From the NCBI GenBank assembly GCA_022825725.1, contig JAJDWE010000043.1:1-64000 (forward strand): a DNA stretch of 64,000 nt, given 5' to 3'. Source of the stretch: Gemmatimonadota bacterium. Lineage in GTDB: Bacteria; Gemmatimonadota; Gemmatimonadetes; Palauibacterales; Palauibacteraceae. The position numbers and the translations under genes are program-made. Under the pieces are notes generated by a model. It had not been told where the DNA came from. It saw only the letters and a program-made list of their open reading frames with translations, and made no database searches. Below, one piece after another: positions 1 to 64,000 of this stretch; the first letter of the stretch is position 1; the number at the start of each line of letters is the position of its first letter.

Positions 1-1
1 C

Positions 2-856
2 GCGCAGCGGCACGACAGAACCGCGATGAAGATGTTCCTCGGGCTCTACGGACGGAACCGCGACCCGGAAACCCTCTCGCAGAGGGATTGGGACCGGTTC
101 ATACTCGCACGGCGCTCGGGCAGGATCGGACCGAGCGGAAAACCCGTGTCGAATCGCATGATCGAATGCGATCTGAGGTTTCTGATCGCCGTCTTCAACT
201 GGGCCGCCAAGTCCAAGGACGAACGGGGCCGTCCGCTCCTCGTCGCGAACCCGTTCAGGGGCCTCAGGATCCCCACCGAGAAGAACCCCGTCCGGGTCGT
301 TCTCTCCGAGGCCGAGTACCAAGCGCTCATGAAGGTGTCCCGCAAGATCGACTGGCGGTTCCGCGTCGCGCTCGTGCTCGCGCACGAAACGGGCCACCGC
401 ATCGGGGCCGTCCGGCAACTCCGGTGGCACGATATCGACTTCGAGGGCAGCACCATCCGGTGGCGCGCCGAGCACGAAAAGACCGGGTACGAACACCGCA
501 CGCCCGTGACCGCCGAGGCGGTCGCGGCTCTCGAACTGGCGCGGCGGCGCAATGACAAGGGTGGAAACGCCCCGGTCATGCCCTCGCCGAGGGACCCCTC
601 GGCCTGCATCAAAAGCTCGCTGGTCCGCGCCTGGTGGGAGAGGGCCGAAGCGCTCGCCGGACTGGAGCGCAAGCGCGGGCGCGGCTGGCATTCGCTCAGG
701 CGTAAATTCGCTTCCGATCTCATGCATCAGCCGCTCAAGGTGCTCTGCGAACTCGGAGGCTGGAAGTCCGCCAAGACCGTGCTCCGCTGTTATCAGCAGG
801 CCGACGAGGCGCAACTCAGGACCGCGCTCGAAAGCCGCCGCCGAGTCGGAGCCTGA
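2..856 (+). CDS. Tyrosine recombinase (phage/island integrase), 5' end beyond window
   Basis: Site-specific DNA recombinase that integrates or excises a mobile element through a 3'-phosphotyrosine intermediate. Numbered from the ATG at base 26, the catalytic set is intact: Arg125 (HETGHRIG), His222-x-x-Arg225 (WHSLRRK), a Trp in GGWKS at the place of the second His (a common substitution), and nucleophile Tyr256 (LRCYQQ). The frame is open back to base 2, and the ATG lies inside what should be the N-terminal core-binding domain, so the true start is probably outside the window; about 280 codons are visible against a usual 350-400. The gene is followed within about 100 bases by a decapitated amidohydrolase, which suggests that it sits at the end of the element it mobilises. 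The exact element class cannot be told. Confidence 0.85.
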   Translation, partial: AQRHDRTAMKMFLGLYGRNRDPETLSQRDWDRFILARRSGRIGPSGKPVSNRMIECDLRFLIAVFNWAAKSKDERGRPLLVANPFRGLRIPTEKNPVRVVLSEAEYQALMKVSRKIDWRFRVALVLAHETGHRIGAVRQLRWHDIDFEGSTIRWRAEHEKTGYEHRTPVTAEAVAALELARRRNDKGGNAPVMPSPRDPSACIKSSLVRAWWERAEALAGLERKRGRGWHSLRRKFASDLMHQPLKVLCELGGWKSAKTVLRCYQQADEAQLRTALESRRRVGA

Positions 857-941
857 TCCCAACGGCGGGAACCAATCGTCGGGAATCCGACCCGATGATC
901 CCATAACCTCAACGAATCAAAACAGTTAGCAATCTCGTTGC
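857..941. other. Probable integration junction (candidate att site)
   Basis: This short non-coding stretch separates the integrase stop from the point where amidohydrolase homology becomes readable (about base 945, residues SWDIDE). Its 3' part is more AT-rich than its surroundings (bases 901-935). Integrases usually lie next to their attachment site, so the crossover is likely here. No second copy of a core repeat is visible, because the other end of the element is outside the window. A simple deletion or an assembly join would look the same. Confidence 0.35.
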
Positions 942-2084
942 GCAAGCTGGGACATCGACGAATCGACGCCCGAGGTGCCGGGCGGCCGCATCGGTCGCTA
1001 TCCGGATGGGCGGCTGAACGGCGAACTCGTCGACCGCGCCAAGGACCTCGTGACGCTGCCGCCCGCGGCGCCGCCCGACCCGGCGGCCGTCCTCGACGAG
1101 ATGGCCGAGGAGTACGCCGCGCTCAACTCCCGCGGCCTGACCAGCATCCGTTACCCGGGCGGCCCTCCCGAGCAGTACCGGGCCATCGAGCAGCTGCGGG
1201 ACCAGGGCCGCCTGACCCTGCGCGTGAACTACGTCCTCCGCGCCCCTCGCGGGGCGAACGCACAGCCGCTCGCCGACGCCCTCGCAACCTGGCCGGAGAT
1301 GGGTGAGGGCGACGACTGGCTCCGCGTCGGCGGCGTGAAGCTCGGCGTGGACGGCGGCTTCGAGGGCGGTCTCATGCGCGAGCCGTACGAGGAACCCTGG
1401 GGTGAGGGCGGCACCTTCCGCGGCCTGCAGACCGTGCCGACCGAGCGCTTCATCGAAAACGTCCGCGAACTTCACCGTCGGGGATGGCGAGTGGCGACGC
1501 ACGCGGTGGGCGACGCGGCGATCGACCTCGTCCTCGACGGCTACGAAGCCGCGAACGCCGATGCGCCGATCGACGGTCTCCGCTGGGTCATCGAACACGG
1601 ATTCCTCCCGCGCGACGACCACTTCCCGCGCATGCGGGCGCTCGGACTCTCCGTGACGGCGCAGAACCACCTCTACGTGGCGGCGCCGAGCCTCGTGAAG
1701 TACTGGGGCGCGCAGCGCGCCGCCTGGACCACGCCCGTGCGCGCCTATCTCGACGCCGGGATTCCGGTGTCGCTGGGCACGGATTCCCCCGTCGTCCCCT
1801 GGGATCCGTGGTGGATGCTGCACCACTTCACGACGCGCGGCACGATCAGCGCCGGCGTGCTCGACCCATCACAGAGCATCACGCGGGAGGAAGCGCTGGA
1901 GGCGGTGACGCGAAGCTACGCGCACCTCACCTTCGAGGAGGAGGAGAAGGGGACGCTCGAGGTCGGGATGGCCGCCGACCTCGTCGTGACGGCGGACCAT
2001 GTGCTGGAGTGCGAGGACCCATGCCTGGAATCCATGCAGGTCGATCTGACCGTCGTGGGCGGCCGGATCGTGTACGAGCGATGA
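930..2084 (+). pseudogene. Amidohydrolase family 3 (YtcJ-like), N-terminal half missing
   Basis: C-terminal remnant of a metal-dependent amidohydrolase of the YtcJ-like type. Visible are the conserved PGG-x-I-G-x-x-x-DG strand region (bases 975-1015), the metal-ligand segment THAVGDAAID, IEHGFLPR, and the catalytic Asp in LGTDSPVVPW, then the usual C-terminal GTLEVGMAADLVV beta-sandwich strand. The family normally has 530-600 residues; only about 370-385 are present. The N-terminal signal, first beta-sandwich strands and the HxH metal site are absent. The frame remains homologous upstream of the first usable start (GTG 975) to about base 945, so a real gene has been cut rather than mis-started. 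It cannot be an active enzyme as it stands. Its last codon overlaps the next gene by four bases (ATGA), as in an intact operon. Confidence 0.75.
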
Positions 2085-4210
2085 CCGCTCGCGTCCGCCG
2101 GATCTGCCTTCTCGCCGGGGCCGGCCTCCTCGTCTCGGGAGCCGCGGGCCCCGCGGGGGAGGGCGCGCCTTCCCCGCCGCATGACAGCGATGCCCGCTTC
2201 GTGGTCAAACTCGAGTGGCCGCGCGAGAACATCGCCCGCACGCTCGGCGTCGCCCGCTCGGAACTCGGCATGTACGGCCGCGGGAACCCCTTCCAGACGC
2301 GCGACATCGGCGACCGGACGTGCGTCGTCGGCCCCCTCTTCGCCCTCGACATCGACGACGGGTTCGCGTTCGACATCGATGAGCCCGTCGACCTCGTGGT
2401 CACCTACGCGCCGGAGTTCACAGGGCCGTTCAGCGTCGGGTTCAACGACAACGGCGGCGACGGGATCGGCGAATCGGCCACCGTCGAACCGGAGTCCGCG
2501 TCCGGCTCCACGCTCGCCACGGCCCGGGTGACGCTCGAGCGCGCCCGCTTCGCCGCGCACGGGATCCGCGACACGGACCTCGCGATCGGCGGCCCGGAGG
2601 GGATCGCCCTGTGCGACATCGAGATCGTGCGCAGCCACGCCACGCCCGTCCCGGCCGGGTACGGCACGCTGCGCCTCACGGTCGAGGATGCCGCGAGCGG
2701 GCGTTCGGTCCCCGCGCGGTTCGGCCTCTACGATGAGACCGGCCGCGCCCCGCTCCCCTCCGAACGCTCCGTCCTCGTGCATCGGTTCGTTGACGAGGTC
2801 CGGCTCCTGTGGGTGAACCCGCGCACGTGGTGGCCCTCCGAGCACCGCCTCGCCTTCTACGTCGACGGGGAGTACGAGGCCCGGCTCCCGGCCGGGAGCT
2901 ACGAACTCGTCGCGACGCGGGGTCCCGAGTACCGCGGTTACGAACGCACGGTCGAGGTGCGCGCGGATGAAACGATCGATCTCACCGTCTCACTCGAGCG
3001 CTACGCGGACCTCCCCGCTGCGGGCTGGTATTCCGGCGACTCCCACGTTCACATCGCGCGCGAGCACACGGAGGACGATGCCGTGTGGGCGCAGATCGCC
3101 GCCGAGGACATCCACGTCGCGAACCTGCTCGAGATGGGGAACATCGCCGTCACCCATTTCAAGCAGCCGGCGTGGGGCGAGGCCGGACAGTACGTGCGCG
3201 AGGGCCACGCGCTCGTGTCCGGGCAGGAGGATCCGCGCACTGTCCACCGCGGACACACGATCCACCACAACCTCCAGCGCCCCATCCGCCAGGACCCCGG
3301 GTCCTACTTCCTCTATCACAGGGTGTTCGAGGCGTCGCATGCCCAGGGCGGAATCTCCGGCTACGCACACATGGGCCAACTCTTCAACGCCGAGCGGGGA
3401 CTGGCGCTCGACGTGCCGTTCGACCTCGTCGACTTCATCGAGGTGCTCCAGGGCGGGCGCCTGTACGACGACATCTGGTACAGCTTTCTCAACCTGGGCT
3501 TCAACGTCCGCCCGATCGCGGGTGCCGACTACCCGTACTTCGGGCCTGCGCTGCCGGGGGTCGAGCGGACCTACGTGAAGCTGGACGGGCCGTTCGCCCC
3601 GAGCGAGTGGTACAACGCCTACCGTTCCGGCCGCACGTACGTGAGCAACGGGCCCTTCCTCGATTTCCGGGTGAACGGGCGGGAGATGGGCTCCGAGCTT
3701 CGCGTCGCGCGTGGGGAGAGCCTCGAGGTCGTGGCCGAGGCGTCCCTCAACCCCGACATCGACGGATTGAACCGGTTGGAACTCGTCGTCCACGGAGAGG
3801 TCGTCGCGAGCGTGACCCGATCGGCCGGGGACGCCGACAGGCTGCGCCTCGCCACGCGCATCGAGGCGGACGAGAGCCTGTGGGTGGCGGTGCGCGCGTA
3901 TGGCGACCGCGACGGGGCGCGCGACATGACCGTCGCGCACAGCGCCCCCGTGTTCGTGGTCGTGGACGACGAACCCTGGTGGAAGCTGGAAGCCGTACCG
4001 GAACTCGTCGCCCGCCACCGGGCCAAGCTGCAGGAAATGCTCGACGAGCCGATCCGGCCCGCCGGCGATCTCGAATACTGGGAGACGACGCGGCTTCTGG
4101 AAGAGGAATGGGAGCAGCAGCGCCTCCGCCTCGAACCGCGCGTGGAGGAGGCCGACGCCCTCTACCAGTCCCTCCTCGACAGCGCCCGCGCCGTCGCGCC
4201 CGCCCGCTAA
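2081..4210 (+). CDS. CehA/McbA-family metallohydrolase, secreted
   Basis: Exported 709-residue protein with a PHP-type metallohydrolase domain of the CehA/McbA family, whose characterised members hydrolyse carbamate or other ester/amide bonds. The start is the ATG in the ATGA overlap with the upstream gene. A basic, hydrophobic leader (MTARVRRICLLAGAGLLVSG) is a signal peptide. Residues 30-300 look like beta-sandwich domains. The metal-binding segment SGDSHVHIAREHTEDD lies near residues 316-331, followed by TIHHNLQRP, SGYAHMG and the Asp in IAGADYPYFG (about 485). The CEHTSNGPFLDF-like block here reads TYVSNGPFLDF, typical of the family C-terminus. The substrate is unknown. It was probably co-transcribed with the now-truncated amidohydrolase, so its original promoter may have been lost or replaced. 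Confidence 0.8.
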   Translation: MTARVRRICLLAGAGLLVSGAAGPAGEGAPSPPHDSDARFVVKLEWPRENIARTLGVARSELGMYGRGNPFQTRDIGDRTCVVGPLFALDIDDGFAFDIDEPVDLVVTYAPEFTGPFSVGFNDNGGDGIGESATVEPESASGSTLATARVTLERARFAAHGIRDTDLAIGGPEGIALCDIEIVRSHATPVPAGYGTLRLTVEDAASGRSVPARFGLYDETGRAPLPSERSVLVHRFVDEVRLLWVNPRTWWPSEHRLAFYVDGEYEARLPAGSYELVATRGPEYRGYERTVEVRADETIDLTVSLERYADLPAAGWYSGDSHVHIAREHTEDDAVWAQIAAEDIHVANLLEMGNIAVTHFKQPAWGEAGQYVREGHALVSGQEDPRTVHRGHTIHHNLQRPIRQDPGSYFLYHRVFEASHAQGGISGYAHMGQLFNAERGLALDVPFDLVDFIEVLQGGRLYDDIWYSFLNLGFNVRPIAGADYPYFGPALPGVERTYVKLDGPFAPSEWYNAYRSGRTYVSNGPFLDFRVNGREMGSELRVARGESLEVVAEASLNPDIDGLNRLELVVHGEVVASVTRSAGDADRLRLATRIEADESLWVAVRAYGDRDGARDMTVAHSAPVFVVVDDEPWWKLEAVPELVARHRAKLQEMLDEPIRPAGDLEYWETTRLLEEEWEQQRLRLEPRVEEADALYQSLLDSARAVAPAR

Positions 4211-4232
4211 CGCAGCGTCTTGCCACGGACTG

Positions 4233-5114
4233 CTAGTCTGTCGCGCTCCAGCCCGGTGGCTTCACCAGTACCCTCAGCTTGTTCCCGACGCCCCTCGTCC
4301 GGACGATCGTCACGATCAAGCGCTGGATCCCGTGGAGGAACACGGTGATGGGATTGTTCGAGTTGATCGGCTGCCTGACGCCGTACTCCACCGGCTCGAC
4401 CTCCGGCTCAAAGGTCCCGAACATGCGATCCCAGATGATGAGCATGCCCGCGTAGTTCTTGTCGCAGTACTGCCGGTTCGAGCCGTGGTGCACCCTGTGG
4501 TGGGACGGTGTGTTGAAGAGGAACTCGACCGGTCGCGGCAGCTTCCGGATCGCCTCCGTGTGCAGGATCGCCTGGAACTGTTGGACGAGAACCTCCGACA
4601 GCAGCACCAGGATCGGATGATATCCCAGCATGACGATGGGGAAGGAGAAGAGGAGCGGGAACACCGCGTCCAGGGGGCCGAAGCGGTAGGCCACCGACAT
4701 GTTGAAGTGGGGCGAGCTGTGGTGCACGGTGTGCGTGGCCCAGCCGACCCCGATCCTGTGCATCATGCGGTGATCCCAGTAGTACATGAGATCGGCCAGC
4801 AGGACACACGTCACGATCGTGACCCAGTTCAGCGACAGGTGGGTCAGGCTGAAGTTCGCGTAGATCCAGAAGTAGAGCTTCGTGACGAAGAGGATGCCGA
4901 GCGCGTACTCGATGGCCACGAAACAGACGAAGGTGATGACGTTCGCCACCGAGTCGCCGATGACGTCGAAGCTCAGGCGCTTGAGGAAGGCGTAGCGAAC
5001 GAGTTCGAGGAAGAAGAAGGGAATGATCACGTAGACCAGGCTGAGATCGTTCAACACATGGAACCAGCCCATGACCGAATCCCAGTTGAGCGCTTCCGTG
5101 ATGGCCTCCATCAT
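4233..5114 (-). CDS. Sterol desaturase/fatty acid hydroxylase family membrane protein
   Basis: Integral-membrane di-iron oxygenase of 293 residues, the usual size for bacterial members. The histidine clusters that bind the di-iron centre are all present: DHRMMH, THTVHHSS and HHRVHHGSN, with a further His in the C-terminal half. Several hydrophobic helices flank them (for example VIIPFFFLELVRYAFL). The family hydroxylates or desaturates acyl chains, carotenoids or sterols; the substrate cannot be read from sequence. The start overlaps the stop of the small membrane protein upstream (ATGA), and both follow a TetR regulator, so the three form one operon that is likely autoregulated by the TetR protein. 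Confidence 0.85.
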   Translation of the reverse strand: MMEAITEALNWDSVMGWFHVLNDLSLVYVIIPFFFLELVRYAFLKRLSFDVIGDSVANVITFVCFVAIEYALGILFVTKLYFWIYANFSLTHLSLNWVTIVTCVLLADLMYYWDHRMMHRIGVGWATHTVHHSSPHFNMSVAYRFGPLDAVFPLLFSFPIVMLGYHPILVLLSEVLVQQFQAILHTEAIRKLPRPVEFLFNTPSHHRVHHGSNRQYCDKNYAGMLIIWDRMFGTFEPEVEPVEYGVRQPINSNNPITVFLHGIQRLIVTIVRTRGVGNKLRVLVKPPGWSATD

Positions 5115-5344
5115 GGCTCCCGACGTTCCAGCGGTACCCGGATCTGATCGTCCGCCGGATCGTCCGCTCCGACCCCACGAGCCGCGCCTTCGAACTGGAA
5201 CCGCGTCTGCTCCGCCGCCTCGTCGAACGCCCGTGAGTCTTCTTCGGAACTCGCCAGGCGCGCCGCCCCGACAAAGGCGACGACGATGATCGCGGTCGTC
5301 AGGATCTGTGCCGGAAACGGCAGTCGATCAGGCCTGGTCGGCAT
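5111..5344 (-). CDS. Small single-span membrane protein
   Basis: A 77-residue protein with no recognised family. The start is set at the ATG after PGRIA. One hydrophobic helix (AQILTTAIIVVAFVGAARLA, about residues 11-30) is followed by an acidic soluble tail ending VPLERREP. It lies between the TetR gene, whose end it overlaps by 17 bases in another frame, and the desaturase, with which it shares ATGA. The arrangement suggests an accessory subunit or anchor of the desaturase, but this is inference from position only. Confidence 0.55.
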   Translation of the reverse strand: MPTRPDRLPFPAQILTTAIIVVAFVGAARLASSEEDSRAFDEAAEQTRFQFEGAARGVGADDPADDQIRVPLERREP

Positions 5345-5906
5345 GGCGATCCTCCCTGGCCCCCTCGGCTGACAGCCCGCTCGCGATGGTCTCCCAGACG
5401 AGATCCTGGGCCTGAACCACGCCAAGTTCCCCATCGCCGACGGCTCGGCACGCGGCCCATATCAGGCCATCGATACTTGCCACCACCCACGCGGTGGGGA
5501 GATCGGGCCGAATGAAGCCTTCCCGCTTGGCGGCTCCAACCAGATCCGCCAACTCGGACATCTGCCGCTGGTAGGCTTCGACGATCTCCGGCTCGTCGTA
5601 CAGCTCGGCGGCCGAGTCCAGGAAACGAAACGACTCGCCGGCGCCGACAACGGCCTGCGTGATCAGCCTCAGGGCATCGGTGGCGGTGCGCGCATCCGCC
5701 GCGGCGAGCCGGGTTGCCCTGTCCGTCTCGTCGATGGCTCGACTGGCCAGCGCCTTGAGCAGCCCCGCACGGCTCTCGAAGTGACGGAAGACCGTCGCTC
5801 GCCCGACCCGCGCTTCGACCGCGATCTGGTCGAGTGAGGCGTTCGGATTCCGCGACAGCGTCGCGCCGGCCGCCTCGAGGATCCGTTCTCTTGTCGCCAG
5901 CGCCAT
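5328..5906 (-). CDS. TetR/AcrR-family transcriptional regulator
   Basis: Repressor of 192 residues. The N-terminal helix-turn-helix (about residues 8-52: TRERILEAAGATL, then SLDQIAVEARVGRATVFRHF) is typical; the C-terminal all-helical ligand domain is not diagnostic of a ligand. It is first in an operon with a small membrane protein and a sterol-desaturase-like enzyme, so it probably senses a lipid-like or hydrophobic compound. A perfect 6-base dyad lies 21 bases upstream of its start and is its likely operator. The CapA-like gene on the other strand might share that control. Confidence 0.85.
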   Translation of the reverse strand: MALATRERILEAAGATLSRNPNASLDQIAVEARVGRATVFRHFESRAGLLKALASRAIDETDRATRLAAADARTATDALRLITQAVVGAGESFRFLDSAAELYDEPEIVEAYQRQMSELADLVGAAKREGFIRPDLPTAWVVASIDGLIWAACRAVGDGELGVVQAQDLVWETIASGLSAEGAREDRHADQA

Positions 5907-5926
5907 TGGGATACGCTTTCATCTTG

Positions 5927-5948
5927 AATGAGACTTTATAGTCTCGTT
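5927..5948. promoter_or_regulatory. Palindromic operator, probably for the TetR regulator
   Basis: An inverted repeat with arms AATGAGACT and AGTCTCGTT around TTAT; the inner six bases of each arm (GAGACT/AGTCTC) are perfectly complementary and only one pair in the outer three fails. It is centred about 30 bases upstream of the TetR start, in a locally AT-rich patch. Length and position suit a TetR dimer site that would block the promoter. Binding is inferred. Confidence 0.6.
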
Positions 5949-6078
5949 CCCTTCGCTTCCGTTGTCAAACCCCGGAACCGGCGGGGTGCCCTCCAGCGGC
6001 AGGCGCATGCGCGCGTATCGGTTTTCTCCGTACGTTGGCGAGAGGCACGGATGCCCGGCACGTCACCAGGAGGACCCC

Positions 6079-7488
6079 ATGCGCCGTCCCACTCGTCTCG
6101 CTCTCAGCTTCGTTCTGTCTCTCGCCGCTCTGGCACCGGCCGTCGGGTCCGAGATCCGGGCGCAGAGCCGTTCGCCCATCGACTCGGAGACCCGCTGGAC
6201 GCTGTCCGCCGTGGGAGACGTGATCATGAACCGCCGCACGGCGCCGTTCGATCATCCCGGCGATCCGGGCTTCCACGACCTCGCCAACATCATCCGCGCG
6301 ACCGATGCCGCCTTCCTGAACCTCGAGCAGTCCGTCTTCCGCCTGCAGGAGTTCACCGGCTGGCCGGCGGCAGAGAACGGCGGGAACTACGAGGTGGGTT
6401 CGCCGGAGACGCTGAAGGACCTCGTGGACATGGGGTTCAACCTCTACAACCGGGCGAACAACCACTCGACGGACTACGGGGTCGAGGGGATGCGCCTCAC
6501 GAACCGGATGATGGACGAGTGGGGGCTCATCCACTCGGGAACGGGCGAGAACCTCGGTTGGGCGAGCCGCCCAGGGTATCTCGAGACGCCGAAGGGCCGG
6601 ATCGCGCTCATCGGGATGGCGTCTACCTTCACGCCGATGTCGCGCGCCGGGAAGGCGGGGCCGACCGTGCAGGGACGGCCGGGGCTGAACCCGCTACGGC
6701 TGAGCACGCGCTACGAGGGATCGCCGGAGACGATGGCCGCGCTGCGGGACGTGGCCCGGCGGCAGGGCGCGGACGTGTCGGACAACGAGGACGCCCCGGT
6801 TCGCGTGTTCGGTTCCACGGTGTTCCCCGGGGACGAGGACCGAGCGACCGTCTCCCTGAACGACGAGGACCGCGAGCGGGTGCTCCATGAAGTGCGCAAC
6901 GCGACGGACCAGGCCGACTACGTCGTCGTGAACAGCCACTCGCACGAGCCCGGCAACGCCTTCGTTACGGCGCCGGCGTGGATGGAGGAGTTCGCGCGGC
7001 AGACGATCGACGCAGGGGCGGTCACCTTCATCATCCACGGCCCGCACCAGTTGCGCGGCGTGGAGATCTACAAGGGTCGGCCGATCTTCTACTCGCTCGC
7101 GAACTTCATCTTCCAGAACGAGACGATCGACCCCATGCCCTCCGACCAGCGCGACCGCTACGGGATCCCGCTCGACCGGCTCGCCTCGGAGATCTACGAC
7201 ACGCGCTTCCAGGTGGACGAAGACGGGAACCCGACGACGGGTTTCCCCATCGGGTCCGAGTGGTACGAGAGCGTGGTCCCGGTCGCGACCTTCGAGGGAG
7301 AAGAGGTGGTCGAGATCATCTTCCACCCCATCGAACTGAGCTGGAAGGCGCCGCGGGGCCGGCGAGGCACCCCCCGGATCGCGCCGGAGGAACTGGGCCG
7401 GCAGATCATCGAGCACCTCGCCGAGCTGTCGCGCCCCTACGGAACCGAGATCGTCTACGAAAACGGCGTAGGCATCTGGCGACGCTAG
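6079..7488 (+). CDS. CapA-family protein (metallophosphatase-like), secreted
   Basis: Exported protein of 469 residues related to CapA of poly-gamma-glutamate capsule systems, a calcineurin-like fold. The start is fixed by a strong ribosome site (CCAGGAGGA) before ATG 6079 and by the signal peptide MRRPTRLALSFVLSLAALAP, cleaved near SEIRA-QS. Family motifs are clear: TLSAVGDVIMNRR, ANNHSTDYG, VVNSHSHEPGN, HGPHQLRGVEIY and GRPIFYSLANFIFQ. No CapB or CapC genes are near, so a role in polyglutamate synthesis is not supported; solitary CapA-like proteins are common and of unknown substrate. It converges on the nitrile hydratase operon with one base between the stops. Confidence 0.85.
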   Translation: MRRPTRLALSFVLSLAALAPAVGSEIRAQSRSPIDSETRWTLSAVGDVIMNRRTAPFDHPGDPGFHDLANIIRATDAAFLNLEQSVFRLQEFTGWPAAENGGNYEVGSPETLKDLVDMGFNLYNRANNHSTDYGVEGMRLTNRMMDEWGLIHSGTGENLGWASRPGYLETPKGRIALIGMASTFTPMSRAGKAGPTVQGRPGLNPLRLSTRYEGSPETMAALRDVARRQGADVSDNEDAPVRVFGSTVFPGDEDRATVSLNDEDRERVLHEVRNATDQADYVVVNSHSHEPGNAFVTAPAWMEEFARQTIDAGAVTFIIHGPHQLRGVEIYKGRPIFYSLANFIFQNETIDPMPSDQRDRYGIPLDRLASEIYDTRFQVDEDGNPTTGFPIGSEWYESVVPVATFEGEEVVEIIFHPIELSWKAPRGRRGTPRIAPEELGRQIIEHLAELSRPYGTEIVYENGVGIWRR

Positions 7489-7489
7489 C

Positions 7490-7921
7490 TCACAGCCGGT
7501 CGATCCGATCTTCTGCCAAGGCCTGGGAGAGGCTCGTCGACAGTTCCACGGGTTGGCCGTGGGGGGTGTGGCGATAGGCGTCGGCCCACGCCTCCTTGCG
7601 GTCGTCCAGCGCCGTGGACGTGCTCAGCCGGCGGTCCACCACGAGCCGTTCGAGGGCGGCGACCCAGTGGTGGTAGTACTGCGAGCCGTCGTCCGGCTCG
7701 CCGCGCGCCTCCGCCGCCGCGAGTTCGTCGGCGAGCGTGCCGGCCCACTCCTTCCAGGTGAAATGGCCCTCCTCGGAGAGCTTCACCGCGAGCGCGAAGG
7801 CCTGCGCCTGCCACGGCGCCTCGAACACCGGGCCGTCGTCGTCGGCGGGCAGCGGAGGGAGCGCCGCGAGACGTTCCGCGTCGACGCGTTCGGAGGGGTC
7901 GCCTCCCGTGTCGGTCCTCAC
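7490..7921 (-). CDS. Nitrile hydratase accessory (activator-type) protein
   Basis: 143-residue protein that starts at a GTG overlapping the beta-subunit stop (GTGA). The segment FEAPWQAQAFALAVKLSEEG followed by FTWKEWAGTLADEL and YYHHWVAALERLV matches the small activator/accessory proteins of cobalt-type nitrile hydratases, which resemble the N-terminal part of the beta subunit and help insert cobalt into the alpha subunit. Third gene of the alpha-beta-accessory operon, in the order seen in cobalt enzymes of other bacteria. No signal peptide is visible, which is relevant because the alpha subunit has one: maturation would have to be completed in the cytoplasm. Confidence 0.8.
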   Translation of the reverse strand: MRTDTGGDPSERVDAERLAALPPLPADDDGPVFEAPWQAQAFALAVKLSEEGHFTWKEWAGTLADELAAAEARGEPDDGSQYYHHWVAALERLVVDRRLSTSTALDDRKEAWADAYRHTPHGQPVELSTSLSQALAEDRIDRL

Positions 7922-8574
7922 GCGGGCTCCAGGTAATCTTCCCACAGGTCGGCGTATACCGCCTCCCTCGCGCCGCCTCGCTCGCCCCACAGTTCCCGGG
8001 CCTCGAAGCGCACCGAGTAGACGTGCTGCGGTCGGCGGTCGGCGGGACGCCGTCCGTCTTCGTCCGTGTCCTGCAGCGCGTAGACGCCGTAGTCCTCGAC
8101 CACCGTCCCGCGCCGCCCGCGCACGTAGCGCGGCTGCCGGGTGTGGCCGCGCGGGTGGAGGTTCCGCGCGCGCACCCGATCGTTCGGTCCGAAGCGCGCG
8201 GGCACGTCCATGTCGAGGAGTCCCGCCCCCGGCGCTCCGGTGTTCGAGGCCGGGAGGAGTTCCGGCCGGGGCGCCCCGGGATCCGGATAGCCGGTCTCCA
8301 GTTCGGTCTCGGAGATGAGGCCGCTCACGAGCAGCCGCGTCGTCATCATCCGGAACCAGCGCTCGTAGTAGGACATGCTGAGGTATTCGGCCGGCGGGAT
8401 GCTCTCGAGCGTGTAGCGGAAGTTGGGCCATTCGCGGCCCCGGCCCCACCGCCCGACCGCCCTCGTGAGCGCGTAGACCCGCCCCTCCCAGCGGTGGTGA
8501 AAGACGGGTTCGTTCTCCTCGGGCTCGATCGGGCCGAAGCCGTCCATGCCGCCCATGTCGTGGATCGTGTTCAC
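7918..8574 (-). CDS. nthB: Nitrile hydratase subunit beta
   Basis: Beta subunit (218 residues) of nitrile hydratase, which adds water to a nitrile to give an amide. The N-terminus is diagnostic: [20 protein letters not shown], then [16 protein letters not shown]. The start is a GTG overlapping the alpha-subunit stop by four bases. The C-terminal half carries the SH3-like barrel seen in this subunit ([43 protein letters not shown]). No export signal is present, so if the complex is exported the beta subunit must travel with alpha. Confidence 0.92.
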
Positions 8575-9326
8575 GCGTCGCCTCCCGGTTCGCCTCCGGA
8601 TGGCGTTTCGACCCGGGCCACGCCGATCATCGAATCCCGGGTCACGATCTCCACCAGTTCTTCCTCGGTCATGCCCTCAGTGCCCGCGGGCCGCTCGGGG
8701 AGCACGAGATAGCGGATCTCCGCCGTGCTGTCCCAGACGCGGACCTCGACGTCCTCGGGGAGGTCGAGGCCGAACTCGCTCAGGACCTCGCGCGGTTCGA
8801 TCACCGCCCGCGCCCGGAAGGGGGCGGATTTGTACCACACGGGGGGCAGGCCCAGCGTCGGCCACGGATAGCACGAGCAGAGGGTGCAGACGACGAGATT
8901 GTGCACCTCCGGCGTGTTCGCGACCACCTTCATGTGCTCGCCCTGTCCGCCGAGGTGGCCGAGTTCGCCGATCGCCGCGGTCCCATCCGCGAGGAGACGT
9001 TCGCGGTACGCGGAGTCGACCCAGGCCCTGGCGACGACCTCGGCTCCGTTCCGCGGGCCGATCCGGTTCTCGTACGTGTCGACGATCTCGTCCAGCGCCG
9101 CCGAGTCCACCATCCCCTTCTCCACGAGGACGGACTCCAGCGCCCGCACCCGGAGCGCGATGTCCGGCGGCACGTCCTGGTGGTCGTGATCGTGGTCGTG
9201 ACTGTGGCTGTGGGTCTCCGTCTCGTCGGCCATCAGCTTCCCCGGGGCGGCGAACGCGGCGGCACCCACCGCCGCATCCCTGATGAACCCGCGCCGGCCG
9301 ACCGGCCGCCCTTCCGATTCGTCCAT
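8571..9326 (-). CDS. nthA: Nitrile hydratase subunit alpha, cobalt type, with Tat signal
   Basis: Catalytic subunit of nitrile hydratase, 251 residues from ATG 9326, chosen for the AAGGAG five bases upstream. The metal site is [10 protein letters not shown] with Cys147, Thr148, Cys150, Ser151 and Cys152; Thr in the second position is the mark of cobalt enzymes (iron enzymes have Ser). The body ([52 protein letters not shown]) is normal. Unusual is the N-terminus: [19 protein letters not shown] is a twin-arginine export signal, followed by a His-Asp-rich stretch at residues 39-49 ([11 protein letters not shown]) that could bind metal. Typical enzymes are cytoplasmic. First gene of a three-gene operon joined by four-base overlaps. 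Confidence 0.93.
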
Positions 9327-9454
9327 ACGCACTCCTTGTTGCGTTCATGGTGTTCACGGGCTGCCGCGTGGCGCAACCTGTCCGCCGTTTTGGCACGGCG
9401 GGCCGCCGCGCGTGCGGGATTGCGCGGCCCGAGCCGTCCACGCACCCTTCGCGC

Positions 9455-9964
9455 ATGACCGTCTCCTACGAGAACTCCAAGGCCGTCTTCGACGGGATCA
9501 AGGCCGCCGGCATCCGCAGCATCTCCGCCCTGCCGGAGACCTGGCTCGGTCTCCTCCTGCAGCGCGCCGAGGACGATCCCGAGGTCGATCTCATCCAGGT
9601 CGCCAAGGAGGAGGAGGCGGTCGGAATCGCGGCCGGGGCGTACTTCGCCGGCGAACCGCACATCCTGCTGATGCAGAACCACGGCTTTTTCGGGGCGATG
9701 AACGGGATCATCTCCCTCGCCCAGCTCTATTCCGTCCCGCTCTGCATGCTCATCGCGGTCCGCGGCCACTGGGGCGAGCCGTACCCGTGGCACACTCGTG
9801 GCGGGATCGTGACGGAGGGTTTGCTTCAGGCGCTCAACATCCCCTACCACCACGCGAGAGATCCGGCGCTCGTCGCGAAGGAGATCGCCGAGGCGTACAC
9901 GCTTTCGCAGAGCTCGCTCTCGCCGGTCGCGCTGCTGCTGACGCGCGATCTCATGGAAGTCTGA
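9455..9964 (+). CDS. Thiamine-diphosphate enzyme, N-terminal (Pyr-type) subunit, ComD-like
   Basis: 169-residue protein corresponding to the N-terminal pyrimidine-binding domain of ThDP-dependent decarboxylases, in the split form known from sulfopyruvate decarboxylase and resembling phosphonopyruvate decarboxylase. The ATG at 9455 (MTVSYENSKAVFDGIKAAGI) is preferred to upstream starts, which add no homology. The catalytic Glu lies in IQVAKEEEAVGIAAGAYFAG, followed by LLMQNHGFFGAMNGI. Nineteen bases separate it from the C-terminal partner, so both are one enzyme. No coenzyme M, phosphonate or sulfonate genes lie near, so the keto-acid substrate is open. Confidence 0.8.
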   Translation: MTVSYENSKAVFDGIKAAGIRSISALPETWLGLLLQRAEDDPEVDLIQVAKEEEAVGIAAGAYFAGEPHILLMQNHGFFGAMNGIISLAQLYSVPLCMLIAVRGHWGEPYPWHTRGGIVTEGLLQALNIPYHHARDPALVAKEIAEAYTLSQSSLSPVALLLTRDLMEV

Positions 9965-9983
9965 TGTCGAGCGGGAGCGGCTG

Positions 9984-10604
9984 ATGCGACGCGCGGACTG
10001 CCTGGAACTGATCTATCCCGAGATCGAGGACAAGCTCGTCGTCACGATCATGGGCGCGTGCGCCCAGGAGCTGTACGACCTCGGCCACCGCGAGAACTTC
10101 TTCTACCTGCAGCACGCGATGGGGCTTGCCTCGTCGATCGGCCTCGGCCTCGCGAACCACCTGCCGCACGAGAAGGTGATCGTGCTGGACGGGGATGGAT
10201 CGACGCTGATGAACCTCGGCACCTTCACCACCCTCGCGCGCTACCGGCCCCGGAACCTCCTCCACATCATCTTCGACAACGGGAGCCTCCTCTCGACGGG
10301 AGGGTTCGAGTCCCACACGACGTCGGGCGTCACGGATCTCGCCGCGATCGCGCGCGGGGCGGGGATCGAGCACGCGGTGGCCGTGGATTCGCCGATGGCG
10401 TTCGGGGAGGCGTTCGTCGAGGCGATGGAGCGGGACGACCTCGGCGTGATCGTCGCCAGGGTCGACGCCGTGGGCCCCGACAACTACGGGATGGACTTTG
10501 CCCTGCCCGAGAACGCCTTCCGCTTCAAGCGCTGCGTCCAGCAGCGCCGCGCCGCCACGGGCTGGACGCCCCCTCTACAGCCGGGACACGCCAGCGGCGC
10601 CTAG
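9984..10604 (+). CDS. Thiamine-diphosphate enzyme, C-terminal (PP-type) subunit, ComE-like
   Basis: 206-residue partner of the preceding gene. It carries the ThDP/Mg motif GDGSTLMNLGTFTTLARY with the closing Asn in IIFDNGSLLSTGG, and the FYLQHAMGLASSIGLGLA segment typical of sulfopyruvate/phosphonopyruvate decarboxylases. With the first subunit it would decarboxylate a 2-keto acid bearing a strongly acidic group, but homologues outside coenzyme M pathways are often of unknown substrate. The tail after VDAVGPDNYGMDFALP is longer than needed and ends in a basic, proline-rich stretch. Confidence 0.8.
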   Translation: MRRADCLELIYPEIEDKLVVTIMGACAQELYDLGHRENFFYLQHAMGLASSIGLGLANHLPHEKVIVLDGDGSTLMNLGTFTTLARYRPRNLLHIIFDNGSLLSTGGFESHTTSGVTDLAAIARGAGIEHAVAVDSPMAFGEAFVEAMERDDLGVIVARVDAVGPDNYGMDFALPENAFRFKRCVQQRRAATGWTPPLQPGHASGA

Positions 10605-10616
10605 CCTTCACACCTG

Positions 10617-12065
10617 CTAGTGCGCCTCGGCGGACACGCGAGCGATGACTTCCCGCACCCGGTCGCGGAAGGCGTGCGCCCGCTCCATCACCTCGGCTTC
10701 GTCGACCGTGAGCACTCGGCCGTCCCTGACGATGACGCGCCCGTTCACGAGGACCGTGGAGACGTCGCTCCCCCGCGCCGTGTACACGAGATGGGAATAG
10801 ACGTTGTAGAGGGGCGTGAGCCCCGCGCGCCGAGTGTCGAGCAGGACGATGTCGGCACGCTTGCCGGGCTCGAGCGAGCCGACGCGGTCGTGGAGGTTGA
10901 GCGCGCGGGCGCCGCCCATCGTGGCCATGCGGAAGACCGTTTCGGCAGGCAGCGCCGTCGGATCGGCGTTCGTGAACTTGTGGAGCTTGGCGGCCGTGTC
11001 CATCTCGTCGAAGAGGTCGAGATCGTTGTTGCTCGCCGGGCCGTCGGTGCCGAGCCCCACGGGGATGCCGGCGGCCAGCAGTTCCACCACCGGCGCCGCC
11101 CGCGGAATCCCCAGCTTGAGGTTGCTCTGCGGGTTGTGCGAGATCCCGGCGCCCCCGGCCGCGATGCGTTCGATGTCCTCGTCCGATAGGTAGATGGAGT
11201 GGGCGAGCACCGTCCCCGGTCGGAGTGCGCCGATGGACTCGAGCGCCTCCACTACGCCCATCCCGGTCAGTTCCGTCGCCGTCGCGAACTCGCTCGCATC
11301 TTCGGCCGTGTGGATCTGAAACGGAGCGCCGTGGTCGATGGCCAACCGCACGGCGGCGCGCACGTCGTCGAGGGACGTCGTGTAGAGCGAGTGTGCGGCT
11401 GTTCCCGCGACCAGCGTGGGATGGTCGCGATACGTCTCCATGAACTCTGCGGCGTCCGCCAGCGTCGCCGCCGGCGAGGCGAAATCGGGGGCCGGGAAGC
11501 CGATGACATGCGGGCCCATGACGGCGCGGATGCCCGCATCGATGACCGCGCGCGCCGCGTCATCCCGGAAGTAGTACATGTCCGCGAACGTCGTCGTCCC
11601 GCTTTTCAACATCTCGACGGACGAGAGCAACGTGCCCCAGTAGACGAACTCGGGATCGACCAGTTCGGCCTCGGCGGGGAAGATGTGCTCGTTCAGCCAC
11701 GTCATCAGCGGCATGTCGTCGGCGAGCCCGCGGAGGAGCGACATGGCGGCGTGGCCGTGGGTGTTGACGAGTCCGGGGATCACGAGATGTCCCGTCGCGT
11801 CCAGGATCGGCACGCCGGCGGGGCGGGGGGCATCACCGTCGAGGATGGCGGAGATCCGGTCCGCCTCGACAAGTACCGCACCCCCCTCGAAGACGGTGCC
11901 CGCCTCGTCCATGACGACGACCGTGCCGCCGTCGATCAGGAGCCGCCCGTCCTCCGCGGCCGTGCCGTTGGGATCGGAACCGGCGGAGCACGCGGACAGG
12001 AGTACGCCGGCGAGGAGAAGCCCCCCGCCGATCCGCGCGGCGGTCTGTGTGACCGCGTGTGACAA
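10617..12065 (-). CDS. MTA/SAH-deaminase-like amidohydrolase, predicted lipoprotein
   Basis: Metal-dependent deaminase of the TrzA/SsnA/MtaD group, 482 residues. The HxH metal motif (LVNTHGHAAMSLLRG), the TTTFADMYYF segment, QIHTAEDASE, VLAHSIYLSDED and the catalytic Asp in GLGTDGPASNNDL are complete, and the C-terminus has GSLEPGKRADIVLLD. Relatives deaminate methylthioadenosine, S-adenosylhomocysteine or triazines in the cytoplasm. Here the N-terminus is a lipoprotein signal with lipobox LLSAC after a hydrophobic core, predicting an envelope-anchored enzyme. The substrate could be an external nucleoside-like or guanidine-like compound. It ends in convergence with the ThDP gene, 12 bases away, and is followed upstream by a peroxiredoxin three bases away. 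Confidence 0.8.
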   Translation of the reverse strand: MSHAVTQTAARIGGGLLLAGVLLSACSAGSDPNGTAAEDGRLLIDGGTVVVMDEAGTVFEGGAVLVEADRISAILDGDAPRPAGVPILDATGHLVIPGLVNTHGHAAMSLLRGLADDMPLMTWLNEHIFPAEAELVDPEFVYWGTLLSSVEMLKSGTTTFADMYYFRDDAARAVIDAGIRAVMGPHVIGFPAPDFASPAATLADAAEFMETYRDHPTLVAGTAAHSLYTTSLDDVRAAVRLAIDHGAPFQIHTAEDASEFATATELTGMGVVEALESIGALRPGTVLAHSIYLSDEDIERIAAGGAGISHNPQSNLKLGIPRAAPVVELLAAGIPVGLGTDGPASNNDLDLFDEMDTAAKLHKFTNADPTALPAETVFRMATMGGARALNLHDRVGSLEPGKRADIVLLDTRRAGLTPLYNVYSHLVYTARGSDVSTVLVNGRVIVRDGRVLTVDEAEVMERAHAFRDRVREVIARVSAEAH

Positions 12066-12068
12066 AGG

Positions 12069-12734
12069 CTAACCGTCCTGCGGCTGCGGGACGATCCGGA
12101 TGTAGGGGAGGGGCTGCTCCCATCCCTCCGGGAACCGCTTCCGTGCTTCCTCGTCGGTGACCGCCGGGGCGATGATCACGTCGTCGCCCTGCTCCCAGTT
12201 CGCCGGCGTGGCCAACTGCTTCTCGGCCGTGAGCTGGCACGAGTCCAGGAGCCGGAGGATCTCGGCGAAGTTGCGGCCCGTGCTCATCGGATAGGTGAGC
12301 GTGGCCTTGATCTTCTTGTCCGGGCCGATCACGAAGACCGAGCGCGCCGTGGCGTTGTCCATCGGCGTCCGACCCTCGGACGTATCTCCCGCGTCGGCCG
12401 GCAGCATGTCGTACGCCTTTACGATCTCGAGCTTCGGGTCGCCGATCAGTGGGTAGCCCACGGCGTGTCCCTGCGAGGCCTCGATGTCCTTCGACCAGGC
12501 CTCGTGATCGCTCACGCCGTCGACGCTGATCCCGATGATCTTGCAGTTGCGCGCAGCGAACGCGTCCTGAAGGGCGGCCACCGCCCCCAGTTCCGTCGTG
12601 CACACGGGCGTGAAGTCCTTCGGATGTGAGAAGAGGAGGGCCCAACCGTCTCCGATCCAGTCGTGGAAGCGGATTCTGCCCTGCGTCGTATCCGCCGTGA
12701 AGTCCGGCACCGTGTCGTTGATGCGAAGCGTCAT
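12069..12734 (-). CDS. Peroxiredoxin, 1-Cys (Prx6) type
   Basis: Thiol peroxidase of 221 residues that reduces hydrogen and organic peroxides in the cytoplasm. Peroxidatic Cys45 lies in DFTPVCTTELG; the following SVDGVSDHEAWSKDI and the long C-terminal arm (WEQGDDVIIAPAVTDEEARK, PYIRIVPQPQ) are the Prx6 signature. The start is the ATG at 12734, preceded by a GGGGGAA run; an upstream start would add an unrelated glycine-rich leader. It is transcribed toward the lipoprotein deaminase with three bases between them, so the pair may be one transcript although no functional link is obvious. Confidence 0.9.
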   Translation of the reverse strand: MTLRINDTVPDFTADTTQGRIRFHDWIGDGWALLFSHPKDFTPVCTTELGAVAALQDAFAARNCKIIGISVDGVSDHEAWSKDIEASQGHAVGYPLIGDPKLEIVKAYDMLPADAGDTSEGRTPMDNATARSVFVIGPDKKIKATLTYPMSTGRNFAEILRLLDSCQLTAEKQLATPANWEQGDDVIIAPAVTDEEARKRFPEGWEQPLPYIRIVPQPQDG

Positions 12735-12916
12735 TCGTTCCCCCGGAGTTGAGCCGTCACCGTCACCGCCGCAGTCGGGGGCAATGATCGGCACTTTCGG
12801 CTACGGGGACAACGCCGGTAGCGTCACACGTCCGCTATGGCCGAATCGTCGTCGATCCCTGCATGTTCTCTCGACGTGTCTGGAAGACGGAAAGTGAAGA
12901 CCCCGGAGGGTTCGGA

Positions 12917-13789
12917 ATGAGGATCGGACGCCGCGTCCTGCTTACGACCGCCTTGCTCACCATCGCCATCGTCGCGACGGCGCGGGCGCACACGATGTAT
13001 CTGAAGCTGGAGAGCTTCTTCCTGGAGCCGCACTCCACCAACGTCGTTGCGCTGTTCAACGGTGATTTTGACGAGAGCGAGAACCACATCACGCGCGATC
13101 GCATGCTGGACGTCAGCATCGTGGGACCGGATGGAGTCGTGCACCCGCCGGCCGAGGCGTGGCGCGACACGGCGATGTTCCACTGGCACGCGGACAGCGT
13201 CGACACGGCGCTGCTCACCTTCGAGACGGGCTCGGCCGGGACCTACACGATCGGCGTGTCGACGGGTGCGCGCGTGATCCCGCTCACGGGGGTGGAGTTC
13301 ACCGAATACCTGGTTCACGAGGGCCTGGTGGACGAGATCGCTGAGCGCGAAGCGGCGGGCAAGACGAACGACGACGCGGCCGAACGCTACAGCAAGCACG
13401 TGAAGGCGATCGTCCAGGTGGGCGACGACCGGAGCGGCGAGTGGGAGAAGGAACTCGGCTATCCGGTGGAGATCATCCCGCTACAGAACCCCTACGATCT
13501 CGTCGTCGGCGACGAGCTCCAGGTGCGCTTCCTCCGCGCGGGCGAGCCGGTCGAGAACGCGCTCCTGTACGCCAACTACGAATTCAACCCCCACTCGCAC
13601 GACGATACCGGCGGACACATCGAGGCGGTCGAGGCTCGCACCGACGCGGATGGCGTCGCCACGATCCCGCTCGTCGGCGGCGGGCGATGGTACATCCGGA
13701 CGATCCACATGGTGGAAACGCCGTCGGAGGCTGACGTCGACTACGAGTCGAACTGGGCCACGCTCACGTTCCAGATTCGGGGCGGGTAG
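12917..13789 (+). CDS. DUF4198 domain secreted protein
   Basis: 290-residue exported protein of the DUF4198 type, often found with metal-uptake or TonB systems. ATG 12917 follows GGAGGG at a good distance. The signal peptide (MRIGRRVLLTTALLTIAIVA) ends in ARA, leaving mature HTMYLKLESFFLEP with His at or near the new N-terminus. Two beta-sandwich domains follow: one at about residues 25-140, the other around VGDELQVRFLRAGEPVENA to the end, with a His-Asp loop NPHSHDDTGGHIEA that might bind metal. The function is unknown; metal binding is inference from the histidines. It stands alone between a divergent peroxiredoxin and a convergent dehydrogenase. Confidence 0.75.
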   Translation: MRIGRRVLLTTALLTIAIVATARAHTMYLKLESFFLEPHSTNVVALFNGDFDESENHITRDRMLDVSIVGPDGVVHPPAEAWRDTAMFHWHADSVDTALLTFETGSAGTYTIGVSTGARVIPLTGVEFTEYLVHEGLVDEIAEREAAGKTNDDAAERYSKHVKAIVQVGDDRSGEWEKELGYPVEIIPLQNPYDLVVGDELQVRFLRAGEPVENALLYANYEFNPHSHDDTGGHIEAVEARTDADGVATIPLVGGGRWYIRTIHMVETPSEADVDYESNWATLTFQIRGG

Positions 13790-13840
13790 ACAAAGCCGCG
13801 CCCGGGATCCGGCTGAGGGGCGCCGCCGGCTGGCGGGCTG

Positions 13841-14995
13841 CTAGTAGCCGCGCTCCCGGTTGACCACGGCGAGGAGCTGCTCTCCGGCCGCGAAACGGCG
13901 CAGGTTCTCGCGGAAGAGGATCCACATCCGCTCCATGTGACCGTCGGAGTCGCCGCCCAGGTGCGGCGTGATGAGGACGTTCGGCATACCCCATAGCGGA
14001 TGATCGGTCGGGAGCGGCTCCGGTTCGGTGACGTCGAGGCCGGCGCCGCCGATCCTTCCCTCCCGCAGCGCGTTCGTCAGCGCTTCCGTATCCGTCGTCC
14101 GACCGCGGCCGAGCGTGATGTAGAGAGCGGTCGGCTTCGTCGCCTGGAAGAAGGCTTCGCCGATGAGGCCGTCCGTCTCCGGCGTAAGCGGCAGCGCGTT
14201 CACGATGACGTCCGCCTCGGGCACGAGATCCAGGAGTTCCGACGAAAGCCCGACTCTCTCCACGAAATCGGGGCCTTCACGGCTGCTGTTCCGCGTGGCG
14301 ACGACCCGCATGCCGATCCCGTGCGCGATGCGGGCGGTTTCCGTCCCGATCCCGCCGAGGCCGATGACGAGCATCGTGCGGCCCCGGAGTTCGAGCAGTT
14401 CGCTCCCCTCGCCGCGGTAGGGCGAGGGCCCGGTGAGGGGCCGGATGTCCCAGCGTCGCTCGCGCTGCAGGTCGAGCGCCGTATGGAAGCGGCGGGCCAG
14501 CATGAGCGCCATGCCGAGCGCGTGCTCCGCGCCGCCGGGGGCGAAGATCCGCTGGGCGTTCGTGATGACGAGGTCCTCCGCATCGGAGAGCCCGGGGATC
14601 GCGAGGTAGCGTTCGACGCCCGCTGAGGAGAGCTGCACCCAGCGGAGCCGGTCGCCGGCGGCGAGGATGTCCGCGTTCAGCACGCCGAGGACCGCGTCGG
14701 CGTCGTGCGCTTCGGCCGCCGCGGCCTGCCCGTCTCCGACGACGACGAGGTCCACGCCCGGGGCGACCTCCGCGAGTTCGGCCGTGCGGCCGGGCCACAG
14801 ATCGGCGACGACGACTTTCACGGGCGCCTTCCAGTCAGGAGAGGATCGATCGGGCGACGGGCCCGGACGCAGGCCGAGCACCCCGGCCGGGGCGCGCTCC
14901 GCTTCGGCCGTGCCCTCCGGCGGACGATCGGCGGCGCAGCCCGCGATCGCCAGCGCGGCGAGCAGCGAATACAGGCGGCCCGGCGAGTGCGCTAC
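13841..14995 (-). CDS. D-2-hydroxyacid dehydrogenase with lipoprotein-like leader; start unclear
   Basis: NAD(P)-dependent D-isomer hydroxyacid dehydrogenase. The Rossmann motif MLVIGLGGIGTETARIA, the YITLGRGRTTDTEAL active-site segment, Glu in LDVTEPEPLP and His in VLITPHLGG are intact. The reading frame extends upstream into GRLYSLLAALAIAGCAADR, which looks like a lipoprotein signal with a lipobox Cys, yet no ATG, GTG or TTG precedes it before the frame meets unrelated sequence; only a CTG at 14974 is available. The first normal start is GTG 14821 (VKVVVADLWPG), which gives a complete cytoplasmic enzyme of about 326 residues. A run of seven G/C at 15001-15007 just upstream is a place where a sequencing slip could hide an ATG. 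The upper bound given includes the leader. Confidence 0.72.
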   Translation of the reverse strand, partial: VAHSPGRLYSLLAALAIAGCAADRPPEGTAEAERAPAGVLGLRPGPSPDRSSPDWKAPVKVVVADLWPGRTAELAEVAPGVDLVVVGDGQAAAAEAHDADAVLGVLNADILAAGDRLRWVQLSSAGVERYLAIPGLSDAEDLVITNAQRIFAPGGAEHALGMALMLARRFHTALDLQRERRWDIRPLTGPSPYRGEGSELLELRGRTMLVIGLGGIGTETARIAHGIGMRVVATRNSSREGPDFVERVGLSSELLDLVPEADVIVNALPLTPETDGLIGEAFFQATKPTALYITLGRGRTTDTEALTNALREGRIGGAGLDVTEPEPLPTDHPLWGMPNVLITPHLGGDSDGHMERMWILFRENLRRFAAGEQLLAVVNRERGY

Positions 14996-16080
14996 GGGTT
15001 CCCCCCCATCCGCTCCTGGTAGCGCGCGCCGCTCAGCACGTTGAACATCGCGTAGTTGCCCTCGTGGCACGCGTACTCGTAGAGCAGATGGTCGAAGCGC
15101 TTGAAGGGGACCTGACCGCCCCAGGGGCTCGTGTACACCGCGGGATCGTCGATCGTGAACTCGTAGAGGATCGTCTCCTCGTCCACACGCGTGAAGCGCT
15201 CGGTGACCTTCCGGTCCTTCGAGGGCGGTACCCCCCGGAACGCATGCTCGGGGTTCAGGTTCGTCGTCTCGACGACGAGCGTTCCGTCCTCCCACCAGCC
15301 GACCGAGCTTCCGAACCACGGGGTCACGTGGTCCGGTGCGGGCCGGCTCTCGAGTTGCTCCTGCGGGTCGCGGATGGGGATGATCCGCGCGTCATGCACC
15401 ATCTCGGCCATGATCACGACGAAGTCCTCGTTCTGCGCGATCGTGTAGCTGTTGTTGTACCAGTAGTTGGGGAGCATCGGCGGCCCGGCGCTCGATCCGA
15501 ACGATACGATGCACCGTTCCGCGAGCGGCCGAAGCTCGGGGTGGTCGTACTGGCCGAACCCGGCGCGGAGCTCAGCCGCCTCCTCCAGGCGCCGGCGGGC
15601 CTCCGGCGTAAGGTCTGGAATCCGTCCATCCGGCGGGTCGGTGACGAGGGAACTGCGCGGCTCGCCGTGCACGATCGCCACGCGTTCGCCCGGCTCGCGG
15701 TAGAACTCGTCATAGCACGTCGTGGCTCCGTCGATGCACACCCGGTGCTCGCCCCCCGGCGGCAGCGGCCGGTCCGGATCCACGGGTGCCGTCCGTTCGG
15801 CGACGGTCTCCGCCTGCCCACCCTCTATGGCGGCGACTTCGTCCGGGCTCAGCACGGGCCCCCTGCCTTCGGGGCGCTCGAAGGGGGTCAGCGTCTGGTT
15901 GGTCCAGTTCCCCTGCAGGTCGGGATGGCCGTGGGCGGTGAGCGGGGGCTCCCAGTCGCCGGACGTGGTCTGCGTGCGGGCCGCGTCGGGCTGAACGAGT
16001 ACGGCGGCAGCAGCCGCGAGCCCGAGGACGCCGATCGCGACATAGGTGAAGGGGCGCGCGGCGGGGTGATCCACGTTCAT
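14992..16080 (-). CDS. Secreted protein of unknown function (PDLQGNW type)
   Basis: 362-residue protein from ATG 16080, preceded by GAGGAGGAACG. One N-terminal hydrophobic segment (YVAIGVLGLAAAAAVLV) followed by an Ala-Arg-Thr-Gln site suggests a signal peptide or anchor. The mature protein starts with the recurrent block HGHPDLQGNWTNQTLTPFER and contains NYWYNNSYTIAQNEDFVV, PWFGSSVGWWEDGTLVVET and ILYEFTIDDPAVYTSPWGG. Proteins of this layout are frequent as hypotheticals in Acidobacteria and Gemmatimonadota and are predicted beta-rich; no catalytic residue can be named. The gene abuts the dehydrogenase downstream, so the two may be co-transcribed. Confidence 0.65.
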   Translation of the reverse strand: MNVDHPAARPFTYVAIGVLGLAAAAAVLVQPDAARTQTTSGDWEPPLTAHGHPDLQGNWTNQTLTPFERPEGRGPVLSPDEVAAIEGGQAETVAERTAPVDPDRPLPPGGEHRVCIDGATTCYDEFYREPGERVAIVHGEPRSSLVTDPPDGRIPDLTPEARRRLEEAAELRAGFGQYDHPELRPLAERCIVSFGSSAGPPMLPNYWYNNSYTIAQNEDFVVIMAEMVHDARIIPIRDPQEQLESRPAPDHVTPWFGSSVGWWEDGTLVVETTNLNPEHAFRGVPPSKDRKVTERFTRVDEETILYEFTIDDPAVYTSPWGGQVPFKRFDHLLYEYACHEGNYAMFNVLSGARYQERMGGNP

Positions 16081-16161
16081 CGTTCCTCCTCGGTGCCGGC
16101 AGCGGAATCGGCCGTACCGCCAATCTGCGGTTCCGGACCCGGGAGCGCGAGACGTGAAACG

Positions 16162-16191
16162 CGAAAGGGCCCGGAAGACCGGGCCCTTTCG
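16162..16191 (-). terminator. Hairpin terminator after the Gly/Tyr-rich protein gene
   Basis: A perfect 13-base inverted repeat, CGAAAGGGCCCGG and its complement around an AAGA loop, lies 30 bases beyond the stop of the gene ending at 16221. On the minus strand it is followed by only a short GCGTTT stretch, so the U-tract is weak. It separates that gene from the next minus-strand gene at 16080. Confidence 0.7.
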
Positions 16192-16220
16192 TGGAGCAAT
16201 CAGGCGTGACCGCGTGGGAG

Positions 16221-17492
16221 TCAGAGACCTCCGCCGCGACGCCGCGCCGTGCGCCCCGTCGAGCTTCCCCCGCTCGAGCGGCCTCCCGAGGTACCGACCG
16301 ACGCGGTCCCCCTCGACGACCCGGTGGACCCGGCTCCGACTCCGGAACTTCCGCTGCTGTAGCCCCGCCCGCTGATCACCCGGCCGCCGACCGACGCGGC
16401 CCCTCTCGGCGCGCTGAAGGACCCGGCTCCGACTCTGGAACTTCCGCTGCTGTAGCCCCGCCCGCTGATCACCCGGCCGCCGCTGTTTTCGCGTCCGGTG
16501 CGGACGATCACCGGGCCGTAGCCATACCCGTATCCGTACCCGTATCCGTAGCCGCCATAGAAGGGGTATCCGTATCCGAAGCCGAAGGGCGAGTAGCCGT
16601 ATCTGGACCAGCCGAAGCGGCCGTAGTAGGGAGACCCCCAGCCGTAGATCGGGTCGTAGTATCCGCCGACGCCGCCCCAGGCCCGTTCGCCGCCGCCGCC
16701 GCCCGTGGACACCGCGAAGCGCTCCGGATAGCTCCGTGCGACCATCATGTCGATGACGCCCTCCGACACGCCGGCATCGGCGAGTTGGACGAGCCGGTCG
16801 GCGTCGATTTCGAGCGGCGTCTCGTGTTCGACGATCCAGGCCTCCACGGCCTCGGGATCCACGTGAGCCTGCGCCTCGATGATGTCGTCGACCGAATACC
16901 GCCCGGACGCCGCGAGTCGCAGCGAGCGCACGGCCATACTCCGGTCGGCCGCGATCTCGCCCAGGCCGACGGCCTCGGCCTGACTCTGCGTGGCCAGCCG
17001 GTATCGCGTCACCCACGTCACCTTCTCGCCGCCGACCGTGACGACCCGTGCATCGATCCAGGCGTCGGACGAGATCATCGCGAACATTCCGCTCGACGAT
17101 CGATCGACCCCGCCCTCGCAGGCCTGGTCCACGTCCATGAACACCCGGCCCGGGCGGGAGGCGAAGACCGCGCGGCGCGATCCGCTGCAGCCCTCCCGGG
17201 TGGCCTCGTGCGGCTGTCCATCCGTCCGCACGATCTCCCGGGCCGCGATCTCGCCGTCTTCCACCGCGATCATCTCGACGCCGGCCTCTTCGGCGCTCGG
17301 CTGGAAGCAGAGCAGCGATTCGGGCGCGTCCGCGGTCGTCGACGTACGAACGGGCTGCCAGCAACCCATCCAGGCGAGCCAGCGTTCGTCCATCTCCTGC
17401 GCCGCCGCGGTCGCCAGCGGCCCGGCCGCGAGCATCATGCCCGCCGCCACGAAGAGAGCGGAGCCGATTCCAGCAGTTCGCTGTTTCGTCAT
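16221..17492 (-). CDS. Secreted protein with Tyr/Gly-rich repeat C-terminus
   Basis: 423-residue exported protein of no known family. The signal peptide (about residues 1-32) ends ATAAAQ-EM. Residues 33-265 form a soluble domain with Cys pairs (WMGCWQPV, LLCFQPS, REGCSGSRR, DQACEGG). From about residue 270 the sequence becomes low-complexity: WGGVGGYYDP, a run of alternating YG (eight or more units around residues 318-330), then two copies of a 31-residue unit with GGRVISGRGYSSGSS, and a Ser/Gly/Arg tail ending RRRGGGL. Such tails suggest a surface or adhesive role, or RNA/polymer interaction. The gene has its own terminator and lies next to a beta-barrel protein. Confidence 0.7.
   Translation of the reverse strand: MTKQRTAGIGSALFVAAGMMLAAGPLATAAAQEMDERWLAWMGCWQPVRTSTTADAPESLLCFQPSAEEAGVEMIAVEDGEIAAREIVRTDGQPHEATREGCSGSRRAVFASRPGRVFMDVDQACEGGVDRSSSGMFAMISSDAWIDARVVTVGGEKVTWVTRYRLATQSQAEAVGLGEIAADRSMAVRSLRLAASGRYSVDDIIEAQAHVDPEAVEAWIVEHETPLEIDADRLVQLADAGVSEGVIDMMVARSYPERFAVSTGGGGGERAWGGVGGYYDPIYGWGSPYYGRFGWSRYGYSPFGFGYGYPFYGGYGYGYGYGYGYGPVIVRTGRENSGGRVISGRGYSSGSSRVGAGSFSAPRGAASVGGRVISGRGYSSGSSGVGAGSTGSSRGTASVGTSGGRSSGGSSTGRTARRRGGGL
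16326..16482 (-). repeat. 93-base-period direct repeat within the coding sequence
   Basis: Two 64-base copies (16326-16389 and 16419-16482) differ at one base and are spaced 93 bases apart, encoding two copies of a 31-residue unit that includes VISGRGYSSGSS. Near-identity at the DNA level, including third positions, points to recent duplication or gene conversion. A hexanucleotide-type tract encoding alternating Tyr-Gly lies just upstream in the gene (16517-16560). Confidence 0.85.
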
Positions 17493-17511
17493 GTGATCAT
17501 ACCTCGAGGTT

Positions 17512-18258
17512 TTACAGCCGTACCGAGAAGCCGAACGCGGCGCGAAGTCCGTTCAGGTCGATGCTGTCGAACCCGATGAAGCTCCCGCCCATATCCGCGC
17601 TGGCCCAAGAATAACGGGCTTCGGCGGTCAAAATCCACCGCAGCCCGAGCGAGTAGTCGAATCCGGCCGTCAAGTAGGCGAGCGCGGATCCGTCGCTGGA
17701 GGAGAAGTAGTCGTAAAAGATGTCCAGCGTTTCGTAGTCGACGAACTCGCCTTCCTGCTCGAATTCGTACCACATGAAGCCGACGCCGCCTCCGACGAAG
17801 GGAACGAACTTGCCCGGAATCCAGGCGAGATCGCTGATCCGCCGTCCCCTCTCCGTGAGGTAGGCCTTCAGGCCGACCGTGAACGGTACGCGGCGAAAAT
17901 CCGTCGTCTGCAGGATCGGCAGGTCGTCCGTGCCGATGAACTCGCGGGACTCGGAGTCGATCTGGCTGTTCTCGTACCCGAGGCCCAGCGCAAGATCGAT
18001 GCGGTCGGAGAGCCGGACGCCGAGGTCGGCGCCGAGCGCCACCGCATTGAAATCCCTCTTCTCGACGGTGAGTTCTTCGCGCGTGAAATCGAAGATCTCG
18101 CTGTCCGCGCGGGGTACGGCGTACCCGATTCGGGCGCCGAGGGTGATGAAAGGACGGCCGAACAGAAAATCCTGCGCCGCGAGGGCCTCGGCCGCCCAGG
18201 CTCCCCCGATGACGACGAGGACGGCCGCCATCGAGGACTGTCTGAATCGGTACTTCAC
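17512..18258 (-). CDS. Outer-membrane beta-barrel protein
   Basis: 248-residue protein starting at GTG 18258, fixed by AAGGAGG five bases before it; upstream starts would precede the ribosome site. A signal peptide (MKYRFRQSSMAAVLVVIGGA) ends ALAA-QD. The mature chain alternates polar and hydrophobic residues in strands typical of small barrels (PFITLGARIGYAVP, VALGADLGVRLSD, VPFTVGLKAYL, FVPFVGGGVGFMWYEF, ALAYLTAGFDYSLGLRW) and ends AAFGFSVRL, with a C-terminal hydrophobic residue as needed for barrel assembly. It resembles OmpA-like or OprW-like eight-stranded barrels; no ligand can be proposed. Confidence 0.75.
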   Translation of the reverse strand: MKYRFRQSSMAAVLVVIGGAWAAEALAAQDFLFGRPFITLGARIGYAVPRADSEIFDFTREELTVEKRDFNAVALGADLGVRLSDRIDLALGLGYENSQIDSESREFIGTDDLPILQTTDFRRVPFTVGLKAYLTERGRRISDLAWIPGKFVPFVGGGVGFMWYEFEQEGEFVDYETLDIFYDYFSSSDGSALAYLTAGFDYSLGLRWILTAEARYSWASADMGGSFIGFDSIDLNGLRAAFGFSVRL

Positions 18259-18428
18259 GTTGCCTCCTTCAAGGCGCCTGAGCGAAACCTTCGCTCGCGC
18301 CGACCGGGTTTTCGGTGTGCCACCCCTAACACGAAGCAATCCCCGGACGGGTCACATCTTCACCGACCACCCGCCCGCCAACGCTCCGACGGCGCCGGCG
18401 CGCCCCCGGTCTTGCCCCCGCAGATCTG

Positions 18429-19100
18429 CTAGCGGTTTGTCACGACCACCGGCGTTTCCTGCTGCACCTCGCCGCCGTCCCCGTCCTGCGCCGTGACCGT
18501 GATCGTCGTGGCCCCCACTGTCACGCCGACCACCGTGAGCGCGTTGCCCGAAACCACTCCCACCGCCACCAGGGGGTTCGCGGTCGTGACACTGAACGTC
18601 AGGTCGTCGCCCTCCGGGTCGCTGAAGTACTGCGAAAGGTCGATCTGGTGCACCTGCCCCGTCGTCAGCCTGAGCGCCGGGAGCTGTTGCGCGGCGACCG
18701 GCGGCTGGTTCGGCACGGTGATCACGAAATTCTGCAAGGCTTCACCGCCGGCCTGATCGCGAGCGAAGAGGAACCCGCCCGCCTGGCCGGTCCCGACCCC
18801 GACCACGGTCATCCTGCTGCCCGCGACGGAGACGCCGGCCACGAGCGCGTTCGACGTCCCCGCGCCGTACAGGAGCGGATCGCCGTCCGGATCCTGGAAG
18901 AAGCCCGACACGTCCACAATCACATGGTCGCCGGCCGCCACCGTCACCGGCGGCACGACGCCCACCGCGACCGGCGCTTCGTTCGCGGGCGTGGGCTCCA
19001 TCGTGTCCTCGCTCTCGATGCATGCCCCCGCGACGAGTACGGACAACGCCAAGGCGACGCAGACGCCCGCGCGTCCGGAATTCAACTGTTCACGCAGCAT
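18429..19100 (-). CDS. Lipoprotein with two cadherin/Ig-like repeats
   Basis: 223 residues. The lipoprotein signal has lipobox VAGAC at about residue 27. The mature part consists of two similar domains of about 85 residues, each opening with APVAVG or PPVAAQ, containing a DPDGD or DPEGD calcium-type loop preceded by a phenylalanine (SGFFQDPDGDP, SQYFSDPEGDD) and closing with TVVGVGTGQAG or TVVGVTVGATTI. These are dystroglycan-type cadherin-like or putative-Ig modules common in surface proteins. The likely role is surface adhesion or structure. It ends with a stop 170 bases upstream of the barrel gene. Confidence 0.75.
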   Translation of the reverse strand: MLREQLNSGRAGVCVALALSVLVAGACIESEDTMEPTPANEAPVAVGVVPPVTVAAGDHVIVDVSGFFQDPDGDPLLYGAGTSNALVAGVSVAGSRMTVVGVGTGQAGGFLFARDQAGGEALQNFVITVPNQPPVAAQQLPALRLTTGQVHQIDLSQYFSDPEGDDLTFSVTTANPLVAVGVVSGNALTVVGVTVGATTITVTAQDGDGGEVQQETPVVVTNR

Positions 19101-19158
19101 TTTTCTTTTCTTCCTTAGGCTCTTGAGAAGGGTTCAGCCCCTCCGGCCCGAGTGGCCG

Positions 19159-21225
19159 TCAGGGCAGGGCCATCGCCGCAAGTCCGTCGGCCAGCTGAAT
19201 GATCACATACTGCTTTCCGTCGTGGACCCAGCTCGACATCCCGTAGCGCGTGTTGCCGGGCAATTCCACCTGGCCCACGCGCTCGCCGGTCCGCTTGTCG
19301 ATCGCGAACAGGTGCGGCGTCCCATCGCTCGTCTGTCCAGACGCAAGAAGGAGCGTCGGAGTTGCAACCATGGCGGAGTGGCCGCGCCGGCCCTGGTTCG
19401 GATTCACGTCCGCTCCCTGCAGCATCGGATGGTCGCGGATCACCGCCTGCTGCCGCTCCGGCGCGTCGCCGTGCGGGATCATCCACAGGTGTTCGCCCGT
19501 GTTCACGTCGATCGCCGTGATCCGCCCGACCGGTCCCTTCCAGATCCTCAGCCCTTCGACCGTCGCCTGGTCCACCGTGTTCTCCGTCACGACGCCCGTC
19601 GCGCGGGAGAACTCGGAGTGCGTGACGCCCGTCTGCTCCGGCCCGTCGAGTTCGGATTCGATGCCCGGAGCCACCATCACCGGCGAGCATCCGCTCGTCG
19701 ACGTGACGAAGACGACCCCGTTCACCGGGTCGGCGGCGGGCGGACCCGTGATGTTCGCGCCCCCGCCCCCACCGGGGCAGAAGAGCGCCGGCCCCTCGCC
19801 TTCCGGATTCCCGACGTGTGTCGGCGGGTTGAAAAGCGGCACGAAGAGATCGTTCTCCCGCGCGTACTCGAGCGCCATCTCGCGCAGTTCCGGCGTGTAG
19901 TCGATGAGGTCCTGCTCCGTGCGGCCCTGCAGGTCGTAGGGCAGGGGCCATGTCGGGTGCGGCTGGGTTTCGGAGAGCTTCTCGCCCGGCACCTTCGACG
20001 GCGGAACCGGCCGCTCCTCGATGGGCCAGATCGGCTCGCCCGTCTCGCGGTCGAGCGCATAGAGCCACGACTGCTTCGTCGCCTGGAAGACGCCCTTGAT
20101 CGGCCGTCCGTCCACGACGACGTCCATCAGGATGGGAGCGGTCGGCGTGTCGTAGTTCCAGATGTCGTGGTGCACGAACTGGAAGTGCCAGCGGCGCTCT
20201 CCCGTCTCCACGTCGAGCGCGACGATGCTCGTGCTGAAGAGGTTGTCGCCGGGGTGGAAACCGCCGTAGTAGTCGATCGTGGCGCCGTTCGTGACGAGGT
20301 AGACGAGTCCAAGCTCCGGGTCCGCCGAGAGCGGCGCCCACGGAGAGACGTCACCCGTCCACTGCCATGCGTCGTTCTCCCACGTCTCGTGTCCGAACTC
20401 CCCCGGCCGCGGGATGACGTGGAACTTCCACTTGAAGTCCCCCGTGCGGGCGTCGTAGGCCAGGATGTCGCCCGGTACCATCTCCTTCCGGGTCTGGTTG
20501 TATCCCTGTTCGGCGGAATTGCCGACGACGACCACGCCGTTCACGACGATGGGGGGAGAGGACGCGGTGATGTACCCGATCTCGAGCGGCATCCCCTGAT
20601 CCGGGTCGTACTCCTGGTTCAGGTTTTCCCACGGCCCCCATCCCTCGATGAGGTCCTTCACGAGGTCCACCGTCCCGGAGGACGGGAATCCCGGCAGCGG
20701 CACCGGCTCGCCCCAGTTCTCCAGCGGTCGGCCGGTGTCCGCGTCGAGCGCGTAGAGGAAGAACCCGGGACTGATGATGTAGACGACGCCGCGTCCATCG
20801 ACCTCGGCGTAGGCGACGCCCTTGCCGTACGCCTTTCGCATCGAGTACTCGTGCCGCCAGGTCATGGGTTCGGCGAAGCTCCACAGGAGTCTTCCGGTGG
20901 AGGGGTCCAGGGCGACGACATGCCGGTTCTCGCCCGTCACCGTGATCATCTTTCCGTCGACGTAGGACGGCGTGGCCCGCGCCGTGCTCGGCCCGAAGCT
21001 CGAAGCATCCCAGCGCCACGCGACCTCGAGGCTCTCGAAATTGGAGGCATCGATCTGCGTCGCCGGCGTGTAGCGGGTGTGCCAGGCGTCGCCGCCCAGG
21101 TAGGTCCACGCGGCGCCCTCCACGCCCGGGCCCTGCGCCGCGGCGGAGGCGACCGCGATGGCTCCGAAGAGAAGGGGGAGAAGAAGGGTGCTGCTCGGCC
21201 GCCAGCTCCAATGGTTCTTCATCAT
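19159..21225 (-). CDS. PQQ-type beta-propeller dehydrogenase (quinoprotein)
   Basis: Secreted 688-residue protein of the quinoprotein alcohol/glucose dehydrogenase type. A signal peptide ends ASAAA-QG. Tryptophan-docking propeller blades repeat throughout ([92 protein letters not shown]). It opens with [20 protein letters not shown], as in membrane glucose dehydrogenase relatives without the membrane domain. No CxxCH is present, so electrons would pass to another carrier; the divergent gene encodes a CxxCH protein. No PQQ synthesis genes are in the window. Substrate unknown. Confidence 0.85.
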
Positions 21226-21424
21226 CCGTCCGCTCTCGCTGTTCTCGCTTCAGCAGTTCGCCGTCCGGTGTCCGGCAAGGATAACACTCCATCGTGGACG
21301 CGCGTTTCCCGGGACGCAACGGCTCCTTGCATGCAGGCGACGTTTCTTCGCACTGTATCTGGGAGTTAAAGAGGAGTCGCTGGAAGCGGCAGCGGGAGCA
21401 GTGCCATCTGCAGGAGGAGGCCTC
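21226..21424. promoter_or_regulatory. Divergent promoter region between quinoprotein and CxxCH gene
   Basis: 199 bases lie between the two divergent starts. It must hold both promoters. A minus-strand TGTTATCC-like element (around 21283-21290) could be the -10 of the quinoprotein gene; the plus-strand side is GC-rich with no convincing box until GAGTTAAAG near 21363. Assignment of boxes is weak. Confidence 0.3.
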
Positions 21425-22819
21425 ATGCGTGGATCGCATCGTTACTCGAGCCATGCCTGGTCGCATGCAACGGTCCTGGCCATCGTCATCATGCCCCTGG
21501 CCCTGGGTCTTACGTTCGGGGACCTCGCCGGACAGGGACCGGCGGCGAACGGCGTGAGCGGCGCCGACGGGGCGGAGGTCGACGTCACATTCTCGAGGGA
21601 CGTCGCTCCGATCCTGCAGGCGAACTGCCAGATCTGCCATCGGCCGGGGTCCGTGGGTCCGATGTCGCTCCTCACCTACCGTGACACGCGCCGCTGGGCT
21701 TCGCGCATGAAGGATCTCGTCTCGAAGCGGCTCATGCCGCCCTTCCACCTCGACACGGGCATCGGGATCCAGGACATCAAGGATGACTGGCGCCTGAGCG
21801 AGGAGGACATCGAGACGGTCGTCGCGTGGGCGGACTCCGGAGCGCCGGAGGGCGACCCGGCCGACATGCCGCCCCCGATCGAATGGCCGAGCGAGCAGAA
21901 GTGGCAGCTCGAGGATCTCATCGGCCCGCCCGATCACGTGATCAAGTCGAAGCCGTTCGACGTGCCGGCCGAGGGCGGCGACACCTGGTGGCGGCCGCGG
22001 GTGCCGACGGGCCTCGAAGAGGACCGCTGGGTGAGGGCGTTCGAGACGCGCCCCTCGTTCCCGGCCGGGCGCCAGGTCCTCCACCACGCGATCCCCCGCC
22101 TTCTGCGGCTCGGCGAAGACGGGGAGTATCAGCGCTTCCAGAGTCTCTCCGAGTACGCCATGGGCAAGGTCGGCGAACTCGTGCCGGGCGATGCCGGCCG
22201 CCTCCTGAAGGCGAACGACATGATCGAGTGGGACGCCCACTACTATCCCATGGGATACGACGTCCCCGGCGACCAGGTCGAACTCGGGATCTGGTTCCAC
22301 GAGGAGGGCTACGAGCCGGAGTTCCAGCAGGACCTGCGCCTCTATCCCCTCAGGGGCGACATCGCGCTCGCGCCGGGGGGCACCGCGATGACGCAGGGGT
22401 TCATGCGCTGGGACCACCCGGTGAGGCTCGACAGCTTCCAGCCGCACGGGCACGTCCACCTGCACGCGATGTCGATCCAGGCGCTCTACCCCAACGGCAG
22501 GCTCGAGCTGATCAGCATGGTGACGGACTTCGACGCCCGCTGGCATCACAGCTACATCTACGAGGATGACGTCGCCCCGCTGCTCCCGCCCGGGACGGTC
22601 CTCGTCATGACCGGGTGGTACGACAACACGGCGGAGAACGAACTGACGCCGGACCCCGAAATCTGGTACGCCCGCGGCGACCGTACCGGGGACGAGATGT
22701 CGCACGCGTGGCTCGCCGTGACGCACCTCACGGAGGAAGGCTACCAGCGGCTGGTCGAGGAGCGTGAGAAGAAGCTCGCGACCGACGACGACAACGACGA
22801 CAGCAACGACAACAACTGA
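21425..22819 (+). CDS. Secreted CxxCH protein with copper type II monooxygenase-like region
   Basis: 464 residues from ATG 21425, preceded by GGAGGAGG. A signal peptide is followed by FSRDVAPILQANCQICHRPG, a c-type heme site with Cys68, Cys71 and His72, of the kind found in planctomycete/acidobacterial cytochromes. The rest carries histidine motifs in the order expected for PHM/dopamine-hydroxylase-like copper proteins: VLHHAI, EWDAHYYPMG and QPHGHVHLHAMS, then WHHSYIY. A fused heme-copper oxidoreductase that hydroxylates a substrate is plausible but unproven. The tail DDDNDDSNDNN is coded by a GAC/AAC microsatellite at 22786-22816. It is divergent from the quinoprotein and followed 19 bases later by a secreted Ig-like protein. 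Confidence 0.75.
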   Translation: MRGSHRYSSHAWSHATVLAIVIMPLALGLTFGDLAGQGPAANGVSGADGAEVDVTFSRDVAPILQANCQICHRPGSVGPMSLLTYRDTRRWASRMKDLVSKRLMPPFHLDTGIGIQDIKDDWRLSEEDIETVVAWADSGAPEGDPADMPPPIEWPSEQKWQLEDLIGPPDHVIKSKPFDVPAEGGDTWWRPRVPTGLEEDRWVRAFETRPSFPAGRQVLHHAIPRLLRLGEDGEYQRFQSLSEYAMGKVGELVPGDAGRLLKANDMIEWDAHYYPMGYDVPGDQVELGIWFHEEGYEPEFQQDLRLYPLRGDIALAPGGTAMTQGFMRWDHPVRLDSFQPHGHVHLHAMSIQALYPNGRLELISMVTDFDARWHHSYIYEDDVAPLLPPGTVLVMTGWYDNTAENELTPDPEIWYARGDRTGDEMSHAWLAVTHLTEEGYQRLVEEREKKLATDDDNDDSNDNN

Positions 22820-22838
22820 CCTGCAACTGAGACGGAAC

Positions 22839-23714
22839 ATGCGGATCGCACATATCGCGGCCGTCCTGGTCGCCGCGCAGGTGGCGCCGGCCTCCCTGAT
22901 CGGGGGGCCGGCATCCGTTCACGCCCAGCAGGTGCAGCGGCTGCCGCTCGCGCCCATCCCGGCGAGGGGGGAGCCGGTGGCTCCCTTCTTCGAGGGCTGG
23001 TACCGGAACGACGACGGCTCCTTCACCTTCTCGTTCGGCTACTTCAACCTGAACCGGGAGGAAGTCCTCGACGTCCCGCTCGGCGCGGAGAACCACATCG
23101 AGCCGCGCGAGTTCGACGGGATGCAGCCGACGCACTTTCCGGTCCGGCCCCGCCGCGACAGGGGCGTGTTTTCCGTCACCGTGCCGTCGAGCTGGGAGGA
23201 CGGCGAGCAGCGCGTCGTGTGGACGATCACGGCGAACGGGATCACCTACTCGGTGCCGGCGCGCGTCTTCGCTCCGGCGCTGCAGCTCGACTACGGGCCG
23301 CGGGCCATGGGGTCGGTGCCGCCGCTCGTCCGCTTCGACCCCGAGGGGGAGGCGGGCCAGCACGTTCAGGGCGCGTGGGGCGAGCCGCGCAGCGCGAAGG
23401 TGGGCGAACCGCTCACGCTCCAGTTGTGGACCGAGGAGGTCTCCGTCCGCGACCCGGAGGACCTGGTGAACCAGGAGGTCGACGTGGAGGTGACCTGGTT
23501 CAAGCACCAGGGCCCCGCCGCGGCGGTGGAGTTCGAGCCGTGGCAGATCATCGTGGCGGGCGGGGCCGGCGAGGCGACGACCGCCGCCACGTTCCGCGAG
23601 CCGGGCGAGTACATCCTGCGGGCGCGCGTCGACAACTGGGACGCGAACGACAGTTCCGGCGGAAACCAGTGCTGCTGGAGCAACGCCTACGTCCGGGTGA
23701 CCGTCACCCCCTGA
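22839..23714 (+). CDS. Secreted beta-rich protein of unknown function
   Basis: 291 residues from ATG 22839. A signal peptide ends SVHAQ-Q. The mature N-terminus (PFFEGWYRNDDGSFTFSFGY) and the C-terminal all-beta segment (EVDVEVTWFKHQGPAAAVEF, ATFREPGEYILRARVDNW) suggest two immunoglobulin-like folds; GGNQCCWSNAYVRVTV near the end has adjacent cysteines. It directly follows the CxxCH/copper protein and precedes the prolyl peptidase by 19 bases, so it is probably an accessory of the oxidative enzymes. No family name is supported. Confidence 0.65.
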   Translation: MRIAHIAAVLVAAQVAPASLIGGPASVHAQQVQRLPLAPIPARGEPVAPFFEGWYRNDDGSFTFSFGYFNLNREEVLDVPLGAENHIEPREFDGMQPTHFPVRPRRDRGVFSVTVPSSWEDGEQRVVWTITANGITYSVPARVFAPALQLDYGPRAMGSVPPLVRFDPEGEAGQHVQGAWGEPRSAKVGEPLTLQLWTEEVSVRDPEDLVNQEVDVEVTWFKHQGPAAAVEFEPWQIIVAGGAGEATTAATFREPGEYILRARVDNWDANDSSGGNQCCWSNAYVRVTVTP

Positions 23715-23733
23715 CCGCCTGACAGGAGGCGCC

Positions 23734-25902
23734 ATGGCGGACTCGACACGCCGCGCGCGGGCCGTCGTCGTGCCCGCCGGCCGCGCGCTCCCGCCGCTTC
23801 GGCTGGCCGCGCTCGCCGCGATCGCCGTCTGCGTGGCGGCGTGCGAGACGTATCCCCCTCCGCCCGAGACGGTCCGGATCCCCGTCGTCGACACGCTGCA
23901 CGGCGTCGAGTTCACGGACGACTACCGGTGGCTCGAGGACCAGGAGAGCCCCGAGACCCGCGCCTGGATCGACGAGCAGAACGCCTACGCGGAACTCATC
24001 GTTGGCGACTCGCCGCTGCGCGCCGGTCTCGAGGGGCGGCTCCGCGAGCTGATGGACGCGCCCGGGGCGATCTTCCCCCGGCGGGCGGGCGACTACGAGT
24101 ACTTCTCCTTCCGGAAACCGGGCCGCGAGGTGGGCGCGATCTACCGCCGGCCGGCGCCCGACGAACCCGACGGACTCCCGGTGGATCCCGAAGGCGAGTT
24201 CGAGGTCGTCATCGACCCCCTCGATCTCCGCGACGACGCCACGACGAGCGTGAGCATCGTCGACTTCTCGCCCGACGGCCGTCTCATGATCTACGCCATC
24301 CGGGACGGGGGCCGGGACGAGCGGGAGTACCGCGTCCGCGACGTCGAGAGCGGCGAGGACCTGCCCGACCGCCTGCCGACCTACCTGTACGGCAACGTCT
24401 CCTTCGATCCGGAAGGGGACGGCTTCCATTACAGCCGCCGGTCGCGGGAGACGGGCGCCCGGATCCGCTACCACCGGCTGGGGACGGACATCGAGGAGGA
24501 CGAGGAGCTGTTCGGGGAAGGGCACGGTCCCGAGCGGTTCGTGGGGTTCTCGCAGGGGGGTGACGGCCGCTGGCACGTCTACACCGTGCAGCACGGTTGG
24601 GCGCGGACGGACGTCTACCTGCACGACCTCCGTGCCGGGACGGCGCCCGCGCCGCTCATCGTCGGCGCGCCCGCCCGCTTCGGCACCCGATTCGTCGACG
24701 ACGAACTCTACCTGCTCACGAACCTGGACGCGCCCAGGAACCGGATTCTCGCGGTGGACCTGGAGAACCCGGATCCCGATCCGTCGCGGTGGCGGGAGGT
24801 GCTGCCCGAGGGGGAGGATCTCCTGACCGGGTACCGGTTCATCGGCGACGACCTTTACGCCGACTACCTGCGCGACGTGAGCAGCCGAATCGTGCGCTAC
24901 GGGCCAGACGGCGCGGTGAAGGGCGAGATGCCGATCCCGCCGCACCACGTGGCGACGCTGCGCTCGCACGGAGACGAAGGAAACGCGGCCCTTCTTACGC
25001 TGACGTCGCTCCTCACCCCCTCCACCATCCTCAAGCTGGACCTCGAGACGATGGAGACGGAGGAGTGGCGGCCGTCATCCGTCCCCTTCGAGGGTTCGGA
25101 GTACGAACTGAAGCAGGTGTGGTATGCGTCGGCGGACGGGACGCGGGCCCCGATGTACATCGCCCACCGCCGGGGACTCGACCTGGACGGGCAGGCGCCC
25201 GCGCTCCTGTACGGGTACGGCGGCTTCAACGTGAACCTGCTGCCCCGCTTCGACGCCCGCGCCGCGGCGTGGCTCGAGCAGGGCGGGGTGTACGCGATGG
25301 CGACGCTCCGGGGCGGCGGCGAGTTCGGCGAGGAGTGGCACCGGGCGGGCATGCTTGAAAACAAGCCAAACGTGTTCGCCGACTTCATCGCGGCAGCGGA
25401 GTGGCTGGTCGAGAACGGCTACACGAACCCGGACCGGCTCGCGATCCGGGGCGGAAGCAACGGCGGCCTCCTCGTCGCCGCCTCACTCACGAAGCGACCG
25501 GACCTCTTCCGGGCCGTCTACTGCGGGCTGCCCGACCTCGACATGGTCCGTTTCTACCAGTTCACCGACACGAACAACATGCCGGCGCTGCTGGAATACG
25601 GGAACGCGGCCGTGGCCGAGGAGTTCGAGGTGCTGCGGACCTTCTCCCCGTACCAGAACGTCCGTGACGGCGTGGACTACCCGGCGGTCATGCTCACCCA
25701 GGGCGACCTCGACACCCGCGTGCCCCCGCTGCAGGCCCGCAAGATGGCCGCGCGCCTGCAGGCCGCCTCGAGCTCCGGGCTGCCGGTGATCCTCGACTAC
25801 GACCCGCGCACGGGCCACGCGGGCGGCCGCTCCTTCACCCGCAACGTCCGCAACGCGGCGATGGAACTCGCCTTCCTCCTCCAGCAACTCGGAGCGTCCT
25901 GA
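23734..25902 (+). CDS. Prolyl oligopeptidase family serine peptidase (S9A), lipoprotein
   Basis: 722-residue peptidase that cleaves short proline-containing peptides. It has a long basic leader and lipobox VAAC near residue 35, so it is probably lipid-anchored in the envelope. The N-terminal propeller begins DTLHGVEFTDDYRWLEDQES. The catalytic triad is intact: Ser575 in RGGSNGGLLVAA, Asp660 in QGDLDTRVPPLQ and His695 in DPRTGHAGG. The ATG is preceded by GGAGG. Size matches the family (about 700). It sits at the end of a plus-strand run with the copper and Ig-like proteins. Confidence 0.92.
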   Translation: MADSTRRARAVVVPAGRALPPLRLAALAAIAVCVAACETYPPPPETVRIPVVDTLHGVEFTDDYRWLEDQESPETRAWIDEQNAYAELIVGDSPLRAGLEGRLRELMDAPGAIFPRRAGDYEYFSFRKPGREVGAIYRRPAPDEPDGLPVDPEGEFEVVIDPLDLRDDATTSVSIVDFSPDGRLMIYAIRDGGRDEREYRVRDVESGEDLPDRLPTYLYGNVSFDPEGDGFHYSRRSRETGARIRYHRLGTDIEEDEELFGEGHGPERFVGFSQGGDGRWHVYTVQHGWARTDVYLHDLRAGTAPAPLIVGAPARFGTRFVDDELYLLTNLDAPRNRILAVDLENPDPDPSRWREVLPEGEDLLTGYRFIGDDLYADYLRDVSSRIVRYGPDGAVKGEMPIPPHHVATLRSHGDEGNAALLTLTSLLTPSTILKLDLETMETEEWRPSSVPFEGSEYELKQVWYASADGTRAPMYIAHRRGLDLDGQAPALLYGYGGFNVNLLPRFDARAAAWLEQGGVYAMATLRGGGEFGEEWHRAGMLENKPNVFADFIAAAEWLVENGYTNPDRLAIRGGSNGGLLVAASLTKRPDLFRAVYCGLPDLDMVRFYQFTDTNNMPALLEYGNAAVAEEFEVLRTFSPYQNVRDGVDYPAVMLTQGDLDTRVPPLQARKMAARLQAASSSGLPVILDYDPRTGHAGGRSFTRNVRNAAMELAFLLQQLGAS

Positions 25903-25977
25903 CACCACTCGTCCGCAGGGTTGCGCCCATCCTTCGACCCGGGATCCCATCCGGGTCGTGGCTTGGGATTCCGTGTG

Positions 25978-26007
25978 TTGATACCTTGATGATATCAAAG
26001 CGATATC
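25978..26007. promoter_or_regulatory. Operator region of the toxin-antitoxin pair
   Basis: TTGATA (25978) and TATCAA (25993) form an inverted repeat, and two identical palindromes GATATC at 25991 and 26002 are spaced 11 bases, one helical turn. The cluster ends 27 bases before the preferred antitoxin ATG. Ribbon-helix-helix antitoxins bind pairs of such short sites and repress their own operon. Confidence 0.6.
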
Positions 26008-26034
26008 GTGGACTTCATGCGAGAGAATCCGACC

Positions 26035-26277
26035 ATGCCGAATCTGGCTCTCCGTGGGATACCCACCGACTTGCATCGCGAACTCAAGGAGGCCGCGATC
26101 CGCAACCACCGAAGCCTGAACGGAGAGATCATTGCCCGACTAACGGCTTCGGTGCGTCCCGAGCCTCTGGATGTCGAAGCACTCCTCCATCAGATAGCAC
26201 GCCGACACGAGACCTTGGGGACCGTCGATCTGAGCCCTGAGAACGTACGACGGCTGCGTGACGAGGGTCGGAGATGA
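26035..26277 (+). CDS. FitA/VapB-type ribbon-helix-helix antitoxin
   Basis: 80-residue antitoxin. MPNLALRGIPTDLHRELKEA followed by IRNHRSLNGEIIARL is the FitA/Arc ribbon-helix-helix that binds DNA as a dimer; the C-terminal part (DVEALLHQIARRHETLGTVD) should wrap the toxin. ATG 26035 is preferred; GTG 26008 and ATG 26017 are in frame but the former abuts the operator. The stop overlaps the toxin start (ATGA). Confidence 0.85.
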   Translation: MPNLALRGIPTDLHRELKEAAIRNHRSLNGEIIARLTASVRPEPLDVEALLHQIARRHETLGTVDLSPENVRRLRDEGRR

Positions 26278-26660
26278 TCGTCGTCGACACCAATGTCATG
26301 GTGAATCTTGTCTTCGGGGGAGCGGAAGGTGCCGGCGCCGCCGACCTCCTGAGAAGAGATCCGGAATGGGCCGCTCCGGTCATCTTGCTGAGCGAGTTGC
26401 GGAACGCCCTGCTCGGCGTCGTGCGTCGCGGTGCCGCGACGTCCGAACAGGTCAAGGCGATGGGTGACAATGCGGTGCAGGTACTCGGAAGCAGAATTGC
26501 CGACGTCCCCGGCGGGATGGTGATCGACATTGCTCTCGAGTGCGGCCTCACGGCGTACGATGCCGAGTTCGTCGCCGTCGCGCGTACTCTGGGTATCCGA
26601 CTGGTCACTCTTGACCGCGAGATCCTGCGTGGCGCACCCGATGTAGCCGTCGCCCTCTGA
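26274..26660 (+). CDS. VapC-type PIN-domain toxin
   Basis: 128-residue PIN ribonuclease. The acidic metal-binding residues are present: Asp5 (MIVVDTNVMV), Glu41 (LLSELRNAL), Asp96 (TAYDAEFVAVA) and Asp114 (VTLDREIL). VapC toxins cut tRNA or rRNA and are neutralised by the adjacent antitoxin, with which this gene overlaps by four bases. All catalytic residues are intact, so it is likely functional. It is flanked by ordinary chromosomal genes. Confidence 0.9.
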   Translation: MIVVDTNVMVNLVFGGAEGAGAADLLRRDPEWAAPVILLSELRNALLGVVRRGAATSEQVKAMGDNAVQVLGSRIADVPGGMVIDIALECGLTAYDAEFVAVARTLGIRLVTLDREILRGAPDVAVAL

Positions 26661-26678
26661 AGCAGTCCGCCCCGACGT

Positions 26679-27908
26679 TCAGGTCGCGGGGATGCGGCGG
26701 AAGAGGCGGAACACGAGCACCCCGGCCGTGGCGTACATCACGGCGCCGAGCAGGAAGGGCGCGCCGGGGAGCTGGAACGGCGCGGCGGCTGACGTGAAGT
26801 AGCTGAACAGGCCAGCGGTGAAGATCAGGGGGCTCGCGATGCTCGTCAGGCTCATGAGCGACTGGAGGCCTCCCTGGACCTTCCCCTGGTCCTGCGGTTC
26901 CACCGCGCCCGCCACGAGGCTCTGGAGCGCGGGGCCCGCGACGCCGCCGATTGAGCCGAAGATGATGAACGCGATGAGCATCCACCCCTGCGTGGCGAGG
27001 CCGTAGCCCAGGTAGGTGATCGTGCCCAGCACGAGTCCGCCGAGAACCGCCCGGCGCTCCCCGATGCGCCTGATGACGGGCTGAACGAGTCCTCCCTGCA
27101 CGATCGCCGCCATGAGTCCCACCAGTGCCAGCGACAGTCCGTTCGCGAGTTCGTCCCACCCGAACTTGTGCCCCGTGTAGAGGACCCACACGGTCTCGAG
27201 GCCGCGCTGCGCGAGGACAATGAACACGAAGGACACCGCGAGGCCTGCCACCAGAGGGTATGAACGCAGCACATCGAGGCTCCCGACCGGATTGGCCTTC
27301 CTCCAGCTGAAGGCGTCGCGCTTCTCCGGCGGCAGCGATTCGGGAAGGACGAAGATGCCGTAGAGCGCGTTCAGCAGGGCGAGTCCCGCCGCCGCGAAAA
27401 AGGGAAGCCGCAGGCCGATGCCGCCCAGAACGCCCCCGATGGCGGGGCCGAAGATGAAGCCGAGGCCGAAGGCGACGCCGATGAGGCCGAAGTTCCGGGC
27501 CCGCACTTCCGGCTCGGACACGTCGGCGACGTAGGCGTTGGCCGCGGTGATGCTCGCGCCCATCACGCCCGCGACGAGGCGGCCGGCGAAGAGCCAGCCG
27601 ATGGAGGGTGCGAACCCCATGATGATGTAGTCGATCCCGAGGCCGAAGAGGGCCATCAGGATGACGGGCCGGCGCCCGACCCGGTCCGAGAGCGACCCCA
27701 GGATGGGAGCGAAGAAGAACTGGGTGACGGCGTACGTCGCGGCGAGGACGCCGAACCAGCGCCCCGCCTGCGCCGTGCTTCCTCCCGTGAACTCCTTGAT
27801 GAGTTCGGGGAGGATGGGGACGATGATCCCGATCCCCAGCACGTCGATGAAGACGGTGATGAAGATGAAGACCATCGCCGCCTGTCGGCCCCGCCCCGGT
27901 ATTTTCAC
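26679..27908 (-). CDS. TCR/Tet-type MFS drug efflux transporter
   Basis: 409-residue major facilitator with 12 predicted helices. The N-terminus [20 protein letters not shown] and motif A between helices 2 and 3 ([15 protein letters not shown]) are typical of TetA-like proton antiporters, followed by the motif C-like [17 protein letters not shown]. The group exports tetracyclines or other drugs; specificity cannot be inferred and no TetR is adjacent. Related genes are often chromosomal and not resistance determinants. Confidence 0.85.
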
Positions 27909-28029
27909 CCGTCCTCCACGCGATCGTTAGCCGGCACGCCGCCAACGCGCTGGCGGGTCGCGTAAGGTGGCGGGGATGGCGGGTCAGTTCCAGCCGCAGC
28001 CAGGCGGCGGCGGCCGGACCGTCCTCCGG

Positions 28030-29037
28030 CTAGCTGGCGTGCCGCCGGCGGAGGGCGTCGCGCCTCTGGCGGTAGTTCGCGTATACCCGTTCGCCGTCGC
28101 GGCCGACGCGGCCGGCCCGAGGATTGGAGAACCCTGTCAGGTGCACCGTGGTCTCCTCCACGACAAGCGCGCCCCCCATGGCGCGGTCGGCGACGATCCC
28201 CACATCGCGCCCAAGACCGACCGCGGGGTGGTCATCGAAGGATCCCGCGCGCAGGCGGTCGAGAAAATCCCGCGCCGCGGAGGCAGGCGCCGCCTTGTCC
28301 CCCTCCGTGCGCCGTTCCAGCGCGTCGACGCCGTAGCTTCGCACGAGCCTGGGGAGGAACGCGGCGAGGGTGGCGTGACGGTCGAAGAGGTCCAATCCGT
28401 AGCTGCCGCCCGCCACCGAAAAGATGGCGCCGAGTTGATCCGGAGCGGCCTCCACCTCCCGTACGTAGTCGTCCAGCGCCTTCGCGTGACGCTCGAAGAT
28501 TTCGCTCATCGCTCCGGTCTCCGATGGGGCGTCCATCGCCACGGCCTTGTCGTCGATCGAGCTCCACACCCGGCCCTGGTCGGAGCGCCGCGTCCCTTCG
28601 CTGCGCATCGAGTGCTGCACGCTCGCGTATCGTTCAGCACGGCCGCTCGCGAAATGCATCCGGTCCGTCACCTGGAACCCCGGGCTGTCATAGGACCAGC
28701 GGCCCTGCTCCACGCAGGAGACGGGGATGATCGTCGTCTTCCCGGCGGGGAGCAGCAGCGTGAGGTTGGCGACCCGGTTCTGCTTGGCGCCGACGAGTTC
28801 CTCGCCGTCCACGATGAGCGCGGGACGGTCGGCCCGGTTTTCCACCTCGAGGTCGGGGACGCTGCCCCCCAGGGACACCTCGCGCACGGTGATCCGATCC
28901 TCGCGAAGCCCCTCTCCCAGCAGCAGGTAATCGAGATCCGACGTCTCTCGGGAAAGCAGGGGGAACACGGTGAGTCCGCCGCAGAAGGCCGGTTCGCCGA
29001 TCTCGAGGCCGGCGATGGCGGTCGTGATCTGGTTCAT
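28030..29037 (-). CDS. ARPP-1 (DUF6569) domain protein
   Basis: 335 residues from ATG 29037, preceded by AGGAGTGGAG. The sequence LEIGEPAFCGGLTVFPLL, then VPDLEVENRADRPALIVDGE and LVGAKQNRVANLTLLLPAGK, identifies the ARPP-1 domain, a beta-rich domain named from its association with ADP-ribosylation and phosphatase-type genes. Its biochemical role is not established. There is no signal peptide. It is divergent from a MerR regulator gene with a shared control region of about 130 bases, so the regulator probably controls it. Confidence 0.7.
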   Translation of the reverse strand: MNQITTAIAGLEIGEPAFCGGLTVFPLLSRETSDLDYLLLGEGLREDRITVREVSLGGSVPDLEVENRADRPALIVDGEELVGAKQNRVANLTLLLPAGKTTIIPVSCVEQGRWSYDSPGFQVTDRMHFASGRAERYASVQHSMRSEGTRRSDQGRVWSSIDDKAVAMDAPSETGAMSEIFERHAKALDDYVREVEAAPDQLGAIFSVAGGSYGLDLFDRHATLAAFLPRLVRSYGVDALERRTEGDKAAPASAARDFLDRLRAGSFDDHPAVGLGRDVGIVADRAMGGALVVEETTVHLTGFSNPRAGRVGRDGERVYANYRQRRDALRRRHAS

Positions 29038-29055
29038 CTCTCCACTCCTTGATAT

Positions 29056-29137
29056 TGTCAGTGTTGATACTCTGTTGACAGTACGCGGGAGGTTCGGGGA
29101 AGTCAACGGTTGCCGTCGGTAAACGACAGTAGATGTC
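29056..29137. promoter_or_regulatory. Divergent control region with repeated TGTCA half-sites
   Basis: Two inverted pairs are visible: TGTCA at 29056 with TGACA at 29076, and GACA at 29125 with TGTC at 29134, the latter only five bases apart. The region lies between the ARPP-1 and MerR-like genes and is less GC-rich than its flanks. The dyads are likely operators for the MerR-like protein acting on both promoters. Confidence 0.45.
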
Positions 29138-29165
29138 ACTTATAGGCTGGAGCAGCGGAAACGAC

Positions 29166-29864
29166 ATGCGCAGTTACACGGCGCGGGAGTTGGAAGAGGA
29201 GACGGGTTTCAGCCGACGCACGATCGCCTACTACGTGCAGGTCGGACTGCTTCCGCGTGTCGGCCGGAGGGGGCCTAAGACCCGTTATCCGAAGCTCGTG
29301 CGGGATCGCCTCCTCTTCATTCGACGGGTCCGCGAGGCGGAGGGGGCGGGGAGGGTGCCCGCGACCCCGCTCCGCGAGATCGGCGCCGTGTTTGAGGGAT
29401 CATCGCCGGAGCTGATCGCGGGCGTCGCGGATGGCCGGATCGCCGTGACCGCCGATCTCCTCTCCGCCCGGTCCGCCGGCCCGGAGTCGTCGCCACCAAC
29501 GTTGGATGTAGCGGAATGGCACGAGGCGGCGGTCGCCTTCGCCGCCCCGCGGGCGCGGCATGCGTCTCTCGAGGACAGGGTGATGATGGTACGGGAGGCG
29601 GGGCCGGACTGGCCTCGCGAGGCAGCGGCTCCCCCCGACGATTCGGAGTTCGACGAATCGGAGTTGGCCGCCTTGCTGGCCGTTCTCCGGGAGCTCGCCG
29701 GCCGCGGCGACATCTCCCCGGGCGAAGTGGAAACGTGGTCCCGGATCGAGATTGCGTCCGGCGTCGCGCTCTCGGTCCGCGGTGTCGCCGACGAAAACGC
29801 CGCCGTGCTCGAAGCGGTCGCGCGCCGGCTCCGCGAACGGCTGGCGGATCGGTTCGGCGACTGA
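29166..29864 (+). CDS. MerR-family-like regulator
   Basis: 232 residues from ATG 29166. MRSYTARELEEETGFSRRTI then AYYVQVGLLPRVGRRGPKTR is a MerR winged helix with an unusually long wing. The C-terminal two thirds (about residues 75-232) are not a known effector domain: an Ala/Glu-rich linker, then a helical region (LAALLAVLRELAGRGDISPG, AVLEAVARRLRERLADR). It lacks the Cys residues of metal-sensing members. It is divergent from ARPP-1 and its likely regulator. Confidence 0.75.
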   Translation: MRSYTARELEEETGFSRRTIAYYVQVGLLPRVGRRGPKTRYPKLVRDRLLFIRRVREAEGAGRVPATPLREIGAVFEGSSPELIAGVADGRIAVTADLLSARSAGPESSPPTLDVAEWHEAAVAFAAPRARHASLEDRVMMVREAGPDWPREAAAPPDDSEFDESELAALLAVLRELAGRGDISPGEVETWSRIEIASGVALSVRGVADENAAVLEAVARRLRERLADRFGD

Positions 29865-29871
29865 CGGGCTG

Positions 29872-31146
29872 CTAGGACTCGATGTCGTAGAAGCTCTCGA
29901 CCGGGGGCGGGGTCGCCGGGACGGGATCGCCTTCGAGGGCGTCGCGCATGGCGGGCGACCGTGGGGCGGCGGCGACCCCGCCGAGCCCGGACGGATGGTC
30001 CGCCATGGCCGCGAAGAGCCGGCCCGCGCGATCGAGCCGTGTCGTGATTTCTTCCTCGAGCGGTTCCAGACTCCAGTCGCCGCGCTCCATCACGTGTCCG
30101 AGCGCGATCCCGTCCGAACGCGGAAGGACCCCGATGCGGCCGCCGCCCGGCACGCTGCCTTCGAGGCTGTAGTCGATCTCGGGCTGCGGGGCGAGGAAGG
30201 TGAGTTGACCCTTGATGGGAGTCATCGTCTCGTCCCCGAACAGCGAGTGGGAGCCGAGACCGGTGCAGTTGGCGATGAGCGGTTCGTCGAGCGACATGAG
30301 GTCGCGGGGCGTCTCGAAGTCGCGGATCCGCACGCGTCCGCCGAAGAGGAGGAACTCCTCCATCAACCGGTCGAGATAGATCGACGGCTCGATGCGGAGG
30401 GTCGGCCTGCGGAGGGCATAGGTGCCGGGAAAGGGGTGCTCTCCCGGCTGCAGCACGGTGGCGCCCACATCGACGTCCGGGTCGAGGCCGCTCTCGGTCT
30501 CGTCGAGTCCGGAATCTTCCGCCCGCCGACCGGCAAGGCGGTTCGTCCAGGAATACGTCGTCATCCACGACACGCCGCGCCCGGCTCCGGCCAACAGTTG
30601 CATCTGCTCGTAGGAGGCGCGGACGGCCCGGTCGAACTGGGCGTCGAAGGCCGGAGTCCGTTCCGGCGCCGACACGAGGTTGGAGAGCGGCGAGAACCCG
30701 GCGTAGGCCATGTTCGATGTCGTGTCGGGCGGGAGTGCGCGCGCATGGATCGTCACGTCGAACCCGCGGCGCTGGAGCTGCCGTGCGGTGGCGAGGCCGA
30801 CGGCGCCGGCTCCGATGACGGCGGCTTGCCGCGAAGGATGAGGTTCGGCCACTTCGGACACGAGCAGCCCCGTCCCCCAGGAAAGGGAAATTCCCGCGCC
30901 GCCGTGGCCGTAGTTGTGGATGACGGTCTTCTCGTCCAGCCGTTCCGCGGCCACGCGGAAACCGGCGGGTCGAAAGGGTCTGAGACCCACGGTGGTTCGG
31001 ATGACGCGGTCCTGCGCCACGCGGACGAGGGGGAGGCTCGAGGCGGCGGGGCCCGGAGAAAAACGGCGCCACGCGGGGGAGCACGCGCCGAGGCTCGAGC
31101 CCAGCGTCGCGATCCCCACGGTCTTGATCATCGTTCGACGTTGCAC
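29872..31146 (-). CDS. FAD-dependent D-amino-acid-oxidase-like protein with Tat signal
   Basis: 424 residues from GTG 31146, chosen because it supplies the twin-arginine motif QRRTMIK ahead of the hydrophobic core (TVGIATLGSSLGAC); Cys22 may be lipidated. An internal ATG at 31131 would lose the arginines. The FAD-binding motif AAVIGAGAVGLATARQLQRR is offset at about residue 105, after a DAO-type N-terminal segment containing HNYGHGGAGISLSWG, which in D-amino-acid oxidases lies near the C-terminus. SNMAYAGFSP, LIANCTGLGSHSLFGD and PIKGQLTFL are DAO-family blocks. The order of blocks suggests a circular rearrangement of the usual fold. Substrate is probably a D-amino or imino acid. Confidence 0.75.
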   Translation of the reverse strand: MQRRTMIKTVGIATLGSSLGACSPAWRRFSPGPAASSLPLVRVAQDRVIRTTVGLRPFRPAGFRVAAERLDEKTVIHNYGHGGAGISLSWGTGLLVSEVAEPHPSRQAAVIGAGAVGLATARQLQRRGFDVTIHARALPPDTTSNMAYAGFSPLSNLVSAPERTPAFDAQFDRAVRASYEQMQLLAGAGRGVSWMTTYSWTNRLAGRRAEDSGLDETESGLDPDVDVGATVLQPGEHPFPGTYALRRPTLRIEPSIYLDRLMEEFLLFGGRVRIRDFETPRDLMSLDEPLIANCTGLGSHSLFGDETMTPIKGQLTFLAPQPEIDYSLEGSVPGGGRIGVLPRSDGIALGHVMERGDWSLEPLEEEITTRLDRAGRLFAAMADHPSGLGGVAAAPRSPAMRDALEGDPVPATPPPVESFYDIES

Positions 31147-31225
31147 GCAATAAGACTGACGCCAAAAACCCGGATCGGCCAGAGAGTGCGTCGGACGTTC
31201 CCGCGGGAACGCGCGGAGGGATGAA

Positions 31226-31885
31226 ATGCACGGAAGAACGATAGAAACGCCGGACGATATCGCCGAGGGCCTCGAGGCGCTGGTGAGGATCGACGGCCGG
31301 CTTGCGGAGGTGATCGAGCGGGCGGGGCCCGTGCCGCTGCGGCGAAGGACCCCGGGCTTCGAGGGTCTCGCCCGGACCATCGTTGCGCAGATGGTCTCGA
31401 AGGCGGCGGCCGCCGCGATCTGGGAGCGGCTCGTGGAAGAAGCGGCGGGCTGCGATCCCGAACGGGTTGCGGGGCTTTCCGATGCGCAGTGCCGCCGGAT
31501 CGGCCTGTCCCGTTCCAAGGAGCTGACGCTGAAACGCGCGGCGGAGGCTGTCGTGAGCGGCCGTCTCGATCCCGAAGCGCTGTGCCTCATGCCCGCCGAG
31601 GAATCCATCGCGGCCATGACGGCCCTCAAGGGGATCGGGGTGTGGACGGCCGAGGTCTATCTCCTCTTCTGCGCCGGCCACACCGACGTCTTCCCGGCGG
31701 GCGATCTTGCGCTGCGAAGCGCGGCGGGACGTGCCCTCGGCCTCGAGAAACGGCCCGACGAGAAGGCGCTCCGCGAGATCGCCCGCCGCTGGCGACCCTG
31801 GCGGAGCGTGGCCGCGCGCCTGCTCTGGGAGTACTACTCGGCGGAGATCCGGCGAGACGCGATTCCGGTGGGTTCGCGCGGCTAG
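31226..31885 (+). CDS. DNA-3-methyladenine glycosylase (AlkA-type, HhH-GPD)
   Basis: 219-residue base-excision repair enzyme that removes alkylated purines from DNA. The helix-hairpin-helix is LKGIGVWTAEVYLLF and the catalytic Asp is Asp160 in FPAGDLALRSAAG. It lacks the AlkA N-terminal TBP-like domain, as in short MAG-type enzymes. FEGLARTIVAQMVSKAAAAA is the usual opening helix pair. It is cytoplasmic, stands alone, and has no Ada partner in view. Confidence 0.88.
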   Translation: MHGRTIETPDDIAEGLEALVRIDGRLAEVIERAGPVPLRRRTPGFEGLARTIVAQMVSKAAAAAIWERLVEEAAGCDPERVAGLSDAQCRRIGLSRSKELTLKRAAEAVVSGRLDPEALCLMPAEESIAAMTALKGIGVWTAEVYLLFCAGHTDVFPAGDLALRSAAGRALGLEKRPDEKALREIARRWRPWRSVAARLLWEYYSAEIRRDAIPVGSRG

Positions 31886-31910
31886 CTGACGCAGGCATTG
31901 CTGCGGGCCG

Positions 31911-32762
31911 CTAGATCGTTTCGAGGTTTCCGGCTCGTACCCAGCCGACCTTGCCGTCCTCCAGCACGATCTCGAGCCAGTCGCTCGATCTTCGGTCGAT
32001 CCGGACGACGGCTCCCTCGTGAATCGTGAACAACTGCAGTGAAGGATCGTCGGAGGGCGCGCTCTGGACGGCGGCCTCCGTCTGCAGGATCACGCCCCGC
32101 TCCGCGCGCCCGATACCGAACTCGCGGATCAGGAGGTTCGTGCCGACGACGAAGGTGAGCGCGGCGGCGGCCACGGCGGCGTGCCGGGTCCAGTACGGCG
32201 GTCCGGTGGAGAGGAGTCGATAGAGCAGGATGGACGCCAGCCCGAGGTAGCCCAGCGCGAGGATCGCGATGAGCCAGCCGCGCGGCACGAGTTGTACCGC
32301 CCACCTGACGACGCGGGGTACCCAGAATCCGGGAAGCGGCGTGATCTGGTCGGCGGTCAGGGAGCGCGCGAGTTCGAGGTTCGTGCGCACGCTCTCATCG
32401 CGGGGAAGAGCGACCCTGGCGCGCTCGTAGAAGAGGATCGCCCGGCCCAGCTCCCCGAGCCTGAAGTAGGCGTTGCCGATGTTGTAGTGGAGTTCACCGC
32501 TCTCGAACCCGTCCTCGTACAGTCCGAGCCAGGCATCGAGGGCGCCCTCGTGGTCTCCTGTCTGGTAGAGGCTGTTCCCCGCCTGGAATCGATCCGCGGG
32601 GGCCGGGGCGGGCGCGGCTTCCTGCAGCGCGGCGAGTCCGGTCGCGAAGGCCGGAGCGGTCGCCGAGGCTGGAGCGAGCATTGGCGCGAGCGCGAGCGCC
32701 ACGGCCGCGAGCCCGGCGATTGCGAGCCCGTGTCGACGCCCGGCGGGCCGGCGGGCCGTCAT
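31911..32762 (-). CDS. BatE-type TPR/SH3 protein
   Basis: 283-residue last protein of the Bat cluster. A signal peptide or anchor (residues 10-35) is followed by two TPR units (FQAGNSLYQTGDHEGALDAW, ELHYNIGNAYFRLGELGRAI), two membrane helices (GWLIAILALGYLGLASILLY, AAVAAAALTFVVGTNLLI) and a C-terminal SH3-like fold (HEGAVVRIDRRSSDWLEIVL, KVGWVRAGNLETI). This is the classic BatE layout. It shares ATGA with the BatD stop. The role is presumed envelope-stress protection along with its neighbours. Confidence 0.8.
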   Translation of the reverse strand: MTARRPAGRRHGLAIAGLAAVALALAPMLAPASATAPAFATGLAALQEAAPAPAPADRFQAGNSLYQTGDHEGALDAWLGLYEDGFESGELHYNIGNAYFRLGELGRAILFYERARVALPRDESVRTNLELARSLTADQITPLPGFWVPRVVRWAVQLVPRGWLIAILALGYLGLASILLYRLLSTGPPYWTRHAAVAAAALTFVVGTNLLIREFGIGRAERGVILQTEAAVQSAPSDDPSLQLFTIHEGAVVRIDRRSSDWLEIVLEDGKVGWVRAGNLETI

Positions 32763-34633
32763 CCGAGGTCTCCCGCGAGGGCGGACAGCACGGACTCGGC
32801 GCGGGCCAGAAAGGCCCTGCGTTCCTCGACCTCGGCGCCGACCGGGGCGAACCGCTGCCGGTCGCAGGCCTCGAGGGCCGCGAAGTACTCCTCGACGGTG
32901 GGCTCGCGGGCGCCGCGGCGGAGCAGGGCGGTGCGGAGGTCGGCGCGGATCATCCCGGCGGCGGAAGTGTCGAGCTTGTCGGCGACGAACCCCTCCAGCG
33001 CCTGGGCCGTCTCGGCGTAGAAGGCCCGCGCATCGTCGCCTCCCGCGAGCCCTGCGGCCCGGGCGAGGCGCTTCTTCGCCACGCGGGCGGCCCGGCGGTC
33101 GCGGGCGTAGGCCTGGTCGCCGGCGAGCCGGTCGCGGCGCCGACGCAGCCCGGCCGCGCCCGCCACCATGCCGACGGGCGCAAGCGCGACGATCCAGAAC
33201 CATGCCTGGTCGAACAGCGTCTCACCCCGGCGGCGGAAGCGCGGCGTATCGGTCCGGATGAAACGGATGTCCGAGCGCAACGCCTCGACGGAGCCGCGCG
33301 CGCGTGCTCCCGGCAGCGCGTCCTCGACCGCCCGGCCCGTGACCCGCAGCTCGACCGGCGCCGCCGAAGCGATCTCGTAGCGGTCGGCCGCGGTGTCGTA
33401 GTACCCCAGGTCCACGCCCGGTATCGTCAGCATCCCAGGCGCCCGGGGGATGAGGACGTACTCCCAGGTCCGCGTCCCCGAGACGCCCGCGTCGGTGGTT
33501 CGCAGGCGATCCGACACCTCCGGCGGAAAGGCCTCCACCGTCGGCGGGAAAGCGAGTTCCGGCGGCGCGAGCGCCTTCAGGTTGCCGGAACCCGACACCT
33601 CCACGCGCAGCGTGACCGCCTCGTTCGCGGCCAGGCTGTCCCGGTCCACGGCACTCCCGACCGCCAGATCCCCCACGAGGCCCGTGAAGCCCGCGGGCCG
33701 TCCCTCGGCGGGGAGGGGGAGCACTTCGATCTCGACCGGACGGGAAGCGGCGCCCGCCGTCACGACGTCCCCGAACAGGGCACTGCGGTTGAGGAACCCT
33801 CCGAACACATCATCGAACGGATCGCGCGAACGCCGCTGCACGCGGACCTGCGCCTCGATCGCGAGCGGTTCGAGCGTCTTCGGGCCCGGTCCCGTCGGAT
33901 ACAGCGCCACCTTCCGGATCACGGCGGTCGCGTACGCGACCCCGTCCCGCACGACCTGCTCGACCTGCGGCTGTTGCGGGAGTTCGAACTCCTCGACCCA
34001 GAAGCCCGCCGTGCCGGGAAGTCGCGTGACCCCGTACGAACTCACGTTGACGCGCGTGAAGAGTCGGTATTCGACGATGACCGGCTCGTTCTCGCGCACG
34101 CGGGGCTTGTTCGGCTCGGCGACCACGAAGAGGTCGTTCGGGCTGATGGTCCCCGGATCGGAAGGCTGCCCCGCGGGCGCTTCCCCCGCTCCCGGCGCCG
34201 GCTGGGGGGCCGACGACACGCGCAGGCTCAGCGGTTCCGTCGTCAGCGTCTCTCCGCCCGCCTCCACCGACACCGGTCCGATCTCGAACGTCCCCTCCGT
34301 TGTCGCCTGGAAGCGGTACTGCACCGTGAGCGAGACCGTCGTGCGGCCGTTCACGATCCGGACCGAACTCTGTGTCCCGCTGCTCAGGAAGGCGGCGAAG
34401 GCGCCCATCTCGGGAAGGGCCGGGTCCTGGTCGAAGCGCTGGACGCCTTCCAGCACGACGTTGAGCGTGAAGGTCTGCCCGACCCCGACCTCCCCGCGGT
34501 CGAGGTGCGCCGAGGCGGTGACATCCTGCCCCCAAAGCGTACCCGGAGCGAGAAGGATGCCCGCAAGGCAGCCGAGCGCGGCGACCACGGACGGGCGCCC
34601 GCGGCGGGCGGGGAGTCGAACGGGCCGCATCAC
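32759..34633 (-). CDS. BatD-family protein
   Basis: 624 residues with a signal peptide ending TLWG-QD. The extracytoplasmic part is a string of Ig-like domains (VTASAHLDRGEVGVGQTFTL, IGPVSVEAGGETLTTEPLSL, ISPNDLFVVAEPNKPRVREN), followed by one membrane span near residue 465 (FWIVALAPVGMVAGAAGL) and a cytoplasmic helical tail. This is the standard BatD arrangement. BatD is thought to scaffold the Bat von Willebrand proteins in the membrane. It overlaps both flanking genes by four bases. Confidence 0.85.
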   Translation of the reverse strand: MMRPVRLPARRGRPSVVAALGCLAGILLAPGTLWGQDVTASAHLDRGEVGVGQTFTLNVVLEGVQRFDQDPALPEMGAFAAFLSSGTQSSVRIVNGRTTVSLTVQYRFQATTEGTFEIGPVSVEAGGETLTTEPLSLRVSSAPQPAPGAGEAPAGQPSDPGTISPNDLFVVAEPNKPRVRENEPVIVEYRLFTRVNVSSYGVTRLPGTAGFWVEEFELPQQPQVEQVVRDGVAYATAVIRKVALYPTGPGPKTLEPLAIEAQVRVQRRSRDPFDDVFGGFLNRSALFGDVVTAGAASRPVEIEVLPLPAEGRPAGFTGLVGDLAVGSAVDRDSLAANEAVTLRVEVSGSGNLKALAPPELAFPPTVEAFPPEVSDRLRTTDAGVSGTRTWEYVLIPRAPGMLTIPGVDLGYYDTAADRYEIASAAPVELRVTGRAVEDALPGARARGSVEALRSDIRFIRTDTPRFRRRGETLFDQAWFWIVALAPVGMVAGAAGLRRRRDRLAGDQAYARDRRAARVAKKRLARAAGLAGGDDARAFYAETAQALEGFVADKLDTSAAGMIRADLRTALLRRGAREPTVEEYFAALEACDRQRFAPVGAEVEERRAFLARAESVLSALAGDLG

Positions 34634-35430
34634 CAGTCTCTGCGCGGCCTCGTGCCGCGCGCCGGCGTGCGCGGCTGGCGGTTCACCTCGTCCTGATCCT
34701 CCCGGATCGCGTCCAGCAGTCGTTCCGCCTCCTCTCTCGTCATCTCTCCGGGTGGAGGCGTGCCCTCCTGCGGCTCCGGTTCCGGTTCGTCCGGATTCTG
34801 CTCGGGGTCCTCCTCGGGGTTCGGCTGGTTCCGCGGATCCTGGTTCGGGTCCTGTTGAGGCTGATCCTGCGGGTCCTGTTCGGGGTTCTGGTCCTGCTCG
34901 CCGCCCTGCGGTTGCTGCTCGCTCTCGTCCTCGTTCTCCTCGTTCTCGCCGTCGCCCTGCTGCTGTTGCTGTTGCTCCTGCATCTGTTCGAGCACGCGCT
35001 CGAGGTTGTGTTTGGCGTCGGCGTCCGCCGGGTTGGTCCGCAGCGCCTGCTTGAAGGCCTCCAGACTTTCGGGGAGCGCCCCCTGCCGGTAGAGCGTGTT
35101 CCCGAGGTTGTACCAGGCGGCCGACGCCAACTCCGGGTCTCCGCTCTCCACCGCGGCGCGGAAGGACTCCAGCGCGGACTCGTAGTCCTCGCCCTGATAG
35201 AGCGCGTTCCCATCGTTGAACCGGATGACGGGGGAGTCGGGGGCCTCGAGGAGCGCCTCGAGATACTTCTCGTGCGCCTCGGCGAAGCGTCCCTCCTCAT
35301 AGAGGCGGTTCCCGTCGCGCGTCTCCGCGCGTCCCGCCTGCCCGCGCGCCTCGGCGGGCACCCAGGCCGCGAGGGCCGCGATGGCCATGGGCAGCCACAG
35401 TCGCCGGCTGCCGCCGCGCGTCGTACTCAC
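34630..35430 (-). CDS. BatC-type TPR protein with Gln/Glu-rich tail
   Basis: 266 residues from GTG 35430, fixed by GGGAGG eight bases upstream. After a signal peptide come TPR units (GNRLYEEGRFAEAHEKYLEA, NDGNALYQGEDYESALESF, YNLGNTLYRQGALPESLEAF). Residues 155-235 are almost entirely Q, E, N, D, P, partly coded by a CAG-type trinucleotide tract (34960-34983), a normal but variable feature of BatC. TREEAERLLDAIREDQDEVN closes the protein as in homologues. It lies between BatB and BatD with four-base overlaps. Confidence 0.82.
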   Translation of the reverse strand: MSTTRGGSRRLWLPMAIAALAAWVPAEARGQAGRAETRDGNRLYEEGRFAEAHEKYLEALLEAPDSPVIRFNDGNALYQGEDYESALESFRAAVESGDPELASAAWYNLGNTLYRQGALPESLEAFKQALRTNPADADAKHNLERVLEQMQEQQQQQQGDGENEENEDESEQQPQGGEQDQNPEQDPQDQPQQDPNQDPRNQPNPEEDPEQNPDEPEPEPQEGTPPPGEMTREEAERLLDAIREDQDEVNRQPRTPARGTRPRRDW

Positions 35431-36458
35431 GAGAACCTCCCTCTCCAGACCCTCACCGTCTTCTTCCGGTCCGTCCACAGGCCTTCCACGAACAATAGGA
35501 GAATCGCCGCTCCGAGGAATATCTGGAACTGCTCCTCGTACCGGGTGACCTCGCGCGCGTCGATCTCCCGTCCGCCCAGCTCAGCCACCTCCTCAATGAG
35601 CGCCGTCAGCTCGCTCGCTTCGGGTGTGCTGCGGTAGAGCTGTCCGCCCGTTCGCGTCGCGATCTGCCTCAACGTCGTCTCGTCGAGCCGGGTCGTGACG
35701 ACGGCCCCCGCTTCGTCGCGCTTGAACCCGGCCGGCCTGCCCGCCGCGTCGTACTCGGGAATCGGGACGCCGTCCGTCGAACCGACGCCGACCGTATGGA
35801 TCGTCACCCCGGCCTCGAGCGCCCGATCCACGGCCGGCCCGATGCCCCCCTCGTGGTCTTCCCCGTCGGTCACGACGATGATGATGCGCTCCTCCACCGG
35901 CGCGTCGGAGAAGGCGTCGAGCGCGAGTTCGAGCGCGGCCCCGAGGTCCGTCCCCTGCACGGGCACGAGGTCCGTGTCCATCGCGTTGAGGAAGAGGCGC
36001 GCGGCCCCGTAGTCGGAGGTCAGCGGGCTCTGGACGAAGGCCTGGCCCGCAAAGGCGATGAGACCGATGCGGTCTCCGTCCAGCCGTTCGATGAGGCGCT
36101 GGATCTCGAGCTTCGAGCGCTGCAGGCGGTTGGGGGCGAGGTCCTCCGCCAGCATCGAAGTGGAGAGGTCGAGGGCGACGACGATGTCCATCCCCTCGCG
36201 GCGGACGGTCTCCACGCGCGAGCCGAACTGCGGGCGGGCGACGGCGACGACGGAAAGGCCGAGCACGGCGAGGAGTCCGACAGCCTTCCACGCCCGGGCC
36301 CGCGGGTTCACGCTCCGGCTCAGCTGGCGGACGAGCGCGAGGTCGCCGAAGCGCGCCAGCGCTCGCCGCCGCTGCGCCGCCCCGCGCCACATCAGTCCGG
36401 CGACGAGCGGGATGAGCGCCAGCCCGAAGAGCGCCGTGACGAACCCGAAGCGGAACAC
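35427..36458 (-). CDS. BatB-type von Willebrand A membrane protein
   Basis: 343 residues. Two N-terminal helices, then a VWA domain whose metal-ion site is DLSTSMLAEDLAPNRL, with the later TD in IIIVVTDGEDHEGG; a C-terminal helix (FQIFLGAAILLLFVEGLW) anchors it. It faces the periplasm. The pair with BatA is the core of the Bat system, linked in other bacteria to aerotolerance and envelope stress and energised by MoxR. The start overlaps no gene; 18 bases separate it from BatA. Confidence 0.87.
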   Translation of the reverse strand: MFRFGFVTALFGLALIPLVAGLMWRGAAQRRRALARFGDLALVRQLSRSVNPRARAWKAVGLLAVLGLSVVAVARPQFGSRVETVRREGMDIVVALDLSTSMLAEDLAPNRLQRSKLEIQRLIERLDGDRIGLIAFAGQAFVQSPLTSDYGAARLFLNAMDTDLVPVQGTDLGAALELALDAFSDAPVEERIIIVVTDGEDHEGGIGPAVDRALEAGVTIHTVGVGSTDGVPIPEYDAAGRPAGFKRDEAGAVVTTRLDETTLRQIATRTGGQLYRSTPEASELTALIEEVAELGGREIDAREVTRYEEQFQIFLGAAILLLFVEGLWTDRKKTVRVWRGRFS

Positions 36459-36476
36459 GATCTCGCCTCCCCCGCG

Positions 36477-37472
36477 CTACGGCAGTCGCCGCAGGACCGT
36501 CTGCGCGAGCCCGATCTCGAGCAGCAGCAGTCCGAGTCCCGCCGCTAGCGGGAAATGGAAGAGTTCGCCGTACCGGGTGAAGCTCTGCACGTCGATCTCG
36601 GTCGTCTCGAGGGCGTCGATTTCCTCGTAGATGCGTTCGAGACTCTCGCGATCCGTCGCCCGGAAGTACCGTCCTCCGGTGACTTCCGCGACCTCCGCGA
36701 GGGTGGGTTCGTCGACGTCCACCGGAATCGATACGAGGCGCCGCCCGAAGACGGGATCATCGACGGGAACCGGGGCCGTCCCCCGCGAACCGGCTCCGAT
36801 CGTATAGACCCTGACCCCCAGGGCCCGGGCCATTTGGGCGGCGGTCGCCGGATCGATCTCGCCGCGGTTGTTTCGGCCGTCGGTCAGGAGGACGATGATC
36901 CGCGATTCGGCCTGGCTGGATTCGAGCCGCTTGAGCGCGGTCGCGAGTCCGAGTCCGATCGCGGTCCCGTCCTCGACCATCCCCACCTCCAGTTCGGCCA
37001 TGACCGTGGAGACGGCCGGGTGATCGATCGTGAGCGGGGCCTGGGTGAACGCCTGTCCCGCAAACACGACGAGTCCGATGCGGTCGTTGCGCCGTCGCTC
37101 GACGAAGTCCGCCGCGACCTCCCTGGCGGCCTCCAGGCGGTTGGGCGCCAGATCCTGCGCGAGCATGGAACTGGAGATGTCGAGGGCCATGACGATGTCG
37201 ACGCCCTCGGTCGACACGTCCTCGCTCGTCGAGGCGGATTGGGGGCGGGCGAAGGCGACGATGAGCGCGCTGAGGGCGAGAAGTCGCAGCGCCAGCGGCA
37301 CATGGCGCAGGCGGCCCGTGCGCTCGGCCCCCGCGTGGCGAAGGAGCGCAAAGTCCGGGTAGCGCAGGGCACCGGCCTTCCGTCCTCCCTTCGCCAGGTG
37401 CCGGTAGGCGAGTGCCGGGACGAGGAGGAGCAGGAGCAGGAGAAACGCGGGATCCGCGAACCGGTGGATCAT
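36477..37472 (-). CDS. BatA-type von Willebrand A membrane protein
   Basis: 331 residues from ATG 37472, which overlaps the stop of the preceding gene by four bases. Same plan as BatB: N-terminal helix (FLLLLLLLVPALAYRHL), second helix, VWA domain with metal site DISSSMLAQDLAPNRL and LLTDGRNNRGEIDP, C-terminal helix (FPLAAGLGLLLLEIGLA). BatA and BatB share clear internal similarity (APNRL, RIGLVVFAGQAF), so they arose by duplication. Confidence 0.87.
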   Translation of the reverse strand: MIHRFADPAFLLLLLLLVPALAYRHLAKGGRKAGALRYPDFALLRHAGAERTGRLRHVPLALRLLALSALIVAFARPQSASTSEDVSTEGVDIVMALDISSSMLAQDLAPNRLEAAREVAADFVERRRNDRIGLVVFAGQAFTQAPLTIDHPAVSTVMAELEVGMVEDGTAIGLGLATALKRLESSQAESRIIVLLTDGRNNRGEIDPATAAQMARALGVRVYTIGAGSRGTAPVPVDDPVFGRRLVSIPVDVDEPTLAEVAEVTGGRYFRATDRESLERIYEEIDALETTEIDVQSFTRYGELFHFPLAAGLGLLLLEIGLAQTVLRRLP

Positions 37473-38428
37473 CGAACGGCCGCCCCGGTCGTCCGCTCCA
37501 CCAGCGTGCGCGCGTCGGCGAGAGTGATCCGGCACGCCGCGTCAGCGGGCCGCGACTTCGCGAACTTCACGAGGTCGCAGGCGTCCAGGAAGCGCTCGAA
37601 GGCCGTGCGAATCCCGGGGTCCACGCCGGCATGTCCCAGGCTCGAGATCACGTCCGGCGTGACCATCTCCAGCGCCCAGATCCGATAGCGCCCCTCGACG
37701 TACTCGCGGATGATCCGGGACACCTCGACGTGGTAAAGCTTGATCTCGCCGCGCTCCAGGAGAGGAGACGCCTCGAGCCGGTCCAGCGCCTCGATCGCGA
37801 CCTCGTGCGGCGGCCGGTCCGGGGCGGGCGGCCCGGAATCCGCCCGGGCCGGGGTGCGACGCCGCCGGCGCCCCCACCAATACCCCAGAGCACCGAGTGT
37901 CAGGGCGAGCAGGAACCACGGCCACAGGAGCAGCCAGTTGCGGGCAATCGCGCGCGGACCCTTCACGTCGCGGATGTCCCCGCTCTCGTCGAGCCCGACC
38001 GTGGTCACGCCGATGACAACCGGATCGGTGGAGACGGTGGCCGTCCCCTCGCCTCCGTCCGTGAGTTCCAGAGTGAAGGATGGGATCTCGAGTTCCCCTA
38101 GCTCGAAGGCGGTCACGTGAAGCACCGCCGCGGTCCGGGCGCCGTCCGCCGAGACTTCGGACGGGTCCACCTCGAGCGCCAGCGCCTCGAAGGGGCCCAG
38201 CGAGAGGGAATCGGTCCAGCGCACCGCGAGGTCCGCCGGGTGTTCGACGGAGAGCCGCAGCGCGAGCGGATCGCCCACGTGAATCTCCGTCGTGTCGGGC
38301 TCGATCGTGACCCGCGGCGATTGCCCCCGGAGCTCCCCGACCGCTCCGACCGCTGCCAGAGCCCCGCCCGCCAGCAGGAGGCCCACGATCGCGGCGCGCC
38401 GGTACCCGCCCCCCGATCCGCGATTCAT
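37469..38428 (-). CDS. BatD-like/DUF4381-type membrane protein of the Bat cluster
   Basis: 319 residues with a signal peptide, an Ig-like periplasmic domain (VTIEPDTTEIHVGDPLALRL), one span (NWLLLWPWFLLALTLGALGY) followed by RRRRR, and a cytoplasmic helical domain (IKLYHVEVSRIIREYVEGRY) seen in proteins between DUF58 and BatA genes. It is a second, short BatD-like component. The gene overlaps its DUF58 and BatA neighbours by four bases each. Confidence 0.7.
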   Translation of the reverse strand: MNRGSGGGYRRAAIVGLLLAGGALAAVGAVGELRGQSPRVTIEPDTTEIHVGDPLALRLSVEHPADLAVRWTDSLSLGPFEALALEVDPSEVSADGARTAAVLHVTAFELGELEIPSFTLELTDGGEGTATVSTDPVVIGVTTVGLDESGDIRDVKGPRAIARNWLLLWPWFLLALTLGALGYWWGRRRRRTPARADSGPPAPDRPPHEVAIEALDRLEASPLLERGEIKLYHVEVSRIIREYVEGRYRIWALEMVTPDVISSLGHAGVDPGIRTAFERFLDACDLVKFAKSRPADAACRITLADARTLVERTTGAAVR

Positions 38429-39300
38429 ATGCGCCGTCCCCGCTCCTCGAAGAAGCGCATCAGCGGCCGCAGGTAGGGGCGCCCGGGACTGAGGTCCACG
38501 ACGTCGACCTTGCTGCGCCGGAACGTCCGGTCCTGTCCCGCCCGCGCCTCCTCCCCGCGGCTCGCGAACGCGGCACGGAAATCCCGGTTCGAAGTGTCGA
38601 CGACGAGCCGTTCTCCCGTCTCCGCGTCTTCGAGTTCCACGAGGCCGATGGGCGGCAGTTCCGACTCCCGCCGGTCCCTCACCCGGAGGGCGACGACGTC
38701 GTGCCGTCGGCCCGCGACCCCGAGCGCCTTCTCGAAGGGTTTCGAGACGAAGTCGGAGACGACGAAGACCACGGCGCGCCGCCGGATGATGCGGGAGAGG
38801 TATTCGAGCGCCGCGCCGAGGTCCGTCGCCCGGCCCGCGGGCTCGTGGTAGAGCATCTCGCGCAGCACGCGCAGGACGTGCCGCCGGCCCTTCCGCGGCG
38901 GGACGAACTTCTCGACGCGGTCGCTGAAGATGATGAGCCCGACCTTGTCGTTGTTCTTGATCGCGCTGAAGGCGAGCAGGGAGCACACCTCGACGGCGAG
39001 GTCTCCCTTCATGCGCTCCCGCGTGCCGAAATTCCCGGACGCGCTCACGTCGACGAGGAGCATCACCGTGAGTTCGCGCTCTTCCTCGAAGATCTTGACG
39101 TGGGGCGTTCCGGTGCGGGCGGTGACGTTCCAGTCGATCGTCCGGATGTCGTCGCCGTAGTCGTACTCGCGGACCTCCGCGAAGTTGATGCCGCGTCCCT
39201 TGAACACGGAGTGGTATTCGCCCGAGAACACCTGGTCCACGAGCCCCCGCGTCGTGATCTCGATGCGGCGGACCTTCCTCAGGATCTCCCGCGGAATCAT
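38425..39300 (-). CDS. DUF58 domain protein of the MoxR/Bat cluster
   Basis: 291-residue cytoplasmic protein with a VWA-like core. The diagnostic DUF58 block is SVFKGRGINFAEVREYDYGD, then DIRTIDWNVTARTG and MLLVDVSASGNFG. It almost always follows moxR and is presumed to be acted on by the MoxR ATPase. It starts 17 bases after MoxR and overlaps the next gene by four bases. Confidence 0.88.
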   Translation of the reverse strand: MIPREILRKVRRIEITTRGLVDQVFSGEYHSVFKGRGINFAEVREYDYGDDIRTIDWNVTARTGTPHVKIFEEERELTVMLLVDVSASGNFGTRERMKGDLAVEVCSLLAFSAIKNNDKVGLIIFSDRVEKFVPPRKGRRHVLRVLREMLYHEPAGRATDLGAALEYLSRIIRRRAVVFVVSDFVSKPFEKALGVAGRRHDVVALRVRDRRESELPPIGLVELEDAETGERLVVDTSNRDFRAAFASRGEEARAGQDRTFRRSKVDVVDLSPGRPYLRPLMRFFEERGRRI

Positions 39301-39317
39301 CCCTCGATCCCTCCGGC

Positions 39318-40307
39318 CTACGGGACCTCGACGCTGTCGAGGATCCGGTTCACGACGTCTTCGCTCGTGACTTCCTCGGCTTCGGCCTCGTAGGTGACGA
39401 GCACGCGGTGCCGCAGGACGTCGAGGGCGACGGAACGCACATCCTCCGGCGTCACGTAGCCCCGGTGCCGCAGGAAGGCGTGTGCCCGCGCCGTGCGCGC
39501 GAGGCAGATGCTGGCCCGTGGCGACGCGCCGTAGGCGATGAGGTCGGCGAGGTCTTCGAGCCCGTGGTCGGCGGGCGCGCGGGAGGCGAAGACGAGTTCC
39601 ACGATGTACCGCTCGACTTGCCGGTCCATGTAGATGAGGTCGACGGCGCCGCGCGCCCGGAGGATCTCGTCCGGCGTGACGACCGTCTGCGGCTCGGGCG
39701 CGGACCCCACGCCCATGCGCCGCATGATTTCCAGTTCTTCCTCCTTGTCGGGATACCCGATGGAGAGCTTGAGCATGAAGCGGTCCACCTGCGCCTCGGG
39801 GAGCGGGTAAGTCCCCTCCTGCTCGATCGGATTCTGCGTCGCGAGGACGAGGAACGGGTCGTCGAGGGCGAAGGTCTCGTCCCCGATCGTGACCGTCCGT
39901 TCCTGCATCGCCTCCAGGAGCGCGGACTGGACCTTGGCGGGCGATCGGTTGATCTCGTCGGCGAGGATGATGTTGGAGAAGATCGGACCCTTCCGGGTCT
40001 GGAACTCGCTCCGCTTGGGGTCGAAGATCAGCGTTCCGGTGAGGTCGGCCGGAAGGAGGTCCGGTGTGAACTGGATCCTCTGGAAGCCGGTATCGATCGC
40101 CTGTGCGAGCGTCCGCACCGTGAGGGTCTTCGCCAGTCCCGGCACGCCTTCCATGAGCACGTGCCCGTCGGCGAGCAGGCCGATGAGGAGCCGCTCGACC
40201 ATGGTTCGCTGCCCCACGATCACGCGTCCCACCTCGTCGACCAGCCGCTCCACGAAGGCGCTCTGCTCGCGGATTCTCTCCTGTATCGCTTCGATGTCGT
40301 GACTCAC
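39318..40307 (-). CDS. MoxR-family AAA+ ATPase
   Basis: 329 residues from GTG 40307. Walker A is GVPGLAKT (residues 54-61), Walker B IILADEINRSP, and sensor-1 LVLATQNPIEQEGTYPLPEA. MoxR ATPases remodel partner proteins of VWA type, here those encoded by the seven downstream genes. It is the first gene of the cluster, so the operon promoter should lie in the 226 bases before it. A GGAGAGGA stretch lies 12 bases before the GTG, rather far, so a slightly different start is possible. Confidence 0.9.
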   Translation of the reverse strand: MSHDIEAIQERIREQSAFVERLVDEVGRVIVGQRTMVERLLIGLLADGHVLMEGVPGLAKTLTVRTLAQAIDTGFQRIQFTPDLLPADLTGTLIFDPKRSEFQTRKGPIFSNIILADEINRSPAKVQSALLEAMQERTVTIGDETFALDDPFLVLATQNPIEQEGTYPLPEAQVDRFMLKLSIGYPDKEEELEIMRRMGVGSAPEPQTVVTPDEILRARGAVDLIYMDRQVERYIVELVFASRAPADHGLEDLADLIAYGASPRASICLARTARAHAFLRHRGYVTPEDVRSVALDVLRHRVLVTYEAEAEEVTSEDVVNRILDSVEVP

Positions 40308-40533
40308 CGCGGTGCGTTCCTCTCCTCTCGAATCGTTTCTCCGAATGGTTTCGCGCGAAGGTCTCGAACAGCCCTGGATGCTCAACGCCGAAGGGGATCG
40401 GCGTTTGAAAGACATTTTATCGTTTTTGGGCGTTGCCCGAAGGGCTTCCGGCGGACGCGCGTTGACGCGGGCCGCGGCGGCGGGCACCGTGAATCCAGAC
40501 ACTCAGCCGCGGAGTGCCAACCGGGAGCGCCGA
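40308..40533. promoter_or_regulatory. Divergent promoter region, moxR operon and hydroxyacid oxidase gene
   Basis: 226 bases with one clearly AT-rich patch (40405-40430, ACATTTTATCGTTTTT). On the minus strand it reads GATAAAAT, a possible -10 for the moxR operon; on the plus strand no clear pair of boxes is seen. The rest is GC-rich. Confidence 0.3.
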
Positions 40534-41784
40534 ATGTACGACACGCCGGAGCCGGGACCGGAACCCAGGGGCGTCCACCGTCGCGACCTCCTCCGCTGGC
40601 TTGCCGCCAGCCCCCTGCTTACCGCCTTCGCCGGCTGCGACCTGGGCCTGGTCGGGCGCGCCCTGGCGCAGGAGGCGCCGGCACGATCGCTGGACGACCT
40701 CGTCGGGGCCGCGCAGGAGGCCCTCGACGTCTTCGACCTCGAGAGGGTGGCCGCGCAGACGGTCCCGACGGCGCACTGGGGCTACATCAAGACGGGCGTC
40801 GACGGGGAGGAAACGCAGGCGAACAACCGGGCCTCGCTGGATCGGATCTACCTCCGCGCGCGCCGACTCGTCGATGTCTCGAACCTCGACATGCGCGTCT
40901 CGATCTTCGGGCGGGAGTGGCCGACGCCGCTCATGATCGCGCCGGCGGGGAGTCAGGTCGGCTTCCACCGCGATGGCGAACTCGCGACCGCGCGGGCGGC
41001 CGCGGCCCGCAACCACCTGCAGACGCTCTCATCGGTGAGTTCCACGGGGGTCGAAGCGGTGAACGAGGCGCGGGGGGAGCCGGTCTGGTATCAGCTCTAC
41101 GCGCCCCGTCACTGGAACGCGACCGTCGCGCTCGTGAACCGTGTTCGCGAAGCCGGCTGCCCCGTCATCGTGCTCACGGTCGACCTCCTCGGCGGGAGCA
41201 ACCGCCTCACGCTGGAGCGCTACCGGCGAATCGACGACCGCAACTGCGAGAGCTGTCACCGGAGCGGCGGGCGGGCGGACCCCGTGAAGCCGATGTACGA
41301 AGGGCTGCCCCAGGGGCCGCCGGACAGCGGCGGACCGACGATGACCTGGGACTACATCCGCCGGCTGCGCGACATCACCGACCAGCGGATCGTCGTAAAG
41401 GGGCTCGTGACCCGCGAGGACGCGGAACTCGCTCTGGAACACGGCGTGGACGGGATATGGGTCTCGAACCACGGCGGTCGGGCGGAGGGCAGCGGACGCG
41501 CGACGATCGACGCGCTTCCCGAAGTCGCGGAGGTGGCCGGCGGCGAGGTGCCGATCATCGTCGACGGCGGCTTCCGCCGCGGGACGGACATCTTCAAGGG
41601 GATCGCACGGGGGGCGACCGCCGTCGCGATCGGGCGTCCCTACCTGTGGGGGCTCGGGGCCTTCGGCCAGGCGGGCGTCGAACGGGTACTCGAGATTCTG
41701 ATCGAGGAACTGCGGATCACGATGGGCGCCGCCGGGACGCCGTCACTCGCCGACATCGGCCCCCGTTCCATCGGCGTCGACTGA
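40534..41784 (+). CDS. FMN-dependent alpha-hydroxyacid oxidase with Tat signal and CxxCH
   Basis: 416 residues from ATG 40534. A TIM-barrel flavoenzyme of the lactate/glycolate oxidase family, complete in its core: LMIAPAGSQVGFH, WYQLYAPR, VVKGLVTREDAELAL, the catalytic pair His313-Arg316 in VSNHGGRAEGSG, and phosphate-binding PIIVDGGFRRGTD and GRPYLWGL. The N-terminus is a Tat signal (HRRDLLRWLAASPLL) ending in a lipobox-like FAGC at Cys35. In loop 4, where family members vary, it has NCESCHRSGG (Cys238, Cys241, His242), a c-type heme attachment motif. If used, it would make a flavocytochrome that passes electrons to the respiratory chain rather than to oxygen. Confidence 0.85.
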   Translation: MYDTPEPGPEPRGVHRRDLLRWLAASPLLTAFAGCDLGLVGRALAQEAPARSLDDLVGAAQEALDVFDLERVAAQTVPTAHWGYIKTGVDGEETQANNRASLDRIYLRARRLVDVSNLDMRVSIFGREWPTPLMIAPAGSQVGFHRDGELATARAAAARNHLQTLSSVSSTGVEAVNEARGEPVWYQLYAPRHWNATVALVNRVREAGCPVIVLTVDLLGGSNRLTLERYRRIDDRNCESCHRSGGRADPVKPMYEGLPQGPPDSGGPTMTWDYIRRLRDITDQRIVVKGLVTREDAELALEHGVDGIWVSNHGGRAEGSGRATIDALPEVAEVAGGEVPIIVDGGFRRGTDIFKGIARGATAVAIGRPYLWGLGAFGQAGVERVLEILIEELRITMGAAGTPSLADIGPRSIGVD

Positions 41785-41819
41785 CCGGGACACGGCGTCG
41801 TTGTTGGCCGACGGGTTCG

Positions 41820-42287
41820 TCAGACTATTCCCAGGAAGCGCAGGATGAACCCGATCGTGAGGGGAATGATGGGGAGCAGGGTCACGCCGACGGCGATGGT
41901 CACGCCCGCCCGAAAGAAGAGGGGACCGGTCGGAAGGAGCCGTCTGCCGAACAGCTTCTCGAGCGCGATCTCGGCCACGGGACCCAGCGAGTAGCACACG
42001 TTCGCCCACACGGCCCACCAGATCACCGCGCGAACCAGATCGACCGGTTGAAGCGTCGCGACGACCGCCGTGAGCGCCGCGCCGAACGTCAGCGTCACGA
42101 GTCCGGTGGCGCCGACGATGAGGTTGTAGGGAAGGCGGCGTTTCTCCCACCAGCCGATGATGGCGCCGACGCGACGCTCCGCCGGCTCGGGGTAGAGGAA
42201 ATCGGCGAGGAAGGTGCCTCCCGGGACGATGCCCCGGGCCAACTCGGCGGCCGGAGCGGGATCTGTCAGGGTGTCGTGGCTCGTCAC
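41820..42287 (-). CDS. Integral membrane protein of unknown function
   Basis: 155 residues, four hydrophobic helices (YNLIVGATGLVTLTFGAALT, VIWWAVWANVCYSLGPVAEI, FFRAGVTIAVGVTLLPIIPL, FILRFL) after a soluble 45-residue N-terminus with the segment YPEPAERRVGAIIGWWEKRR. No family is recognised. Convergent with the hydroxyacid oxidase, with 35 bases between stops. The start ATG 42287 lacks a strong ribosome site. Confidence 0.6.
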   Translation of the reverse strand: MTSHDTLTDPAPAAELARGIVPGGTFLADFLYPEPAERRVGAIIGWWEKRRLPYNLIVGATGLVTLTFGAALTAVVATLQPVDLVRAVIWWAVWANVCYSLGPVAEIALEKLFGRRLLPTGPLFFRAGVTIAVGVTLLPIIPLTIGFILRFLGIV

Positions 42288-42368
42288 GGGCTCACTTCGC
42301 GGGACCTGCTCGATTCGACGTGGTCACACGGTCATACGGTTCCGCGCGCTCGGGGTTCCGCTCCGTTC

Positions 42369-42398
42369 GCTCCGGGGGCCGTCGGCGACCCCCGGAGC
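42369..42398. terminator. Strong hairpin 20 bases after the LVIVD-repeat gene
   Basis: A perfect 10-base inverted repeat, GCTCCGGGGG and CCCCCGGAGC around a 10-base loop, lies between the stop at 42418 and the start of the small membrane protein at 42287. It is well placed to end minus-strand transcription, but no T-run follows on that strand, so it may act as a weak terminator or transcript stabiliser. Confidence 0.5.
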
Positions 42399-42417
42399 TT
42401 TCCGCGAAAGGCGTCGG

Positions 42418-44268
42418 TCAGCGCAGCGAAGCCGTGAGGTCGCGGATCGCGTCGGCGAGCAGCGCCAGGCGCCGGGCATCTCCCGGTCCCGCCGCGTTCT
42501 CGGCGCGACGCGCGTCTTCGTCCAGTTCGGCGGCGACCGCGTTCAACTCATCGAGCGTGGCGTTCCGGTCGGCGCCGGACTGGCTCTCCGCCATGTCGAG
42601 CAGCGACGCCACGCGCTCTCCGCGCTCGGTGTTGATGCCGCTGCTGCGCTGCATCTGTACCAGGTACGAGCGCGCGACCGCGAAGCTCGCGGGCCAGTCG
42701 AACCGCTCCTGGTTCTGTACGTTGGAGTCGCCGACCATCACCGACATCGCGGCATCGATCTCCGCCTGGGACAGGTGCTCGCTGGCAGCGAGCTGGAACA
42801 CGTCCACGCCCCGCGCGATTTCCGCGCCGTAGATCGAACCGTTGTGCCAGTACGCCGACCAGTAGCCGCCGCTCAGCATCTCCACCGCGTCCAGAGGGCC
42901 GCGGTCGAAGTAGGCGATCTCGAACGGGTTCTCCGGATCCGTGAAGTCGAAGATCGAGAGGCCGCCCTGGTACCAGCCCTGCACCATGATGTCGCGGCCC
43001 GGCACCGGGATCATGGAACCGTTGTGGGCGACGCAGTTCTCCTGCTCCGTCTGCGGCACCGGCAGCTTGTAATAGCCCGCCAGCTCCATCTTGCGGTCGC
43101 GGATCGTGAAGATCGCGTTGGCGCCCCACGTCTCCGGATCGGAACCGCGGCAGCGGGGCGCTCCGCCTCCGCCCCACTCGTCGGTGAAGACGATCGCCGT
43201 ACCGTCGTTGTTGAAGGTCGCCGAATGCCAGTAGGCGAAGTTGGGATCGACGACCTGGTCGATGCGGACCGGATTCTCGGGGTCGGAGATGTCCAGCAGG
43301 ATGCCGTTCCCGGAACAGGCTCCGGCCGCGAGTCCCAGATCCGAGCGCACCGTGATGTCGTGGCACTGGTTCGTGAGACGGGACGCCTGCGTGCCTTCGC
43401 CGTGGTCGCCTCCCGCCCACAGACCCGCGATCTCCCCCGTCTCGGGGTCGGCGAAGATGCGCGGCATGTTGACGACTTCGGCATTCTCCGGCGCATCCAC
43501 CGGCACTTCGATGATCTCGATCCGGAACAGCGCCGTGTCCTCGTCCTCATCGGCGGGCAAGCCGGAGCAGCCCTCGAGTTCGCTGCCCGAACGGACGCGT
43601 CCCGTCCCCGAAACGTAAATGTAGACGTGGGAGTCGTCGCCGGGGTCGGTGACGAGCGTGTGCGTGTGAGAGCCGCGGCACGTCTGCACGGTCTTCACCT
43701 GCCGGGGATTCCCGATATCGGAGATGTCGAAGATGCGGATCCCCTGCAGGCGCACGGTGCTGACGCTGTCCTGGACCCCCTCCGTGCCGCAGTCGAGACG
43801 GGCCGAGGCCTGCTGGACCGACATGAAGAGAAGGTTCTCGTGCACGCTGACGTCACCCTGTCCGCCGGGGCACACGACCGCGACGACGAGTTCGGGCTCA
43901 GCGGGATCCGACGCGTCGAACACCTGGAAGCCCCAGTAGCTGCCCTGGAAGACGAGGTCGCCCTGGAACGCGATGTCCGAGTTCGTCGGCCCGCGTCCTC
44001 CGGCCTCGTCGGTCAGGAACGGATCGGGCTTCGGGAGGCTGACGAGCCGCGCCAGGTTGTTGATCGCCATGCCGGCATCGTGGAGGCCCGGCGCGAGTCC
44101 GATGCGCGGATCGTCCGGGTCCCACTCCCAGACGGCCTCCGGGGGCGGAGGCGGTGGGTCCTGTGCCGCAACGCTCCCTGGACCCGCCAGCAAACCGAAC
44201 GCGATGGCCGGCAACAGGGCCGCCGGACCGCTCTGCCGAAGCAACGTCAAGATCTTTCCGCGTGACAT
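42418..44268 (-). CDS. Secreted LVIVD-repeat (choice-of-anchor-type) propeller protein
   Basis: 616 residues from ATG 44268, preceded by GGAGGTAGG. After a signal peptide ending SVAA-QD and a proline run, LVIVD-type repeats recur (GSYWGFQVFDASDPAEPELV, LQGIRIFDISDIGNPRQVKT, NGILLDISDPENPVRIDQV, QGGLSIFDFTDPENPFEIAY), forming a beta-propeller. The C-terminal 100 residues are a helical domain (AENAAGPGDARRLALLADAI). Many Cys residues (GGQGDVSVHE, RLDCGTEG, TCRGSH, EGCSGLP) suggest disulfides. Such proteins are secreted or surface-exposed with unknown function. Directly upstream of a DUF305 lipoprotein gene. Confidence 0.78.
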   Translation of the reverse strand: MSRGKILTLLRQSGPAALLPAIAFGLLAGPGSVAAQDPPPPPPEAVWEWDPDDPRIGLAPGLHDAGMAINNLARLVSLPKPDPFLTDEAGGRGPTNSDIAFQGDLVFQGSYWGFQVFDASDPAEPELVVAVVCPGGQGDVSVHENLLFMSVQQASARLDCGTEGVQDSVSTVRLQGIRIFDISDIGNPRQVKTVQTCRGSHTHTLVTDPGDDSHVYIYVSGTGRVRSGSELEGCSGLPADEDEDTALFRIEIIEVPVDAPENAEVVNMPRIFADPETGEIAGLWAGGDHGEGTQASRLTNQCHDITVRSDLGLAAGACSGNGILLDISDPENPVRIDQVVDPNFAYWHSATFNNDGTAIVFTDEWGGGGAPRCRGSDPETWGANAIFTIRDRKMELAGYYKLPVPQTEQENCVAHNGSMIPVPGRDIMVQGWYQGGLSIFDFTDPENPFEIAYFDRGPLDAVEMLSGGYWSAYWHNGSIYGAEIARGVDVFQLAASEHLSQAEIDAAMSVMVGDSNVQNQERFDWPASFAVARSYLVQMQRSSGINTERGERVASLLDMAESQSGADRNATLDELNAVAAELDEDARRAENAAGPGDARRLALLADAIRDLTASLR

Positions 44269-44309
44269 CTTCCTACCTCCGGTGAATCTCGTGAATCGTC
44301 GGGGAATCG

Positions 44310-44954
44310 TCAGGGAATCCTGTTCAGCATGTCGCGCATGCGCAGGATCTCCATGTCCTGGTCCGCGTCCACATCCGCCGCGAACCGAAATATCTCCGTC
44401 TCCTGGCCTCCGCCCGGACTCCCGAACAGCTCGGCCACCATCGTCAGGGCGCCCTGATGATGCTTGATCATCCCTTCCAGGAAGAGCCGGTCGAACCCGG
44501 AGCCGCGTGCGGCAGCGAGGGCGTCCATCTCCTCGCGGGACAGCATCCCCGGCATGAGTTCGCCTTCGCCGAGTCCGTGTGCGTGACCGGCCCCCATCAT
44601 CGGAGCCGTCTCGCCGCGGCGCTCGAGCCAGCGCGTCATCCACGCGATCTCGTCCCGCTGGGAGATCTCGATCCGGCGTCCGAGCAGGAGCAGTCCCTCG
44701 TGCTCCGTCCGCTCCGGGATGAGCGCGGCCATCTCCAGCGCCTGGGCATGGTGCGGGATCATCCCCTGCATGAAGCGCACGTCCGCCGGGGTGTGCGTGA
44801 CGTGCTCGAGGGATGCGGCTTCCTCCACGGTCAGGACGCGCGTGGCCTCGCCGGGCGCGCCGGGCTGGACCGTCCGCATCTCCCCCTCGCCCGCCTCGCC
44901 GCCGCACGCGGCAAGCGCCAGGCACAGGAGCCCGATCCCGTGCCTGAATCTCAT
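44310..44954 (-). CDS. DUF305 lipoprotein
   Basis: 214 residues from ATG 44954. The lipobox is LALAAC near residue 17. Two DUF305 halves are seen: FMQGMIPHHAQALEMAALIP and FLEGMIKHHQGALTMVAELF, each with the paired-His/Met pattern; DEIAWMTRWL and QDMEILRMRDML complete the fold. DUF305 proteins are ferritin-like helical bundles, often next to copper-handling genes, and the His/Met content suits metal binding. It lies between the LVIVD gene and an amidohydrolase, all co-directional with short gaps, so probably one operon. Confidence 0.85.
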   Translation of the reverse strand: MRFRHGIGLLCLALAACGGEAGEGEMRTVQPGAPGEATRVLTVEEAASLEHVTHTPADVRFMQGMIPHHAQALEMAALIPERTEHEGLLLLGRRIEISQRDEIAWMTRWLERRGETAPMMGAGHAHGLGEGELMPGMLSREEMDALAAARGSGFDRLFLEGMIKHHQGALTMVAELFGSPGGGQETEIFRFAADVDADQDMEILRMRDMLNRIP

Positions 44955-44979
44955 TCCCGCGCCTTTCGTCCGTCGGTCG

Positions 44980-46626
44980 CTAAGCATCGTCCTCCGTCGC
45001 GAGTTGGGCCTTCGCCGCCCGCACCATCTCGCGCACGTCGGCCAGCAGCTGCTTCGCGTCGTAGATGATGCCGTCCTTGATCGTGTACTTGATGCCGCCG
45101 ATGCGCTCGGTCTCGCCGGTCTCGTCGTTGAGCTTCAGCGCGCCGGTTCCGTACAGGACCTTGAGGTTCTGAAGCGGGTTCTCCTCGACGACGACGAAAT
45201 CGGCCTTGAGCCCGGCGCGGATCATCCCGAAGTCGGGCGGGAGCCCCTTGGGGTCGTTCAGCTCCTGCGCCCCGTGCAGCGTGGCCGAGCGGATGACCTC
45301 CACCGGGTGGAACCCGGCCTCGCGCAGCAGTTCGAACTCCCGGATGTAGTCGAAGCCGTACAGCTTGTAGATGAAGCCCGAGTCCGAGCCCGTCGTCACC
45401 CGGCCGCCGCGGTTCTTGTACTCGTTGAGGAACTGCATCCACACCTTGTAGAAGTTCCGCCACGCGACCTCATCCTCGCTCGTCCAGTAGAACCAGTACG
45501 AGCCGTGTGCGGCGCGGCTCGGTTGATAGAAGTCCCACTGGCTGGGGAGCGTGTACTCCTCGTGCCAGTCCGCGTTGCGGGCCGCCATCACGTCCCGGCT
45601 CGCCTCGTAGATCGTCATCGTCGGATCGATCCCGAAGCCGAGTTCGAGGAAGCGCTCCTGGAGCGCGTTCCAGCTCTCCGAGCCGGGGCCGTCGACCTGA
45701 TCCCAGAGCCGGGCCACGTGGCCGAAGCGGTGCTGCTCGTTCTGGTAGTTGTAGTCGAGCGGCCAGTCCTGGACGCTGTAGTCGGACAGCATCGACTCGA
45801 ACAGGCCGTAGTAGTGGGTCATCATGTCGAGCCCGATCTCGGCCGCATCGAGCGCGGTCATCCGCCCCACGCCCATCTGGCCGAGGTGGGCCACGGTGCC
45901 GAGCCCGTGCTGGCGCGCCTCGTCGATGAGCGCCTCCATGACGGGCGGGTCGAACGACCCCAGCTTGAGGCCGTCGATCTTCTGCCCCTCGACCTCCTGC
46001 GCCGCGGCCCAGCGCACCCACTCGCGCGCCCTTTCCGGCGTATTCACCCCGCCCTGGCCCCAGGCCTCGCCGGGCCGCGCGTAGGTGTACATGCGCGGGG
46101 CGACGATCTCGTTGCGCGCCGCCTTCGCCTTCTCCTCAAGCGACCACATCATCGGTCCGTGGCCCACGCCGCGGGAGGTCGTGATCCCGTGCGCCATCCA
46201 CAGCTTGTAGACGTACTCCGGCTGCGACGCCTTGGGGACGCCGCCCGTGTGCGCATGCATGTCGACGAAGCCGGGCATGACGAAGTGCCCGGAGAGGTCG
46301 ATCTCGTGCACGTTCGCGCCGGAGTCGCCCTCGATCTCCAGCTCGGGCCGGCGATCCTCGTTGATGTCGAGTCCCGGGTAGCCGACGGTGCTGACGGAGA
46401 CGATGCGGTCGCCCTCGATGACGATGTCCATCGGGCCCTGAGGCGGCGCGCCCGTGCCATCGATAATCGTGACGCCGCGGAGAATCAGGCGGTCGTAGGG
46501 ACCGTCGCCCTCGTCGTCGCCGCGCGGAGTCGTTTCCGGGCGTCCGTCCTGCGCGAGCACAGATCCCGCGCCGAGGAGGAAGACCCCGGCCGCCACCAGC
46601 AGCCCGTAATGCCGTTTCGTTCTCAT
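44980..46626 (-). CDS. Secreted amidohydrolase
   Basis: 548 residues from ATG 46626 with signal peptide ending SVLA-QD. Metal motif HxH in FVMPGFVDMHAHTGGVPKA, further ligands in GTVAHLGQMGVG and MMTHYYGLFE, and Asp in TTGSDSGFIYKLYGF; the C-terminus has GMIRAGLKADFVVVEENPLQ. It belongs to the imidazolonepropionase/prolidase-type amidohydrolases that bacteria of this kind often export in many copies. The substrate is unknown, possibly a dipeptide or a cyclic amide. It precedes the DUF305 gene by 25 bases. Confidence 0.82.
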   Translation of the reverse strand: MRTKRHYGLLVAAGVFLLGAGSVLAQDGRPETTPRGDDEGDGPYDRLILRGVTIIDGTGAPPQGPMDIVIEGDRIVSVSTVGYPGLDINEDRRPELEIEGDSGANVHEIDLSGHFVMPGFVDMHAHTGGVPKASQPEYVYKLWMAHGITTSRGVGHGPMMWSLEEKAKAARNEIVAPRMYTYARPGEAWGQGGVNTPERAREWVRWAAAQEVEGQKIDGLKLGSFDPPVMEALIDEARQHGLGTVAHLGQMGVGRMTALDAAEIGLDMMTHYYGLFESMLSDYSVQDWPLDYNYQNEQHRFGHVARLWDQVDGPGSESWNALQERFLELGFGIDPTMTIYEASRDVMAARNADWHEEYTLPSQWDFYQPSRAAHGSYWFYWTSEDEVAWRNFYKVWMQFLNEYKNRGGRVTTGSDSGFIYKLYGFDYIREFELLREAGFHPVEVIRSATLHGAQELNDPKGLPPDFGMIRAGLKADFVVVEENPLQNLKVLYGTGALKLNDETGETERIGGIKYTIKDGIIYDAKQLLADVREMVRAAKAQLATEDDA

Positions 46627-46655
46627 CTTCTCTCCATGGTCGATGCGGCGAACCC

Positions 46656-48884
46656 TCACGTCACGGCCGCCGCCACTTCGGAAATATTGCTCTTGCGGAG
46701 CAGCTTGATCCTGAACTCGGTGAACTCGCCCGGTTCGCTCTCCACCTCGAGTTCGCCGCCGTGGCCGACGACGATGTCGCGGGAGATCGACAATCCGAGC
46801 CCGGTTCCCTGCGTCCCCGATTTCGTCGTGAAGAACGGTTCGAAGATCTTCTTGACGATCGAGTCCGGGATACCGGTGCCGTTGTCCCGGATCGACACCA
46901 TCACGTGGTCTTCGTAGCCCCTGGTCCTGAGGGACACGGTGGGGGAATAATCGCCGTCGTCGTCCTGCTCCTTGCGGGCGGCGGTCGCGTGACAGGCGTT
47001 GGTCACGATGTTCAGAAAGACCCGGCTCAGATCGCGGGCGATGCCGGTGACCTCGCCGGCTTCCTCGTCGAAGTCGCGGTCGATCGTCACGTTGAACGAG
47101 GAGTCCGTGCCGCGCAGGCCGTGGTAGGCGAGCTTCGCGTACTCATCGAGCAGCAGGTTGACGTCGATGGTTTCCGCGTCGCCCGCGTCCTCCCGCGAGT
47201 GCGCGAGCATCCCCTCGACGATGCGGTCGGCCCGGCCTCCGTGTTCCCGAACCTTGGTCACATTCATGTCGAGGTCGCCGAGGACCTCCTCGATGAAGTC
47301 GCGATCCAGCTCCGTCTTTCCCTCGGCGACCTCCTTCAGCTCCTCCTGCAGTTCCTCGATCAGTTCCTTCGAGAGAACCGAGAAGTTGTTCACGAAGTTG
47401 AGCGGATTGCGGATCTCGTGGGCGATCCCCGCCGTGAGGGCGCCGAGCGATGCCAGCTTCTCCTGCGTGATGACCTGTTGCTGCGTGCGCTGGAGATCGT
47501 CGAGCGTCTGCTCGAGCGCCTCGTTCTTCGTCTGGACCTCCTGCGCCAGCTTCTCGACCAGGTTCAGCCGCTGCACCTCGAGGGCGTGCTTCCGGAAGAC
47601 CTCCAGCGCCTGCGCCATGTCGGTGACCTCGTCGTTGCCCTCAACTTCCACTTTCACTTCGAGGTCGCCCTCGGACATGCGCCGCGTCGTCTCGAACAGG
47701 CTGCTCAATCGAACGATGAGGGAGCGGCCGAACGTCTTCCAGGCGATGCGCGCCGCGCCGATCGTGAACAGGATCACGGCGAGGAGGAACCAGAACCCCA
47801 GCCGGACGAGGAACGCGGAGCGATTCGCCGCGTCCCGGGCGGTGTCCTCGACGCGTTCCATGAGCGATCGGACCCCAATGTCGAGTTCCGCCGTCGTCTG
47901 CCGGTTGCGCTCGAGCAACTCCTCGGCCCGGCCGATCTCCTCGAGTTCCCGCCGCCGCGTCTGGAAGATGCCCGTGGAACCTCCGTACAGCTCGCTGGGG
48001 ACGCTCACGGCGTCGGCCAGCGTCTCCCTCAGGAGCGGACGGATCCGGGGCAGCGTCGCCCGCACGTCGCGGAGGGCGGTTTCCACGCGCCCCTGGTTGG
48101 CGAGCAGCAACTCCGCATCCGTCTCGGTGAAGGCCTGCTGGATGAGCGTGATCGCCTGGTTCTGCGACGCCTTGAAGCTCAGGAGGCCGTAAAGCTGCTC
48201 GGTTTCGTCGAGTGCCTGGCGCTGGGACACCGGCGCCGGAACGTCCGTCAGCTCGCGAAGCCCCGTGCGGATGAAGAAATACTGATCGTCGATCGCCTCC
48301 TCGAGCACCGACTGCAGACGAAGTCCGGTTTCCTCGACGACGGCTCCCATTTCCGCGAGTGACGCGTTGTAGGCCATCCGGTTGTTGACCGACTCGTAGA
48401 TCTCGTTGATGTTCGCCACCAGGTCTTCGGCCAGACCCGCGACATCCGCATCCATTCCCGCCCCGCCGCCGACCTCGCCGACCCAGAACTGGAGGCTGTC
48501 CTGCTCCAGCAGGACGGCGGCCCGGACATCCGCGAGCGTCGCAGGGTCGGCGGCCGAAAGGAGTTGAGGGGATGCGCGCAGGAGCGCCTCGCTGTGCTGC
48601 GTCACGCGGTGGCCCGCGAGGAGCGAAGGGATCTGCTCCTGCGTGACCTCGCTCTGACTCCGCTCCACGATGGTCATCAGGAGGAGCGCGAGGAGGATGG
48701 CGCTGATCGTCAGCAGCACGCCGCCGCCCAGTCCGACGACGATCTGGCTGCCGATGCCGAATCGGCCGCCGGTCGCCAGCCGGGCCCGTTCGCCGAACCC
48801 GCCGGGGAGCCGGGCAAGGGCCCACTCGAAGGCGCGGTGGATGCGCTCGTCGCTCTGTTTCACCGGAGGACCCGCGGCACTCAC
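46656..48884 (-). CDS. Sensor histidine kinase with large periplasmic domain and HAMP
   Basis: 742 residues from GTG 48884, which overlaps the preceding stop (GTGA); GTG 48863 is a shorter option. Two spans (QIVVGLGGGVLLTISAILLA and VRLGFWFLLAVILFTIGAAR) enclose an all-helical periplasmic sensor of about 300 residues. A HAMP linker follows (RMSEGDLEVKVEVEGNDEVT), then a coiled coil with LEQTLDDLQRTQQQVITQEK, the phosphorylated His489 in GIAHEIRNPLNFVNNF, an N-box NIVTNACHATAA and G-box QGTGLGLSISRDIVVGHGG. The gene is the last of receiver-phosphatase, binding protein, kinase, so the kinase most likely responds to the bound solute and acts on the receiver. Confidence 0.88.
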   Translation of the reverse strand: MSAAGPPVKQSDERIHRAFEWALARLPGGFGERARLATGGRFGIGSQIVVGLGGGVLLTISAILLALLLMTIVERSQSEVTQEQIPSLLAGHRVTQHSEALLRASPQLLSAADPATLADVRAAVLLEQDSLQFWVGEVGGGAGMDADVAGLAEDLVANINEIYESVNNRMAYNASLAEMGAVVEETGLRLQSVLEEAIDDQYFFIRTGLRELTDVPAPVSQRQALDETEQLYGLLSFKASQNQAITLIQQAFTETDAELLLANQGRVETALRDVRATLPRIRPLLRETLADAVSVPSELYGGSTGIFQTRRRELEEIGRAEELLERNRQTTAELDIGVRSLMERVEDTARDAANRSAFLVRLGFWFLLAVILFTIGAARIAWKTFGRSLIVRLSSLFETTRRMSEGDLEVKVEVEGNDEVTDMAQALEVFRKHALEVQRLNLVEKLAQEVQTKNEALEQTLDDLQRTQQQVITQEKLASLGALTAGIAHEIRNPLNFVNNFSVLSKELIEELQEELKEVAEGKTELDRDFIEEVLGDLDMNVTKVREHGGRADRIVEGMLAHSREDAGDAETIDVNLLLDEYAKLAYHGLRGTDSSFNVTIDRDFDEEAGEVTGIARDLSRVFLNIVTNACHATAARKEQDDDGDYSPTVSLRTRGYEDHVMVSIRDNGTGIPDSIVKKIFEPFFTTKSGTQGTGLGLSISRDIVVGHGGELEVESEPGEFTEFRIKLLRKSNISEVAAAVT

Positions 48885-50059
48885 CGGGAGAGCCGGGTCA
48901 CGGGAACGAACTCGCCCTCTCGAATCACGGTCAGAAACACGAGGTCCGATCCCTGGTTGTCTTCCACTCCGTATTCGACCGTGAAGCCGCCGAGGTCGAT
49001 GGGGCCGGATTCTGTCAGCGTGGCGAGGAAGGATTCCCGCGTGGGCGGAACATCCGGATCTCCGGCTGCCAGCGCCTCCACGACCAGCCGTCCGGCCAGA
49101 TAGCCCTCCAGAGATACGAAGCCCGGCCGGGCCGACGGGTCGACCGCCCGCAGCGCGGCCTGGTAGCGCGCCACCACGGGCACGCTCGGATCGCGCGGGA
49201 AGGGCACGACCTGCGTCACGACGACGCCATCTCCGGCGCGCCCCAGCTCGTCGAGAAGGGCGTAGCTGCCGACGAAGGAAATGTTCACGAACAGGGCGTC
49301 GAGACCCATCTTCCTGGCCCACCTGATGAAGTGCGCCACGGGGATGTACGCGCCGATGATGATGACGGCTTGGGGGTTGCCGGCCTGGATGTCGAGAAGC
49401 CCGCGCTTCACGGCCCGCGTGTTCCGCATGTAGGGGGCCTCGCTGACGAGTTCCATGCCGCGCGCGTCCATCGCGCTGCGGACGCCCGTCAGCCCGGCCA
49501 GCCCGTAGTTGTCGTCCTGGTAGAAGACCGCGATGCGTTCGAAGCCGAGGTCCCGCACGAGGCGGTCCACCATTTCCTCCGTTTCCTGACCGTAGGATGC
49601 GCGCAGGTTGACGACGTAGCGCTGGTCCGGGCGCCTCAGGAGGCCCGCGCCCGTGAAGGCTCCGATGTAGGGAACGCCGGCGTCGCTCGCGCCGGGCTCC
49701 GCGGCGCTCGAGGTCGGCGTGCCGACGGCGCCGATGAGGCCGAACACGCCGTGCTCGATGAGTTCCTGCGTGTTGGCGACGGCGGGTTCGGGTTCGTAGC
49801 CGTCGTCGCGGACGATGAGGCGAAGGGCGCGCCCGTGCACGCCGCCCTCTCGATTGGCTTCCTCGAACGCGGCCCGAATGCCCAGGTGCATGTTGCGGCC
49901 CAGTTCCCCCGCGGGCCCCTCGAGGGCCGCGGACTGGCCGAAGACGATGGAGTCCGCGTAGACGCCCTCGGTCGCGGACTCACCCTGCTGCGACACGACG
50001 GGGCCGGGCATGAGGCCGGCCGCCAGGACGGCAGCGAGCGCGAACAACCGGCGCCGCAT
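48881..50059 (-). CDS. Periplasmic type-1 binding protein (LivJ/UrtA-like)
   Basis: 392 residues with a signal peptide ending PVVS-QQ. The fold is a class I binding protein of the branched-chain amino acid/amide group: IVFGQSAALEGPAGELGRNM, GIRAAFEEANREGGVHGRAL, VFGLIGAVGTPTSSAAEP, ERIAVFYQDDNYGLAGLTGV, IIIGAYIPVAHFIRWARKMG. No permease or ATPase genes are adjacent; instead it lies between a receiver-phosphatase and a histidine kinase gene, so it is probably a sensor input rather than a transport component. The ligand is likely an amino acid, amide or related compound. Confidence 0.85.
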   Translation of the reverse strand: MRRRLFALAAVLAAGLMPGPVVSQQGESATEGVYADSIVFGQSAALEGPAGELGRNMHLGIRAAFEEANREGGVHGRALRLIVRDDGYEPEPAVANTQELIEHGVFGLIGAVGTPTSSAAEPGASDAGVPYIGAFTGAGLLRRPDQRYVVNLRASYGQETEEMVDRLVRDLGFERIAVFYQDDNYGLAGLTGVRSAMDARGMELVSEAPYMRNTRAVKRGLLDIQAGNPQAVIIIGAYIPVAHFIRWARKMGLDALFVNISFVGSYALLDELGRAGDGVVVTQVVPFPRDPSVPVVARYQAALRAVDPSARPGFVSLEGYLAGRLVVEALAAGDPDVPPTRESFLATLTESGPIDLGGFTVEYGVEDNQGSDLVFLTVIREGEFVPVTRLSR

Positions 50060-50063
50060 CAGG

Positions 50064-51215
50064 TCAGGTCCCCAGGTATCGAAGCGTGAGGCATGTGATG
50101 TCGTCGGACTGGTCCGCCTCGCCCGCATGTTCCTGCACCGCCCGGATCACGTGGCGGTTGATGTCCTCCGCGGACGATCCGCCGCATTCGCTCAGAAGCT
50201 CCGCGAGCTCCTTTTCTCCGAGTTCGACGCCGTCCTCGTCCATCGCCTCCGTCACGCCGTCGGTGTAGAAGAACACGGCATCGCCCGGCTCCAGCGTGAT
50301 CGAGCCTCTCGGGAAGTCGACCCCTGACATGATTCCGAGGACGAGTCCGGGATCGGAGACGATCTGCTCGACCTCTCCCGAAGCCTTGATGAGGAACGGA
50401 AGATTGTGCCCCGCGTTCGCGAACGTGGCGTGACCGTTCGCGGGATTGAAGTTGGCGTAGAAGAGGGTCACGAACATCGACTCCTCGTTCTCGTTGATGA
50501 GCAGCTGGTTCACCTCGTCGAGACAGATCGAGGGGTCGGCCTCGCCGATCGCTGTCCCCTTGAGCAGCGTGCGGCTCACCATCATGAAGAAGGCCGCCGG
50601 GACGCCCTTGCCCGAGACATCGGCCACGACGATCGCCATGTGGTCTTCCTCGAGGCGGAAGAAGTCGTAGAAATCCCCTCCTACCTCGCGGGCCGGCGTC
50701 ATCCAGGCATGAAGCTCGTAGCGCGGATCGGTCGGGTAGTTCGTCGGCAGAATCGACTCCTGCATCCGCGCCGCCACGCCCAGTTCCTGGCGCAGCGCCA
50801 CCAGCGCGTCGCGGTCGCGAAGCGCGGCTCGCATGATCGCGAGGTGTTCGAGGGTCTTGGCGATGGTGGTTTCGAGATCCCCGAAGTCGATCGGCTTGGT
50901 GACGAAGTCGAACGCACCGCGGTTCATGGCGGTGCGGATGTTCTTCATGTCCCCGTAGGCCGTGACCATGACGGCGCGAAGGTCCCGGTCGAGTTCGCCC
51001 AGCTGCGCCAGCAGGGTGAGGCCGTCCATCTCGGGCATGTTGATGTCGGAGAGCACCACATCGACATCGTCGTGTTCATCGAGCCGCGCGAGGGCCTCGA
51101 CCCCGTTCTGGGCGAAGACCAGCGTGAATTCGCCCGAGCGGATCCGGCGCCGGAACTTCTGCCGGAGGAGCAGCTCCAGATCGGGTTCGTCGTCTACTAC
51201 CAGGATCTTCGGCAT
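50064..51215 (-). CDS. Response regulator with PP2C (SpoIIE/RsbU-type) phosphatase output
   Basis: 383 residues. The receiver domain has phosphorylatable Asp57 in VVLSDINMPEMDG, Thr/Ala at AVMVTAYGDMKN and Lys in FVTKPIDFGDLE. A coiled-coil linker (ALRQELGVAARMQESILPT) leads to a PP2C domain with metal-binding Asp in GGDFYDFFRL and VADVSGKGVPAAFFM, DPGLVLG and ADQSDDITCLTLRYLG. Such proteins dephosphorylate a STAS anti-anti-sigma factor. The divergent genes downstream encode the matching kinase and STAS protein. Four bases separate it from the binding-protein gene. Confidence 0.9.
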   Translation of the reverse strand: MPKILVVDDEPDLELLLRQKFRRRIRSGEFTLVFAQNGVEALARLDEHDDVDVVLSDINMPEMDGLTLLAQLGELDRDLRAVMVTAYGDMKNIRTAMNRGAFDFVTKPIDFGDLETTIAKTLEHLAIMRAALRDRDALVALRQELGVAARMQESILPTNYPTDPRYELHAWMTPAREVGGDFYDFFRLEEDHMAIVVADVSGKGVPAAFFMMVSRTLLKGTAIGEADPSICLDEVNQLLINENEESMFVTLFYANFNPANGHATFANAGHNLPFLIKASGEVEQIVSDPGLVLGIMSGVDFPRGSITLEPGDAVFFYTDGVTEAMDEDGVELGEKELAELLSECGGSSAEDINRHVIRAVQEHAGEADQSDDITCLTLRYLGT

Positions 51216-51466
51216 CGAGGCCTCGGTTGAGGTGAATCGTCGGTCATGGGTTCCTGCCCTTGTCCGAAACCGCGTCCAGTCGTCATCGTCCTTGTCGATT
51301 TGCGCGGGGGGCCCGGCGCAACGTGCGGGAATCTCCACAACCGGGGACCGGCCGCGCAATATGTCAAACCTCGGGAGCGTGCGTAGTTTCGGCGCCGAAG
51401 GCGCCCGGAACAGCGAGTGGGCAGCCAGCCACCAGAGCCTACAGGACCAACAGGAGCGGAACGGGA
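51216..51466. promoter_or_regulatory. Divergent control region of the partner-switching module
   Basis: The 251 bases between the phosphatase and RsbW-like starts hold both promoters. A perfect 12-base palindrome TTCGGCGCCGAA lies at 51388, about 70 bases before the rsbW GTG, and GCAATATGTCAAAC at 51355 is the least GC-rich stretch. No box pair can be assigned with confidence. Confidence 0.35.
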
Positions 51467-51910
51467 GTGCGGATCGCCGTCAAGCCGGACCCGAGCGAAC
51501 CACGTCGCGTGGTGGACGAGGTCGAGCGCTTCTGCCTCGAGCGCGCGCTTTCGCAGGACATCATCTTCCGTTTTCAGCTCTCGCTGGACGAGCTCCTGAC
51601 GAACATCATCTCCTACGGATTCGAAGGAACGACGGAGGATCCGGTCATCACGGTGGACATTCGCCTCGGGGACGCCGACATTGAGATCACGATTCGGGAC
51701 AACGGCCAGCCCTTCAACCCGCTTGAGGACGCGGAGATTCCCGACATAAGCCTTGCGGCGGAAGATCGTCCCATCGGGGGGCTTGGCATCCACCTTACGA
51801 AGTCTTTTATTGACACGCTTGCATATGAGCGGGTCGAGGGTTTCAACTGCCTTACCCTGACGCAGCCGCTGGGGGCTGCCGGAAGCGAGGAATCGCCAGA
51901 TGAACATTGA
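51467..51910 (+). CDS. RsbW-like anti-sigma factor/serine kinase
   Basis: 147 residues from GTG 51467, with AGGAG about ten bases upstream. A GHKL-type ATPase: N-box LSLDELLTNIISYGFEG, G1 IRDNGQPFNP, and GGLGIHLTKSFIDTLAYE. RsbW-type kinases phosphorylate the STAS partner and sequester a sigma factor or other target. The STAS gene overlaps its 3' end by 11 bases. No sigma factor lies nearby, so the output target is elsewhere. Confidence 0.88.
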   Translation: MRIAVKPDPSEPRRVVDEVERFCLERALSQDIIFRFQLSLDELLTNIISYGFEGTTEDPVITVDIRLGDADIEITIRDNGQPFNPLEDAEIPDISLAAEDRPIGGLGIHLTKSFIDTLAYERVEGFNCLTLTQPLGAAGSEESPDEH

Positions 51911-52235
51911 GACCAGCTATTCCGGAGATACCGCCGTAGGCGTGGTCAGCGGGCGCGTAGACTCCAGCAACGCCAAGGATTTTGATGGTGAACTCTCCGG
52001 CATCATCGACGGGGGGGCCACCAACCTGGTCCTGGACTGCGGGAGCCTGCGCTACATCAGCAGTGCCGGCCTGCGGGCGTTGCTGATCGCCATCCGCAAG
52101 ACCAACCAGGCCGGCGGAGGGCTCGCCCTGTGCCACGTGCCGGAAAATATCCTCGAGGTGCTGGAGGTCAGCGGCTTCGTGCGCTTGACCAAGGTCTTCG
52201 AGACGGTCGAAGAGGCTCAGGCGAGCTTCAAGTAG
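51900..52235 (+). CDS. RsbV-like STAS anti-anti-sigma factor
   Basis: 111 residues. The STAS fold opens MNIETSYSGDTAVGVVSGRV and has the phosphorylation loop RYISSAGLRALL, with Ser54/Ser55 as the acceptor. It would be phosphorylated by the preceding RsbW-like kinase and dephosphorylated by the divergent PP2C phosphatase. Its stop is followed by a hairpin that also terminates the convergent porin gene. Confidence 0.9.
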   Translation: MNIETSYSGDTAVGVVSGRVDSSNAKDFDGELSGIIDGGATNLVLDCGSLRYISSAGLRALLIAIRKTNQAGGGLALCHVPENILEVLEVSGFVRLTKVFETVEEAQASFK

Positions 52236-52242
52236 GAAGACC

Positions 52243-52281
52243 AAAAAAAGGGGGGCGCACCGGGTCGACGGCGCGCCCCCC
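52243..52281 (-). terminator. Intrinsic terminator of the porin gene (possibly bidirectional)
   Basis: GGGGGGCGC (52250) pairs with GCGCCCCCC (52273). On the minus strand the stem is followed by seven T residues (52243-52249 complement), so it is a canonical rho-independent terminator for the porin gene ending at 52309. It is placed between the convergent rsbV and porin stops and could also slow plus-strand transcription. Confidence 0.88.
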
Positions 52282-52308
52282 GAGCCATCGCGGCCCGCCC
52301 GGGCCCGA

Positions 52309-53367
52309 TCAGAAGAACGCGAACGCCTGGACCTTCAAGGACCAGTCCGACCGGCCGCCCGAGCTGTAGAAATCCACGTTCGTGGAGATCCCGTTTCGAC
52401 CCGTGAAGTAGACCATGACGCCGGGCGTGATCACCGTACCGGTGACCTTCTCCGGATGCTCCGCGCCGGAATCGACCCAGCTTACCCGGAGCATCGGCTC
52501 GATTCCGGAGAACTGCGACTCCGGCGCCATCGGCACGTACCAGAAGGCCATGAACTGGAAGGCGGAGAACTTCGCGTCGTCGTTCAGCCTCCAGTTGCGA
52601 CCCTGCAGGACGTTGGCGATCAGGTGGGGACCGCCGAGCCACGTGCCGAGTTCCACCTCGGCTCCGATGGCCGGGACGCCCATCGTCTCCCCGTGGCTGT
52701 TCAGCGTCTCGTCGAGGGCGAAGTAGGCGGACACCCGCGTTTCCCCCCCGGTCGGGAAGAGGGAGAGCTGGCCCGACGCCGACTTCCCGGTGTTCACGTC
52801 CTTGTTCCCGATCCCCTCGCCGTTGGTGAGCGTGAAGCGGTAGCCGAACAGCTCGCTCACGCGCCCCTGCGCGAGGATGCCGGGCTCGTAGTTGTCCAGG
52901 CCCAGCACGTCGGTGAGGCGGCCGTAGGTGCACACGCCGCCGACGCCGGGGCAGTGATCCACGCCCGTGACCCTGGCGTCTCGTTCGATGACCGGGAGCC
53001 AGGAGTTCGGCACCAGCCAGAAATACGACATCCCCTTCTTGAACTGCCCCAGCTGGATCTCGAGCGCCTCGCTCGGCGTGAGTTCCAGGTAGGCTTCGAG
53101 AACCGCTGCGCCGTCAATGTTGAACTGGGCCCTGGCTCCGACGAGGTCGTTGAGCTGCCCGTCGATCGTCACCCACGCGCGGCGGATGAAGAAGGACGAA
53201 GGCTGCTCGTCAACGCTTGAAGCCTCGTACTGGGCCTGGACTCGGGCGCCCACCGTGACGGTGGAGCCGCCACGCGCCCGGATTTCCTGGGCAAGGAGGG
53301 GGTGGACTGCCGAAAGCGTCAGTCCCAGCCCGAATGCGGCGACCACTCCAATGGAGCGTTTCCACAT
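52309..53367 (-). CDS. Porin (OprO/OprP-like outer-membrane channel)
   Basis: 352 residues from ATG 53367. Signal peptide ends PLLA-QE. The mature chain starts with a porin-type region (TVTVGARVQAQYEASSVDEQ, FFIRRAWVTIDGQLNDLVGA, LEIQLGQFKKGMSYFW) and ends in Phe (LKVQAFAFF), as required for barrel insertion. Homologous porins of the OprO/P group pass phosphate or other anions, but specificity is not readable. A Cys pair in DHCPGVGGVCTYG is unusual in porins. Divergent from the ammonium transporter gene. Confidence 0.8.
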   Translation of the reverse strand: MWKRSIGVVAAFGLGLTLSAVHPLLAQEIRARGGSTVTVGARVQAQYEASSVDEQPSSFFIRRAWVTIDGQLNDLVGARAQFNIDGAAVLEAYLELTPSEALEIQLGQFKKGMSYFWLVPNSWLPVIERDARVTGVDHCPGVGGVCTYGRLTDVLGLDNYEPGILAQGRVSELFGYRFTLTNGEGIGNKDVNTGKSASGQLSLFPTGGETRVSAYFALDETLNSHGETMGVPAIGAEVELGTWLGGPHLIANVLQGRNWRLNDDAKFSAFQFMAFWYVPMAPESQFSGIEPMLRVSWVDSGAEHPEKVTGTVITPGVMVYFTGRNGISTNVDFYSSGGRSDWSLKVQAFAFF

Positions 53368-53549
53368 GATGATATGCCCTCTCGTCGAAGATTCCGGTGC
53401 AGTCGGGTCACTCCCGAAGATAATCGGCTGCCGCCGTTCGGCTACCGGCCCACCGAACCCGTTGCGCGACGCCGGGAACGGACGCAACCTAAACCCGGAG
53501 TCGCGAAGGGCCATGCTCGAGCCGAAAACCTGCTGAAGGAGGAGCCGCC

Positions 53550-54956
53550 GTGAGCATCCATCAGGTACGCTGGTCCCGCCGGTTCGCGGCGGGAAGGAAT
53601 CTCGCAGCCGCGCTGCTCTCCGGCGCGTGCCTCCTCCTGGCGCCGGCCGTCCTCGCCGCGCAGGACGGTGGTGGAGATCTCGGGTTCGTCCTCAACACGT
53701 ATTCGTTCCTCGTCTGGGGCGTGCTCGTGATGTGGATGTGCGCGGGTTTCACGATGCTCGAGGCGGGTTCGGTCCGGTCGAAGAGCGCTTCGATGATCTG
53801 CATGAAGAACATCGGGCTCTACTCGATCGCGGGCCTCGCCTACTACGTCATCGGCTACAACCTCATGTACGTCGATGTCGGGAGCGGGATCGGGTCGATC
53901 AGCTTCTTCTACGGTCCGTCCGCGGATGAAGTGGCGCTCATCGGCGGGAACGAAGGCGCAGCCGGCGCCGTGGCGGAGAACGGCTACTCCGTGATGTCGG
54001 ACTGGTTCTTCCAGATGGTCTTCGTCGCCACGACCGCCTCGATCGTCTCCGGCGCGCTGGCCGAGCGGGTCAAGCTCTGGACCTTCTTCGTCTTCGTGGG
54101 CGTGCTCACCGCGATCATCTACCCCATCGTCGGCGCATGGACGTGGGGCGGCGGCTGGCTCGGACAGATGGGCTTCACGGACTTCGCCGGCTCGACGATC
54201 GTGCACTCGACCGGCGGCTGGGCGGCGCTCGCCGGCGCGCTCGTCGTGGGTCCGCGCTGGGGCAAGTACCGCAAGGACGGCTCCATTCAGCCGACCCCCC
54301 CGTCGAACATCCCCGCGGTCACGCTGGGCGTGTTCATCCTCTGGATGGGCTGGTTCGGCTTCAACGGCGGCTCCGAACTCGCCCTTTCGGGCGTCGTCAA
54401 CGCGGTGTCGATGAGCAACATCCTCGTGAACACGAACCTCGCCGCGGCGGCCGGCGTCATCACGGCGCTCTGCCTGTCCCGGTCCATCCTCGGCCGGGTC
54501 GACCTCTTCGCCACGCTCAACGGGGCGATCTCCGGCATGGTGGCGATCACGGCCGGGCCGAACATCACGAACTCGCTGTGGGCGATCCTGATCGGCGCCG
54601 TCGGCTCCCTCCTGTGCATGCTCGGACTGAAGCTGCTGGAGGTGCGGCGGGTCGACGATGTGGTCGGGGCGGTGCCCGCGCACCTGTTCGCCGGAATCTG
54701 GGGCACGCTCGCCACCTGCATCGCGGCCGGCGGCGACCCCGTCGTGCAGTTGACCGGCATCGTGGCCGTCGGCGCGTTCGCCTTCTCCGTTTCCTGGATC
54801 CTCTGGATGGTGCTGGACCGGGTGATGGGGGTTCGCGTGTCGCGGAGCGTCGAGAGCATCGGCCAGGACGCGGCGGAACTCGGGATCGATGCCTATCCCG
54901 AATTCGTCCTCATGGTGGATCCCGACGCCGACGACGACTACCGCGACGCGGACTGA
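53550..54956 (+). CDS. amt: Ammonium transporter (Amt)
   Basis: 468 residues from GTG 53550, preceded by AAGGAGGAG. A cleavable signal peptide ending VLAA-QD precedes 11 membrane helices, as in many Amt proteins. The family block AGFTMLEAGSVRSKSASMI and the pore histidines in STIVHSTGGWAAL and PAHLFAGIWGT are intact. It imports ammonium. No GlnK/GlnB gene is next to it, which is unusual; instead it opens a six-gene operon with peptide-modification enzymes and two outer-membrane proteins. Only 25 bases separate it from the ATP-grasp gene. Confidence 0.95.
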   Translation: MSIHQVRWSRRFAAGRNLAAALLSGACLLLAPAVLAAQDGGGDLGFVLNTYSFLVWGVLVMWMCAGFTMLEAGSVRSKSASMICMKNIGLYSIAGLAYYVIGYNLMYVDVGSGIGSISFFYGPSADEVALIGGNEGAAGAVAENGYSVMSDWFFQMVFVATTASIVSGALAERVKLWTFFVFVGVLTAIIYPIVGAWTWGGGWLGQMGFTDFAGSTIVHSTGGWAALAGALVVGPRWGKYRKDGSIQPTPPSNIPAVTLGVFILWMGWFGFNGGSELALSGVVNAVSMSNILVNTNLAAAAGVITALCLSRSILGRVDLFATLNGAISGMVAITAGPNITNSLWAILIGAVGSLLCMLGLKLLEVRRVDDVVGAVPAHLFAGIWGTLATCIAAGGDPVVQLTGIVAVGAFAFSVSWILWMVLDRVMGVRVSRSVESIGQDAAELGIDAYPEFVLMVDPDADDDYRDAD

Positions 54957-54981
54957 GCGTCCCCCGCACGCGAACCGCGCG

Positions 54982-56481
54982 ATGTCGGCGGTGAAGTTTG
55001 TCGATCACGGCTATGCCGACCCGGACCCCGCCATCTCGGCGGGGTCCGGGCCTTTCCGCCATTACGAACTGGATTCCGCGTTTCACGACGAGTTGTTTCA
55101 CGAGGACGGTACTCCCCGGGCGCGGGCGCGCCGACTCGGAGCCGCCCTCTCCCGGATCCCCCCCGAGGATCTCGAGCGGCTCCAGGACGGCGTGTACCGC
55201 CGTTTCGTCCATGAGGGGATCACGTTCACGGTCCTCGGCGTCGAGGATGTCTCGGAGCAGATCATCCCCATCGACTGCGTGCCGCGCCTCATCACGGCCG
55301 AGGAGTGGGATCACATCGAGCGGGGGCTGAAGCAGCGCCTCACGGCCCTCAACCTGTTCCTCCACGACGTCTACCACGACGGGAAGTCGCTGCGGGATGG
55401 CATCGTCCCCCTCGACCTCGTGCTCGGCTGTCCCCAGTACCGTATCGAGATGCGGGGGATGAAGGTGCCGCACGACGTGTACGTTGCCGTGTGCGGGACG
55501 GACATCGTGCGGGCGGGCGACACCTTCGCGGTGCTGGAGGACAATCTCCGGGTCCCGTCGGGCGTCTCCTACATGCTCGCCTGCCGCACGGCGATGAAAT
55601 GGGCCTTCCCGTATCTGTATCGAGCGTACGGGGTCCGCGAGGTGGCGGACTATCCGGAGCGCCTCTACTCGACGATCGCGTCGCTATCGCTGACCGCGGA
55701 CACGCCCCGCATGGCGGTGCTGACGCCGGGCCGATACAACTCCGCCTACTACGAGCACGCGTTTCTCGCCGGCGAGATGGGCGTCGACCTCGTGGAGGGG
55801 CGGGATCTCGTGGTGCACGACGCGACGCTGTACGCCCGCACGGCCGCGGGTCTGCGCCGGATCGACGTGCTCTACCGGCGAATCGATGACGATTTTCTGG
55901 ATCCGGTCGCCTTCCGGGAAGACTCCGTGCTCGGGGCCGCCGGTCTCTTCCACGCGTACCGCGCCGGGAACCTCGTGCTCGCCAATGCGCCGGGCACGGG
56001 CGTGGCGGACGACAAGGCGTTGTATGCCTACGTCCCGCGCCTCATCCGCTATTTCCTGGATGAAGAGCCGATTCTGGCCAACGTGGAAACCCACCTCTGC
56101 CGAGAGCCGGACGGCCTCGCCTACACGCTCGACAACCTCGAGGAACTCGTCGTGAAGGAGGTCGGCGGGTCGGGCGGCTACGGGATGCTCGTGGGCCCGC
56201 ATGCGACGGAGGCCGAGCGGAGGGCGTTCGCCGAGCACCTGCGCAGCGATCCGGCGAACTACATCTCGCAGCCGGTGCTGCCCCTTTCGCGGGCGGGCTG
56301 TTTCGTGGACGGACGCCTGGAGCCTCGCCACGTGGACCTGCGCCCCTTCGTTCTCCAGGGGAGGGACGAGCAGCACGTGGTTCCCGGGGGCCTGTGCCGC
56401 GTCGCGCTGCGCAAGGGAAGCCTCGTCGTGAACTCCAGCCAGGGCGGAGGCTGCAAGGACCTGTGGATCCTGCGTGAGTAG
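54982..56481 (+). CDS. Circularly permuted ATP-grasp protein (CP_ATPgrasp type 2)
   Basis: 499 residues from ATG 54982. The blocks HYELDSAFHDELF, RLQDGVYRRFVHEGITFTV, TALNLFLHDVYHDGKSLRDG and VYVAVCGTDIVRAGDTFAVLEDNLRVPSGVSYM (residues about 170-202) define the circularly permuted ATP-grasp proteins (former DUF404/DUF407). ATP-grasp metal/phosphate residues are in VLEDNLRVP and VKEVGGSGGYGM. ATP-grasp enzymes make amide bonds between carboxylates and amines; this type is predicted to form peptide-like bonds in systems with an alpha-E protein and a transglutaminase, both encoded just downstream. The substrate is not known. Confidence 0.85.
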   Translation: MSAVKFVDHGYADPDPAISAGSGPFRHYELDSAFHDELFHEDGTPRARARRLGAALSRIPPEDLERLQDGVYRRFVHEGITFTVLGVEDVSEQIIPIDCVPRLITAEEWDHIERGLKQRLTALNLFLHDVYHDGKSLRDGIVPLDLVLGCPQYRIEMRGMKVPHDVYVAVCGTDIVRAGDTFAVLEDNLRVPSGVSYMLACRTAMKWAFPYLYRAYGVREVADYPERLYSTIASLSLTADTPRMAVLTPGRYNSAYYEHAFLAGEMGVDLVEGRDLVVHDATLYARTAAGLRRIDVLYRRIDDDFLDPVAFREDSVLGAAGLFHAYRAGNLVLANAPGTGVADDKALYAYVPRLIRYFLDEEPILANVETHLCREPDGLAYTLDNLEELVVKEVGGSGGYGMLVGPHATEAERRAFAEHLRSDPANYISQPVLPLSRAGCFVDGRLEPRHVDLRPFVLQGRDEQHVVPGGLCRVALRKGSLVVNSSQGGGCKDLWILRE

Positions 56482-56505
56482 CGGCCGGGAGAGGGGCGCC
56501 GGACG

Positions 56506-57489
56506 ATGCTAGCCCGGATGGCGGCGAACTTCTACTGGCTCGGGCGCTATGCGGAACGGACCGAGAACACGGCCCGTCTGCTCGAGTATCAGCTGACCCG
56601 GCTCGTGGATACGGATGCCGACGAACTCGCCCTCGGGTGGCGCGTCGTGTACCGGGCGCTGAGCCAGTCCCCTCCGCACGCGCCGGCAGATGTGGACGAA
56701 GCCGAGGCCTTCCTCATCGCGGATGCCTACACGTTGACTGGCGGCCTCGTCGAGGACACGACGAACCCGGCATCGATGATTTCGTGCTGGGGGATGGCGC
56801 GGGAGAACGCCAGGGAGATCCGGCCCCGGCTGCCCCTGCCCGTGTGGGTTTGCCTGAACCAGGGGTTCCTCTGGCTCCAGGAGACCGAGTTCGCCGACGC
56901 CTGGGGCGAAGGTCCCGCGGCGCTGGTGAGCCGGGCGATCGACCGGCTCCGCCTCCTCGCGGGAGTCGTGGACGCCAACATGGCGCGTGACGATGCATGG
57001 CGGTTCCTCGAAATCGGCCGTTACGTGGAGCGGCTGCAGCAGCAGGTCGTGCTGCTCGACATGTGGGATCGGATCGCGCGGCCGGACGGTGATGGCCTGG
57101 TCCTTTCCTGGGCCGACTTGCTCCGCGTGTGCGGCGCCTTCGAACCCTACCGCCGGGATCGGTCGCTCACCCTGCGGCGCAGCTCCGTGCTCGGGTTTCT
57201 GCTGCGGAACCCCGAGGTCTCCCGTTCCGTGCGCTACGCGACCGACCGTATCGGATCCGCGCTGCGGGGAATCGACCCGGCCGGTGGACGTCCGCCGCTC
57301 GCCCCCCCGCACCGCATGGTGCTCCGCATGGCGGCGGCCCTCGAGCTCGACCCGGGCGAGGAGGAACCCCCACCCGATGGGGCGTCCGCGGAGGTCTTCG
57401 AGTCTCTGACGCGCGACAGCCGGACGCTGCACAGCCTCGTCCAGGCCTCGTACGTCGACTACCCGGTGGCCGCGGGGCTCCCATCATGA
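56506..57489 (+). CDS. Alpha-E domain protein (DUF403)
   Basis: 327 residues, nearly all helical. MLARMAANFYWLGRYAERTE followed by NTARLLEYQLTRLVD is the diagnostic N-terminus of alpha-E (DUF403) proteins; RAIDRLRLLAGVVDANMARD and FLEIGRYVERLQQQVVLLD match the central repeat. Alpha-E proteins always travel with the permuted ATP-grasp enzyme and a transglutaminase; their biochemical role is not established, possibly as a partner or carrier. It overlaps the next gene by four bases. Confidence 0.9.
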   Translation: MLARMAANFYWLGRYAERTENTARLLEYQLTRLVDTDADELALGWRVVYRALSQSPPHAPADVDEAEAFLIADAYTLTGGLVEDTTNPASMISCWGMARENAREIRPRLPLPVWVCLNQGFLWLQETEFADAWGEGPAALVSRAIDRLRLLAGVVDANMARDDAWRFLEIGRYVERLQQQVVLLDMWDRIARPDGDGLVLSWADLLRVCGAFEPYRRDRSLTLRRSSVLGFLLRNPEVSRSVRYATDRIGSALRGIDPAGGRPPLAPPHRMVLRMAAALELDPGEEEPPPDGASAEVFESLTRDSRTLHSLVQASYVDYPVAAGLPS

Positions 57490-58358
57490 TCGCGCGCTAC
57501 ACCATCGAACACGCGATCGAGTTCGTCTACAGCGCGCCGGTGACGGTGTCCGTCATGACGCTTTACCTGCACCCCGCGCAGGACCGAAGGCAGGTCGTGC
57601 GCGGGTTCACGCTCGAGACCGACCCGTCCGGCTCCGTATTCGAATTCGAAGGACCCTTTCACAATCGGGGCCACTTCTTCGATCGCCCCGGAAAGCACCG
57701 CCGTCTCTCGATCGTCGGACGTTCGACGGTGGAGGTGGGTCCGATACCGGAGACGCCCTCCGAGGTCGGGGAAGACGCGTGGGCCCGGCTCGGCGCCGCG
57801 ACGAGCGCTCCCGAACTCGGGCTGATGCTGCAGCCGAGCCGTTTCGTCCGCTCCTCGCCGCTCCTCGCCGACTTCATCGGCAGCTGCGGCATCGAACGCG
57901 GGGACGATCCGCTGGCGACCGCCACGGCTCTGGGGAGCCGGCTCCACGAGTCGTTTGATTATATTCCAGGTACGACCGCCGTGGATTCGCCGATCGAGCG
58001 CATCCTCGAGAGCCGCGAAGGCGTGTGCCAGGACTACGCTCACGTCATGGCGTCGATCCTGCGGGGCTGGGGGATCCCGACGCGTTACGTGTCGGGCTAT
58101 CTGGGTCCGGACGGCGGAAACGGCGGTGGCGCGGCGACGGGAGAGAGCCACGCCTGGGTCGAGAGCTGGTTCCCGGGCCTGGGATGGGTCGGCTTCGATC
58201 CGACCAACGACACACAATGCGACGAGCGCCATGTGCGGGTCGCGGTGGGGCGCGACTATGCCGACGTTCCGCCGACTCGCGGCGTCTTCCGGGGTTCCGC
58301 GGAGTCCATGCTTCGCACCCGGGTCACCATAGAAAGAGGAGGAGAATCGTGCCCGTGA
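57486..58358 (+). CDS. Transglutaminase-like cysteine peptidase
   Basis: 290 residues from ATG 57486, overlapping the alpha-E stop. The N-terminal transglutaminase-associated domain (YTIEHAIEFVYSAPVTVSVM) is followed by the papain-like core with the triad Cys181 (EGVCQDYAHVM), His222 (ESHAWVE) and Asp238 (WVGFDPTND). All three residues are present, so it should be an active cysteine hydrolase or acyltransferase. In these systems it is thought to cleave or remodel the amide bonds made by the ATP-grasp enzyme. No signal peptide is visible. Confidence 0.9.
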   Translation: MIARYTIEHAIEFVYSAPVTVSVMTLYLHPAQDRRQVVRGFTLETDPSGSVFEFEGPFHNRGHFFDRPGKHRRLSIVGRSTVEVGPIPETPSEVGEDAWARLGAATSAPELGLMLQPSRFVRSSPLLADFIGSCGIERGDDPLATATALGSRLHESFDYIPGTTAVDSPIERILESREGVCQDYAHVMASILRGWGIPTRYVSGYLGPDGGNGGGAATGESHAWVESWFPGLGWVGFDPTNDTQCDERHVRVAVGRDYADVPPTRGVFRGSAESMLRTRVTIERGGESCP

Positions 58359-59071
58359 TCCGCGTTGATTCGTTCCGGTTCCGGGGGCTCCGGCTCGTTG
58401 TTGCCGTTGCCGCCCTCTTCGCCTTCGCGGTCCCCGCACAGGGCCAGTCCGTCTCCATCGGGGCCGACGTCGTGAGCCGCTATGTCTGGCGCGGCGTCGA
58501 CTTCGGAGAATCCATGGCCGTGCAGCCGGCGATCACCTTCGGGACCGGAGGGCTCGAATTCGGCGCGTGGGGTTCGTACTCCATCTCCGCATCGGGCGCC
58601 TCGGCCAACGAGAACGATCTCTGGGCGACCTACACCGTGACGGCCGAGTCCGGCCTCTCCGTCGCGGTCGGAATCACCGACTACTACTTCCCTTCGCCCG
58701 GCGCGGACGCTGGCTTCGGGGCCGGCGCGGCCCACACGGTGGAGTTGTCGCTCGGCTTCTCGGGTCCCGAGACCTTCCCGATCTCGCTCTTCGGAGGCAT
58801 GCTTACCGAGAGCAGCGTGCTGTACGCGGAGGTGGGCGTGCCCTTTGCGATTACCGGAGCGGATGTCGAACTGCAGCTGCACATGGGTTTCGTGGGCGGC
58901 GAGAGCGATTTCTACGGCACCGACGAGGCGGCCCTGGTCAACCTGGGGGTCACGGCGAGCAAGGACCTCGCGATCACCGAAACCTTCGCCGTGCCGGTGA
59001 GCGTCGCGTACATCCTGAACCCCGATCAGGATCGCGCGCACCTGGTGTTCGGCTTCAGCATCGCGCCCTGA
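58349..59071 (+). CDS. TorF-family outer-membrane porin
   Basis: 240 residues from GTG 58349, preceded by AGGAGGAG. The signal peptide ends PAQG-QS. The mature N-terminus VSIGADVVSRYVWRGVDFGE is the family hallmark (Gcw_chp/TorF), followed by VQPAITFGTGGLEFGAWGSY and further alternating strands, ending FGFSIAP. Other copies of this family are often found near ammonium transporters or nitrogen regulators, as here. It overlaps the transglutaminase by ten bases, which makes co-expression likely. Confidence 0.85.
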   Translation: MPVIRVDSFRFRGLRLVVAVAALFAFAVPAQGQSVSIGADVVSRYVWRGVDFGESMAVQPAITFGTGGLEFGAWGSYSISASGASANENDLWATYTVTAESGLSVAVGITDYYFPSPGADAGFGAGAAHTVELSLGFSGPETFPISLFGGMLTESSVLYAEVGVPFAITGADVELQLHMGFVGGESDFYGTDEAALVNLGVTASKDLAITETFAVPVSVAYILNPDQDRAHLVFGFSIAP

Positions 59072-59078
59072 GTAAGCG

Positions 59079-61520
59079 ATGACGCGCCCGGGAGTGCCGC
59101 GTGTGAGGAAATTGATGCGGGCCGCCCCGCTCCTGCTTTTTTCCGCCTGTTCGCTGGCTCCGGGGCCGTCCCTTCCGGAGCCCGTGGCGGAGATGCCGGA
59201 CGGTTTCTCGGCCCGGTTGCAGCCGGGGGCATACGAGCCGCTGGAGTGGTGGACGACGTTTCGGGATCCGGTGCTCGACGCCGTCGTCGATTCCGTGCTC
59301 GCCTCCAACTTCGACCTCGCCGCGGGCGTTGCGCGCGTCCAGCAGGCTCGCGCCAGGGCGCGCATCGCGCGGGCCGACCTCTTCCCGAGCGTGGGGGCGA
59401 GCGGAACCGTCGCCGACACCGACACGCCGACGGACGCCGGCATCGGCGCGCAGATTCAGGCCCTCGGGCTCGGCGGTCCGGGGGATTCGATCGCGGGGTT
59501 CGCGTTTCCCGACAGAATCGAGCTGACGACGTATTCCGTGAGCGCGGATTTCGCCTACGAGCTGGATTTCTGGGGACGCGCCCGCAACGACGCGCGGGCC
59601 GCCGGGTCGGAGTATCTGGCCTCGGAGTCGGATTTCCACGCGGCGCGGATCGGCATCCTCGCCGAGACCATCACCACGTACTTCGACATCGTCAGCCTGC
59701 GGCGGCAGACCGAACTGGCCCGCGAGGCGGTGGGGGTGCTGCTCGAACGCGAGTCGCTGGCTTCGACGAGCTACGATCGCGGCCTGATCGATTCCTGGAC
59801 GCTGTCCCAGGTTCGCCAGGATCTCAGGAACACGCAGGCAGGGCTGCCACAACTCGAGACGCAGCTCACAAGCGCCGAAGCCCGCCTGGCCGTGCTGCTG
59901 GGCGGCTATCGGGAGGATGTCGAAGCGATTCTGCCCGACGCCCTCGCGCCGCAGCTGGCGGCGGATCCCGTCCCCGCCGGGGTTCCGGCGGACCTCCTGT
60001 TCCAGCGGCCCGACGTAAGGGCGGCGGGCCAGCGGCTCGACGCGGCCCGCTACAGCATCGGCGCGCGCCGGGCGCAACTGCTTCCGTCGCTCTCGCTGTC
60101 CGGTTCCATCGGGCTGGCAAGCGCGGACGCGGGCGAACTCTTCAACGCGCAGCAATGGTTCACGAATCTGATCACGAACCTCACCGCGCCCATCTTCCAG
60201 GCGGGTCGGCTCCGGAACAATCTCGCGCTTGCCGAGGGCCTCTTCGATGAGGCGGCCGCCGCCTACGGACGGACGGTGGTTACAGCGGTGAACGAAGTCG
60301 AAACCACGCTCGCCGGTTTCGAGAACGAGACCCGGCGGCACGCGTTCCTCGCTTCCCAGCGCGACGAGGCGCTGGCTACGATGGAACTGCAGTCGCAGCG
60401 GTACGAGTCGGGCGTCGTGGGCTATACGGACTACCTTGACGCCCTGCGCACGCTCCTGAACGTCGAGGCGGCGCTGGCGGGTGCGACACGGGATCTGGCC
60501 CTGGCGAGGCTGGCCGTCCATCGGGCGCTGGGAGGCGCCTGGGCGTCGCCCGAGGCGGTCCCCGAGCCGCGCATGGTCCCGACATCCGGGAACAGCGAAG
60601 AGGCCGACCTCTTCGACCCCAACTACCTCGGGACCTACTCGATCATCGGACGCGATCCCGCGACCGGTGAACTGGGGATGGGCGTGCAGTCGAAAGCGTT
60701 CGGGGCGGGAAACCGCGCGATGCACGCGAAGGGCGGACTCGTGATCATCGCCCACCAGGCCGCCGCGAACCCCATGTACGGGGCGATCGGCATCCAGCTC
60801 CTCCAGGCCGGCTACTCGCCCGAGGAGGCCCTCGAGATGATGGTGGGGAGCGACGAGGGCCGGGATCGCCGCCAGGTCGCGATCCTCGACCAGCAGGGAC
60901 GGACGGCCGCCTGGACCGGCACCGGCGCGAGCGACTGGAAGGGCCACCGGTGCGGCGTGAACTACTGTGCGCAGGGGAACATCCTCACGGGGCCCGAGGT
61001 CGTCGACGCGATGGCGGCCTCGTTCGAATCGTCCACCGGCCCGCTGGCGGAACGGCTCATGGATGCGCTCGACGCCGCGCAGGCGGCGGGCGGCGACGCG
61101 CGCGGCATGCAGTCCGGTGCCATCCTCGTCGTGGCCCCGCGGGTCAACGGCGGCTACAGCGACCGCGTCGTCGACATCCGCGTGGACGACCACGACGAAC
61201 CGCTTGCCGAACTGCGCCGAGTCCTCGACATGTACCGTTCGGGTCAGATGCTGCGCGAAGCCTCGCGGATGAGGCGGGACGGAGATTTGCAGGGCGCCCT
61301 GGCGATGGCGCGCGAAGCCTCGGCCAGGTCGCCGGAGAACGACAACGCGTGGGTCACGCTGGCCGCGCTCCTGCTTGACGGCGGAAGCGAAGACGACGCG
61401 TTCGACGCCCTGGAGCGGGCGGTGGAACTCAATCCCGGACGACGGCGCACCCTGCCGGATGCGGGCGACTTCGAGCGCGTGCGCGAGGATCCACGCTTCC
61501 TGAGGCTCATCGGCCGCTAG
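59079..61520 (+). CDS. TolC/NodT-type outer-membrane channel fused to DUF1028 and TPR
   Basis: 813 residues in one open frame. Residues 1-490 are an outer-membrane efflux protein of the NodT/CusC type: lipobox FSAC near residue 24, the Pro-rich EPVAEMPDG linker, WWTTFRDPVLDAVVDSVLAS, and paired coiled-coil repeats with YELDFWGRARNDARAAGSEY and PADLLFQRPDVRAAGQRLDA. Residues 519-722 are a complete DUF1028 Ntn-hydrolase-like domain beginning GTYSIIGRDPATGELGMGVQ and containing QGNILTGPEVVDAMAASFES and DIRVDDHDEPLAELRRVLDM. Residues 730-813 are TPR-like. The linker around residue 505 (VPTSGNSEEADLFDPNYL) has no internal start codon. Such a fusion is not a family I know. Confidence 0.85.
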   Translation: MTRPGVPRVRKLMRAAPLLLFSACSLAPGPSLPEPVAEMPDGFSARLQPGAYEPLEWWTTFRDPVLDAVVDSVLASNFDLAAGVARVQQARARARIARADLFPSVGASGTVADTDTPTDAGIGAQIQALGLGGPGDSIAGFAFPDRIELTTYSVSADFAYELDFWGRARNDARAAGSEYLASESDFHAARIGILAETITTYFDIVSLRRQTELAREAVGVLLERESLASTSYDRGLIDSWTLSQVRQDLRNTQAGLPQLETQLTSAEARLAVLLGGYREDVEAILPDALAPQLAADPVPAGVPADLLFQRPDVRAAGQRLDAARYSIGARRAQLLPSLSLSGSIGLASADAGELFNAQQWFTNLITNLTAPIFQAGRLRNNLALAEGLFDEAAAAYGRTVVTAVNEVETTLAGFENETRRHAFLASQRDEALATMELQSQRYESGVVGYTDYLDALRTLLNVEAALAGATRDLALARLAVHRALGGAWASPEAVPEPRMVPTSGNSEEADLFDPNYLGTYSIIGRDPATGELGMGVQSKAFGAGNRAMHAKGGLVIIAHQAAANPMYGAIGIQLLQAGYSPEEALEMMVGSDEGRDRRQVAILDQQGRTAAWTGTGASDWKGHRCGVNYCAQGNILTGPEVVDAMAASFESSTGPLAERLMDALDAAQAAGGDARGMQSGAILVVAPRVNGGYSDRVVDIRVDDHDEPLAELRRVLDMYRSGQMLREASRMRRDGDLQGALAMAREASARSPENDNAWVTLAALLLDGGSEDDAFDALERAVELNPGRRRTLPDAGDFERVREDPRFLRLIGR

Positions 61521-61568
61521 AGGCGGTAGCCCCCACGCCCGCGCCGGACCGGGTCCCGCCGGGGACTG

Positions 61569-62612
61569 CTAGTGGTGGTTGGACTCCTCGTAGTGGCGCG
61601 CCAGCGCGTCGCCCCCGAAGTCGTTCTCCAGGTCCCGCCACACCGAGTGGACGTGGTTCGCATCGTTCTGCGTGTTGTCGTACTCGATCAGGAAGACCGG
61701 GGCGTGGACCCGGTAGTAGTGTCCCTCGCCGGGTTCGAGGGATCCTGCCCAGGCGAAATGGATGTCGCCCGCCGGAATCTCGTTCTCGACCCGCATCCTC
61801 CAGTCGGAGTCCGTCGCCGTGTTCCCGGCGTACTCATGCACGATCTCGAACAGGATCGCGCGCTGCTCCGCGGTCATGGCGTCGGCGGCGAGGCCCTCGA
61901 ACGCGCCGAGCCGGGCCTCGCGGGCGTTCCCGGTGAGGATGTCGCTGGGGGCCTCGGCGGCGATGGTCGCCCGCTCGCGCTGGTCCGGCGTGAAGCTCCG
62001 CATCAGCGCCCGGGCCAGGTCCTCCTCCCGCCCCAGGGGCCGCCAGCCCGCCTTCGGACCCGATGGCACGCGGGCCGGGTTCGCGCCCATGAACGCGGGT
62101 CCCGTCACCGTGAGCCGGCCCGAAGGCGATGCGAAGTTGAGGGAGAGGTGATGTCCCTCGAACCGCCATGCCCACGGCCCTTCCGACGACGGGTCGCCGA
62201 AGATCGCGACATAGTAGTTCTCCGGGTTCCGGCGCTCGGGGCGCCCTTCCAGGAGTCCGAGGATTCGCTCCAGTTCGATGATCGCGCTGGCCTTCAGAAA
62301 GCCCTGGCTGCTCATGGCGGCCTGAAGGAGGTCGTGGGCGGCGCCGCGCTGCTCCGTCGTCATGTCGGCGAGCGGCAGTCCGTTCCGCGACCTCGGGACG
62401 AAGTGCCAGTTGAAACGCTCCTCGTCCTCCAGGGAGAAGAGCGCTTTTTCCCGTCCCGCCTCGTCGAGCAGGGCGACGAAGGCCTGAGCGGCGGAGGCCG
62501 CGTCCATCTTCGCGCCGGCTTCTCCTCCGGCCGCAAGCGCGAGTCCGGCCGCGGGGACGAGCAGGCAAGCCCCCCACGTGACCCGTCCCGCCGTCCGATT
62601 CCTGATCTTCAT
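61569..62612 (-). CDS. DUF3500 secreted protein
   Basis: 347 residues from ATG 62612, preceded by GAGGAGGAACG. A signal peptide of about 28 residues is followed by the DUF3500 domain: FSLEDEERFNWHFVPRSRNG, ADMTTEQRGAAHDLLQAAMS, IFGDPSSEGPWAWRFEGHHL and DIHFAWAGSLEPGEGHYYRV, with the end RVHAPVFLIEYDNTQNDANH and HVHSVWRDLENDFGGD. The His-rich conserved residues suggest a metal or heme-type function, but none is established. Convergent with the TolC-DUF1028 gene, 48 bases apart. Confidence 0.85.
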   Translation of the reverse strand: MKIRNRTAGRVTWGACLLVPAAGLALAAGGEAGAKMDAASAAQAFVALLDEAGREKALFSLEDEERFNWHFVPRSRNGLPLADMTTEQRGAAHDLLQAAMSSQGFLKASAIIELERILGLLEGRPERRNPENYYVAIFGDPSSEGPWAWRFEGHHLSLNFASPSGRLTVTGPAFMGANPARVPSGPKAGWRPLGREEDLARALMRSFTPDQRERATIAAEAPSDILTGNAREARLGAFEGLAADAMTAEQRAILFEIVHEYAGNTATDSDWRMRVENEIPAGDIHFAWAGSLEPGEGHYYRVHAPVFLIEYDNTQNDANHVHSVWRDLENDFGGDALARHYEESNHH

Positions 62613-62743
62613 CGTTCCTCCTCCGCTCAACACAGCCGCGGCCGCATGCACTCGCGGATTCGCGCCGCCGGCTTCAAGTTGATCGACCCCGACCGGGGGC
62701 CGATCACCATTCCATATTCCGAAGAACAAGGCAGAATCGCCAG

Positions 62744-63879
<1,136 letters not shown>

Positions 63880-63883
<4 letters not shown>

Positions 63884-64000
63884 AGAGGAGATCTGTAATC
63901 CACACGTCGCGCAATGTGGCGCTCGTTGCCCTCGCGGTCGCACCGGCGTTGACGCTCGGTTGCGGACCGCAGGCTCCGGAGGGTCCGGCGATCACGGCCG
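63880..64000 (+). CDS. Lipoprotein, probable ABC solute-binding protein (partial)
   Basis: The first 40 codons only; the gene runs out of the window. MKRRSVIHTSRNVALVALAV leads to lipobox LTLGC at Cys28, then GPQAPEGPAITA. The start shares ATGA with the stop of the PotA-like ATPase gene. In polyamine-type operons the next gene usually encodes a permease or the periplasmic binding protein; the lipobox favours the latter, but the family domain is outside the window. Confidence 0.6.

Follow-up and report, generated by a model that had tools for sequence, protein, structure and literature searches.

A gene in the 64,000-nucleotide stretch of Gemmatimonadota DNA analysed here (the 'window') encodes a member of the FMN-dependent alpha-hydroxyacid oxidase/dehydrogenase family, as assigned from its sequence, that carries a CxxCH motif within loop 4 of the barrel and follows a Tat-type leader. 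The protein is probably a periplasmic flavocytochrome, in which a c-type heme borne on that loop would carry electrons from the FMN to a cytochrome c and onward to a terminal oxidase. The comparisons described below suggest that what is new here is the presence of a heme-attachment motif within the active-site loop of a well-known enzyme family.

The gene is a complete open reading frame of 416 codons plus stop, as read from the ORF list and its translation, and same-genus relatives share the start that yields a protein of this length. The Pfam family FMN_dh (PF01070) covers residues 73-413 (E = 8.9e-107; 357.6 bits, against a cut-off of 24.9), and the catalytic residues of the family (Y84, Y189, D217, R224, K289, H313 and R316) were all located by alignment, which bears out the earlier description of an intact barrel of the lactate/glycolate oxidase type; oxidation of a hydroxyacid is the predicted activity. 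The corresponding features are:

40534-41784, + strand: the gene, encoding an FMN-dependent alpha-hydroxyacid dehydrogenase/oxidase, predicted to be Tat-exported, with CxxCH in loop 4 (from the ORF and PF01070)
40783-40785, + strand: Y84, equivalent to Tyr24 of glycolate oxidase and Tyr40 of lactate oxidase (by alignment; 115/116 in the clade described below)
41398-41481, + strand: K289, H313 and R316, catalytic residues of the family (each 116/116 in that clade)

The lactate dehydrogenase/oxidase models of NCBIfam match far under their cut-offs (at best 208 bits versus 376), so that the protein belongs to none of the subfamilies named there, and annotation pipelines would miss the heme because the gene matches only such general models, below their cut-offs. 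A tryptophan unique to glycolate oxidases, W108 in the spinach enzyme, is described in passages of PMC10153336; the aligned position of the clade, 168, is Val in 100 of 116 members, and for that reason the protein is not called a glycolate oxidase. A Pfam search of the protein returned eight matches at E values up to 10, none of them to a cytochrome family, and a fused cytochrome c domain was thereby ruled out. The cytochrome b5 domain (PF00173) was also absent at E values up to 10, with the leader alone preceding the barrel, which ruled out identity with flavocytochrome b2; the protein is thus distinct from that enzyme, as had been claimed, both in lacking a b5 domain and in having its CxxCH in loop 4. 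Of the named relatives, those closest to the window's genome are Candidatus Palauibacter and other bins of Gemmatimonadota, at 94-98% protein identity (the window's own genome is in 84 contigs).

The motif on which the flavocytochrome reading turns lies where the sequence-only reading had placed it, as CESCH at residues 238-242:

41185-41346, + strand: loop 4, residues 218-271 (in the structural model, between a strand at 211-215 and a helix at 273-281)
41245-41259, + strand: C238-E-S-C241-H242, predicted heme c attachment site (116/116 in the clade, 71/71 in the upper tier of the phylum scan)

A chance occurrence was ruled out by its conservation, together with an expectation of only about 0.0007 CxxCH motifs for a protein of the same composition (4 Cys and 8 His). 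The fairest test of that conservation is a two-tier count from a scan of the phylum, in which 298 genomes were searched with the window's protein and the scores fell into two tiers separated by a gap. The upper tier consists of 70 rows scoring at least 306.9 bits, with the remaining rows at 253.8 bits or less, and was brought to 71 by a truncated row (G109, 49% identical) that had scored in the lower part. Every one of the 71 was read and carries CxxCH in the loop, and the motif was found in none of the 34 rows read among the 76 of the lower tier. A separate named collection has CxxCH at 70 of its 76 loci, a count that is not circular because the search peptides exclude the motif; the six loci without it (L102, L103, L104, L106, L109 and L110) are 34-38% identical to the window's protein.

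For residue counts and trees, 25 identical and three partial rows were dropped from 136, and 55 rows were added (one of them identical), for a total of 162; a truncated row with CxxCH (L168) was excluded, which left 116 proteins with the motif and 45 without. The set of 116 is defined by CxxCH, and what was tested is that the motif occupies the same place in all of its members and that they form a single clade. In a tree of 161 proteins built without the leader, column 81 and loop 4, a single branch (SH-aLRT 99) separates them from the rest, with one change, and the same branch has a value of 98 in a smaller tree. Pairwise identity within the clade extends down to 41% (median 56%), and its members are labelled as Gemmatimonadota, Acidobacteriota, Pseudomonadota, Bacteroidota and Verrucomicrobiota, all from metagenome bins; the last two phyla are represented by one locus each, where a binning error is therefore possible. 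The relatives as a whole come from metagenome bins or other genomes, and are known from sequence alone.

Within the clade C238, C241 and H242 are each present in 116 of 116 proteins, and outside it in 0, 0 and 2 of 45 (nine of the 45 being gapped there), while the other aligned loop positions of the clade have a mean top-residue frequency of 0.51. The cysteines therefore do not vary freely among exported homologues, the point on which the sequence-only reading had asked to be checked, and a twin-arginine leader accompanies the motif; its main proposal, a flavocytochrome with a c-type heme beside FMN, is supported by this conservation, with the heme itself predicted from the motif. The two alignments used for structural modelling, A1 (51 rows) and A2 (96 rows), were picked from CxxCH-bearing rows, and invariance within them is partly a matter of that choice. 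In four Acidobacteriota bins (L102, L103, L104 and L110), two FMN_dh-like genes without CxxCH stand in tandem; these form two long branches beside the CxxCH clade in the midpoint-rooted smaller tree, and some of their products have no residue at the place of Y84.

Only seven positions are fixed in at least 97% of the clade and present in at most 25% of the proteins outside it: H81, R111, R180, C238, C241, H242 and F377. Among these, H81 lies three residues before Y84, and is found in 116 of 116 proteins within the clade and in 1 of 43 outside:

40774-40776, + strand: H81, candidate distal heme ligand close to the active-site Y84 (from clade counts)

The single exception outside the clade (L169, from genome G140, family f4) contains PPAHWGYI, including H81, without CxxCH; its histidine is either convergent or a step towards the clade, and because of it the role of H81 as a heme ligand is kept merely as a lead.

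The leader and the equipment of the genome agree with a periplasmic location. The relevant features are:

40534-40683, + strand: leader, residues 1-50, with R16 and R17 at 40579-40584 (an arginine pair followed by a hydrophobic stretch)
40636-40638, + strand: C35, the lipobox cysteine of the sequence-only reading (Cys in 27/83 clade rows)

The arginine pair and following hydrophobic stretch occur in 103 of 111 clade members; in the other eight the fetched stretch breaks off at an X or before the leader is complete, and five further members were too short to score. The Pfam TAT_signal model gives the window's own leader 11.6 bits, below its cut-off of 22.7, and a TatC gene is present in the same genome; the protein is predicted from its leader to be a Tat substrate. 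Of the combined Tat/lipobox leader proposed earlier, the Tat part is supported by the conserved arginine pair. The lipobox part is not a conserved feature of the clade: the cysteine of the FAGC found here lies at a position that holds Cys in 27 of the 83 clade members aligned and a gap in 10. In four loci of the same class (L114, L115, L116 and L118, family f6), a CxxC, for example in PCVGCGAPV, lies between the Tat leader and the barrel.

The genome also encodes cytochrome c maturation (Ccm) proteins, with CcmF and CcmE adjacent and a separate cluster of CcmC, CcmB and a CcmA-like ATPase, all at scores below the NCBIfam cut-offs (and, for the ATPase, with a general drug-resistance model scoring slightly above CcmA), as well as three COX1 matches. 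CcmF_C was found in 289 of the 298 scanned genomes, including all 71 with the CxxCH gene, so that its presence is necessary and not discriminating. The tension that had been noted between Tat, which exports folded proteins, and c-type heme, which is attached after export, is softened. Soluble c-type cytochromes are normally exported unfolded by Sec (passages of PMC3601427), which continues to weigh against the combination, but System I is described in the same source as recognising little beyond CXXCH and as loading heme even onto 12-residue peptides, and loop 4 is described as a mobile lid in relatives (portions of PMC4908395 and PMC7039449). Because System I asks for little beyond CXXCH and the loop is mobile or disordered in relatives, an FMN-loaded, Tat-exported barrel with a loose CxxCH loop would by analogy be a plausible substrate for System I.

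Two readings without heme bear on the same residues. CxxC motifs of periplasmic proteins are often disulfides, and the cysteines might form a redox-active or structural disulfide, with the histidine conserved for structure. The cysteines of CXXCH can indeed form a disulfide before heme attachment (PMC3601427, in part); but a disulfide would call for no histidine, and this one is just as strictly conserved as the two cysteines; CcmF is also present in all 71 genomes that have the gene, so that this explanation appears unlikely. Both cysteines and H242, perhaps with H81, could instead coordinate zinc, iron or another metal, and the invariance of all four residues in the clade, in a number that suits a tetrahedral site, would be in keeping with that; the exact order CxxCH is however the signature of heme c, export and the Ccm genes agree with heme, and the one protein outside the clade with H81 has no such cysteines, all of which makes a metal site very improbable.

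The structural models place the motif within a recognisable fold. The AlphaFold model made from 96 sequences has a mean pLDDT of 87.3 and superimposes on spinach glycolate oxidase (1gox) with Z 46.4 and an rmsd of 1.6 over 333 aligned residues; the structure matches listed are glycolate-, hydroxyacid-, lactate- and mandelate-oxidase entries and lactate monooxygenase, and flavocytochrome b2 is absent among the best 50 listed, which says nothing against it. In a first model, made from 51 sequences, residues 239-247 fall below pLDDT 50, whereas in the 96-sequence model the block 241-250 rises to 79, with a short helical turn at 238-240 according to DSSP; the latter is compatible with a defined conformation of the loop, and proves nothing with regard to heme. 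Clade members differ in the length of the loop segment that links H242 to W272, which ranges from 24 to 40 residues.

Alignment with lactate oxidase 7f22 pairs Y84 with Tyr40, R224 with Arg181, H81 with Gly37 and C238 with Met195, the last without gaps from strand 4 onward; this matching was counted by hand, and confidence in the alignment is low within the loop. As the surroundings of Met195 and Tyr40 in lactate oxidase are described as being near the active site (PMC4908395, in part), the CxxCH motif and H81 should both sit near the mouth of the flavin site, to judge from these comparisons. A more specific and tentative proposal, which we consider possible but doubtful, is that the loop acts as a redox lid, with H242 as the proximal ligand and H81, beside the substrate-binding tyrosine of the barrel, as the distal one; a bis-His heme c would then hold the lid shut over FMN and tie product release to electron transfer. 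The position and conservation of H81 faintly suggest such a role for it.

41293-41295, + strand: M254, weighed as a possible heme ligand and set aside (from clade counts)

Ligation by His and Met through M254 was also considered, as that residue is nearly invariant in the first 51 rows, but position 254 is M in 91, N in 19, A in 4 and I in 2 of the 116 proteins, with at least six changes on the tree; because 25 of 116 thus have N, A or I, it is not a universal ligand.

Taken as a sequence of events, the flavocytochrome reading would proceed as follows: (i) the barrel, with FMN loaded, would be exported folded by Tat; (ii) Ccm would then attach one heme c to the CxxCH of the flexible loop over the active site; (iii) FMN would oxidise an L-2-hydroxy acid in the periplasm; and (iv) the loop heme would take up electrons from FMN one by one and hand them to a periplasmic cytochrome c, from which they would reach a terminal oxidase. 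With transfer to the loop heme occurring one electron at a time, the enzyme would be a dehydrogenase and not an oxidase that forms H2O2. One further position fits, by analogy, with a dehydrogenase:

40948-40950, + strand: G139, at a place where relatives outside the clade mostly have Ala (from alignment counts)

It is Gly in 104 of 116 proteins within the clade and Ala in 39 of 45 outside. In lactate oxidase the substitution Ala95Gly reportedly lowers reactivity with O2, as does Gly at the equivalent place in mandelate dehydrogenase. A heme might alternatively be attached and serve as a sensor, as a peroxidase-like site that protects against H2O2 made by the enzyme itself, or as a structural lid, with the enzyme remaining an O2-using oxidase. 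The variation of M254 might leave an open coordination site in part of the clade; but the location of the motif on a lid beside the flavin site, and the replacement by G139 of the Ala of most relatives, a change said to lower O2 reactivity, both speak against this, and we regard this possibility as decidedly unlikely.

The protein has partial counterparts in several known systems. Glycolate and lactate oxidases (EC 1.1.3.15 and related) share its fold and catalytic residues, and differ in having neither CxxCH nor H81, while most of the lower-tier relatives read have Ala in place of Gly139. The loop 4 of (S)-mandelate dehydrogenase is a membrane-binding segment. That enzyme resembles the window's protein as a dehydrogenase of the family with an elongated loop 4 and an acceptor other than O2, but its acceptor is a quinone and it has no heme (passages of PMC8491902). 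Flavocytochrome b2 (EC 1.1.2.3) combines an FMN barrel of the same family with a heme from which cytochrome c receives electrons, but its heme is b-type and is housed in an N-terminal cytochrome b5 domain of its own (PMC8348568 and PMC8491902, each in part), whereas the window's protein has a Tat leader and a CxxCH inside loop 4 itself. Outside the family, a periplasmic redox enzyme with its own c-type heme on the same chain is described in part of PMC4770552, but it belongs to another enzyme family and uses a separate cytochrome c domain (CX2CHX50M). The lactate oxidase-cytochrome c complexes engineered as sensors (portions of PMC9915066) also wire an FMN enzyme to heme c; those are man-made and add a whole cytochrome domain, in contrast to the single loop of a natural enzyme.

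Among full-text, open-licence PMC papers (with most subscription papers outside that scope), no description of a natural heme c in the FMN hydroxyacid family was found, and papers of the same kind included none on Tyr143 and propionate. Passages of a survey of the family (PMC8491902) flag only cytochrome b5-type heme domains and a long loop 4 as variants, and the Palauibacterales paper makes no mention of cytochrome c, lactate, glycolate or dehydrogenase. Acceptors named for the family in that survey are O2, cytochrome c (for flavocytochrome b2) and quinone. If the flavocytochrome reading is correct, the family would have arrived at a fourth solution to the choice of electron acceptor by altering one loop, with heme carried on the lid and in the periplasm, and the protein would be a test case for loading by Ccm of a loop in a folded, Tat-exported protein; uncultured Gemmatimonadota, Acidobacteriota and others would then have a means of respiring hydroxy acids without importing them. 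Should the redox lid also prove true, it would show that heme can be added covalently to a pre-folded enzyme in a disordered loop, without a cytochrome domain. The protein might also offer a compact natural template for hydroxyacid sensors wired to electrodes, which are now made by joining whole cytochromes (PMC9915066, in part).

The neighbours of the gene in the window sit on the opposite strand:

39318-40502, - strand: MoxR-type AAA ATPase, on the upstream side of the gene
41820-42287, - strand: small protein without a Pfam match, on the other flank

The former belongs to a row of genes (35427-40502, - strand) for a MoxR-type AAA ATPase, a DUF58/VWA protein and VWA proteins that resembles known MoxR-VWA clusters, and 44310-44987 (- strand) encodes a protein that is DUF305 / CopM-like and begins like a lipoprotein. 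Scans for promoters, terminators and inverted repeats yielded nothing useful. No shared neighbourhood, and thus no hint to the substrate, was found among the homologue loci, nor a shared cytochrome c neighbour: of the 63 loci where the family gene was called (by a crude ORF caller), just 2 have a CxxCH gene next to it. Recurring neighbours at those loci are FKBP-type isomerases and a YceI-like protein. At L024, L025, L047, L053, L064 and further loci of family f6, the CxxCH gene is often followed on its own strand by a short gene or a pair of them, and the two that were scanned are FKBP-type isomerases (PF00254 in both) with lipoprotein-like starts. In a bin labelled SAR86 (L094), the next ORF, of 715 amino acids, has eight CxxCH motifs and is likely a multiheme cytochrome. 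In three gammaproteobacterial bins (L092, L093 and L095), two CxxCH paralogues from different subclades lie close together. The gene that they flank encodes a protein combining a Tat-like leader with a xylose-isomerase-like barrel (PF01261), and a gene for a glucose/sorbosone dehydrogenase (PF07995) lies in the vicinity.

Follow-up and report, generated by a model that had tools for sequence, protein, structure and literature searches.

A predicted lipoprotein NodT-type channel fused in frame to a DUF1028 domain and a TPR tail in Candidatus Palauibacter

The window analyzed here is a 64,000-nucleotide stretch of contig JAJDWE010000043.1 from a genome of Candidatus Palauibacter, a genus of Gemmatimonadota that occurs in sponges, in corals and elsewhere in marine environments (PMC10469786). 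It contains a gene that encodes a predicted lipoprotein outer-membrane channel, a complete DUF1028 domain and a TPR region in a single stop-free frame (Table 1). The original prediction had described this arrangement, and it was borne out by the translation and by the Pfam and NCBIfam matches. The NCBIfam outer_NodT model (TIGR01845) matches residues 17–486 with 289.1 bits, compared to a cut-off of 210.05, and the Pfam OEP profile is matched twice, the best stretch being residues 66–275. By its subfamily score, two OEP repeats, lipobox, LGGxW motif and modelled channel fold, the protein belongs with the NodT/OprM factors. The lipobox, either LFSAC or LLSAC, is found in 11 of the 11 fusions described below. 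The whole DUF1028 profile (PF06267, positions 1–193) is matched at residues 519–712 with 220.4 bits (gathering threshold 26.2), and Gly518 and Thr519 are located where the original prediction had put them. A TPR_19 match covers residues 734–787. The fusion gene holds the sole DUF1028 copy of the source genome, which is 3.49 Mb in size and 97.7% complete.

Table 1. Features of the fusion gene and its cluster in the window.
Feature	Position	Strand	Basis
Circularly permuted ATP-grasp gene (start uncertain), in the fusion gene's cluster	54889..56481	+	PF14403/PF04174
Alpha-E gene, in the fusion gene's cluster	56506..57489	+	PF04168
Transglutaminase-like gene, in the fusion gene's cluster	57474..58358	+	PF01841, PF08379
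Gcw_chp/TorF-like putative porin gene (start uncertain), ending 7 nt before the fusion gene	58355..59071	+	PF09694
NodT::DUF1028::TPR fusion gene, 813 aa	59079..61520	+	One open frame; full-length homologues in 10 same-genus genomes
Lipoprotein signal peptide, lipobox LFSA-C24, Ser at +2	59079..59150	+	Lipobox pattern, 11/11 fusions
NodT/OprM-type outer-membrane channel, residues 17–486	59127..60536	+	TIGR01845; OEP x2; model compared with OprN/OprM/CusC
LGGAW motif, residues 484–488, conserved OprM-type channel end	60528..60542	+	Motif; OprM role from PMC4790312
Linker, residues 489–518: NodT tail (..EPRMVPTSGNSEEAD) to about residue 510, then DUF1028 mature start LFDPNYLG	60543..60632	+	Comparison with free NodT C-termini and free DUF1028 N-termini; pLDDT; dN/dS
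DUF1028 domain (PF06267), residues 519–712, predicted Ntn-hydrolase fold	60633..61214	+	Pfam; model
Thr519, predicted N-terminal-nucleophile position	60633..60635	+	T or S in 49/49 aligned homologues
TPR tail, residues 713–813	61215..61517	+	TPR_19; helices in model; common to free DUF1028-TPR homologues

Upstream of the fusion gene, behind an ammonium transporter gene, the ATP-grasp, alpha-E and transglutaminase genes are arranged in the order of the Anbu operon (window positions 53550–58358). On the other side, a DUF3500 gene (61569–62618, minus strand) is convergent with the fusion gene and is conserved beside it in the fusion genomes. A functional link between the fusion and the ATP-grasp, alpha-E and transglutaminase genes is possible; the compartments in which their products reside probably differ.

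The full-length fusion is present in frame and at the same position in 10 further Candidatus Palauibacter genomes, with 93–98% identity, against the concern raised with the original prediction that no homologue might have it. These genomes come from different samples and assemblers (named records L022–L028). Pairwise dN/dS across the 11 genes is lowest in DUF1028 (0.028), followed by the NodT part (0.088), and reaches 0.273 in the TPR part and 0.276 in the linker; every linker indel among these genes is a multiple of three. By these ratios, purifying selection acts on both halves, most strongly on DUF1028, and the low dN/dS and in-frame length changes in the linker indicate that both halves are maintained as protein. 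Judged from these genes, the fusion is kept across at least eleven species, and the purifying selection on the NodT half in 11 species suggests that this half is probably a working channel, beyond a mere anchor. No fusion outside the genus was found when 84,980 species genomes were scanned with seeds from the two halves, an approach that finds close relatives only; nor did the long-frame DUF1028 loci retrieved from a set of 395 Gemmatimonadota genomes show a channel–DUF1028 fusion. Fusions that formed independently in distant groups are possible. Other DUF1028 genes also lie in long open frames (up to 1323 aa), which were considered as OMF fusions and rejected: those retrieved show a signal-peptide-like stretch directly before the domain and are therefore read-through of GC-rich frames. 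In one genome of the same genus (G001), the whole fusion locus is absent. We rejected this as a natural loss: G001 looks close to another genome, G016, and the neighboring DUF3500 gene is missing as well, so the absence is probably an assembly gap.

The origin of the fusion can be read from its junction. Free NodT relatives end in RALGGxWT..PRMVPA.. and a stop codon, while in the phylum's free DUF1028-TPR relatives a signal peptide, which ends in ..AQE/D in the nearest ones, precedes YDPNYLG/A-TYS. In the fusion, the sequence RALGGAWASPEAVPEPRMVPTSGNSEEAD is followed directly by LFDPNYLG-TYS. By this comparison, the natural tail of NodT (LGGAW...RMVP) continues at the junction into the sequence with which a secreted DUF1028 protein starts after its signal peptide (DPNYLG-T). 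NodT has accordingly lost its stop codon and the downstream pump genes, and DUF1028 only its signal peptide. An internal start at Met499 in the linker was rejected, since RMVP is already present in free NodT tails, and a search for a promoter-like site inside the fusion gene found none. Linker residues 489–516 are disordered in the AlphaFold2 model (pLDDT <50).

In the AlphaFold2 model of the full protein (mean pLDDT 78.5, pTM 0.49), the channel was mostly confident, and the DUF1028 and TPR parts were confident. Foldseek matched the channel to OprN, OprM and CusC (TMt 0.75 for OprN), and the DUF1028 domain to 2IMH, with an RMSD of 1.5 Å over 201 columns. A separate model of the DUF1028-TPR head (pLDDT 92.7) had 2IMH as its best match, followed by designed TPRs, a 20S proteasome subunit and Anbu (5NYW). 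Thus, DUF1028 is predicted to have the Ntn (alpha-beta-beta-alpha) fold, which fits the SCOPe class d.153.1.7 of SPO2555/2IMH, a protein termed uncharacterised (PMC9140057), and the earlier description of the domain as Ntn-hydrolase-like holds at the level of predicted fold. The literature searched contained neither an activity for any DUF1028 protein nor a paper naming DUF1028 or PF06267. The original prediction had also described the Thr, usually at the very start of DUF1028 proteins, as buried here after a linker. That the fusion is the cause was not borne out: in the free secreted DUF1028 proteins of the phylum that we examined, the Thr is likewise preceded by a signal peptide plus a short spacer, so a buried Thr is a general trait of secreted DUF1028 proteins that the fusion did not create. 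In an alignment of 49 rows, the nucleophile column contains T in 47 and S in 2, whereas the preceding residue varies (A in 26, H in 10, G in 8, S in 3, and Y and N in 1 each). By analogy with Ntn-hydrolases, which are made as precursors and self-cleave before the nucleophile (PMC9140057), self-cleavage at Gly518-Thr519 is possible; the variable residue at −1 would neither prove nor exclude self-processing.

A derived form of the gene occurs in Ca. P. poriticola (L057), at the same place and in the same cluster. It reads MTRTG..LLLSACSLAPAPSLPEP joined to RMVPASGAADP..DPNYLGTYS, and retains the lipobox, the NodT start, the NodT tail and DUF1028-TPR, while the channel (window residues 36–497) is deleted in frame. 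Because both the NodT start and the NodT tail are present, this form arose by a secondary deletion of the channel, apparently between two short repeats coding for PEP, and the product is predicted to be a DUF1028-TPR outer-membrane lipoprotein. This channel loss is documented in one MAG. We considered the possibility that the contig was unreliable, as its amt gene looks broken, and rejected it: the amt break is a 24-N scaffold gap, Ns occur only in amt, and the deletion region is contiguous and free of Ns. In the tree, the nodes that place Ca. P. poriticola inside or beside the fusion clade have a support of 21–39, and the clade with the fusions has 99. Two other architectures were observed. 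In one MAG of the genus (G004; L071:6963-8906, JAKSCH010000277.1), DUF1028-TPR lies in frame behind a short-chain dehydrogenase (SDR, PF00106), giving a 648-aa protein in which the SDR brings its own N-terminal signal-like stretch; this is another DUF1028 fusion within the genus, independent of the first. Another locus (L091:3928-5937, JAJEBS010000325.1) encodes two tandem DUF1028 domains, with TPR between them, in one 670-aa frame. From the Ca. P. poriticola, SDR and tandem cases, DUF1028-TPR behaves as a portable cargo whose export signal is supplied by its partner.

The contig of the window has no RND gene, so the fusion gene is not beside an adaptor–RND pair. Where the flank is long enough, the gene right after a free NodT relative encodes an adaptor; at more than 40 of these loci an RND gene comes next, and a few have no RND hit. 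On another contig of the source genome (C17; L178:9250-13693), we observed an adaptor (MFP)–RND pair with no OMF gene beside it. Its adaptor and RND are 60% and 58% identical to those of free NodT operons, the arrangement is syntenic in several relatives, and the pair is present in the fusion genomes. We infer that this pair is the best candidate partner in trans for the fused channel. The C17 RND is closest (76–82%) to those of Latescibacterota operons, which suggests transfer among symbionts; since the NodT of those operons is less like the fused one (54–61% identity), the pair may not be the old operon partner of the fused NodT. Co-loss of pump and channel in Ca. P. poriticola (G015), where the C17-type adaptor seemed to be missing, was considered and dropped. 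The RND there reaches the end of contig C50, beside a conserved Rieske gene, and the adaptor is therefore probably in an assembly gap.

The position of the head can be judged from OprM and TolC. Expression of OprM depends on its LGGGW motif; the tail beyond it is deletable or exchangeable, though it can matter for adaptor pairing. The C-terminal tail follows this motif in both OprM and TolC, and in TolC, where it is longer, it is located in the equatorial domain (PMC4790312). The equatorial belt has been proposed to contact peptidoglycan, and at this belt TolC is joined by YbjP, a distinct lipoprotein (PMC13082787). The original prediction had placed DUF1028 at the inner end of the channel, which is unlikely: because the extension starts right after LGGAW (residues 484–488), the head should, by the tail anatomy of OprM and TolC (PMC4790312), be suspended from the belt rather than from the inner coiled-coil end, and would be held near the equatorial belt of the channel.

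The explanation that we favor, to which we give about an even chance, is that the fused channel carries an autonomous Ntn-type hydrolase of the periplasm and anchors it to the outer membrane, and possibly still serves a pump as well. The periplasmic C-terminus of an OprM/NodT channel would have become a tether for a formerly secreted, autonomous DUF1028-TPR protein. The product would be exported via the NodT lipoprotein signal, acquire a lipid at Cys24, be targeted to the outer membrane and trimerise like other NodT channels, each trimer carrying three DUF1028-TPR heads on flexible 30-residue leashes. By OprM/TolC anatomy, the leash would exit the channel at the equatorial belt, at approximately the height of the peptidoglycan layer. 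Thr519 may be exposed by self-cleavage at Gly518-Thr519, in which case the head would be either released or held non-covalently. It would most likely act by hydrolysing an amide bond of a substrate in the periplasm. The channel would be mainly a carrier and anchor and may still serve an RND pump in trans, most plausibly the C17 pair. Ca. P. poriticola has deleted the channel and kept the lipobox and DUF1028-TPR, so that the head is retained there in the absence of the channel.

It is considerably less likely that the two halves form one functionally coupled machine, in which the DUF1028 heads act on pump substrates, or gate or brace the channel. Gene fusion often signals functional linkage, both halves are conserved jointly in 11 species, the fusion genomes contain an MFP–RND pair without an OMF of its own, and TolC–YbjP offers a precedent at the same belt (PMC13082787). 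However, the head occurs without the channel in Ca. P. poriticola, and in G004 it follows an unrelated SDR. In the loci compared, free DUF1028 genes are not next to free NodT genes, and the leash is disordered and fast-evolving. Furthermore, the lumen of an assembled pump is shut off from the periplasm, so that heads outside the belt could hardly reach the cargo.

We attach the same low likelihood to a polyprotein that is cleaved at Gly518-Thr519 after export, so that an ordinary NodT channel and an ordinary soluble DUF1028-TPR protein result. The self-cleavage of Ntn-hydrolase precursors (PMC9140057), the invariance of Thr519, the pro-segment carried by secreted relatives and the disordered linker are consistent with such processing, but the varying −1 residue means that no cleavage motif is kept, and in Ca. 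P. poriticola the predicted lipid anchor is kept on the head. Slightly more doubtful is an enzyme-armed efflux channel, in which a self-activating Ntn hydrolase on each subunit would couple export with breakdown or wall remodelling in one trimeric machine.

The upstream genes raise the further question of whether DUF1028 replaces Anbu as the Ntn-type partner of an ATP-grasp/alpha-E/transglutaminase operon, which we consider highly improbable. These three genes are the set that accompanies Anbu elsewhere (PMC6376114), and the cluster contains the first three genes of the operon and lacks Anbu. Anbu was not found in the source genome, where the only proteasome-family hit was hslV beside hslU, and the DUF1028 model matches Anbu 5NYW, although after 2IMH and proteasomes. 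On the other hand, DUF1028 is predicted to be periplasmic, whereas Anbu is not known to carry an export signal, the free DUF1028 copies in relatives are located away from such genes, and the same cluster includes the ammonium transporter and porin-like genes. Finally, a neutral accident or artefact (read-through or an assembly join without function) can practically be discounted: the confinement to one genus and the lack of the whole locus in G001 would fit it, but it is largely refuted by the conservation in 11 MAGs, by dN/dS far below 1 in both halves and by linker indels that stay in frame.

DUF1028 is an Ntn-fold family without known activity, and its fusion to a lipid-anchored channel would fix its working compartment as the periplasm, on the outer-membrane side, which narrows the search for its substrate. 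Through the fusion, what is probably a periplasmic enzyme would become bound to the outer membrane; the fusion has been kept in many species of one genus and was once reduced to an anchor and an enzyme-like domain. The C-terminus of an OprM-type channel can thus carry a whole enzyme-like cargo in nature.

Like other NodT/OprM factors (TIGR01845; OprM, OprN, CusC and VceC), the fusion has the lipobox, two OEP repeats, the LGGxW end and the modelled fold; unlike them, it has a 300-residue enzyme-like extension after LGGAW and no adjoining adaptor–RND pair. It shares with SPO2555/2IMH (PF06267, SCOPe d.153.1.7) the whole domain, the Thr at the nucleophile position and the fold, but the DUF1028 domain of 2IMH starts directly with Thr-Phe-Ser, whereas Thr519 lies behind the channel and a TPR tail is added. 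The secreted DUF1028-TPR proteins of Gemmatimonadota are 69–79% identical to it over DUF1028-TPR and have the same start (DPNYLG/A-T), but have their own signal peptide and neither channel nor lipid anchor. The SDR-DUF1028-TPR protein of G004, from the same genus, also has DUF1028-TPR in frame behind another domain, although its partner is a short-chain dehydrogenase and it is represented by one MAG. Finally, E. coli TolC–YbjP likewise has an additional lipid-anchored periplasmic domain at a TolC-family channel (PMC13082787), in that case as a separate protein that is not a DUF1028.
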